A DNA stretch of 32,297 nt from contig NZ_JAGSOI010000027.1 of assembly GCF_023684405.1 (NCBI RefSeq), forward strand, positions 1 through 32,297. The letters are read 5' to 3'. This stretch comes from Methanococcoides seepicolus (GTDB taxonomy: Archaea; Halobacteriota; Methanosarcinia; Methanosarcinales; Methanosarcinaceae). Made by a program: the position numbers and the translations under genes. Positions 1-32,297 of the stretch are shown here, piece by piece. The notes below the pieces were generated by a model. The model had not been told where the DNA came from. It did not search any database and saw nothing but the letters and a program-made list of their open reading frames with translations. The first letter of the stretch is position 1; each line of letters opens with the position of its first letter.

Positions 1-1
1 G

Positions 2-82
2 GCATTTGTAGCGTTGACGTCCATCGATTTTACCGTTCTTTTTATGATTGGAGCTCTTGCACCTGGGACAGTTCATGCATAA
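2..82 (+). CDS. C-terminal tail of a membrane protein (partial)
   Basis: An open frame enters from the left edge and stops at TAA 80-82. The 26 visible residues are mostly hydrophobic (FTVLFMIGALAPG), which fits the last transmembrane segment of an integral membrane protein. The family cannot be told from so little. The O-methyltransferase starts 40 bases downstream on the same strand. A chance open frame of this length cannot be excluded. Confidence 0.4.
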   Translation, partial: AFVALTSIDFTVLFMIGALAPGTVHA

Positions 83-88
83 ATATAG
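81..88 (+). promoter_or_regulatory. Possible TATA box for the O-methyltransferase gene
   Basis: AAATATAG lies about 38 bases upstream of the ATG at 123, and no Shine-Dalgarno sequence precedes that ATG. This spacing fits an archaeal box A driving a transcript with a very short leader. Confidence 0.35.
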
Positions 89-122
89 GTCCTAATAACA
101 TAAAAACTCTACTTAAATACCA

Positions 123-1154
123 ATGCCTAAAATGAAAGTATTGGATACTATTCCAGAAATCAGTTCAGAACCGCTGGATAGGATGGTAAAAGGTTGTGAA
201 GCGTTCCATACCCTCTTAACAGCCCTTGATTTTGATCTCTTCGATCTGCTCGAAGAGTCAAAGACAGCAGAGCAAATATCCTCTGAGATCTGTACCGATA
301 CATCCCTGACCGGGAAGTTCCTGAATACTCTGGTAGCATTACAGTTCCTCTCAAAAGAGAATGCTAGATATACGAACACAAAGCTTGCCTCGAGCTTTCT
401 TGTGAAGGACAGTCCGTTTTATCAAGGGAATCTACTCAGACTTTCCGGAAGGAACTCTGACAATCGGTCAATGTTGAATTCCATCCTGAAAGGAGACGTG
501 TCGGAAGCGAAGGAAGGAAGGTTTGAAGATGTATTCGATTCCAGCTTTATTCTGGCAATGGCCGAAGGTTCAATGAGGGGGAGCCTTCATCGAACCATAA
601 AAGAAGTGTCAACCCTTCCTGAATTCCAGAAAGCAAGAACGCTTCTTGATCTTGGCGGCGGGCATGGGCTCTATGCAATAGCATTTGCTGAGACAAATCC
701 AGACCTTGAAGCCACAGTATTTGACCTGCCACATGTGACTGAAGTTACAAAAGAGTTCATCGAAAGGTATGATATGAACGACAAGGTCGGAGTCATTGGA
801 GGAAACTTCTTTGAAGATGAGATTGGAAGCGGGTATGATATCGTCTTTGCATCTGATGTCTTCTATCGAAAGCCGGATGTGCTTTCGGGTGTTTTGAAAA
901 AGGTATACAACGCACTGAACAATAACGGTTCGGTCGTGCTCAAGCACTGGATCTTAAATGATGAACGAACTGCTCCTCCCACATCTGTCCTCTTTGACCT
1001 AAACTTATCCTTGCGAGGGGATATGCACCATATTTACACTGAAAACGAATGTGTCGAGTTATTGGAGAATGCCCAATTTTCAAATGTCCGTGTTCTGGAT
1101 ATGTCTTCTCAAACAAGCCCATCTATGCTCATCATAGGAGATAAGGAGGTATAA
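123..1154 (+). CDS. SAM-dependent O-methyltransferase (Methyltransf_2 family)
   Basis: A 343-residue protein with the two-domain layout of the acetylserotonin/caffeate O-methyltransferase family. It has an N-terminal winged-helix dimerisation domain (about residues 10-100) and a C-terminal Rossmann methyltransferase domain. The SAM-binding glycine motif LLDLGGGHG is near residue 174. It is followed by the acidic strand end (ATVFDLPHV) and a DVFYRKPD segment. This family methylates hydroxyl groups of small molecules, and the substrate is unknown here. The start at 123 (MPKMK) has no clear ribosome binding site, so the second Met, four codons on, is possible. A cupin gene begins 4 bases after the stop and its ribosome binding site overlaps the stop, so the two are co-transcribed. 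The domain call is firm; the substrate is not. Confidence 0.88.
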   Translation: MPKMKVLDTIPEISSEPLDRMVKGCEAFHTLLTALDFDLFDLLEESKTAEQISSEICTDTSLTGKFLNTLVALQFLSKENARYTNTKLASSFLVKDSPFYQGNLLRLSGRNSDNRSMLNSILKGDVSEAKEGRFEDVFDSSFILAMAEGSMRGSLHRTIKEVSTLPEFQKARTLLDLGGGHGLYAIAFAETNPDLEATVFDLPHVTEVTKEFIERYDMNDKVGVIGGNFFEDEIGSGYDIVFASDVFYRKPDVLSGVLKKVYNALNNNGSVVLKHWILNDERTAPPTSVLFDLNLSLRGDMHHIYTENECVELLENAQFSNVRVLDMSSQTSPSMLIIGDKEV

Positions 1155-1158
1155 TAAA

Positions 1159-1539
1159 ATGAAAATAAGAATACAAAAGATAGATGATACTGAAGGTTTG
1201 GAGACACCCGAGGGTGTGATGAAACCATTGTTATTTGGTGAGAGATTGCTTTGTATGCATCTTGAGATCCCAGCAGGTCTTGAGGTCTCTCCTCATGCCC
1301 ACCCTACGGAAGGTATAATATATTGCCTGAGTGGCGAGCTGGTGGTGGAATCAGGAAATGAAACCGTGACAATAGGCAGTGGAACTGCAATGCTGGTGCC
1401 ACCTGATACAGTGGTGGGCATTAAGAATCAACAAAATGCACCAGTAAATGCGATACTGGTCTCATCTCCGCCATCCGTGAAGTCGGTTGAGGAACTTAAA
1501 AATCTTCTAAGGCATCATGATGAGGGCGATAAAAGTTGA
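1159..1539 (+). CDS. Small single-domain cupin protein
   Basis: A 126-residue protein with one cupin barrel. Metal motif 1 is visible as PHAHPTEGIIYCLSGE (two His and a Glu). In motif 2 (PPDTVVGIKN) the usual His is absent, so metal binding may be incomplete or altered. The start at 1159 is supported by AAGGAGGT ending 6-8 bases upstream, overlapping the stop of the O-methyltransferase gene, so translation of the pair is probably coupled. Small cupins beside methyltransferases often bind or isomerise the same small molecule, but the ligand is not indicated here. A hairpin terminator begins at the stop codon, so the operon ends here. Confidence 0.85.
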   Translation: MKIRIQKIDDTEGLETPEGVMKPLLFGERLLCMHLEIPAGLEVSPHAHPTEGIIYCLSGELVVESGNETVTIGSGTAMLVPPDTVVGIKNQQNAPVNAILVSSPPSVKSVEELKNLLRHHDEGDKS

Positions 1540-1575
1540 GTAGAACTAGAAGAAGAGTCTACTCTACTTTTTTTT
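1538..1575 (+). terminator. Hairpin plus T-run ending the methyltransferase-cupin operon
   Basis: GAGTAGA (1538-1544) pairs perfectly with TCTACTC (1558-1564) and is followed by eight T residues (1568-1575). The stem starts within the cupin stop codon. Confidence 0.75.
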
Positions 1576-1586
1576 ATCAAACTTTT

Positions 1587-1610
1587 ATCGACTCAATCAA
1601 ACTAAGAACA
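1587..1610 (+). repeat. Short repeat, copy 1 (matches 6431-6455)
   Basis: ATCGACTCAATCAAACTAAG and the following AACA recur at 6431-6455 with one substitution and one extra A. The second copy is the 5' coding part of a degraded transposase, read on the minus strand. This copy is therefore probably a trace of the same element type. The two copies are in the same orientation and flank the 1966-6026 operon. Confidence 0.6.
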
Positions 1611-1854
1611 CTTATATTTATTTTGACTGGCAAACTTAGGATGAATATGTACCCCAACATTTAAAAGTGGCAGTATTGGGGGGAACACATAGCAACATCA
1701 AGGAAATAATTACAATTGCAAAGATGATAATAAGAAATTATATAGGGATACAATGATATTCCTAATCGCAGGTAAACTAAGTTTACCCACGCGATGTTAA
1801 AGAGAAATTTTATTATTAGATTTGCTGTTATAATTTGATTTACATATTGGCAAC
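1611..1854. other. Intergenic stretch, no gene seen
   Basis: Between the upstream repeat and the leftward operon terminator I find no credible coding frame on either strand. It contains a structured palindrome (listed separately) and GGGGGGAA-type and AT-rich sequence. It may hold further relic mobile-element sequence, which I cannot identify. Confidence 0.4.
1765..1795. repeat. Interrupted palindrome able to form a 12-bp hairpin
   Basis: An inner stem GGTAAAC (1771-1777)/GTTTACC (1781-1787) has a TAA loop. It is enclosed by an outer stem ATCGC (1765-1769)/GCGAT (1791-1795) across a small asymmetric internal loop. No T-run follows, so it is not an ordinary terminator. It could be an operator, an IS200/IS605-type end hairpin, or a structured RNA. 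Confidence 0.5.
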
Positions 1855-1924
1855 AAAAAAAGTTAGAGAAGACCTTTCATCTGTATTTTGGTGTCTCGTT
1901 AACACAAAACATGAAGACTTCTCC
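1855..1924 (-). terminator. Terminator-like structure after the leftward operon
   Basis: Read leftward, GGAGAAGTC (1924-1916) can pair with GTCTTCTCT (1873-1865), 7 of 9 matching. A second hairpin (TTTTG-GTGT with ACACAAAA) lies inside the long loop, and seven T residues follow (1861-1855). It lies about 40 bases beyond the stop of the ATP-grasp gene. Confidence 0.45.
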
Positions 1925-1965
1925 TTGTTGTTCTTGATCGAGAATTTATTGGCATATATGGTTGA

Positions 1966-3237
1966 TCAAAACATTTTAACACCCATTTCTTTCAATGATC
2001 CTTCCATGTTATAGATCTCATCCATATTCTCGGCTAAGAGTATAACAGCAAAATCACCGGACAACGGCAATGTATCGCAGCTAAAAGGAAATACGGAATT
2101 TAATTTTTCACCGTTATAAAGTACTGGTTCAATACGTTCAGTGAGTTCAAGAAATGAACATGCTGCGGTCTTGATTTTTATAAATTTCCAATATGGAATG
2201 GGAGATATCAATTCTTCAATATTATCTACGATCATGCTCACATAGGAGGAACCATTAAAACGAGCATTATTTTCAACCGGAAATATACCTTCATCCGATA
2301 CGATATAATCGATACCGACTACACCCCGATATCCGAATTCAGCCATATTAGTTACAATTTTCGCAGATGTTTTTGCAATGTAATTTGAAATTTCTGGGGA
2401 GGGATCTTCTCCTTTGAGTGTACCAATGTGTACCATACCTCTTTCGCACATTTGATCCCGCATACCAAGAGAGTTTATATTACCTTCTCTGCTGATCACC
2501 CACTGATCATTTGGAGAAGATGAGACATTCAGAAAAGGCTCAATGATAACAGATCTTTCACCGCTAACTGCAATTTCATGATATATTTCAGAAATATCAT
2601 TGCCTTTAGTTTTGTACAACGACATATCGGCTTCACCCAAAGTTCCGCGAATAATAACAGTTTCGCAGGTTGACAGATATCCGTTTATGATGTTTTTCAG
2701 ATCTGTACAATTTTCATTGTCTTCAGGATGCATTTCAAATGAAGTGCCTTCGACAACAGCTATGTCCAATTCTTGACATACGGTCTTAAAAACGAACTTA
2801 TCATTATATTTTAGTGTTGCAGTTTCAGTTGCTCCAAAAAGTTCAGCGCCAAGAACTTTTGCAGCTTCAGTTTCCATACTCCCTGAAAACCATGGTACAT
2901 ATACAGGTTTTTTCCCGCTCTGCCTGATATATCTTATAACTGGTTCAGGATCATTAACGATGAGTTCCGAGAGCGTCATCTCTTTTGAATGAGCATTATA
3001 TTCTACGATATGATCCGACCCCAGACCATGGGAACGCAGCCATTTATGATACTCGGAGTCCAGCTTTCCGCGTAGAACTACCACATCATCAGGACGTGCT
3101 ATCGGAAGCGCTCTATCGCATTTTGAATTAACGGATGCATCACGGCGCGGGAACTGTGAAAAACGATCTGCTCCGTAAATTATTAGCTCATTGTTATTTT
3201 TTGAGATGCATTTTCTGAGTGATTGATATTTATACAT
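1966..3237 (-). CDS. ATP-grasp carboxylate-amine ligase-like protein
   Basis: A 423-residue soluble protein whose C-terminal half carries ATP-grasp features. These are GVVGIDYIV at residues 306-313 and the metal/phosphate motif ENNARFNGSS at 322-331, which corresponds to the E-x-N-x-R-x-G/N pattern of the superfamily. The N-terminal ~120 residues look like a pre-ATP-grasp Rossmann-type domain. ATP-grasp enzymes join a carboxylate to an amine or other nucleophile through an acyl phosphate. It is the last gene of the operon, 50 bases after the phosphatidyltransferase. It may therefore aminoacylate or otherwise conjugate the amine of the headgroup made by its neighbours; this is inference. The acceptor is not visible in the sequence. 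Start ATG 3237; no strong ribosome binding site seen. Confidence 0.8.
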   Translation of the reverse strand: MYKYQSLRKCISKNNNELIIYGADRFSQFPRRDASVNSKCDRALPIARPDDVVVLRGKLDSEYHKWLRSHGLGSDHIVEYNAHSKEMTLSELIVNDPEPVIRYIRQSGKKPVYVPWFSGSMETEAAKVLGAELFGATETATLKYNDKFVFKTVCQELDIAVVEGTSFEMHPEDNENCTDLKNIINGYLSTCETVIIRGTLGEADMSLYKTKGNDISEIYHEIAVSGERSVIIEPFLNVSSSPNDQWVISREGNINSLGMRDQMCERGMVHIGTLKGEDPSPEISNYIAKTSAKIVTNMAEFGYRGVVGIDYIVSDEGIFPVENNARFNGSSYVSMIVDNIEELISPIPYWKFIKIKTAACSFLELTERIEPVLYNGEKLNSVFPFSCDTLPLSGDFAVILLAENMDEIYNMEGSLKEMGVKMF

Positions 3238-3287
3238 TAATTATTCCATTTTTTAGATAAGTACTTTCCATTTTATTGTTACTTGCT

Positions 3288-3929
3288 TCACAGCATCCAG
3301 CTATAGATGACTGTTAACACCAAGGAATAAACCAAGAGAACATAAAACCAACTGCCGGAAAACTTGGGCGTTCGGATTGGTGCTATATTAAAGACAGCCA
3401 TAATCATAAACAGTGCATATAGAACGACTAAAAAGGTCGGCTGGCTGAAAAAACTGTTAAACAGGAAGACAAAAGCAAGAATTAGGACATTGTTGTCAAG
3501 TGCCAATCCCATGTATGTCGAATCATCGATCAGGCCGAAAACATTGAAATAACTCAACCGTATTGCACTGACGGCGACGATCACGAACGCTCCGGGTAGG
3601 AACCATGGACTGAATTCTCCATAGCTCAAGAGAAATACAGCGGGGCAAATGCCAAAACTTACAATATCTATCAATGAATCAAGCTGTCCCCCGAAAGCTC
3701 GATATTCATCAGTTCGCCCCTTCATCCGGCGAGCAATGAGTCCGTCACCCCAGTCAAAAACAACTGCCCAGATCATTCCAATTATAGCAATTGGTAAATT
3801 GCCTAATATGGCATAGTATATACTAAGGACTGCACACAATAGTCCTGCAAGCGAACAGATATTTGGAAGGTCTCGGGCGAAAGCAAGCATTCCTGTCTGA
3901 TGTGATCGTTGATTCTCTGGACCGTTCAT
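3288..3929 (-). CDS. CDP-alcohol phosphatidyltransferase (membrane)
   Basis: A 213-residue integral membrane protein with about six hydrophobic segments. The complete family signature is present at residues 59-88: D59, D62-G63, A66-R67, G80, D84 and D88. All the Mg2+-binding acidic residues are therefore intact. The family transfers a phospho-alcohol from a CDP-linked donor to a lipid or alcohol acceptor. Close relatives include archaetidylserine and archaetidylinositol-phosphate synthases. The start ATG overlaps the aminotransferase stop (TGATG), so expression is coupled. With a cytidylyltransferase two genes upstream, the CDP-linked partner is probably made in the same operon. The acceptor may be a hydrophilic CDP-alcohol joined to an archaeol lipid, or CDP-archaeol joined to an alcohol; the sequence does not decide. 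Confidence 0.88.
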   Translation of the reverse strand: MNGPENQRSHQTGMLAFARDLPNICSLAGLLCAVLSIYYAILGNLPIAIIGMIWAVVFDWGDGLIARRMKGRTDEYRAFGGQLDSLIDIVSFGICPAVFLLSYGEFSPWFLPGAFVIVAVSAIRLSYFNVFGLIDDSTYMGLALDNNVLILAFVFLFNSFFSQPTFLVVLYALFMIMAVFNIAPIRTPKFSGSWFYVLLVYSLVLTVIYSWML

Positions 3930-5047
3930 CAGGCTACTTCCACATTATTCAAGTCAATGACATCTACCAATGCTTCAACCAATTTGCAATTTTCGGCTTC
4001 AGTACGGCTGGCAATACGAACATAACGGCTAGAGTCAGGTAGAGTCTTGTCCTGGCAGTGTTTTATGTACATGTTATGCTCAATGAACAATCTACGTGTG
4101 AGCTCAGGACCACTCTGTGCGTGATCTGGCAGGCGGCAGAAAATAAAGTTTGCATCGGGTTTGTAGACCGTCATTCCCGGGATAGCACACAGTTTTTTAT
4201 ACAGATTATCCCTGTCGATACGTACCTGCTTGCAGCTTTCGACAAATTCCTGTCTGTAATCGGGCAATATCCGCAGAAACTCTTCGGCAAATCCGTTGAT
4301 ATTCCATATATGTACGCCTTCCCTTACAGATTCAGCAAATGCTAAATTTGCAGTCAGCATATAACCGATCCGGATCCCGCAGATACCATAGGCTTTGCTC
4401 ATGCTTTTAAGGATCGCTATATTTGGATAACGTTCGAGTTCATTCTCCAGGGTTGTCTGTTCCGGGTCATGTACAAAATCCAGGAAGGATTCATCGATGA
4501 TCAACATACAGTCATGGTTTGCAAGTTTTTGTGCAAGAGATATCAGATCGGACTTGGGAACCAGAAGAGATGTTGGATTATTAGGTGTTACCACGACAGC
4601 AACATCTGCTTTGACCCTGATCGCTTCAGCAGCAAACTTGTCCACATCCAGTTGAAAGGATGGAAACTCAAGAGGAAATTCAACTACTCGGTCTGCAGGT
4701 GCTGCATTCGCATATTCATTAAAAGATGGCACTGGAACGATCAACTTGTTGGATATGTGGCCGGAGATGATCTTGATAAGTTCGGCAGCACCATTTCCCA
4801 CAACGATCCTTTCAGCAGGTTGATGGATCACATCCCCTATAAGACCGGCAAGTGCATCCTGTGCAATCGGATAGTTAAGGACAATGTCGTGAATTTGATC
4901 TTTAAGGCTTGTAAAAACTGCCTCTGGCGGGAAATACAGATTGTAAAGATAAGCATGATCAATAAAGTCATGGCGATAGTAACCACCATGCTGTCCGGAA
5001 ATGAATTCGTATTTTTCAGTTTGAGTCTTGTAATTATGTTGCATCAT
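3929..5047 (-). CDS. Class I/II PLP enzyme (histidinol-phosphate aminotransferase / CobD-like)
   Basis: A 372-residue fold-type I PLP enzyme. Visible landmarks are GNGAAELI (84-91), the cofactor loop TPNNPTS (154-160), the Asp pairing with the PLP nitrogen in IIDES (183-187), and Lys218 in SMSKAYGICGIRIGY. A C-terminal Arg (YVRIASR) likely binds a carboxylate. This subgroup includes histidinol-phosphate aminotransferase and CobD L-threonine-O-3-phosphate decarboxylase. It lacks CobD's C-terminal Cys-rich extension and sits far from cobamide or histidine genes. Between a LicC/PntC-like cytidylyltransferase and a CDP-alcohol transferase, a serine- or threonine-phosphate decarboxylase giving phospho-amino-alcohol is an attractive reading; an aminotransferase is the alternative. 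The start is ATGATG at 5047/5044, with a weak AAGGGA upstream. Confidence 0.85.
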   Translation of the reverse strand: MMQHNYKTQTEKYEFISGQHGGYYRHDFIDHAYLYNLYFPPEAVFTSLKDQIHDIVLNYPIAQDALAGLIGDVIHQPAERIVVGNGAAELIKIISGHISNKLIVPVPSFNEYANAAPADRVVEFPLEFPSFQLDVDKFAAEAIRVKADVAVVVTPNNPTSLLVPKSDLISLAQKLANHDCMLIIDESFLDFVHDPEQTTLENELERYPNIAILKSMSKAYGICGIRIGYMLTANLAFAESVREGVHIWNINGFAEEFLRILPDYRQEFVESCKQVRIDRDNLYKKLCAIPGMTVYKPDANFIFCRLPDHAQSGPELTRRLFIEHNMYIKHCQDKTLPDSSRYVRIASRTEAENCKLVEALVDVIDLNNVEVA

Positions 5048-5276
5048 GTATTATTTCCCTTAAATGATTTTGATGTGGCACTTCATTTTTTAAAGTCTTA
5101 ACCTCACTAATTGGCTTTAAATTGAAAGAGTTGGACTGAGGCAATGGCTTTAAACCGGAAAGTGAACGAACGATCCTCCCCTTCACCCCGCATTTTGATT
5201 GTTGGAAAAACGGCCTTGATCTTCCAGAGGTATGCGGTTTGGTGTCGTAAGGAATTATTGTTTCGTATTTGTCCGC
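5034..5276 (-). other. 80-codon open frame after the TAG stop of the cytidylyltransferase
   Basis: Downstream of the TAG at 5279-5277 the same frame stays open for 80 codons to a TAA at 5036-5034, 14 bases inside the aminotransferase gene. It fills the whole 229-base gap in the operon. In an organism that decodes UAG as pyrrolysine this would give a C-terminally extended protein. The extension is rich in Lys, Ser, Pro and Asn, and I recognise no domain in it. It could equally be untranslated spacer. Confidence 0.35.
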
Positions 5277-6026
5277 CTAAAATAGTGTCTCCGCCTTTGC
5301 CAGATCTGCAACTGTATCGATCTCATACCATCTTTTGCTGTCAAAAGAGACTGTTTTAAGAGCGAGACTATCATCAGCCACCATTTCTGCAAATACGGTT
5401 TCATAATAGTCGTTTACTCTGCCAGCTGAAATGTACTGGTCCAGTCTTTCTGTAATACGATGCCATGAAGAGAGCGAAAAACTGTAAATGTTAACAGTCT
5501 TGTATCTGATCTCATCAAGAGCTTCTGCAATCCCGTTATGGAATTTCTCAACATTTTGGGAGCTATTGACTGTGACAGTGGAACCATTCAGCCACGGCTC
5601 CATGCGTGCAATGGCAATTCTATCAGGAGAACACATTTCATCCAGAAGGGATCCGTCAAAAACAAGATCACTTTCAATAAGTAAGAATGGCTCATTAATA
5701 ATATCACGTGCCATCCAGAGTGAATATATGTTATTGGTGGTCGCATAAAGGGGGCTTGTAATAAAATCAATTTCCATGCCGCAAGCCCGCGTTTCTAAAA
5801 AGTCACGAATGCATTTTTCCTGGTATCCTGTGACCACAACAAGACGTTTGAAGCCTTGCTTTTTCAAATTGATGACAAGTCGTTCAAGAATAGACGCCTC
5901 ATGAACCATTGTGAGGCATTTCGGTGTGTCGCGTGTCAGAGGATAAAGACGGCTGCCCTTTCCGGCTGCCAATAATAATGCTGTAGTTATGGTCCTATTA
6001 CCACGATTACTGTGGTCTGAGTTCAT
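5277..6026 (-). CDS. LicC/PntC-like cytidylyltransferase (sugar-nucleotidyltransferase fold)
   Basis: A 249-residue nucleotidyltransferase. The N-terminal signature LLLAAGKGSRLYPLTRDTPK (17-36) has the G-x-G-x-R and PK nucleotide-binding residues. ATTNNIYSLWMARD (95-108), the metal Asp in IESDLVFD (Asp120), a KTVNIYSFS segment and YEIDTVADLAKAE near the C-terminus are typical. They match phosphocholine, phosphoethanolamine and 2-aminoethylphosphonate cytidylyltransferases (LicC, PntC). It would couple CTP to a phospho- or phosphono-amino-alcohol. It is the first gene of the operon, and a TATA box about 30 bases upstream supports the start. Its TAG stop is unique among the intact genes here, and the frame continues for 80 codons. 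In PntC of Treponema a similar domain is fused to an aminotransferase; here the two are separate genes. Confidence 0.87.
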   Translation of the reverse strand: MNSDHSNRGNRTITTALLLAAGKGSRLYPLTRDTPKCLTMVHEASILERLVINLKKQGFKRLVVVTGYQEKCIRDFLETRACGMEIDFITSPLYATTNNIYSLWMARDIINEPFLLIESDLVFDGSLLDEMCSPDRIAIARMEPWLNGSTVTVNSSQNVEKFHNGIAEALDEIRYKTVNIYSFSLSSWHRITERLDQYISAGRVNDYYETVFAEMVADDSLALKTVSFDSKRWYEIDTVADLAKAETLF

Positions 6027-6054
6027 TGTATATCCGATTGTGTTTTTTCCATCC

Positions 6055-6062
6055 TATATAAA
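6055..6062 (-). promoter_or_regulatory. TATA box of the headgroup operon
   Basis: On the minus strand TTTATATA lies about 30 bases upstream of the cytidylyltransferase ATG at 6026. This is the archaeal box A distance for a transcript with almost no leader, consistent with the missing Shine-Dalgarno sequence. Confidence 0.6.
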
Positions 6063-6101
6063 GGAGTTGTTACTACTTAAGGAGGGTGGTGTTAACATTG
6101 G

Positions 6102-6123
6102 CCAATTTGGGTTCAAAAATTGG
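6102..6123. repeat. Inverted repeat CCAATTT/AAATTGG
   Basis: CCAATTT (6102-6108) and AAATTGG (6117-6123) form a perfect 7-bp inverted repeat with an 8-base spacer, about 40 bases upstream of the operon TATA box. It may be an operator or a remnant of the mobile element that occupied 6.1-6.46 kb. Confidence 0.35.
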
Positions 6124-6199
6124 ATCTATTCGAATGTGTGAATGACTTATTTTATCTATATATTACCAGTTTTAAATAAATTATTCCAGACCCTCACCA

Positions 6200-6457
6200 T
6201 AATCCACCCATCCAGTAGATCACGAATGCTAAAATTATATGTGAACTTTTATCTCACAAGTGCTTTCAGCAAGTTGTTGATGTCAATCCCATTCTTCTTG
6301 TGTTTAACAAAACATCGGGATGATCAAGGACATCATAGAATTTTTCAACTGCCAGAATCGTTCCGATCGGAAAAGATATATTGTCACCTGGAACTATGTC
6401 ACATGATCTTAGCTTTTATTGAATATTTTGATCGACTCGATCAAAACTAAGAACATT
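6200..6457 (-). pseudogene. Degraded N-terminal fragment of an IS1634-like transposase
   Basis: Read leftward from 6457, one frame gives VLSFDRVDQNIQ, an in-frame stop, then KLRS-DIVPGDNISFPIGTI and AVEKFYDVLDHPDVL. After a frame change come NGIDINNLLKALV, a second stop, and YNFSIRDLLDGWI. From memory these blocks match the N-terminus of Methanosarcina IS1634-family transposases (FYD.L.., LLKALVSYKLT.NFSISRA..WI). The catalytic DDE region is absent. With two stops, a frameshift and about 85 residues left, it cannot be functional. It shares its first ~25 bases with 1587-1610. Confidence 0.6.
6431..6455 (+). repeat. Short repeat, copy 2 (matches 1587-1610)
   Basis: ATCGACTCGATCAAAACTAA followed by GAACA is the plus-strand view of the transposase fragment's N-terminal codons. 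It matches 1587-1610 apart from one substitution and one inserted A, in the same orientation. Confidence 0.6.
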
Positions 6458-6503
6458 AGATCGATCTTGATGTCAAATTCGGGTTAAAAAAAATCTGAGA
6501 AGA

Positions 6504-7739
6504 TCAGTTATCTCCTCTTATCGGACAGGCACACATTTCAAGCAATGCTTCCTCGCTTGTATGAGAGCCACGGCCTATCAGAATATCGCCTTCCTGAACT
6601 GTTGTTTTGGCACTTGGGCTATATACCCAACGTTCAGCACGTTTTACTGCCATGATATGGATCCCGGTCTCAGTGCCCAGCTTCAGTTCGCGGTATGACT
6701 TTCCAATGATGGGTGAACAGCCTTCGACCCGAAGCTTTGTTATCACTTCATCTGATTCACGCACAGCGATCGTGATGACGGGGTGAAGGTCTATATCTCG
6801 AAGGACCGTATCTGCGATCCCGTAAGCAGCATCGGAAATGGATTCGGATGCATTTGCAAGATGTAGCAGCCCTCTCAGCTCGTTGACATCGGCAACATGT
6901 TTAGCTGTTTCAAGTACCCAGTGCTGGAGGTCGTATTTCATCTCATCCATCTCTCGCTCAAGGGCTTTCACTTCCTCAGCGATATCAGTATTGTCAAAGA
7001 GCAATGCAGAATAAGCAAGTCCTACAGCAAGTTCTGCTGTGTTCTTCATGTCAACAATGATGTCCACCGCTTTATCGAGATCATTCAAGCCCTTCTCATG
7101 TTCAACCCTTCGAGGAACGTACTTGTGTGTAGTAGCAAGTTCAATAAGCAGAGGCACACCTTCATCATGTCCTCTTGCAAAGATCACATCATCAGCACGA
7201 ATACGGGTATCGCGGTGCGGGTCATATACCCAGTCAGTGTGTCTTCGAATAGCTATTACCCACATACCAGTCTCGACCTCAAGCTCAAGGTCCCCAAGTG
7301 TGGAACCCACCATATCGGAATTTTCATTGATCGTAACACGTACAATGGTCTCTTCGGCTTCCCTGAGAGCTAATTTAAGCTCAAGTGGTATTCCCATATC
7401 CATCTCGATTATTTTTGCAATGTCTCCGGCGGCATTTGCAATATTTTCCGCAGAAGCTGCTACCTGAAGGACACCCACCATATCTTCGGCTTCCTCTATC
7501 CTGCGTGTACTCAGCATAGCTGCCATTTTCATGTGATAGTGAAGTGTATCCATCTTCTCCTCAAGATCGATAACTTCTCCTGAAATATCCTCATCGTCAT
7601 AGACCATTGCGGAATATGCAAGATCTACCATCAGTTCGGATGTATCTTTCATTTCGATAAGAAGATCCTTAAGGTTCCTTGGGATGTACCTGATTACTTT
7701 TGGACTCATTTTCTTATGTTCCGTATTATCCTTATTCAT
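6504..7739 (-). CDS. Duplicated PhoU / RCK_C (TrkA-C) domain regulator
   Basis: A 411-residue soluble protein made of two similar halves (about 1-207 and 212-411). Each half has a PhoU-like helical bundle (KDLLIEMKDTSELMVDLAYS in the first, DIIVDMKNTAELAVGLAYS in the second). Each then has a TrkA C-terminal RCK_C domain (GSTLGDLELEVETGMWVIAI; GKSYRELKLGTETGIHIMAV), a small ligand-binding unit common in ion channel and transporter regulators. The two MgtE-like genes lie 108 bases upstream on the same strand, so it probably senses a nucleotide or ion and gates that transporter. The protein is clearly an internal duplication. It has no membrane segment. Start ATG 7739. Confidence 0.85.
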   Translation of the reverse strand: MNKDNTEHKKMSPKVIRYIPRNLKDLLIEMKDTSELMVDLAYSAMVYDDEDISGEVIDLEEKMDTLHYHMKMAAMLSTRRIEEAEDMVGVLQVAASAENIANAAGDIAKIIEMDMGIPLELKLALREAEETIVRVTINENSDMVGSTLGDLELEVETGMWVIAIRRHTDWVYDPHRDTRIRADDVIFARGHDEGVPLLIELATTHKYVPRRVEHEKGLNDLDKAVDIIVDMKNTAELAVGLAYSALLFDNTDIAEEVKALEREMDEMKYDLQHWVLETAKHVADVNELRGLLHLANASESISDAAYGIADTVLRDIDLHPVITIAVRESDEVITKLRVEGCSPIIGKSYRELKLGTETGIHIMAVKRAERWVYSPSAKTTVQEGDILIGRGSHTSEEALLEMCACPIRGDN

Positions 7740-7847
7740 TAAATGTAATTTATTATATATTGTAATTGTTAATGCCTTTAATTATTCTCTTTTAGTTATT
7801 AGTACATATCTTTTATATATTCTTCATTGAAGCTCTCTTTTAGAATT

Positions 7848-8408
7848 TCAGATGACATTAAACAAATATAATGTTGAAAATATGGCTGTTATTCCGACAA
7901 GGTCCCCCAATGTTGCTATCACAGGTATGACCGTATCATCCGGATCAATTCCGAACCTGTGGGATGCAAAAGCAATGCCTATGGTGGCAGAGAAGACCGC
8001 CAGAAGTTCGAGCGTTCCGGAGATCGTACATATCTTAAAAAGCGTAAAAAGTCCCAATGGACTGTTTCCAAACCCGGACATCATCCATGCAATAACGCTC
8101 AATATCACAGATGCGGTGATACCGACAATGAATGCTGCTATCACACTGTTCCTTACAACCGGGTTCTTGTGTATGTGGGTCGTTCCGATACCCATATGGA
8201 AAGCAGATGAAAGTCTTGCACCGAGTATACTTCCGGTGTCACCGCCGATCTTAATGAGCGCAGGTACCAATAGAAGTATGGTCGGGAGGGATATCAGATT
8301 ATCAAGTTCCGAGTTCAGTATCTGACCCGTAACAACCCCAAGCACAGATGTGAAGAAGAGGATCGGCATCCCTCTTGACAGAATTCCGCGAACGGTATAA
8401 TAACTCAT
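7848..8408 (-). CDS. MgtE-type divalent cation transporter domain, second subunit
   Basis: A 186-residue membrane protein that is just one MgtE transmembrane domain, with about five helices. Typical motifs are PALIKIGGDTGSILGARLSSAFHMG and, near the C-terminus, FGIDPDDTVIPVIATLGDLVGI, whose acidic residues line the Mg2+ path in MgtE. The cytosolic N-domain and CBS domains of bacterial MgtE are missing. Its start overlaps the stop of the preceding MgtE-like gene (ATGA, 8405-8408). The pair therefore probably forms a heterodimer equivalent to the two-domain SLC41 arrangement. The PhoU/RCK_C protein downstream may substitute for the missing CBS regulation (inference). Confidence 0.87.
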   Translation of the reverse strand: MSYYTVRGILSRGMPILFFTSVLGVVTGQILNSELDNLISLPTILLLVPALIKIGGDTGSILGARLSSAFHMGIGTTHIHKNPVVRNSVIAAFIVGITASVILSVIAWMMSGFGNSPLGLFTLFKICTISGTLELLAVFSATIGIAFASHRFGIDPDDTVIPVIATLGDLVGITAIFSTLYLFNVI

Positions 8409-9025
8409 AACATCAGCACCACCTTTGCAGAAAGGAACAGCATGAGCATGGATACGATATCTCCGATGGTAGCTATAGAAGGTGTCACAACATTGTCCGG
8501 ATCAAATCCGAACCTGAACATACCAAGAGCAAGGAGTACTGCTATAACAGATAATATAATGCCTGATGAGACTCCAGCAAGAACTGCTATTGAAGTAAGT
8601 GCCAGAATACCTGCACTTTCAAATCCAAGCAGAACTGTCATTGTATGTCCGATAATTCCCAGAGCGATGGACATTATAAGCCCCAATAGCAATGACCCGT
8701 AGATATTGTTTGTAAGTTCCGGATTATTCTCGATCTTTGTTATAAGGCCCATGTGAATCGCACTACCAAGACGTGAACCAAGGGTGCATGATATATTCCC
8801 TCTCATTCCCAAAACCGCAGGTGCGATGACGATCAGACCCGGTATCATTTCCAGTTCATTGGTCATTCCCGCAAAAATAAAACCAGCTACTGCTCCACCG
8901 ATGGTTGCAAGTATCTGGAACGGCAATGCTTCCTTGACTATGGATCGAACACTGGCATAATCTCCCAGATATTCTTCTTCGATCTCGACATCGTCGTCCT
9001 CATCAGCATGGGAACTGTAGGACAT
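8405..9025 (-). CDS. MgtE-type divalent cation transporter domain, first subunit
   Basis: A 206-residue protein with an acidic cytosolic N-terminal tail (about 20 residues rich in Asp and Glu) followed by one five-helix MgtE transmembrane domain. The motifs GMRGNISCTLGSRLGSAIHMG and RFGFDPDNVVTPSIATIGD correspond to the conserved MgtE core. No CBS domains are present. It is the first gene of the three-gene cation module, with a 4-base overlap to its partner. The start ATG at 9025 has no Shine-Dalgarno sequence; AT-rich sequence (TTTTAATACTAAA) about 25 bases upstream may be box A of a nearly leaderless transcript. The transported ion is probably Mg2+. Confidence 0.87.
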   Translation of the reverse strand: MSYSSHADEDDDVEIEEEYLGDYASVRSIVKEALPFQILATIGGAVAGFIFAGMTNELEMIPGLIVIAPAVLGMRGNISCTLGSRLGSAIHMGLITKIENNPELTNNIYGSLLLGLIMSIALGIIGHTMTVLLGFESAGILALTSIAVLAGVSSGIILSVIAVLLALGMFRFGFDPDNVVTPSIATIGDIVSMLMLFLSAKVVLML

Positions 9026-9061
9026 GGATTGCTATTTGCACTTTTAGTATTAAAACGATTT

Positions 9062-9148
9062 GCGAGTGTGGAGAATTATGATGATTAATGTGTGGGTTTT
9101 GATTAGAAAATATTGATAATTGTTCGAGTTCGAATCTTATTCCTCGCA
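9062..9148 (+). pseudogene. tRNA-like relic (possible type II tRNA remnant)
   Basis: GCGAG at 9062-9066 can pair with CTCGC at 9143-9147. GTTCGAATC (9128-9136) has the T-loop consensus and sits exactly 4+7 bases before a discriminator-like A at 9148, as in a tRNA 3' half. The 87-base span suits a long-variable-arm tRNA (Leu/Ser). The T stem, D arm and anticodon arm do not pair convincingly, so this is at most a decayed tRNA or an attachment-site relic. Confidence 0.3.
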
Positions 9149-9155
9149 CAATCAT

Positions 9156-9197
9156 TCGGGGTAATAGGTATCTAGTAAAAATGCAACCTTCTTAAAA
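9156..9197 (+). repeat. 42-bp direct repeat, copy 1
   Basis: It begins TCGGGG and contains GTAAAAATGCAACCT. It matches 9261-9302 at 36 of 42 positions, with a spacing of 105 bases. Confidence 0.75.
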
Positions 9198-9239
9198 AAT
9201 TGCTTATTTGAAAATCTCATATGATCTTGGAGGTTCAGT

Positions 9240-9256
9240 TCATACCCCCCGTATGA
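9240..9256. repeat. Small hairpin TCATAC-CCCCC-GTATGA
   Basis: A perfect 6-bp stem with a five-C loop, lying just before the second 42-bp repeat. It has no T-run on either side and its role is unknown. Confidence 0.4.
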
Positions 9257-9260
9257 TATT

Positions 9261-9302
9261 TCGGGGATATAGGTAACTCGTAAAAATGCAACCTCGTTAA
9301 AA
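9261..9302 (+). repeat. 42-bp direct repeat, copy 2
   Basis: The second copy of the unit at 9156-9197, again containing GTAAAAATGCAACCT. The differences are paired substitutions at six positions; the block around ATGCAAC is fully conserved. Confidence 0.75.
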
Positions 9303-9609
9303 TATTTACTTTTTTTAATCTTCAATAAAAAATTATCCTAGCATATTATCCAATTCCCTTATTTCAAATAATGAGGAATGCAACAACACGAATATTTTGT
9401 TGCATTTTACAATTGAGTGAAAATTAGTTGCATTTAATTGCTAAACTAGGAATGGAATGATTGCATTTTGTTACATTTTTATTTTTTTTGTAAACAGTGT
9501 TAACTATTTAAGTAGTACGGGTTCTGGTCCTATTATAAACTATAAAAATAAACATACGTTCATACTAAAAATAAATTCATAATTTTAAAATAATTGTGGG
9601 AGTGGGGGG

Positions 9610-12600
9610 ATGAAGATTAAACACTATAATATTGTTTTCGTTGGATTGATTTTTTTATGTTTGATGGTAACCACAGCTACAGTAGCAGCAGATACTATTT
9701 ACGTGGAAGGGCCGGTGTATAATGGCACTGATCTTCATGACATTGTAAGTCTTGATAATTCTGATTTTGTTGAAATGAATGCAAGTAATTTTGCTGGATT
9801 CATTCAGGGAGAATCTCTCAGGATCTATGGTGGGGATTTTGTCTTAGGTAGAACAATCCAAGAAGAAGGGCTTGTATATGAAACTCGAATCGAGCAGGCT
9901 GAATATGAAAGCAGTGCATGGGAGGGTGAAACCTATCCGATAATGGGATTCTTTGGGAATGAGTATGTTCCATTAAAAGATAATCCGGATAAAATTGCTA
10001 CACTGCTCATAGATAACGATGAAGAGCACACATTCAATGTCGGAGAAGTACTTTACCTTGGAAGTGGATATGCCCTTGTATTTAAACAAGTTGATGTAGA
10101 AGGTGACAAGGTCTGGATGGAATTTTCAAAGGATGGCGAATTTATTGACGATCATGTTATCACAGTTCCTCCGGAAGGTGCAACATGGGTCTTTGATACC
10201 GATGTCGCATACGAAGAAGATGTCGAGATCATGAGGGTACATGTTACAACTCTAGATTTGAATAATAATTCTGTTGTGATTAAAGGTCTCTGGCTAATTG
10301 ATGCAGATAATGTCCTCGAGATTGATAACGGGGATGAATTCGGTGTATTTGAAGTTTGGAGCACTTCTACCGGTGGGGGTCTTACACTTAAGAATGGGGA
10401 TTCAATATTTTTAACAAGGGATTCAATGCAAGAAATAGCAGAAGATTTGATGTTCAAGGTTGTTGATTCTGATGATCTTACATTCAACCTGATTAAAGAA
10501 TACGTGGAGCCAAGAGAACCAAAAACAATCACCGTGGATGATGATGGAGGGTTTGATTATACCACAATAAAGGATGCTGTAAATAATGCAATTAATGGAG
10601 ATATAATTCTTGTTTACAGTGGGAACTACACAGAAAATGTAACGGTAGACAAACAATTAACGATAAAGTCGCAATCAGGAAATCCAGATGATACTATTAT
10701 TCAAGCTGGTGATTCAAGTAGTCATATTTTCTATGTGCCTGTAGATAACGTAACCATCAGTGGGTTTACATTTAAAGGTGCTACGAAAGACTCCATTGCT
10801 GGAATTTATCTTCATGGAGTTAATAATAATGTCCTAACCAACAATAAATTATCTAACAACTACTACGGAATCTCTCTTTATTGTTCTACAAACAACACAC
10901 TGAGAAATAATACGATGTCCAATAACATCTATAATTTTGGAGCTTATAGTTATAGCTTCACTTGCAATATGAATAATGACATCGATACAAGCAATTCTGT
11001 AGACGGAAAATTGATTTACTACCTTGTTAATGTTTCTGATGTTGTTATTGATTCATCTTCAAACGCTGGAACAGTTTACTGTATTAGTTGCCAGAATGTT
11101 TCAATAAATGATTTGAGTCTTGAAAATAATCATTATGGCATTCGTTTATATGATACGAATAATTTAATTATTGATAATAATACTGTTTCGAACAATGTTT
11201 ACGGCATTTTCCAGGGAATTTCCAGAAATAATATGCTGAGCAATAACACTGTTTCGGACAATAATTACGGTGCTTTTCTTTTTGACTCTAATAATAATAC
11301 GTTGATCAATAACAATGTTAATTTGAATAAGGAAAATGGCATAGATTTTTGGAAATCTAACAACAATACTTTAATTAATAATAATGTTAATTCGAATGAG
11401 AAAAGCGGCATCTATCTTAGTTATTCCAGCAACAACATGCTGAACAATAACACTGCAAACGCGAACAACGCTTTCGGTATCTATCTGAGGGATTCCAGCA
11501 ATAACAATACGCTGACCAGCAACACGGTGTCGAACAACTACGACGATGGCATCGCTCTGAGTTCTTCCAGCTACAACAACCTGAACAACAACACTGCATC
11601 GAACAACACCTACATTGGCATCAGGCTGTGGGATTCCAGCGACAACACGCTGAACGATAACACTGCAAACTCGAACAATGCTTCTGGAATCAGAATGATG
11701 AATTCCAGCTATAACACGCTGACAGATAATACTGCATCGAACAACGCTGCCGGCATCATGATTTCTGTCGACAGTAACGATAACCTGATCTACAACAACT
11801 ACTTCAACAATACAAATAACGTTGAATATGATGGCACCAATACCGGAAACAACATCTGGAACATTACCCAGACTGTTGGAACAAACATTGTTGGAGGTCC
11901 TCTCCTTGGTGGAAACTACTGGGTGCATCCTAATGGAACAGGATTCAGTGTTGACACAGCCGATTCCAACAAGGATGGAATCTGTGACGAGCAGTACAAT
12001 CTCTCTGAAACTGAATTTGACTACCTGCCGCTTAGTATTGTCGTTGACAATCTCATGCCAGTGATCAGTATAACCTCGCCGGCGGATGGATCTTCCACAA
12101 CGGCAAGCTCAATTGCGGTCTCAGGTCTTGTCAATGGAACCGGATCGCTGCCAGTGGTTACAGTGAATGACATTGTTGCAGAACCCACAATTCTAAATTT
12201 CAGCGGCACCTTCACGGCAATGGTACCTCTGGTCATGGGTACTAACACCATTTATGCAAACGTTACCGATGCTGCTGGAAACACCAACACAACACCTGTA
12301 AATGTTACACGAACCTCCTCCGGCAGTAACGGCGGTGGCGGCGGCGGTGGAAGTGGAGCAACCAGCGAAGCCTTTGAGAACATCGCACTTAAGAATGTGA
12401 AAACAGAGGACATCGTAGGTGGACTTGCAATCAGTTACATATTCGATGAGGAGCAGAATGCAATTCAGTACATCAACTTCTCTGCACTGAGAAACTACGG
12501 AAGGGTTTCAACAACGATTGAAGTGCTTAAGAACAGATCTGCAATGGTTGATGAAAGTGCTCCGGGTGTTGTCTATAGTAACCTTAACATTTGGGTTGGT

Positions 12601-13014
12601 AGAGCAGGATTTGCAACTGAAGACAATATTGCTGATCCTGTAATAGGTTTCAGTGTAGCAAAAGAGTGGTTGATAGGAAATGGCATTGATGAGAATTCAA
12701 TAACGTTATATCGCCACAATGAAGGCAAATGGAATGCACTTAATACAATGAAAATTGGAGAAGATGATTCATACATTTACTTCGAAGCAGAAACTCCGGG
12801 ATTCTCACCATTTGCTATTGCAGGTGAAGTTGATGATGGAACTGTAACAGACAATACCATTTCAGATGACGAGTTATCTAACCCTGGTGATGATACAGAA
12901 TCAGTTGAAGAGGACATCCCTACAGCAGAATCAAATGACATTCCAGGATTTTCTATATTTACATCCGTGTTCGTCCTGGTTTTTGCCTGCCTATCCCAGA
13001 AAAGGAAGAACTGA
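9610..13014 (+). CDS. Giant surface protein: S-layer domain, NosD beta-helix, PGF-pre-PGF, PGF-CTERM
   Basis: A 1134-residue exported protein. Residues 1-28 are a signal peptide. Residues ~30-300 resemble one copy of the Methanosarcina S-layer duplication domain (YETRIEQAEYESSAWEGETY, GGDFVLGRTI). Residues ~304-805 form a right-handed parallel beta-helix of NosD/pectate-lyase type, with dozens of NN-x-L-x-x-N-x-x-x-N turns. About 815-900 is an Ig-like domain (PVISITSPADGSS), followed by a Gly-rich linker (~904-917). About 920-1080 is a PGF-pre-PGF domain, then an acidic linker. The C-terminal IPGFSIFTSVFVLVFACLSQ plus basic tail is a PGF-CTERM signal, processed by archaeosortase ArtA and exchanged for a lipid anchor. 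SD GGGAGTG lies just upstream of the ATG. Codon use changes sharply near 11,420 within the helix repeats. Its ligand is unknown; NosD-like helices often bind polysaccharide. Confidence 0.92.
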   Translation: MKIKHYNIVFVGLIFLCLMVTTATVAADTIYVEGPVYNGTDLHDIVSLDNSDFVEMNASNFAGFIQGESLRIYGGDFVLGRTIQEEGLVYETRIEQAEYESSAWEGETYPIMGFFGNEYVPLKDNPDKIATLLIDNDEEHTFNVGEVLYLGSGYALVFKQVDVEGDKVWMEFSKDGEFIDDHVITVPPEGATWVFDTDVAYEEDVEIMRVHVTTLDLNNNSVVIKGLWLIDADNVLEIDNGDEFGVFEVWSTSTGGGLTLKNGDSIFLTRDSMQEIAEDLMFKVVDSDDLTFNLIKEYVEPREPKTITVDDDGGFDYTTIKDAVNNAINGDIILVYSGNYTENVTVDKQLTIKSQSGNPDDTIIQAGDSSSHIFYVPVDNVTISGFTFKGATKDSIAGIYLHGVNNNVLTNNKLSNNYYGISLYCSTNNTLRNNTMSNNIYNFGAYSYSFTCNMNNDIDTSNSVDGKLIYYLVNVSDVVIDSSSNAGTVYCISCQNVSINDLSLENNHYGIRLYDTNNLIIDNNTVSNNVYGIFQGISRNNMLSNNTVSDNNYGAFLFDSNNNTLINNNVNLNKENGIDFWKSNNNTLINNNVNSNEKSGIYLSYSSNNMLNNNTANANNAFGIYLRDSSNNNTLTSNTVSNNYDDGIALSSSSYNNLNNNTASNNTYIGIRLWDSSDNTLNDNTANSNNASGIRMMNSSYNTLTDNTASNNAAGIMISVDSNDNLIYNNYFNNTNNVEYDGTNTGNNIWNITQTVGTNIVGGPLLGGNYWVHPNGTGFSVDTADSNKDGICDEQYNLSETEFDYLPLSIVVDNLMPVISITSPADGSSTTASSIAVSGLVNGTGSLPVVTVNDIVAEPTILNFSGTFTAMVPLVMGTNTIYANVTDAAGNTNTTPVNVTRTSSGSNGGGGGGGSGATSEAFENIALKNVKTEDIVGGLAISYIFDEEQNAIQYINFSALRNYGRVSTTIEVLKNRSAMVDESAPGVVYSNLNIWVGRAGFATEDNIADPVIGFSVAKEWLIGNGIDENSITLYRHNEGKWNALNTMKIGEDDSYIYFEAETPGFSPFAIAGEVDDGTVTDNTISDDELSNPGDDTESVEEDIPTAESNDIPGFSIFTSVFVLVFACLSQKRKN

Positions 13015-13040
13015 GTTCCTTCCTTTTTCTTGCTTTTTTT
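13000..13040 (+). terminator. Terminator of the surface protein gene
   Basis: AAAAGGAAGAAC and GTTCCTTCCTTTTT form a long stem with one bulged base around the TGA stop. T-runs follow (…CTTTTTCTTGCTTTTTTTT). Confidence 0.7.
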
Positions 13041-13060
13041 TAATTGGAAAAAGTTATCCA

Positions 13061-13650
13061 TCATTCAACAACAGAAACTCTATAGTCCCAATTCTCCAAT
13101 CTCTCCCTCACATGAACATTTAAGGTAAACGGTTTATCACTCTTAGCGTTCTGCTTCATGTAATGCAATGTACCCTTAGAAAATCCCATCTTCTTCCATT
13201 CAGTGTAAGGCATGTCAATAAAATCTTCCCTCGATCATTAATTTGAGTGATTTTTATTACAATATTAAAAATGATTTAGGATGAAATACCCTCTACCAAT
13301 TTTTCCACAGCATCCGTATTCAAATTGATATCCTTATCCCTCCAAATCCTGTCTTTTATCCTCTTGAAAGTGCCCCTATTAACACCCCATTCCTCAGCCT
13401 GTGATTGAGATCATTCAAGTATCTTTCTCATTATGTCCTGCTTGTCAATGAACATCTGTGAGCGTTTAACATCCAATTCCTGTTCATCAATATTGTTGGC
13501 TTCCTTCCCAATATAAACAACACCATCAGCCAGAACATGTTTCCTTTCAAGAACTCCAATCTCCCCATCGAACTTATGTTCAAGGTGTTTAGCATATTGC
13601 ATTATTGTCCTGCTCAATGGCTTGAAGCAATCTTTAATAGTACCGAAGAA
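13061..13650 (-). pseudogene. Broken, unrecognised gene with internal repeats
   Basis: Read leftward, one frame from about 13,650 (TIKDCFKPLSRTIMQYAKHL...) runs through LERKHVLADGVVYIGKE to a TGA at 13413-13411. It then continues in frame through EEWGVNRGTFKRIKDRI to TAA at 13278-13276. After a gap in another frame come PYTEWKKMGFSKGTLHYMK and a stop at 13061. The two related blocks, GVNRGTFKRIK...KDINLNTDAV and GFSKGTLHYMK...KPFTLNVHV, look like tandem copies of a small helical unit. I cannot place the family; it faintly recalls C-terminal parts of archaeal CRISPR-associated or integrase-type proteins. At least one nonsense codon and a frame change make it non-functional. Confidence 0.55.
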
Positions 13651-13725
13651 TTATCAGCTTATAATAAGAGAAATCGATCATCCACAAATAAAACGGCCTG
13701 GTTTTCATTAGGGGTTAAGGATAAA

Positions 13726-14133
13726 ATGATAAAAAACACATGGGTTAATTTACCAGTAAAAAGCCTCAACGATTCTGTAGAGTTCTTTGAAAAGCTGGGA
13801 TTTAAGTTCAATAAGCAATTTGACGCCACAAATATGCTCTTAAATGACAATACAATGGTCACTCTGGTCGAGGAACCACAATTTAAAGAGTTCGCACAAA
13901 AAGAAGTAGCAGATACAAAGACAACTGCAGAGGCTGTTTTAGTTTTACAGATAGAGAGTAAGGATGCGGTCAATGAATTGGTCGATAAAGCAATTTCCTT
14001 GGGTGCAAAGGAAACGCGTGACCCTCATGAACATGGTCCAATGTTTGGAAGAAGCTTCGAAGATCTGGATGGACACGTTTGGGAAGTATTCTTCATGAAT
14101 GAGGATGAAATGCCAAAGGACAACGAGTGTTAA
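13726..14133 (+). CDS. VOC (glyoxalase/bleomycin resistance-type) family protein
   Basis: A 135-residue protein if started at ATG 13726 (MIKNTWVNLPVKSLNDSVEF), preceded by GGTTAAGGATAAA. A longer open frame from 13537 exists, but its extra N-terminus lies over the broken gene on the other strand and has no family resemblance. The sequence has the two beta-alpha-beta-beta-beta modules of the VOC superfamily. These are visible as LPVKSLNDSVEFFEKLGFKF and AISLGAKETRDPHEHGPMFGRSFEDLDGHVWEV in the C-terminal half, the latter typical of the lactoylglutathione-lyase-like/PhnB subgroup. VOC proteins are metal-dependent lyases, dioxygenases or drug-binding proteins; which applies here is unknown. It is monocistronic as far as I can see. 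Confidence 0.85.
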   Translation: MIKNTWVNLPVKSLNDSVEFFEKLGFKFNKQFDATNMLLNDNTMVTLVEEPQFKEFAQKEVADTKTTAEAVLVLQIESKDAVNELVDKAISLGAKETRDPHEHGPMFGRSFEDLDGHVWEVFFMNEDEMPKDNEC

Positions 14134-14153
14134 GAGAAAGTTCTACTTTTCTT
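14132..14153 (+). terminator. Weak hairpin after the VOC gene
   Basis: AAGAGAAAG (14132-14140) pairs imperfectly with CTTTTCTT (14146-14153) immediately after the stop. No long T-run follows. Confidence 0.3.
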
Positions 14154-14350
14154 ATTAAATAGCGGGCACATTCTATTAATTTCTTCAGTTCAATGCGATT
14201 CTTTTCAATAATTTCACCATCTACAGAAGGCTGCTTTATAAGGGCTGCATTTTTCTGTAAACGATTTGTGAAAATGGATACTCAAAATTTTATGAAGTTT
14301 TTGAATCGTTCAGAAAAATTGTTACTAGACATAATTTCACGAGCTACATA

Positions 14351-14411
14351 TAATGAAATGTTCCGGTAAATTGTGAAACTGAATACAAAAGTATATAAGG
14401 TGAAATGTTCC
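14351..14411 (+). promoter_or_regulatory. Duplicated TATA-plus-TGAAATGTTCC promoter unit
   Basis: TGAAATGTTCC occurs at 14354-14364 and 14401-14411, 47 bases apart. Each copy follows a TATA-like stretch (ACATATAA before the first, AAAGTATATAAGG at 14388-14400 before the second). The second TATA box is strong and lies about 95 bases upstream of the ATG at 14495. The repeated 11-mer is a likely operator. The 14134-14494 interval otherwise contains no gene that I can see. Confidence 0.5.
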
Positions 14412-14494
14412 ATTTAATTATGATACATTGGGGTATCATTGGTGTTATTGGTGTTTAAAGCCAATATAATTTAAACAGAGTGGAGGAAAAAATC

Positions 14495-14758
14495 ATGACA
14501 AAATATCTAGTGGAATCGCCACACACTTCTGAAGGGTGTCTGAAAGCATTGGACGAAATGCTCGCAATGGGAGCTGACGTATTAGAACAATATGATTTCG
14601 GCTGCATGGTTGACGTACACAAAGGATGGGTTATTTTAGAAGCTGAAAATGAATCAGAAGCTCTAAAAATTGTTCCTGAGTCTCTGCGTAGTAAAGCACG
14701 GGCAGTTGCACTAAACAAGTTTACCCCCGAGCAAATCAAGGAAGCCCACGACGAGTGA
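14495..14758 (+). CDS. Small conserved protein, probable alpha-beta barrel fold
   Basis: An 87-residue soluble protein. The start at ATG 14495 is chosen because GGAGG lies 8 bases upstream. Its pattern of strand, helix (SEGCLKALDEMLAMG), strand (FGCMVDVHKGWVI), helix (ESEALKIVPESLR), strand and C-terminal FTPEQIKEAH resembles the ferredoxin-like dimeric alpha-beta barrel group (GYD, DUF3303 and DUF4242-type proteins). I know no enzyme function for this particular family. It is the first of three tightly spaced genes with an AhpD-like protein and an isochorismatase-like relic, which hints at a stress or small-molecule detoxification role. Confidence 0.75.
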   Translation: MTKYLVESPHTSEGCLKALDEMLAMGADVLEQYDFGCMVDVHKGWVILEAENESEALKIVPESLRSKARAVALNKFTPEQIKEAHDE

Positions 14759-15150
14759 TTAATATGGGGGAATATGAAGATACAATCAAGGATATTGAGA
14801 AGAGTTTAGGCATTGTTCCCGGATTCATGAAGGCTTTACCAAAAGAAGCGCTAATTCAGGATTGGCCCCTTTTTAAGAGGTATACTCTTGAAGAAACTGA
14901 TATACCAGCAAAATACAGGGAACTTATGTCATTGGCTGTTGCAGCCAATCTAAAATGCCCTTATTGCCAGCTATTCCATAAAAGTGTGGCTCATATGATG
15001 GGTGCGAATGAAGAAGAATTTGCTGAAACTACATTTCTGGCCAGTTTCACTACAAGATGGAGTGCCATGATTCATGCCCAGCACTACGATTATGATACTT
15101 TTGCCAAAGAACTTCATCAGATTGGTGAATATTTGAAGAAAGATGCATAA
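14755..15150 (+). CDS. Carboxymuconolactone decarboxylase / AhpD-like protein
   Basis: A 131-residue all-helical protein with the AhpD-type redox motif CPYCQLFH (Cys68, Cys71, His75), the signature of the CMD family. Members with this motif act as thiol-dependent peroxidase partners rather than as decarboxylases. The N-terminal helix (SLGIVPGFMKALPKEAL) is typical of the AhpD subgroup. GTG at 14755 overlaps the previous stop by four bases and has AAGGAAG 10 bases upstream, so it is the preferred start; ATG 14764 is the alternative. It is translationally coupled to the 87-residue gene. Confidence 0.85.
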   Translation: MINMGEYEDTIKDIEKSLGIVPGFMKALPKEALIQDWPLFKRYTLEETDIPAKYRELMSLAVAANLKCPYCQLFHKSVAHMMGANEEEFAETTFLASFTTRWSAMIHAQHYDYDTFAKELHQIGEYLKKDA

Positions 15151-15167
15151 ATTATGGGGGTATCAAT

Positions 15168-15791
15168 ATTAGTGATGAAATTGACCTGAAGAGAACAGCT
15201 CTGATAATCGTAGATCCTCAGAACGATTTCCTATCAGAGGAAGGAGTCGTATGGGATCTTGTTGGAGATGGAGTTAAAGAAACAAAAGTTGTAGAGCATT
15301 TAGTTGAGCTTAAGGCCACGGCAAAGGATGTGGGTCTGCCGGTTTTCTATTCTCCCCACTACTACTCAGACGAGGAGTTTGAAAACTGATCCCATCTCAA
15401 TCCCATAGATAAGCTAATGTTCGAGCGGAAGATGTTCAAAAAAGGAGGATGGGGTGCAGAGTTCCACCCTCAGCTGCAGCCTGATGAGAACACCGTTGTC
15501 CTCTCACCACATAAGGCCCTGAGCAACTTCTGGACCGGGGATATAGGCATACAGCTAAGACAAAGGGATATTCACACCATTATCCTGGCTGGAATGTCTG
15601 CAAATCTCTGTGTTGAATCCCATCTCAGGGATGCCATCGAGAATGGGTTCGATGTTCTAGTTGTCAAGGACGCCACCACCGGCCCGGGTCCTGAGGCTAC
15701 ACAGGCAGCCTACACCAACTATGGCCTTATTGCCACAGAGGTTGTGACCACCGACGATATATTAAAACGTCTCAAAGAATCGGCAAAGTGA
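15168..15791 (+). pseudogene. Isochorismatase-like cysteine hydrolase with lost start and in-frame TGA
   Basis: One continuous frame encodes an isochorismatase-fold hydrolase of about 207 residues. The catalytic Asp is in IIVDPQNDF, a Lys lies in LSPHKALSNF, and the nucleophilic Cys is in ANLCVESHLRDA. Two defects are present. No ATG, GTG or TTG lies at the expected start: an ATT (15168-15170) stands 6-7 bases after GGGGGT. A TGA at 15387-15389 also interrupts SDEEFEN/SHLNPIDKL, where relatives, as I recall, have Trp (TGG). Codons after the stop are otherwise intact, so decay is recent, or the sequence has an error. An ATG at 15418 could give only a C-terminal 124-residue fragment lacking the catalytic Asp. 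It follows the AhpD-like gene closely and was presumably part of its operon. Confidence 0.75.
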
Positions 15792-15952
15792 TGACAGGTC
15801 TAAGGGGGATTGTTTCTCTGTTCTGAATTAAGGGCAGAGGTATGATTCCTTCCTTTATACTTTTTGAAATTGCTATATTAAATTCCTCCTTTTATTGAAC
15901 TTAATATTGGAAATGCTTACCTTCAGAAAGAGGATATTGAAAATTATTTGCA

Positions 15953-16054
15953 GTGGCCGAAATCATGCTCTCGATATGGCTTATCGTTAAAGGATTCAAT
16001 CCAGCTGCAATCGATTCCGCGACTGCAAAAACAGATATTGACGAGCTAAAATAA
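15953..16054 (+). pseudogene. C-terminal relic of a DUF4386 protein
   Basis: The frame GTG 15953 to TAA 16054 gives VAEIMLSIWLIVKGFNPAAI plus a short polar tail. It matches the end of DUF4386 membrane proteins (compare GLFEIIIGLWLLFKGIN at the end of the intact gene at 16085). Nothing upstream continues it, so it is a truncated paralogue left beside the intact copy. The rest of 15792-16084 shows no gene. Confidence 0.6.
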
Positions 16055-16084
16055 CCAGATCAAAGTAAAATAGGATGAATTGAA

Positions 16085-16819
16085 ATGACAAACAGTATCA
16101 CCGATACATCACAACGTAAAGCTGTAAGAGTTGCAGGCTTCATGTTCCTATTTAGCTTAATGGTTCCCTTCTTTAACTGGACTTTTGTGCTCTCCAAACT
16201 TATTGTTGCAGAAAATGTCATGGCTACAGCCAATAATATTGTGGCCAATCAATTGCTATTTCGTATTGGTATGACTATCGAACTGATCATGTCTGCCGGG
16301 TTGATCGTATTGGCTCTGGCTCTTTATATAATACTCAAACCGGTAAACAAGAATCTTGCTTTGCTTGCACTCCTTTGGAAGTTGGTAGAGGCGACTATAG
16401 CGGCTGCAATTGTGCTTGTCTCTTTTATTGCTTTGCAGTTTTTAAATGGAGACGCATATGTAACAGTATTTACTCCAGAGCAGTTACAGGTCCTTGTTGG
16501 ATTTCTTCTCAACGAACATACTGCACTATATTCTATACCCATGGTATTTCTTGGTCTGGACATGATGGTATTTTCTTATTTGTTTTTCAAATCGAAATAT
16601 ATACCAAGGATATTAGCCAGCTTTGGAATCCTTTCATTTGCGCTTATTTTCATTCACGCTTTAATGTATATTCTTGCACCTGAATACGCAACGATGCCGA
16701 TAAATCAAGTCCTTTTTTGGGTACCGAGCGGTCTTTTTGAAATAATAATTGGTTTATGGCTCTTGTTTAAAGGTATAAATGTCCAACAGGGGGATGACTA
16801 CATAGAAGAAGCTGCCTGA
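16085..16819 (+). CDS. DUF4386 family membrane protein
   Basis: A 244-residue polytopic membrane protein with about seven hydrophobic segments. It shows the DUF4386 pattern: an N-terminal RKAVRVAGFMFLF, a long first extracytoplasmic loop containing FRIGMTIELIMSAGL, HTALYSIPMVFLGLDMMVFS, SKYIPRILASFGILSF and a C-terminal LFEIIIGLWLLFKGI. The family has no established biochemical role; some bacterial members sit beside stress or antibiotic response genes. Start ATG 16085 has only a weak upstream AGGATGAATTGAA. The tail of a second DUF4386 gene lies directly upstream, evidence of a former tandem pair. Confidence 0.85.
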   Translation: MTNSITDTSQRKAVRVAGFMFLFSLMVPFFNWTFVLSKLIVAENVMATANNIVANQLLFRIGMTIELIMSAGLIVLALALYIILKPVNKNLALLALLWKLVEATIAAAIVLVSFIALQFLNGDAYVTVFTPEQLQVLVGFLLNEHTALYSIPMVFLGLDMMVFSYLFFKSKYIPRILASFGILSFALIFIHALMYILAPEYATMPINQVLFWVPSGLFEIIIGLWLLFKGINVQQGDDYIEEAA

Positions 16820-17056
16820 ATAAAAAAGAGGACAACTGAAGTATATTCTGTATCAAATTAGGAAGGATACCTAAATAAAAGCGATTGTATGGACAAAAGC
16901 GTCCTTAGAAAACATCGACAAGAATGGATCACAGAAGAAGAGATGCCAAGATCTGCACGACAACGCATATCAATAAACCTAAAATTTAAGACAGACCAAA
17001 ACCAATTCAACTTAAATACAACTCGACTCATCTTTTCCATATAGGAGAGATTCCAG

Positions 17057-17560
17057 ATGCTTCGAATAGCGGTAACAGGAAAGCCCGGTGTGGGGAAATC
17101 AACGATATTGGCAAGGGTTGTGGAGAAACTTGATCTAAAAGCCTGTGGTATCCGGGCCGCAGAGATGCGTGTGGACGGCAAACGCCAGGGGTTTTCGATA
17201 GAAGATATAGATACAGGCAGGAAAGGTATCCTAAGCCATGTCAAATGCACTGGCCCGAAGCTGGGGAAATATCATGTGAACCTTGAAGACCTTGACGGTA
17301 TAGGTGCAGAGGCAATCAGGGATGCCCTTAGTTGTGATCTTGTGATTATAGATGAGGTCGGGCCCATGGAGCTCAAGTCGGATAACTTCGTTCGGGTCGT
17401 GGAGGAAGTGCTTGATTCGGACAGGCCGATACTTGCTGTGCTGCATAGATCGAGCAAGCATCCACTGGCGCAGAGGATAAGGGAGGAGTTCGAGGTTCTG
17501 ATGGTTGATGAGGCTAATCGTGACAATCTGCCGGAGATAATAGCTGGGAGATTTCGTTAA
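17057..17560 (+). CDS. Nucleoside-triphosphatase, THEP1 family
   Basis: A 167-residue P-loop NTPase. Walker A is GKPGVGKST (8-16) and Walker B with catalytic Glu is LVIIDEVGPMEL (around residue 98). Length, RVDGKRQGFSIEDI and the HRSSKHPLA segment are characteristic of the THEP1/NTPCR family (archaeal relatives of human cancer-related NTPase). These hydrolyse NTPs slowly and have an unclear physiological role. TAGGAGAGATTCCAG before ATG 17057 gives a good ribosome binding site. The gene stands alone on this strand. A 51-codon frame just upstream (16889-17044) is probably fortuitous. Confidence 0.92.
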   Translation: MLRIAVTGKPGVGKSTILARVVEKLDLKACGIRAAEMRVDGKRQGFSIEDIDTGRKGILSHVKCTGPKLGKYHVNLEDLDGIGAEAIRDALSCDLVIIDEVGPMELKSDNFVRVVEEVLDSDRPILAVLHRSSKHPLAQRIREEFEVLMVDEANRDNLPEIIAGRFR

Positions 17561-17605
17561 AGGAGATAAACAAAAAAGAAAGGAAATGCAAGAAAAGAGA
17601 GTTCA

Positions 17606-17743
17606 TCACTTTGAATGCTTGATGAACGTCCCATTACTGTACTCCTCGAAGACTATCTTCAACTCATCTTGAGTGTTCATGACGATGGGGTTGTACCATG
17701 CAACCATACATTCAAGTCCCTGAAATAATACAGGGCTGTCTAA
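17606..17743 (-). pseudogene. C-terminal relic of a pirin-family protein
   Basis: Read leftward the frame gives DSPVLF, then VAWYNPIVMNTQDELKIVFE and EYSNGTFIKHSK before TGA. This is the typical end of the second cupin domain of pirin (VAWYGPIVMNT-EEL...EY..GTF). Only about 45 residues remain. A QGLECM stretch replaces the usual GEPL.EP, and the frame fails farther upstream, next to the CPBP protease stop. The metal-binding N-terminal cupin is gone. Confidence 0.65.
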
Positions 17744-17787
17744 AGGTATTCCTCATCAGACGAACCGCACCCCTTCGTATTACATGG

Positions 17788-18654
17788 TCATGCATCCTGG
17801 ATTATGATCCTCTCATTATTGCGGGAGAGGTTTTTCGCCCCATAGACCCAAACGACGACGATGGCAATGATCGTTATAATGACTGTATAGCCAAGGTAGG
17901 GGCCGATTAAGTTGTCTGTATCCAAGAAAAGCCCGAACCATGCCTGCGACGAATGAAAGACGAAGGCCAACAACAAGCTGCCCTTTGTGTTGTTGTATAC
18001 CCAGGTGTACAGAATCGTCCACGGAATCATGAAGAAAATAATATACCCAATCAGAGAAGGTATAACACCGTAAGCTTGCCCGAGTTCGTAGTATGGTGGA
18101 AAATCCAGGTCGATTATGAAGAATGGCAAGTGCCACAACCCCCATACTATCCCAACGATGATGCTTGAAACCAGCGCGTTGTGGCGGGCTTGAATTCTGG
18201 GCAGGAGAAAACCTCGCCATCCCAGTTCCTCGCCAAATCCGGCATCGACAAGGAATTTCATGATAAACAAGGGTATGAACATATACAGTGGAGGAACATG
18301 GCTCAGATCAAGAGAAGAACCAATGAATAGGTTGCCCAGAACCATTCCTCCCAGGTACATGGGGACAAGTGCAAACAAAGCAAAAGCCCACCACCCAATG
18401 CCGACCCGCCAGATACGCAACCTATCAAACATCTTACGCAGGCCGGCTTTTCCACTGGCTATCATGGTTAGAATAACCCCAGTCAGGCTTGCGCTGTAGG
18501 CCGCGATAAGTAACACAATGGAATCTTTCGGGACCACGCCAGCAATAATTGGAGAAAGCATGCCTACCCCTAAGATAGAGGCCAGGACATACATCGAAAT
18601 AGCCGGATTTTTCTTTACAAAGTTAGATATTTCTTCCATTCTCTCACTACTCAT
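17788..18654 (-). CDS. CPBP-family intramembrane metalloprotease
   Basis: A 288-residue protein with about eight transmembrane segments and the three CPBP/ABI motifs: EELGWRGF (Glu142, Glu143, Arg147), GLWHLPFF (His175) and FVFHSSQAW (His234). These residues build the zinc or glutamate-based active site of the family, which includes CAAX prenyl protease Rce1 and bacteriocin-immunity proteins. An archaeal substrate cannot be inferred. The start ATG at 18654 lacks a Shine-Dalgarno sequence, and the upstream sequence is extremely AT-rich, with TTTTAA repeated four times near 18,717-18,736, so a leaderless transcript is likely. No partner genes are apparent. Confidence 0.9.
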   Translation of the reverse strand: MSSERMEEISNFVKKNPAISMYVLASILGVGMLSPIIAGVVPKDSIVLLIAAYSASLTGVILTMIASGKAGLRKMFDRLRIWRVGIGWWAFALFALVPMYLGGMVLGNLFIGSSLDLSHVPPLYMFIPLFIMKFLVDAGFGEELGWRGFLLPRIQARHNALVSSIIVGIVWGLWHLPFFIIDLDFPPYYELGQAYGVIPSLIGYIIFFMIPWTILYTWVYNNTKGSLLLAFVFHSSQAWFGLFLDTDNLIGPYLGYTVIITIIAIVVVWVYGAKNLSRNNERIIIQDA

Positions 18655-18795
18655 TTTAGTTAAAATTAATATTTTTTATAAGTGCTTTGAATGGAAACAA
18701 TAGACCACAATGTAGATTTTAATTTTAATTTTAATTATCCGTGGATCTTATCCTGAAAAAGTTGAGTCGAGGGATGGCCGCCATTAAAGGAGAGT

Positions 18796-19059
18796 TCATT
18801 CTTCTTCTTTTTCCATAATCTCTTTAATCTTTTTATCTTCCCAACTTTTACCGATTTTACTAACACTAATTCCTTGTATCACTACAAAGATTCCCCATCC
18901 AATAATCGGCCAGTGAACCCACCAACTTCCTCCATCAGAATAGTCAATAAAAAATAGTATGGCCATGATCACCGAGTATATTATTAGATGGTTGTAGAAC
19001 CCTTTAAGTTCCTTCACTCGTTCCTGGGCACGTAATAATTTTTTATCTTTTTCTTCCAT
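18796..19059 (-). CDS. Small 2TM-domain membrane protein
   Basis: An 87-residue protein with a charged N-terminal amphipathic helix (KKLLRAQERVKELKGFYNH), two transmembrane helices (about 24-40 and 47-66) joined by a Trp-rich turn (DGGSWWVHWPIIGWG), and a basic/acidic tail. This is the PF13239 2TM layout; in bacteria such domains also occur on histidine kinases. GGGGAGTGAT seven to eight bases upstream of ATG 19059 supports the start. Function unknown. Confidence 0.8.
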   Translation of the reverse strand: MEEKDKKLLRAQERVKELKGFYNHLIIYSVIMAILFFIDYSDGGSWWVHWPIIGWGIFVVIQGISVSKIGKSWEDKKIKEIMEKEEE

Positions 19060-19148
19060 TTAATATCACTCCCCTTTGTAAAATTAGTGTTTGACTACTT
19101 AATATTTGTTGAACGTGACTTATTTTATGGGAGTTTCATACATCATTA

Positions 19149-20147
19149 TCACATAGTAAAAACAATCTCCAGCAGGCTTTCAATAAGCAGACCACCTAAC
19201 CAGGATCCCAGCGGGATTAGTAAATAGGCAATCACATGTACAATGGTCAAGCTTTCAAAAGGCCATTCTGGCACGTCTTCAATGAGTTTGAGATTTGCAA
19301 CCAGATCTGCCATCTGCCCGGGTGACATGTCAGGTGAACCGCTGTGCAGGAGGATTTCAGATTGGTGTATCCTTTCGCGTGTCCATTTTAGTTCTGCTTC
19401 TTTGATCTCATGAATTCGCTGGTGTACCCCTCTCATCGGCAACCAGAAGCCGAGCAATGCAATTGCCAGAGAACCCAAATAAGCCCTGACAACAACAGGC
19501 CACTCTCCCGGATCGAGCAGAAGTAAACTGATTATCGATACCATACCAACGGTTAGCAGGGTAGTCAACAGACCTTGTTTAACAAAAGGGAACAATGGGC
19601 TCAAATCCAACAGATCCACAGAATCGATCCTGTTCGCCAGCCGAGAGGTTCGCTTCGAGGTAACCCAGATCGCACCAAAGAACCAACCAGCCCACCAACC
19701 TATGAAAGGCTCGAGAGCACGATGCCAGACAACCTCAGGGTGCCATGTAGACGGATCCCAGGGTGATATAGCAGTCTGGTAAGGCAGAAGCAGCGCGACC
19801 AGCACACCCAGTAATCCCCAAACGATCAGCTCCCCCTTTCCAATATGTACGGCAGAGTCCACGTACGGGGGGGAAGTTGCTGGTTTCAGGACATGTTCAA
19901 GTTCTTCAAAGGTATTCCTTGTACCACGCAGTAGTAAAAAATACGCGCTGGGGAGGTAGCCTGCCAGAAGGCAATGGACAACAGCGATCCAGAAGTCTTG
20001 TAGCAAATGCTCTTCTTCAAAGATCAGTGTGAAACGGCCCAGTAAGTATTCTTGCACCAGGAAGCCGAATAGAAGGGTAACGCTGATGCTCAGACCAAGG
20101 ATTGCCGGTTTTTGATAAATTATTTGCTTGATCGGCAGAAATCTCAT
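19149..20147 (-). CDS. Polytopic membrane protein of unknown function
   Basis: A 332-residue protein with about seven to eight hydrophobic segments. A cytosolic-looking region near the middle-to-C-terminal part contains a charged helix (REKRGVH-type, HQRIHEIKEAELKWTRERIH). It is Trp-rich in the central loops (PWDPSTWHPEVVWHRALEPF, GWWAGWFFGAIW). I do not recognise the family. It lies 12 bases after the acyltransferase gene on the same strand, so the two are probably co-transcribed, which suggests a role at the cell envelope. Start ATG 20147. Confidence 0.7.
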   Translation of the reverse strand: MRFLPIKQIIYQKPAILGLSISVTLLFGFLVQEYLLGRFTLIFEEEHLLQDFWIAVVHCLLAGYLPSAYFLLLRGTRNTFEELEHVLKPATSPPYVDSAVHIGKGELIVWGLLGVLVALLLPYQTAISPWDPSTWHPEVVWHRALEPFIGWWAGWFFGAIWVTSKRTSRLANRIDSVDLLDLSPLFPFVKQGLLTTLLTVGMVSIISLLLLDPGEWPVVVRAYLGSLAIALLGFWLPMRGVHQRIHEIKEAELKWTRERIHQSEILLHSGSPDMSPGQMADLVANLKLIEDVPEWPFESLTIVHVIAYLLIPLGSWLGGLLIESLLEIVFTM

Positions 20148-20159
20148 TTTATCACTGTC

Positions 20160-21320
20160 TTATTTCTTTGGTTTCATGCCGAAAAGGAATCTGACAGCAT
20201 TGGTGCGCCTGATCGCAATTTCATATATAATCATGATTGCTATGAACGATGTAGTGGCGAGTATTATGTACTTGGGAATTATGGCCATATCCCAGTCTGC
20301 AATGAAGAATCCCACTATCTGGATGACCGTTTGATGGAGTATGTAAAAGGCTATTAGCCCTTCATTAGCGTATTTCAGTGTGCTGTTGTTAAAGCTCAGG
20401 TATCTCTTGCCATATCCAAGGAAGGCGATCATCCAGCACCATAGATTGAATGAACGAAGCACCATAACTCCTGCATATCCATAGCTTCCGAACTGGAATG
20501 TACCATCAAGTACGGCCTGTATAAACCATAGAATCACCGGGAAAGTTGTTATTGCCAGTACCAATGCGACTTTTCCATGCCTATGAATGGCTTCCTCTAA
20601 TTTTTGATTGGAGGCTATAAGATATCCATAAAACAGAATGATAGGATAGGCCAGTATGCTCCAGCCACCAAAATAATTTGGGTTGCCTGCAAATGATGTT
20701 GGGTCAAGAATTGCAGTAAGGATCCCAATTGGCAATGCTAGCAGTAAGATAGCACCTGGTTTTTCAAAAATGGATGCAGTGCGCGAAATAATCGACCTTC
20801 CGGATTCTGTTATAAGATAAGAATAAAGCGGAAGCATAACCAGAGAAAATATGAAAAGGAAGAAAAGATACCACAGATGACCCATAGGTGGTAGGTTGAA
20901 ATATGAGAATACATCAACAAAGGTGTATGTCAGATAGTTAGAATAGAACTGCAGGAATGTAAGCCCTGATCCTCCACCGCTTAAAAACCTCAGGTAATGT
21001 TGGGGAGGAAGTATGACAAATATGCCCACAAAAAGATAAGGGACCATGATGCGTAGAAATCGTGACTTTATGAACTGTCCCTTTGTCCTGAAACTCAGCA
21101 CAAAATAGATACTCATACCCGAGATAAGGAAGAACAAGGGCATCAGCCACTGGACTATAAACAAAACAAGTACCATGATATTTTCACTCAGGACGTTGTT
21201 TTTTACATCCCAGTCCATCGGATCGAAAAATCTCATAGAATGAAAAATCAAGACTGAAAGTATGGCTATAACCCTCAGCCAGTCCAGATCATAACGTCTC
21301 TCAGGTTTATTACTATCCGT
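20160..21320 (-). CDS. Acyltransferase 3 family membrane protein (OafA/YrhL type)
   Basis: An integral membrane acyltransferase with about ten helices. The family's N-terminal signature R-x-x-x-LDWLR-x-x-AI followed by a catalytic His (IFHSMRFF) is present only if the frame is read from about 21,320; a TTG at 21251 would remove it. No ATG, GTG or TTG lies in the extra part. An ACG at 21320 stands six bases after GGGGGT, as if an ATG start had mutated or a non-standard start is used. PLFFLISGMSIYF and PPMGHLWYLFFLFIFSL are also typical. Such enzymes O-acylate surface glycans or small molecules, sometimes succinylating glucans. The substrate here is unknown. It precedes the 332-residue membrane protein by 12 bases. 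Confidence 0.85.
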   Translation of the reverse strand, partial: TDSNKPERRYDLDWLRVIAILSVLIFHSMRFFDPMDWDVKNNVLSENIMVLVLFIVQWLMPLFFLISGMSIYFVLSFRTKGQFIKSRFLRIMVPYLFVGIFVILPPQHYLRFLSGGGSGLTFLQFYSNYLTYTFVDVFSYFNLPPMGHLWYLFFLFIFSLVMLPLYSYLITESGRSIISRTASIFEKPGAILLLALPIGILTAILDPTSFAGNPNYFGGWSILAYPIILFYGYLIASNQKLEEAIHRHGKVALVLAITTFPVILWFIQAVLDGTFQFGSYGYAGVMVLRSFNLWCWMIAFLGYGKRYLSFNNSTLKYANEGLIAFYILHQTVIQIVGFFIADWDMAIIPKYIILATTSFIAIMIIYEIAIRRTNAVRFLFGMKPKK

Positions 21321-21581
21321 ACTTATACCCCCACAAATAATTGTGCAGCCATTCTATAAACAGTTTTTTTCTCAAAAACCATTTCAAATCTCTATATCCC
21401 CATACAGCTACTTTATGGATTTTTTTCTCAATATCAACATAAGGAAAGGGGATATATTGTATCATTTCGGTTTGTCGTCTAATTTTAATAGAAAAGTGAC
21501 ACAAACGGTAGGTCGTTTTTTAAGAATTATGTGTCTGAAACCAATAGTTTCTTCAAATCAAAAAAACAAAAACGATACAAC

Positions 21582-22253
21582 TCATCCAACATTCTTCAAA
21601 GCAGAAACCGCAGCCTTCTTCAAAAATCCCTTGCATTCGATTTCAATATCACCATTGTTGAGTGAAGAGGACAACTGTCCCATGGGGTCGTCGCTGGAAA
21701 GTAAGACTCTTATGGCATCCTCGTTGGCTGAAACAGACACTGTGAAATCAATTCCACTGAGTGAGGAAACTTCCCGAAACTCTGTGATGACACCATCTTT
21801 TGTAACAGCTTTTATCTTCAATTTAGTGTTGTCGTTCGTTGCTATCTCAAGTACTATCACATCATTTCCTGTGACCTTCTTGATCAGATCAGGAACTTCA
21901 TCTATTCCATTGTTGTAGTATGATGTGTATCTTTTCAGATCATCGTAAAGGCTCTTTTCCACAGGCTTTGGCTTAACTACGTTTACATCATTCTCAGAAG
22001 AAACTTGTTTTTCAGTATCTTGGGAAACCTGTCTTGAATTGGGATCGGAGCTTGAACCTGAGTGCTTCACATCTTTTGAACTTGTTGCTTTTTCGGTTTC
22101 GGATACTGAGATAGGTTCTGTTTCCGACTCGATCAGATCGCCCAGCTCATCTCCGATAATATCCACAAATTCTGCAATTGAAGGACTCGAAAGTGCTAAA
22201 ATACCGATAAGCACAATTGATGCTAATGTTACTTTCTTAATCACCAAACGCAT
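21582..22253 (-). CDS. Secreted or membrane-anchored protein of unknown function
   Basis: A 223-residue protein starting at ATG 22253: MRLVIKKVTLASIVLIGILA is a clean signal peptide or anchor. A TATA box at 22281-22289 is 32 bases upstream of this ATG, so the longer frame from 22301 would start upstream of the promoter and is rejected. After the signal comes a Ser/Glu/Lys-rich disordered linker (~40-95), then a folded domain with alternating hydrophobic strands (NDVIVLEIATNDNTKLKIKA, FTVSVSANEDAIRVLLSS). It ends NNGDIEIECKGFLKKAAVSA, reminiscent of lipid-binding or SCP2-like ends. No firm family. Confidence 0.65.
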   Translation of the reverse strand: MRLVIKKVTLASIVLIGILALSSPSIAEFVDIIGDELGDLIESETEPISVSETEKATSSKDVKHSGSSSDPNSRQVSQDTEKQVSSENDVNVVKPKPVEKSLYDDLKRYTSYYNNGIDEVPDLIKKVTGNDVIVLEIATNDNTKLKIKAVTKDGVITEFREVSSLSGIDFTVSVSANEDAIRVLLSSDDPMGQLSSSLNNGDIEIECKGFLKKAAVSALKNVG

Positions 22254-22280
22254 GTTACCATTAAAAGCTAAGTGTGACAC

Positions 22281-22289
22281 ATATATAAA
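22281..22289 (-). promoter_or_regulatory. TATA box of the secreted-protein gene
   Basis: TTTATATAT on the minus strand lies 32 bases upstream of ATG 22253. It decides the start codon of the 21582-22253 gene. Confidence 0.55.
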
Positions 22290-22378
22290 CTTCATGTACA
22301 CAATTATCTGATCTAAATTTCCTCAAAATATCAGAACGATTGGATCATCTGACCCCATCTTACAGCTAAAAGCATAGC

Positions 22379-22412
22379 TAAGGTGTGTTTATAATTTATT
22401 TGTACCACCTTA
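22379..22412. repeat. Inverted repeat TAAGGTG/CACCTTA
   Basis: A perfect 7-bp inverted repeat (22379-22385 and 22406-22412) with a 20-base AT-rich spacer containing TTTATAATTTA. It lies between two leftward genes and could be a regulatory site around a TATA box. Confidence 0.3.
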
Positions 22413-22487
22413 ATTGATCAGAGAGTATTTGAAATTACAGCTCAGTAGTGATCCTCACTTGAATAATAAAAATAGACATTGAAAGGA

Positions 22488-22844
22488 TCAAATGTAATAT
22501 TCAATGTGGAACTTATAAACGACCCTGATCTCATCCATTTCCTTGTATTCGACTTCAAATTTACCTTCATCTGCAATATATGCCAGGTCATCAAGGTCTT
22601 TGAAGATGACCTCACAATTAATGTTCTCTGGAAGCAATGATCTGAAACTATCACATTTTGTGGTAATCTCCTGCATCATCCGTTTTGTTTCACCTGCATC
22701 AAAGGTCCCATCATTATCTGGACTATAGATTATTTCGGTTGTCAGTGTTTCTTTGTCCAACAGTGTCATCCAGAATCCATTGATCTGTGAATCTTTTATG
22801 ATGTAATCTTTTATCTCAAAACTCTTGCTGATCACATTTTTCAA
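22488..22844 (-). CDS. Small soluble protein of unknown function
   Basis: A 118-residue acidic protein with a TTG start at 22844. AAGGTG with a 7-base spacing supports this start; GTG at 22835 is the alternative. It has no signal or membrane segment. The pattern is a beta-strand-rich N-terminal part (INGFWMTLLDKETLTTEIIY), a helix with a Lys/Glu face (AGETKRMMQEITTKCDSF), and a C-terminal strand pair (KFEVEYKEMDEIRVVYKFH). I do not recognise the family. It lies downstream of a possible 60-residue membrane protein in the same orientation. Confidence 0.6.
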   Translation of the reverse strand: MKNVISKSFEIKDYIIKDSQINGFWMTLLDKETLTTEIIYSPDNDGTFDAGETKRMMQEITTKCDSFRSLLPENINCEVIFKDLDDLAYIADEGKFEVEYKEMDEIRVVYKFHIEYYI

Positions 22845-22863
22845 TTTTGAACACCTTGCAGTT

Positions 22864-23046
22864 TTATTGATATTGATCAGTTAAATCAGTTTTCATGAAG
22901 TACTCCTGAATGGAGATCCATAAAAAAGTGCTACTGACTGCAGGACATATGACAATGAACCAGCCATGAATCCCTATCAAAGGTGAACTGCTTGCAAACC
23001 AGAATAAATAAAGAAGAAATGGTGCTGAAGGTTTGTTTTTCAGCAC
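22864..23046 (-). CDS. Possible small two-helix membrane protein
   Basis: A 60-codon frame with GTG start at 23046 encodes two hydrophobic stretches (FLLYLFWFASSSPLI and WFIVICPAVSSTFLWISI) and a polar tail (KTDLTDQYQ). It lies between the symporter stop and the 118-residue gene, same strand. The start codon has no well-spaced ribosome binding site (AAGGTG is 16 bases upstream), so it may be fortuitous. Confidence 0.35.
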   Translation of the reverse strand: MLKNKPSAPFLLYLFWFASSSPLIGIHGWFIVICPAVSSTFLWISIQEYFMKTDLTDQYQ

Positions 23047-23074
23047 CCGGTCAAGAATCGAACACCTTTATACA

Positions 23075-24487
23075 TTATTCCATTTCCGCCAAAGGGACCG
23101 GACGGGGACTTGCCAGGCTTCCTCCCAGGTATGCCACGGTACCGCAGATCAAACCTATGAACACGGGGTGGATGAGGGGATTGCCAAGGAACTGCCACAG
23201 CACCACAGAACCGAAGCTTGCCACAAGGCTGGCAACAAATCCGGTTGAAGTACCACGGTCCCAGTAAAGTCCGAAAATAAGTGGTATGAAGACGCAGCAA
23301 GCGATCACACCCATGCTTACAGACACCAGGGGCACTATCATCTGTGGCACATCCATTGCGAAGAATGCCGATACTATGATGATAATAACTCCTACTACCC
23401 TTGTTATGCGGAGCACTTTATCATCGGGAGTGGCCGGACGCAGGTACCTTAGGATATCCGAAGTAAGGGCTGTTGTTGTGACCAGCACAATGGCACTCAT
23501 GGTTGACATTGCAGCGGAGATGGCGGCCAGCAGCACGACACTGTCAAATCCACGGGGCAGCAGTGATGTTGCCAGGAACGGTATCAGACCATCCGGGTTT
23601 GTCATGAAAGGAGCCAGTTGCTCCGGGCTGAATACCCCGTGGACCAAGACTCCCAGAGAGAAGATGCATAGAGCATAAATGGTGATGGATATTGGACCAT
23701 AGATGCCTGCAAAACGCACCACTCTCCTGTCCCTTGCAGAGAACAGCATGATCAGCAGATCGGGTAATGCCAGAAGTCCAAGACTGATGGAGAATGCCAT
23801 TCCGAAGGTTTTTTGCCATGGTATTGCTGTGCCTCCCATATTCAGCATATCGGCCGGGACCATATCCCATATTGCCATGCCACCACCACTTGAAATAAGA
23901 CCTGTGTAGAGCAGCACTGCACCCACAATCATGATCAATCCTTGCAAGAAACTTATCCAGATGATGGCCGGCAGTCCTCCTATCACATAGTAGAGTGCCA
24001 CAATGACAACAGCTATGAGGAGGCCCTGAACATATGTCACTTCCAGCAATCCCTGGAAAAGGTTGGCACAGCCCTTGAAAATGGCAACCAGGTATACTGT
24101 GTACATCAACAGCATGATCCCTGCAAGCAAGACCTTGCCTTTCTGTGAATTGTATCTGCGTTCCAGTAGCTGGGGTACGGTCTTGGCGTCGTACTTCTGA
24201 GAGAACATCCATATCCTCGGTGCAATGATGAATGCCAGGCAGGCAAAAGCTACGTGGAAGAATACTCCCCAGATGACCCATGGAAGTCCGGCAATGAGCC
24301 CATAGCCTCCGCCCCCAAGGAAAGAGGCAGCGCTGAAGTAAGCAGCCATATAGGCAATACCTATTACCGCAGGATGCATCACATTCCGGTCCGAGACCGC
24401 AAATCCTGAAAAGGTTCCCTGCCTGAGCTTCAGGGAAAGCAAAAGTATCCCAAGTATATATAGCACCAGAAGAAACTGATTAATCAT
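23075..24487 (-). CDS. Sodium:solute symporter (SSS family)
   Basis: A 470-residue protein with about 13 transmembrane segments. SSS-family motifs include SDRNVMHPAVIGIAYMAAYFSAASFLGGGGYGLIAG near the N-terminus, QLLERRYNSQKGK, VIGGLPAIIWISFLQGLIMI and, in the Na+-site helix, LLAAISAAMSTMSAIVLVTTTALTSDIL. The family couples Na+ to uptake of sugars, amino acids, or organic acids such as acetate, pantothenate or phenylacetate. It is transcribed divergently from iorA-iorB-phenylacetate-CoA ligase, so an aryl acid is the natural guess (inference). A 29-residue membrane peptide gene overlaps its start by 8 bases. Confidence 0.9.
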   Translation of the reverse strand: MINQFLLVLYILGILLLSLKLRQGTFSGFAVSDRNVMHPAVIGIAYMAAYFSAASFLGGGGYGLIAGLPWVIWGVFFHVAFACLAFIIAPRIWMFSQKYDAKTVPQLLERRYNSQKGKVLLAGIMLLMYTVYLVAIFKGCANLFQGLLEVTYVQGLLIAVVIVALYYVIGGLPAIIWISFLQGLIMIVGAVLLYTGLISSGGGMAIWDMVPADMLNMGGTAIPWQKTFGMAFSISLGLLALPDLLIMLFSARDRRVVRFAGIYGPISITIYALCIFSLGVLVHGVFSPEQLAPFMTNPDGLIPFLATSLLPRGFDSVVLLAAISAAMSTMSAIVLVTTTALTSDILRYLRPATPDDKVLRITRVVGVIIIIVSAFFAMDVPQMIVPLVSVSMGVIACCVFIPLIFGLYWDRGTSTGFVASLVASFGSVVLWQFLGNPLIHPVFIGLICGTVAYLGGSLASPRPVPLAEME

Positions 24488-24569
24488 TGTCTTCCCTCAA
24501 TACGAAAAAGAATGTCGTTGCCAGCATTATTACGATGGCAATCATCAGGTATATGTAGGGCAGGGGCAT
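24480..24569 (-). CDS. 29-residue single-helix peptide, likely symporter accessory protein
   Basis: ATG 24569 to TAA 24480 encodes MPLPYIYLMIAIVIMLATTF followed by FFVLREDND: one transmembrane helix with a short charged C-terminus. The last eight bases overlap the symporter start, so the two are translationally coupled. GGGAGATGAG lies about 10 bases upstream. Small one-helix partners are known beside SSS transporters (compare YhdT with PanF, and short peptides annotated as symporter small accessory proteins). The frame is too short for ordinary gene callers. Confidence 0.6.
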   Translation of the reverse strand: MPLPYIYLMIAIVIMLATTFFFVLREDND

Positions 24570-24973
24570 CAGGATCTCATCTCCCTGCTCTTGTTTTCAT
24601 TCTTATTAATGGTCTTTTTTAATGCGTTGTATCTCAATGCCAATTACTATCCTCCTCTTTAATGGGCTTCTATATACTTCAATGTGCGATAAAGTACATT
24701 CAGAATTTAAAACATTTTTGTTTAATCCCAATGCCAGAGCCTTTCTAAAAGCATTTCACATTCCTTACTTTCATTGAAGGACTGGTAAGTTGGCGTTTAT
24801 TATCAGGTTTTCTGGCAAAGCCAAAAAAAGAAATGGCAAAATATTTATATTGTATCAAACAAGTGCATAGATCAGCATCAATGTATGAATATGTGCAATG
24901 TTTCATGTTCCGGACATGGATCTGCTGTATGATTTGATTTTCTTTTACTATTATCCATTCAAGAGGTATTAAA
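24570..24973. promoter_or_regulatory. Divergent promoter region between the symporter and iorA
   Basis: No gene seen in these 404 bases. TATATA at 24671-24676 could serve the leftward symporter transcript and AAATATTTATATTG at 24838-24851 the rightward iorA transcript, leaving leaders of roughly 80-110 bases. A short TGGC-AAA-GCCA stem lies near 24,823-24,833. A regulator controlling both directions may bind here. Confidence 0.35.
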
Positions 24974-26854
24974 TTGACCAGTAAACGTATATTAATGGGC
25001 AACGAAGCGATCGCTTTTGGAGCAATGAAGGCTGGTATTCAGATAGCAAGCGGCTATCCGGGTACACCTTCCACCGAAGTGATGGAAACCATCGCCTCCC
25101 ATGCGAACAAATATGGCATATATGCTGAATGGGCCACCAATGAGAAGGTGGCACTTGAAACGGCTGTCGGAGCTGCCTATTCGGGTGCCAATACCATGGT
25201 CACCATGAAGCAGGTGGGGCTGAACGTAGCATCAGATCCCCTCATGAGCCTTTCTTATATAGGAATAAAGGGCTCGCTTGTCATTCTCGTCTCCGATGAT
25301 CCCGGCCCTCATTCCTCCCAGACCGAACAGGATACAAGGGCCTTTGGTCACTTTTCAAATATCCCTGTCCTGGACCCGTCCACACCTCAGGAAGCTTATG
25401 ATATGACAAAGCTGGCCTTCAAGCTATCACATGAGATGGAGATCCCTGTGATACTCAGGACCACGACCCGTGTATCCCATGGCTGTGCTGATGTGATCAC
25501 CGAGGATATATACCCGGTCTCCCGTGACATCGAAGGGTTCGTAAAGGATCCCCGCTGGACAATATTCCCGAAACTGACAGCTCAAAGGCACCCCTGGCTT
25601 GAAGAGCTCCAGGTCAGGCTCTCTGATCGTTTTTCCGAGTACTTCCAGGAGAACTCCTTTAACTCAATATCAAAAGGAAACAGCAAGATCGGCATTGTGG
25701 CCTCTGGTGTTTCCTATCTGTACGCAAAGGAAGCTATAAAGGATCACTCTGAAACCTTCTCTCTTTTCAAGGTCGGGACAGTTCATCCCTTCCCTGAGAA
25801 AGCAGCCCTTGAATTCCTTGACCATATAAAAGACCTCATCGTTATCGAGGAGCTTGACCCATACCTTGAGGAGCAACTCCTGCAATTGATAGGCAAGCAT
25901 CATCTTGATGTGAACGTACATGGAAAGAAGGACGGTCATTTCCCTGTAAGCGGAGAATATAATGTAGATGTCGTTATCGATGGAGTCAACAGCTCACTTA
26001 AAATCATCAACACAGACGTTCCTTCCCTGTCTCATTCATCACCTGCGATCAATAAGGAGAATGTACCTCCCCTTCCCATACGACCTCCCACATTATGTGC
26101 AGGCTGCATGCACAGAACAGTCTTCTACGCATTCAAAAAAGCAGCAGGTAAATTGAAGGCAGAAAAGATCAACACCATATTTTCGGGAGATATAGGATGC
26201 TATACCCTTGGGAATGCCAAGCCTCTCAACATGGTGGACACATGTCTTTGCATGGGAGCAGGGATAAGCATAGCAGCAGGGCTATCCCATACACATGATT
26301 ATCAAGAAGGTAATAAAGCAAAACAGGTGGCATTTATTGGCGACTCTACCTTTTTCCATTCCGGAGTAGCCGCCATTATAAGTGCAGTGTACAACAATGC
26401 TGACATCACTCTTGCAGTCCTTGACAACAGGACCACGGCCATGACAGGTCATCAACCTCATCCGGGCATTGGTCTGACAGCCACAGGCGTTTCCACAAAG
26501 ATCATCGATATAGCCGATGTCCTCAAAAGCTGCGGAGTTGACCTTGTCGAGACCATAGATGCCGATGACCTTGGTGAATGCATAGACATTGCAAAAAGGG
26601 CCATGGATTTTGAAGGACCTTCTGCTGTCGTATTCAAAGGAAAATGTGTAGGGATTACAAAAGGAGATGGACAATATGTGGTCGATGAAGATAAATGCAC
26701 ACGTTGCAGGATCTGTGTATCTCAACTTGGATGTCCTGCCATATTCTCGCCATCCAACAAACCGCCGGCCATACAGGACAACTGCACTGGTTGCGGTTTG
26801 TGTGCACAGGTATGTCCATCAGATGCTATTGTTCTAAAGGAGGATCGACAATGA
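24974..26854 (+). CDS. iorA: Indolepyruvate:ferredoxin oxidoreductase, alpha subunit
   Basis: A 626-residue TPP- and iron-sulfur-dependent enzyme that interconverts aryl pyruvates and aryl-acetyl-CoA plus CO2 with ferredoxin. The N-terminal pyrimidine-type domain has GYPGTPSTEV and MKQVGLNVASDPLM. The TPP domain has GDIGCYTLGN, GDSTFFHSG and DNRTTAMTGHQPHPG. The C-terminus has two [4Fe-4S] ferredoxin motifs (CTRCRICVSQLGCP from about residue 575 and CTGCGLCAQVCPSD near 607). TTG 24974 is preferred as start because GAGGT lies 6 bases upstream; the ATG seven codons on is the alternative. Its stop overlaps the iorB start by four bases (ATGA). In methanogens IorAB can run reductively to make aromatic amino acid precursors from aryl acetates. 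Confidence 0.95.
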   Translation: MTSKRILMGNEAIAFGAMKAGIQIASGYPGTPSTEVMETIASHANKYGIYAEWATNEKVALETAVGAAYSGANTMVTMKQVGLNVASDPLMSLSYIGIKGSLVILVSDDPGPHSSQTEQDTRAFGHFSNIPVLDPSTPQEAYDMTKLAFKLSHEMEIPVILRTTTRVSHGCADVITEDIYPVSRDIEGFVKDPRWTIFPKLTAQRHPWLEELQVRLSDRFSEYFQENSFNSISKGNSKIGIVASGVSYLYAKEAIKDHSETFSLFKVGTVHPFPEKAALEFLDHIKDLIVIEELDPYLEEQLLQLIGKHHLDVNVHGKKDGHFPVSGEYNVDVVIDGVNSSLKIINTDVPSLSHSSPAINKENVPPLPIRPPTLCAGCMHRTVFYAFKKAAGKLKAEKINTIFSGDIGCYTLGNAKPLNMVDTCLCMGAGISIAAGLSHTHDYQEGNKAKQVAFIGDSTFFHSGVAAIISAVYNNADITLAVLDNRTTAMTGHQPHPGIGLTATGVSTKIIDIADVLKSCGVDLVETIDADDLGECIDIAKRAMDFEGPSAVVFKGKCVGITKGDGQYVVDEDKCTRCRICVSQLGCPAIFSPSNKPPAIQDNCTGCGLCAQVCPSDAIVLKEDRQ

Positions 26855-27462
26855 AATTCGATATTCTTATCGCAGGTGTGGGCGGACAAGGCGTTGTGCT
26901 TGCATCCCGGCTGCTTGCAACGGCTGCCATGGATGCTGGTTTGCATGTGACCACCGCTGAGACCATAGGCATGGCCCAGAGAGAAGGGTCGGTTACCAGT
27001 CATGTAAGGATCGGGGATGAGGTATGTGGCTCACTTATTCCCTCAGGAAATGCCGACCTCGTGATAGGACTTGAGCCTGCAGAAGCTGCAAGGAACATTC
27101 ATTTTTTGGGCATGAATGGCAGCATTGTTGTAAATGAGCATGCTGTAATGCCATCTGTAAACGGATCTGTCAAATACGATCCTGATCAGGTCCTTGAATT
27201 CCTGAAGAGTAACTGTCAGGATATCATATCCATCGATTTCACACAACTTGCAAAGCAAGCAGGAACCTATCGGGCAGCAAATGTTGCTATGCTGGCAGCT
27301 GCTGCAGGTGCCGATCTCATTCCATTCCCTCCGGGGGATATGTGGAATGTGCTTGAGAAGATGGTGCCGGAAAAGTACAGGGATGTGAACAGGAGGGCTT
27401 TTGATATGGCCCTTGAAAGGGTCTCAGGTATAAAGAACCCTGAACAAGCAATCGATATCTGA
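26851..27462 (+). CDS. iorB: Indolepyruvate:ferredoxin oxidoreductase, beta subunit
   Basis: A 203-residue gamma-type 2-oxoacid oxidoreductase subunit, starting at ATG 26851 with AAGGAGG nine bases upstream inside iorA. A longer frame from 26695 is an artefact of overlap with iorA. GVGGQGVVLASRLLATAAMD is the family CoA/nucleotide-type motif, followed by TAETIGMAQREGSVTSHVRI and GLEPAEAARN. It pairs with IorA to form the active aryl-pyruvate oxidoreductase. Stop at 27462, 19 bases before the ligase start, in the same operon. Confidence 0.95.
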   Translation: MKFDILIAGVGGQGVVLASRLLATAAMDAGLHVTTAETIGMAQREGSVTSHVRIGDEVCGSLIPSGNADLVIGLEPAEAARNIHFLGMNGSIVVNEHAVMPSVNGSVKYDPDQVLEFLKSNCQDIISIDFTQLAKQAGTYRAANVAMLAAAAGADLIPFPPGDMWNVLEKMVPEKYRDVNRRAFDMALERVSGIKNPEQAIDI

Positions 27463-27481
27463 TATTCCAGAGGTGATGCAA

Positions 27482-28795
27482 ATGAATGTTCATGTGGATA
27501 ATGATCTTAAGGAAAACGCTCCTGACCATGAGAATGGATGTTCCAGTTTATATGGCGAAGAGGAAACTGTCAAGCTCAAAAAGCTTCTCAAAAGGGTTGT
27601 GTTGGGAAGCTCCTTCTATCAAAGAAAGTTCGAAGAAGCTGGGATTGATATCGATTCCATCAAGACCCTGGAAGATATTGCAAGGCTTCCGTTGACCACT
27701 AAAGAGGAATTGCGGGATGCCTATCCACTGGGTCTTCAGGCTGTTCCCGATGAGGATATCATAAGGATACATTCATCATCAGGCACGACCGGCAGTCCTG
27801 TCATCATCCCATATACACAGAGGGATGTTGATGTATGGGCAGATATGATGATGCGCTGCTACCAGATGGCAGGGGTTACCAGAAATGACAGGATACAGAT
27901 CACACCCGGATACGGACTTTGGACTGCAGGTATAGGTTTTCAGGCAGGTGCCGAACTTCTGGGAGCAATGGCAGTTCCAACAGGGCCTGGAAATACAGAA
28001 AAACAGATACAGATGCTGCTCGACCTCAAGTCCACAGCCCTTGCAAGCACTTCATCCTACGCTCTCCTCCTTGCAGAAGAGATCAATAAAAGGGGTTTGA
28101 GGGACAATATCGATCTGAAGGTAGGGATCATAGGTTCCGAACGCTGGAGCCCTAAGATGAGGTCCCGCATCGAGCAAGAGCTTGGGATCGAGACCTTTGA
28201 CATCTTCGGCCTCACCGAGATATATGGACCCGGTATTGCCATCGATTGCTCCATGCATGATGGTCTTCACTACTGGTCAGACCACCTGCTCTTTGAGATC
28301 ATCGACCCTGTCACAGAAGAGAGGTTGCCTGAAGGTACCCTTGGGGAACTTGTCATAACGACCCTGACAAAGGAAGGTGCACCCCTTATACGTTACAGGA
28401 CGAGGGACCTTACACGTATCATCCCCGAGCCCTGCAAATGTGGATGCCCCTTCCCTCGCATAGACCGCCTGCTGGGACGTACCGATGACAGAATAAAGAT
28501 CAAAGGTGTCAACGTCTATCCCGGCCAGATCGAGGATGTCATACAGAGGGTCGAAGGTGTCAGCAGCGAATACCAGATAGTTCTTGAAAGGAACCAGGGC
28601 AGGGATTCAATGTTATTCAGGGTCGAGATAGATGGTGCAAATGATCTTGAGAACAACAGGAACAGAGCAGGTTTATTGAAGAAAGCCTTCAGGGACTTTA
28701 TAGGCATCAGTGTGGATGTGGAATGTGTCGGAATGGGGGAGCTTCCACGCAGTGAGAAAAAGAGCAAGAGGGTTATTGATAACAGGGATATGTGA
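27482..28795 (+). CDS. Phenylacetate-CoA ligase (aryl-acetate activating, ANL superfamily)
   Basis: A 437-residue AMP-forming acyl-CoA ligase of the PaaK type. SSSGTTGSPVIIPYT near residue 97 is the nucleotide loop. FDIFGLTEIYGPG, YRTRDLTRI and GRTDDRIKIKGVNVYPGQIE mark the AMP-binding and hinge regions, and PRSEKKSKRVID near the end carries the C-terminal catalytic Lys region. ATG 27482 is chosen because GAGGTGAT (27470-27477) is a perfect anti-SD match just upstream; GTG 27473 lies inside that site. It would activate phenylacetate or indoleacetate to the CoA thioester consumed or produced by IorAB. Confidence 0.9.
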   Translation: MNVHVDNDLKENAPDHENGCSSLYGEEETVKLKKLLKRVVLGSSFYQRKFEEAGIDIDSIKTLEDIARLPLTTKEELRDAYPLGLQAVPDEDIIRIHSSSGTTGSPVIIPYTQRDVDVWADMMMRCYQMAGVTRNDRIQITPGYGLWTAGIGFQAGAELLGAMAVPTGPGNTEKQIQMLLDLKSTALASTSSYALLLAEEINKRGLRDNIDLKVGIIGSERWSPKMRSRIEQELGIETFDIFGLTEIYGPGIAIDCSMHDGLHYWSDHLLFEIIDPVTEERLPEGTLGELVITTLTKEGAPLIRYRTRDLTRIIPEPCKCGCPFPRIDRLLGRTDDRIKIKGVNVYPGQIEDVIQRVEGVSSEYQIVLERNQGRDSMLFRVEIDGANDLENNRNRAGLLKKAFRDFIGISVDVECVGMGELPRSEKKSKRVIDNRDM

Positions 28796-29029
28796 GGGGA
28801 TATCCATTCTTTTTTCAAATTCATAATCGTTGTAGGGAGTTGCCATATTCTGAATATAAAATAAACAATGATGTGGACAAAATCTCATATAATACCCTCT
28901 GCAAAAAGCATTGCTATTTTTAAAGATCTCCCTGGAATTTTAAAATGAACTGTCCGGTCTTAACTTTTAATTGAATATTCTTTAGAAATATTTAAGAACT
29001 AAAAAAGGGCTATTTATAAGAGAGAACAA

Positions 29030-29722
29030 ATGAGAGGCTATATCAATAATTCGGAAAAACGCATGTTTATGCTATTTGGCTTTATGCTTTTGCCTATGGC
29101 ATTCCTATGCTATCAGAAAGAACTGTCTTTAAGCGTAATATCCTCTTTACCACTGTTTCTAATTCTGGTCATAATGCTTGTTACTGCAAACATTGAGATT
29201 CCGGTAAGCTCCATTAAAACAAAGAAGCTTCAGGCACTTGATAAGGATGCACTGATCCTTGAAGAGATGTTTTCGATCCCACTGGTAAAGGAGCTTTCCT
29301 ACAGCAGTAAACAGGCTTTTAACACTGTGATCTCCCTGAACTTCGGTGGATTTATCATACCTTTCCTTGTAATGATATTCCTTATCGTATTCCAGACGGA
29401 CTTCGTTGCCCTTGAAGTTATGTTGATAATGATGGTAGCTGTTATATTCCTATCTGAATTTAGAAATGGTATAGGTGTTATTGTACCTGATTACATAGGT
29501 ATGCTTGCTATTCCTTTTGCACTTATAATCTCCCCTGATAACGTAGCATCTGTCATATTCATTTCCGGCATAGGCGGAATAATTTTTGGAAGCATAGCTA
29601 CTCTTTTGATGGTCGACAGGGAAAAAAAGGGAAGTGCCGTTATTAGCATCGGCGGAGTTGGAATGTTCAAAGCAATATATGTTACAGCGATCTTGGCTTC
29701 ACTGGTCTCGTGGTTCCTCTGA
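29030..29722 (+). CDS. DUF1614 family membrane protein
   Basis: A 230-residue protein with about six to seven transmembrane segments. SIGGVGMFKAIYVTAILASL at the C-terminus corresponds to the DUF1614 signature (S-I-GGAG-x-F-x-x-I-x-x-T-x-I-A). IPDYIG-type and GGIIFGSIATLL segments are also visible. No function is established for DUF1614. A TATA-like AAATATTTAAG lies about 35-43 bases before the ATG and there is no Shine-Dalgarno sequence, so the leader is very short. Its last 24 bases overlap the end of the convergent KaiC-like gene. Confidence 0.8.
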   Translation: MRGYINNSEKRMFMLFGFMLLPMAFLCYQKELSLSVISSLPLFLILVIMLVTANIEIPVSSIKTKKLQALDKDALILEEMFSIPLVKELSYSSKQAFNTVISLNFGGFIIPFLVMIFLIVFQTDFVALEVMLIMMVAVIFLSEFRNGIGVIVPDYIGMLAIPFALIISPDNVASVIFISGIGGIIFGSIATLLMVDREKKGSAVISIGGVGMFKAIYVTAILASLVSWFL

Positions 29723-30604
29723 TAAGGGACTATGAGCCGCATTCATTCTTTCCTGAAGTTTGTTTGCCATGAGATTGACAGTTCTATATTTTGCGATCCC
29801 TTTATCTGTAAACCTGAATGGCTGAGGCGTTGTGTCAACTTTTGTAGCCCTCATCTTCTGGACTGCCATAACAGGTGTGAGAGTAGGCTCTACTTCGTTT
29901 ACCTGTATCTTGTCCAGGAATATTATGCCATCGCCTACAAAATCATATGTGTCATATACCCTTGTTCTTATACCAAATTCCTTTTCAGTAACAAGGAGTG
30001 TGGTGATGTTCATCTTTTTGAGAAGTTTATGCAAAGAACGCCAGGAAACGGATCTACGGAACTCTTGCGGATCAGTGAACACATTCAGTGAATCGAACAC
30101 TATTCTTTGTGGTTTGTAGGTTTCTATTATCTCACCGATATCTTCAAATGTCAGCATTGACATCCCGAAGATCTCAAGATATCCATCATCGATGTGGCTT
30201 CCAAGGTCCCAGCCAAACCGCATGAAATGCTGGATGAGCTGTGGGATACGCTCTTCAAATGAAAAGAAAAGACACTTTTCATCAGCTTTTACGCCTTCCA
30301 TTATAAATTGCATGCCAAGAGTTGTTTTGCCTGTGCCCGGAGGTCCTGTGACAATCACGGAGAAACCTTTTGGAATACCACCTTCAAGCATTTCGTCGAG
30401 TCCAAACACACCTGTGCCTATTCTCTTTATGGCTTTATCGATATTGTTGATATCTATCTTGGATTTGAACTTGGTACTGTCAAGTGACATCAAGGCCTTT
30501 TCAAGTACCCGGTTCTTGGCTCCAAGTTCCTTTTCATATCGTTCAAGTATCTTAATAGCTTCAGAACTTAATGTAGTGTGAACAGGAAACTTATTTCGAG
30601 CCAT
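29699..30604 (-). CDS. KaiC-like RecA-superfamily ATPase with RHH-like N-terminus
   Basis: A 301-residue protein with one RecA/KaiC domain: Walker A GPPGTGKTT (87-95), catalytic FSFEE (Glu117, Glu118), Walker B RIVFDSL (Asp170), and a C-terminal KMRATKVDTTPQPFRFTDKG typical of archaeal KaiC homologues. The first ~40 residues (FPVHTTLSSEAIKILERYEK, then NRVLEKAL) read like a ribbon-helix-helix DNA-binding or dimerisation unit, unusual for this family. Archaeal KaiC-like proteins (GvpD, FlaH relatives) act in signalling and regulation. TATA-like TTAAATACTTA about 30 bases upstream of ATG 30604 suggests a leaderless mRNA. It overlaps the DUF1614 gene tail to tail. Confidence 0.87.
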   Translation of the reverse strand: MARNKFPVHTTLSSEAIKILERYEKELGAKNRVLEKALMSLDSTKFKSKIDINNIDKAIKRIGTGVFGLDEMLEGGIPKGFSVIVTGPPGTGKTTLGMQFIMEGVKADEKCLFFSFEERIPQLIQHFMRFGWDLGSHIDDGYLEIFGMSMLTFEDIGEIIETYKPQRIVFDSLNVFTDPQEFRRSVSWRSLHKLLKKMNITTLLVTEKEFGIRTRVYDTYDFVGDGIIFLDKIQVNEVEPTLTPVMAVQKMRATKVDTTPQPFRFTDKGIAKYRTVNLMANKLQERMNAAHSPLSEEPRDQ

Positions 30605-30672
30605 AGAAATAGGTTGGTTTCTAAGTATTTAAGCATTTACATTTATGTACACAGATGTGAACTTTATGTCCA

Positions 30673-32040
30673 TCATTTTTTCTCAGTGTAGCCATTACCT
30701 TCAAGGAATTTACCACGGCCCTTCTCGGCAATTAGCTCCCCATCCCAGATGACCTCGCCTTTTGAAATGGTCATATTCGGAAATATTGCATCCATGTTCT
30801 CAAATGGGGTCCATCCGGCTTTACTGTGAAGTTTGTCTGCTTTTATGGGGGCAGCTGTATGTGTATCCACAATGATCAGATCAGCATCATACCCTTCAGC
30901 AAATACGCCCTTTGAATGCTTTGTATCAAGACCAAAGATACGAGCAGGGTTTCGGCTTGTTACCTCGATCATCCTGCCAATTGGAAGCAGGTTCTTCTTG
31001 ACGGCCATGAGCATAAGTGGCATAAGTGTCTCCACACCTGGCACACCGGAGGGTGCACTTCTGATATCAAGGTCCTTATCAAATTCGGAATGCGGTGCAT
31101 GATCGGAAGCTATCGCATTTACAGTACCATCATTTACGGCATTCATCAGCGCTTTTACGTTCCTGCGATCACGCAGTGGGGGGTTCATCTTCCCGAAAGT
31201 ACCAAGCCTGTCCCAGTCCCTTGTCGAAAGGAAAAGGTGGTGTGGTGCCGTCTCACAGGTGACTTTGCTCTCACGTCCTTCATTTTTGGCCACATATGCC
31301 TCTTTGCGTATCAGACCCAATGCATCAAGTGTACTGATGTGACAAAAGTGTGACCTTGTCCCCTTTTCTGCGATGGTCTCAAGCGCATTCTGGACAGCAA
31401 TTCCCTCACACAGATTCGAGCGTATCCTGGAATGTGAATTAGGAGAATGATCATGTTTTAACAATTTCTCATTCTCAAGGCGGATGTTCTCATCCTCTGC
31501 ATGGATACAGGCGACAGCATCAAGTTCCTTGATTATCCCAAGAGCTTCCGAAAAGTCCTCTTCATTTATATTTAGCCCGCCTGTGGACTCGGCCATGAAT
31601 ATCTCACCAAACGATGTGACTCCCAATTCCCAGAGAAGGGAAAGTGACTCAAGGTTCTTTGTTACACCGCCATTGATACCGAAATCAATTACCGATTTGC
31701 GGTTTGCAAGTTTAAGTTTTTCATTGAATGATGACTTGCTGATAGTAGGTGGAATGGTGTTCGGATGCTCGATAACAGTAGTAGTACCACCAGCAGCCGC
31801 TGAACATGACCCTGTGTACCAATCCTCTTTCTTTACCATCCCCGGTTCCCTGAAATGCACATGTACATCGATGCCAGCAGGAATAGTCAATGCTCCCTTT
31901 GCATCGATAAGGAGATCAGGGTCTGCTGAAGTGATATTCTTTGCTATCCGTTGGATCTTTCCGTCATTGATCTGAATTTCACCGGGCTGCAGAATATTGT
32001 TGTAGAAGACCTTTGTGTTTGTGATGAGGATATCGGTCAT
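30673..32040 (-). CDS. pyrC: Dihydroorotase
   Basis: A 455-residue amidohydrolase of the class I dihydroorotase type, third step of pyrimidine synthesis (carbamoyl-aspartate to dihydroorotate). DVHVHFREPG (His60, His62, Arg64) gives the first metal and substrate ligands. GGTTTVIEHPNT, the AC-HAEDE segment, FCHISTLDAL and CETAPHHL provide further His ligands, and IASDHAPH the catalytic Asp. MNPPLRDRRN and SAPSGVPGVETLMPL are typical substrate loops. GGAGAT 8 bases upstream supports the ATG at 32040, with TTATATTTTA further up as possible box A. Other cyclic amidohydrolases (allantoinase, hydantoinase) are less likely given these motifs. Confidence 0.93.
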   Translation of the reverse strand: MTDILITNTKVFYNNILQPGEIQINDGKIQRIAKNITSADPDLLIDAKGALTIPAGIDVHVHFREPGMVKKEDWYTGSCSAAAGGTTTVIEHPNTIPPTISKSSFNEKLKLANRKSVIDFGINGGVTKNLESLSLLWELGVTSFGEIFMAESTGGLNINEEDFSEALGIIKELDAVACIHAEDENIRLENEKLLKHDHSPNSHSRIRSNLCEGIAVQNALETIAEKGTRSHFCHISTLDALGLIRKEAYVAKNEGRESKVTCETAPHHLFLSTRDWDRLGTFGKMNPPLRDRRNVKALMNAVNDGTVNAIASDHAPHSEFDKDLDIRSAPSGVPGVETLMPLMLMAVKKNLLPIGRMIEVTSRNPARIFGLDTKHSKGVFAEGYDADLIIVDTHTAAPIKADKLHSKAGWTPFENMDAIFPNMTISKGEVIWDGELIAEKGRGKFLEGNGYTEKK

Positions 32041-32297
32041 GGTTTTGGATCTCCGATGTTAGTTTGGATAAAATATAATGTGTGAAAAGATATCTGAATT
32101 TAGATGTTTATGCGTTATAAGATTGTCCATTTTTGATGAAGGCATCCAATTGATCATATATTAATAATTCGTAACTATTCAGCCATCCTCACGTTTTTGA
32201 TATAAACTTAGAATACTCAACACAATTCCATCAGTGCTTGATATTGATTTTACCAAAAAACAATATACTATGCCTCTATTTTAGTCACTCCCTGAAA

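Follow-up and report, generated by a model that had tools for sequence, protein, structure and literature searches.

Several described systems resemble parts of the locus analyzed here. In the IPCT/DIPPS system of hyperthermophiles (CTP:inositol-1-phosphate cytidylyltransferase and DIPP synthase), a small polar head group is activated with CTP, and a membrane CDP-alcohol transferase passes it on to an acceptor that is likewise small and polar, which yields a soluble phosphodiester. In PntC-AEPT of Treponema denticola, a cytidylyltransferase is joined to a class V transaminase and acts on 2-aminoethylphosphonate (AEP) derived from PEP mutase, and the amine is bound by Glu104/Glu196 of Tde-PntC (PMC6697681). 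Head-group activation followed by transfer was also proposed for the inositol lipids of Bacteroidetes (PMC9246714), and for archaeal lipids one review describes the CDP-archaeol route alone (PMC9385802). In the phosphatidylserine synthase (PSS) MjPSS, serine is contacted by D62, S63, D66, and F105, and the GLPxxA region at the start of helix 5 contacts CDP-DAG; in other CDP-alcohol enzymes, six helices are enough to bind CDP-DAG (PMC8633023).

The window, a stretch of 32,297 nucleotides from Methanococcoides seepicolus (contig NZ_JAGSOI010000027.1), carries four minus-strand genes at the positions given in an earlier note, and the families named there held in sequence models, profiles, and fold comparison. 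The first gene (5277..6026, 249 aa) encodes a LicC/PntC-like cytidylyltransferase (NTP), the predicted maker of a CDP-aminoalcohol such as CDP-ethanolamine. It is followed by a PLP enzyme of the CobD (threonine-phosphate decarboxylase) type (3929..5047, 372 aa), a predicted phosphoserine (or phosphothreonine) decarboxylase, by a membrane CDP-alcohol phosphotransferase of the PSS type (CDPt; 3288..3929, 213 aa), and by an ATP-grasp enzyme of the amino-acid/peptide-ligase type (1966..3237, 423 aa), which is an optional fourth gene of the module. A candidate operon promoter, the TATA-like TTTATATA (6055..6062, minus strand), was read by eye about 29 bases upstream of the NTP start codon. The tight coupling described earlier holds for PLP and CDPt, which overlap by 1 base, and for the close CDPt and ATP-grasp genes (50 bases), but not for NTP and PLP, which are 229 bases apart.

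In this gap lies what is left of a longer NTP C-terminus, still in frame but preceded by a TAG codon. The 80-codon continuation past the stop (5034..5276, minus strand) is homologous to the C-terminal extension of the NTP protein in other genera, and each of the nine Methanococcoides carriers has the TAG at the identical codon. Since the frame beyond it is interrupted in two of these congeners and pN/pS is 0.47 in the continuation, compared to 0.16 in the gene proper, this weakly constrained segment is probably decaying, which is likelier than a conserved pyrrolysine codon.

The NTP protein belongs to the NTP_transferase family. Its best solved relatives are LicC (1jyk) and PntC (6pd1), and IPCT/DIPPS is its second-best NCBIfam match. 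Its residues E118 and E209, which align with the amine-binding glutamates of PntC, are invariant in 50/50 trio (NTP-PLP-CDPt) sequences and in 20/20 and 22/22 fused sequences with a residue there. The pocket is thus Glu/Glu as in PntC, compared to Asp/Asp in the choline-specific LicC. Homology and pocket residues together make the activation of a phospho-aminoalcohol with CTP a well-supported prediction for this enzyme.

The PLP enzyme is an Aminotran_1_2 protein, for which CobD is the best NCBIfam model (181.5 of 290.55 bits, under the curated cut-off) and HisC the second. In the profile search, the “threonine phosphate decarboxylase-like” 6oux scored 238 bits, a CobD-like chain 199, CobD 160, and clear HisC at most 119, so that CobD and 6oux are its best relatives and the enzyme is nearer to the CobD type than to HisC. 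Lys218 (aligned with the Schiff-base lysine of CobD), Asn36, Lys329, Arg344, and Arg348 are invariant in 37 homologues; CobD differs in having an arginine aligned with position 329. The earlier note would have been overturned if this were the organism's only HisC. That was ruled out by a true HisC, scoring over the cut-off, elsewhere in the genome (G000:C93:16512). Two long CobD-type proteins are also encoded elsewhere in the genome. The enzyme is predicted to be of the phospho-amino-acid-decarboxylase type, a class that sequence does not separate with certainty from transaminases.

CDPt belongs to CDP-OH_P_transf. Its best model is archaetidylserine synthase NF038087 with 92.3 of 240 bits, far under the cut-off, and it also stays under the cut-off of TIGR00473 (70 of 107 bits). 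The catalytic motif D59-W-x-D62-G...G80...D84-S85...D88 is intact as previously claimed, with D59, D62, G63, A66, G80, D84, and D88 present in 48/48 sequences and R67 in 47/48. The serine contacts of MjPSS are kept as D84, S85, and D88 (48/48) and F128 (47/48). The GLPxxA of MjPSS is replaced by D145-N-N147, with D145 and N147 in 48/48, a contrast that is partly by construction, as the ten PSS comparison sequences were chosen for having GLP. We infer the position of Asp145 relative to the substrate from the text of PMC8633023.

The C-terminus of CDPt is short, extending 21–30 residues past the PK motif in 45/45 measurable sequences compared to at least 52 in four canonical PSS with this motif. 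The structural model suggests a single C-terminal helix, where PSS builds its acyl channel from helices 7 and 8. The loss of helix 8 would still be compatible with lipids, because six-helix CDP-alcohol enzymes bind CDP-DAG. Among fold matches, PSS came first and DIPP synthase next. The PSS-specific residues retained are few (S85, F128, and N129), and their neighbors are changed from Ala to Ile at 87 and from Arg104 of MjPSS to Tyr at 127, which leaves room for an acceptor other than serine. Moreover, S63 and the Asp residues of MjPSS sit in the general CDP-alcohol motif region, so that their retention may also fit a different acceptor.

The NTP, PLP, and CDPt genes are one tight unit. Of 101 Methanosarcinaceae genomes sampled, 17 carry them side by side, as do bacteria of about 12 phyla, and the PLP enzyme is mostly 56–82% identical. 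Cultivated carriers include Carboxylicivirga marina and Desulfogranum marinum. The gene order is kept in 47 of 59 homologous loci of bacteria and archaea with differing flanks, which is far above chance, and PLP and CDPt usually overlap or abut. Co-occurrence, which had been proposed as a check, was thus found in dozens of genomes, with the ATP-grasp gene co-occurring with the trio. The label “archaeal” proved too narrow, since the trio is mostly bacterial and its archaeal copies form one clade amid bacterial sequences. Judged from these sequences, the trio is horizontally mobile between many bacterial phyla and one methanogen family. It crosses the lipid divide between bacteria and archaea, its identity implies a fairly recent transfer, and its three enzymes must by themselves yield a useful product from general metabolites.

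Glycan clusters hold fused NTP-PLP proteins near CDP-glycerol-type transferases, LicD, opine dehydrogenases, glycosyltransferases, and flippases, and at one locus (L090) a LicD-type protein stands in place of CDPt. A pair that makes a CDP-aminoalcohol would be expected to have such neighbors. Together with the pocket Glu pair and the CobD-type PLP enzyme, this pairing makes the donor half of the originally suggested pathway well supported at the level of homology.

The ATP-grasp protein is weak by sequence and clear by fold. Its top matches are the amino-acid/peptide ligases 8ynd, BesA (8yi6), 3wvq, and SAOUHSC_02373 (7r8p), with TM-scores of 0.60–0.68. It is present in 13 of 17 trio-bearing genomes of Methanosarcinaceae compared to 0 of 15 lacking the trio, but a finishing step by this enzyme, as first suggested, is not required, its gene being found at 14 of the 59 homologous loci. 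A metallophosphoesterase, 61–71% identical across domains, is a fifth component; it is often unlinked, occurs in 9/17 trio carriers and 0/15 non-carriers, and is absent from the M. seepicolus genome. In the recurrent-neighbor search, only this protein (8 loci) and a methyltransferase family (5 loci) looked related to the module beyond the four genes, and the other groups were response regulators, sigma factors, efflux pumps, and the like.

We propose that the CobD-type enzyme would decarboxylate O-phospho-L-serine, a general metabolite, into phosphoethanolamine, or, as a second choice, phosphothreonine into aminopropanol phosphate. The PntC/LicC-like enzyme would then join phosphoethanolamine with CTP to give CDP-ethanolamine, a step which is well supported. 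The membrane-bound CDPt, whose phosphotransfer chemistry is also supported, would move the phospho-aminoalcohol from CDP to a hydroxyl on a small polar acceptor and release a soluble phosphodiester. The likeliest such acceptor would be L-serine or a closely related compound, bound in the serine pocket that is kept from PSS. The donor of CDPt would have changed from a CDP-lipid to CDP-ethanolamine, much as in DIPP synthase relative to phosphatidylinositol-phosphate synthases. Optionally, the ATP-grasp enzyme may couple the product to an amino acid by an amide bond, and the metallophosphoesterase of many carriers may degrade the phosphodiester. The first two steps plus phosphotransfer by a PSS-type enzyme are probable, while the whole pathway including the small acceptor is put forward tentatively, at somewhat less than even confidence.

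The main rival is a Kennedy-type lipid pathway, a real possibility which we rate as doubtful. Here CDP-ethanolamine or CDP-aminopropanol would donate to the hydroxyl of archaeol or diacylglycerol, and the ATP-grasp enzyme would acylate the amino-phospholipid with an amino acid. CDPt does sit in the membrane and belongs to a family of lipid enzymes, the Bacteroidetes proposal (PMC9246714) combines a cytidylyltransferase with a CDP-alcohol transferase in a head-group-first route, and the LicD-type proteins beside two bacterial copies match best, though far under the cut-off, the diacylglycerol cholinephosphotransferase Mf1. However, an ethanolamine product would duplicate PE/AE. The archaetidylserine synthase gene of M. 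seepicolus adjoins its decarboxylase (PSD) gene away from the trio, and PSD is present in 19/20 other trio-bearing genomes. An archaeal lipid as the acceptor, and a route that takes the place of the usual one, are conjectural. Furthermore, the module has no enzyme for free archaeol or diacylglycerol and yet works on either side of the lipid divide, and CDPt keeps serine contacts and has lost a lipid-channel helix. This indirect evidence leans against a lipid hydroxyl as the acceptor. That CDPt is a plain second archaetidylserine/phosphatidylserine synthase, using CDP-lipid and serine beside genes of an unrelated pathway, is very unlikely: its best model and serine contacts point that way, but the score is low, GLPxxA and helix 8 are missing, it travels with NTP-PLP, and the genome already has the canonical synthase.

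An improbable reading is that the donor decorates a glycan or another polymer of the cell surface in the manner of Lic and Pnt tailoring; the substrate of CDPt would then be a glycan or polyprenyl intermediate bound to the membrane. Fused relatives do lie in polysaccharide clusters, one of them in a Methanosarcinaceae genome, but the trio has no recurrent glycosyltransferase or flippase neighbor and its flanks vary by genome. The phosphonate version, in which AEP is activated and transferred, would fit the PntC-like pocket and the PEP mutase encoded near one fused relative. No PEP mutase was found in the 17 trio-bearing archaeal genomes, for which this alternative of the earlier note is ruled out unless AEP is imported, and the PLP enzyme is of the CobD type rather than a class V transaminase. 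We consider it extremely unlikely.

If the small acceptor is serine, CDPt would be a CDP-ethanolamine:L-serine ethanolaminephosphotransferase (EC 2.7.8.4), an activity from animals. To our knowledge, it is known only from animals and has no assigned gene, so CDPt would be a candidate for it. The serine-phosphoethanolamine phosphodiester would then be a metabolite new to prokaryotes that might serve as an osmolyte, a signal, or a store of phosphorus. More speculatively, and on balance unlikely in this full form, the module would make this soluble phosphodiester or a peptide derivative in a pathway that methanogens and anaerobic marine bacteria exchange. A lipid product would instead mean a head-group-first route in archaea. 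Nothing usable was found in the open-access literature on the combination of NTP, phosphoserine or phosphothreonine decarboxylase, and CDP-alcohol transferase, on 6oux, or on serine-ethanolamine phosphate; since the search covered open papers only, this is weak evidence of novelty.

Compared with the known systems, the module shares with IPCT/DIPPS a membrane CDP-alcohol transferase and the predicted activation of a head group with CTP, and as proposed it would also deliver the head group to a small polar molecule; it would use an aminoalcohol instead of inositol, its transferase belongs to the PSS branch, and its head group would come from a PLP enzyme. With PntC-AEPT, it shares the Glu/Glu amine pocket and the pairing or fusion of a cytidylyltransferase with a PLP enzyme, which is of a different type here. 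CDPt resembles MjPSS in fold, catalytic Asp residues, serine contacts, and Arg101, and differs in its family score, GLPxxA, helix 8, Arg104, and its tie to a cytidylyltransferase. The Bacteroidetes route likewise has a LicC-related NTP transferase and a CDP-alcohol transferase in one cluster, but it works on inositol with a HAD hydrolase and has neither a PLP nor an ATP-grasp enzyme (PMC9246714).

The four ORFs that the earlier note had described on the minus strand at 1966-6026, encoding a LicC/PntC-like cytidylyltransferase (NTP), a CobD-type PLP enzyme (PLP), a phosphatidylserine-synthase-type CDP-alcohol phosphotransferase (CDPt) and an ATP-grasp ligase, were found in place, and the family assignments were upheld for all four proteins. 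The window corresponds to contig 79 in a 2.80-Mb assembly. The PLP and CDPt genes overlap by 1 base, the CDPt to ATP-grasp and NTP to PLP gaps are 50 and 229 bases, and a TATA-like sequence, read by eye, lies ~29 bases upstream of NTP, the first gene of the operon. The closest named relative of the PLP enzyme was from a Methanococcoides MAG (L046, 97% identity), which makes Methanococcoides or a close relative the most probable host. Directly upstream of the trio (NTP-PLP-CDPt) lie genes for a PhoU/TrkA-C protein and for two membrane proteins (6504-9025, minus strand), an arrangement seen in nearly all examined genomes of the window's genus and not in other genera. Two genes at 123-1539, one O-methyltransferase-like and one for a cupin, point at the operon from the opposite strand, and this pair was not kept beside the trio in the relatives examined.

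The NTP gene stops at a TAG that is followed by a homologous in-frame extension of ~80 codons (5034-5279, minus strand). All nine trio carriers of the genus (the window and loci L031-L034, L037, L039, L040, and L012) end at this TAG; in other genera the position is usually a Ser codon. TAG is readable as pyrrolysine in Methanosarcinaceae. Since the extension is weakly constrained and its frame is broken in L031 and L034, decay is likelier than functional readthrough.

A PLP orthologue of at least 85% identity was present in 17 of 101 genomes of the same archaeal family, once as a contig-edge fragment. In the examined archaeal neighborhoods the NTP-PLP-CDPt order was identical in four genera, with flanks varying by genus. 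A scan of one genome per species gave 59 loci whose PLP relative exceeded 40% identity, the distant glycan type set aside. Among these, NTP was present in 55, CDPt in 51, and both in order in 47, several of the gaps falling at contig ends; the co-occurrence that the earlier note had proposed to check was borne out for these three genes. The trio is a unit, and coincidence can be dismissed. Carriers were distributed over Thermodesulfobacteriota, Myxococcota, Zixibacteria, Acidobacteriota, Bacteroidota, Pseudomonadota, Gemmatimonadota, Spirochaetota, Chloroflexota, Planctomycetota, Kiritimatiellota, and Actinomycetota, many of them MAGs with possible mis-binning; Carboxylicivirga marina, Saccharicrinis aurantiacus, and Desulfogranum marinum are isolates. 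In the maximum-likelihood PLP tree, the four archaeal sequences formed one group (87/90) inside the trio clade, surrounded by bacterial sequences of mixed phyla, and the six archaeal sequences likewise grouped in a quick CDPt tree (support 85). The simplest reading is that the trio passed from bacteria into Methanosarcinaceae. A Methanosarcina-labelled MAG carries the whole trio twice in tandem (L047:9022-15344), a candidate duplication or possibly an assembly artefact.

The best solved relatives of NTP were LicC (phosphocholine) and PntC (aminoethylphosphonate). In Tde-PntC, Glu104 and Glu196 contact the amine, and the LicC counterparts are Asp105 and Asp192 (PMC6697681). All 50 trio sequences have Glu at the aligned NTP positions E118 and E209, as do the fused NTP sequences wherever the residue was present; this is indicative of a small primary amine. 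The PLP profile search gave 238 bits for 6oux (threonine phosphate decarboxylase-like), 160 for CobD, and at most 119 for clear HisC entries. In a distant branch NTP and PLP are fused, with the PLP part 31-36% identical; the 55 neighboring proteins in these clusters included CDP-glycerol-type transferases (8), LicD (3), octopine-type dehydrogenases (3), mu-crystallin-type proteins (3), and glycosyltransferases. A LicD-type protein takes the place of CDPt at locus L090 and follows it at L075. The amine pocket, the PLP profile, the fused-cluster neighbors and these LicD-type proteins fit a CDP-aminoalcohol as the product of the pair. Phosphoserine would be the preferred starting substrate, since the module must function in any host. 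PEP mutase was found in none of the 17 archaeal carriers searched, which rules out 2-aminoethylphosphonate there unless it is imported. A 617-aa fused cytidylyltransferase-CobD-type protein, distantly related to the module, lies in a surface-polysaccharide cluster of another Methanosarcinaceae genome (G062, L045:9095-12147), adjoining a CDP-glycerol-type phosphotransferase, an ornithine-cyclodeaminase-like protein, a flippase and glycosyltransferases. In a Deltaproteobacteria MAG (L052:10001-12428), the pair is followed by a class III aminotransferase, without CDPt.

CDPt belonged to the phosphatidylserine-synthase branch by sequence and by fold; the top match of its model (mean pLDDT 90) was the synthase MjPSS, followed by IPCT-DIPPS and PIP synthases. 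MjPSS contacts serine through D62, S63, D66, and F105, its helices 5, 7, and 8 form a channel for the CDP-DAG acyl chains, and CDP-DAG is held in part by the beginning of helix 5 (PMC8633023). Of 48 trio members, 47-48 carry these contact residues at the aligned positions D84, S85, D88, and F128. The C-terminus beyond the PK motif is 21-30 residues, room for one helix, vs. at least 52 in canonical synthases with this motif. At the start of helix 5, GLPxxA is replaced by D145-N-N147 (D145 and N147 each 48/48), the canonical set having been chosen for its GLP. With the serine contacts retained, the C-terminus short and GLPxxA replaced, CDPt seems to have preserved its acceptor side and changed the side for a lipid donor, although the acceptor side also differs (Ile for Ala at 87, and Tyr at 127 for R104) and CDP-DAG binding is known in six-helix relatives (PMC8633023).

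Among Methanosarcinaceae, the gene for the ATP-grasp protein, which the earlier note had made the finishing enzyme, occurred in 13/17 genomes with the trio and 0/15 without it (Fisher p = 7e-6, with no correction for relatedness). It follows the trio in 14 of the 59 loci. Its fold matches (8ynd, BesA, 3wvq, and SAOUHSC_02373) suggest an amino-acid-ligase type. Five bacterial and three archaeal trio loci also carry, a few genes away, a metallophosphoesterase of ~281 aa that is 61-71% identical between bacterial and archaeal copies. It occurred in 9/17 trio-bearing vs. 0/15 trio-lacking archaeal genomes (p = 0.001), often unlinked, and was not found in the genome of the window. This family (L103:11812-12666, L095:13554-14399, L041:12616-13473, and L051:8085-8930) is undescribed, and in the window's genus too it is often unlinked. 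A methyltransferase family recurred in five bacterial loci; methyltransferases within or just behind the trio at L058:8912-9742 and L055:10532-11575 could N-methylate the amino-alcohol.

Gene content and order, distribution, co-occurrence, conserved residues, fold classes, the lack of PEP mutase and the lipid genes of the usual route are direct observations; all substrates and products are inferred. We consider it probable that PLP and NTP convert a phospho-amino acid to a CDP-aminoalcohol that the PSS-type transferase uses. For the acceptor, the archaeal lipid of the earlier note is possible but rather doubtful. It would give a second route to PE/AE, yet an unneeded one: a canonical archaetidylserine synthase adjoins PSD, the decarboxylase of the usual route, in the same genome (C93:24401-25356), and PSD was present in 19/20 other carriers. 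No module gene supplies free diacylglycerol or archaeol. A small-molecule acceptor, to which we give nearly even chances, is favored: serine, for example, can be had in any cell, an ATP-grasp enzyme of the amino-acid-ligase type would fit such an acceptor, and the phosphoesterase would have a substrate. Serine itself is the first candidate, though less likely than not. With a small acceptor, CDPt would release a soluble phosphodiester. The proposed module would then resemble DIPP synthase, in which a membrane enzyme likewise joins a small CDP-donor to a small acceptor and yields a soluble phosphodiester.
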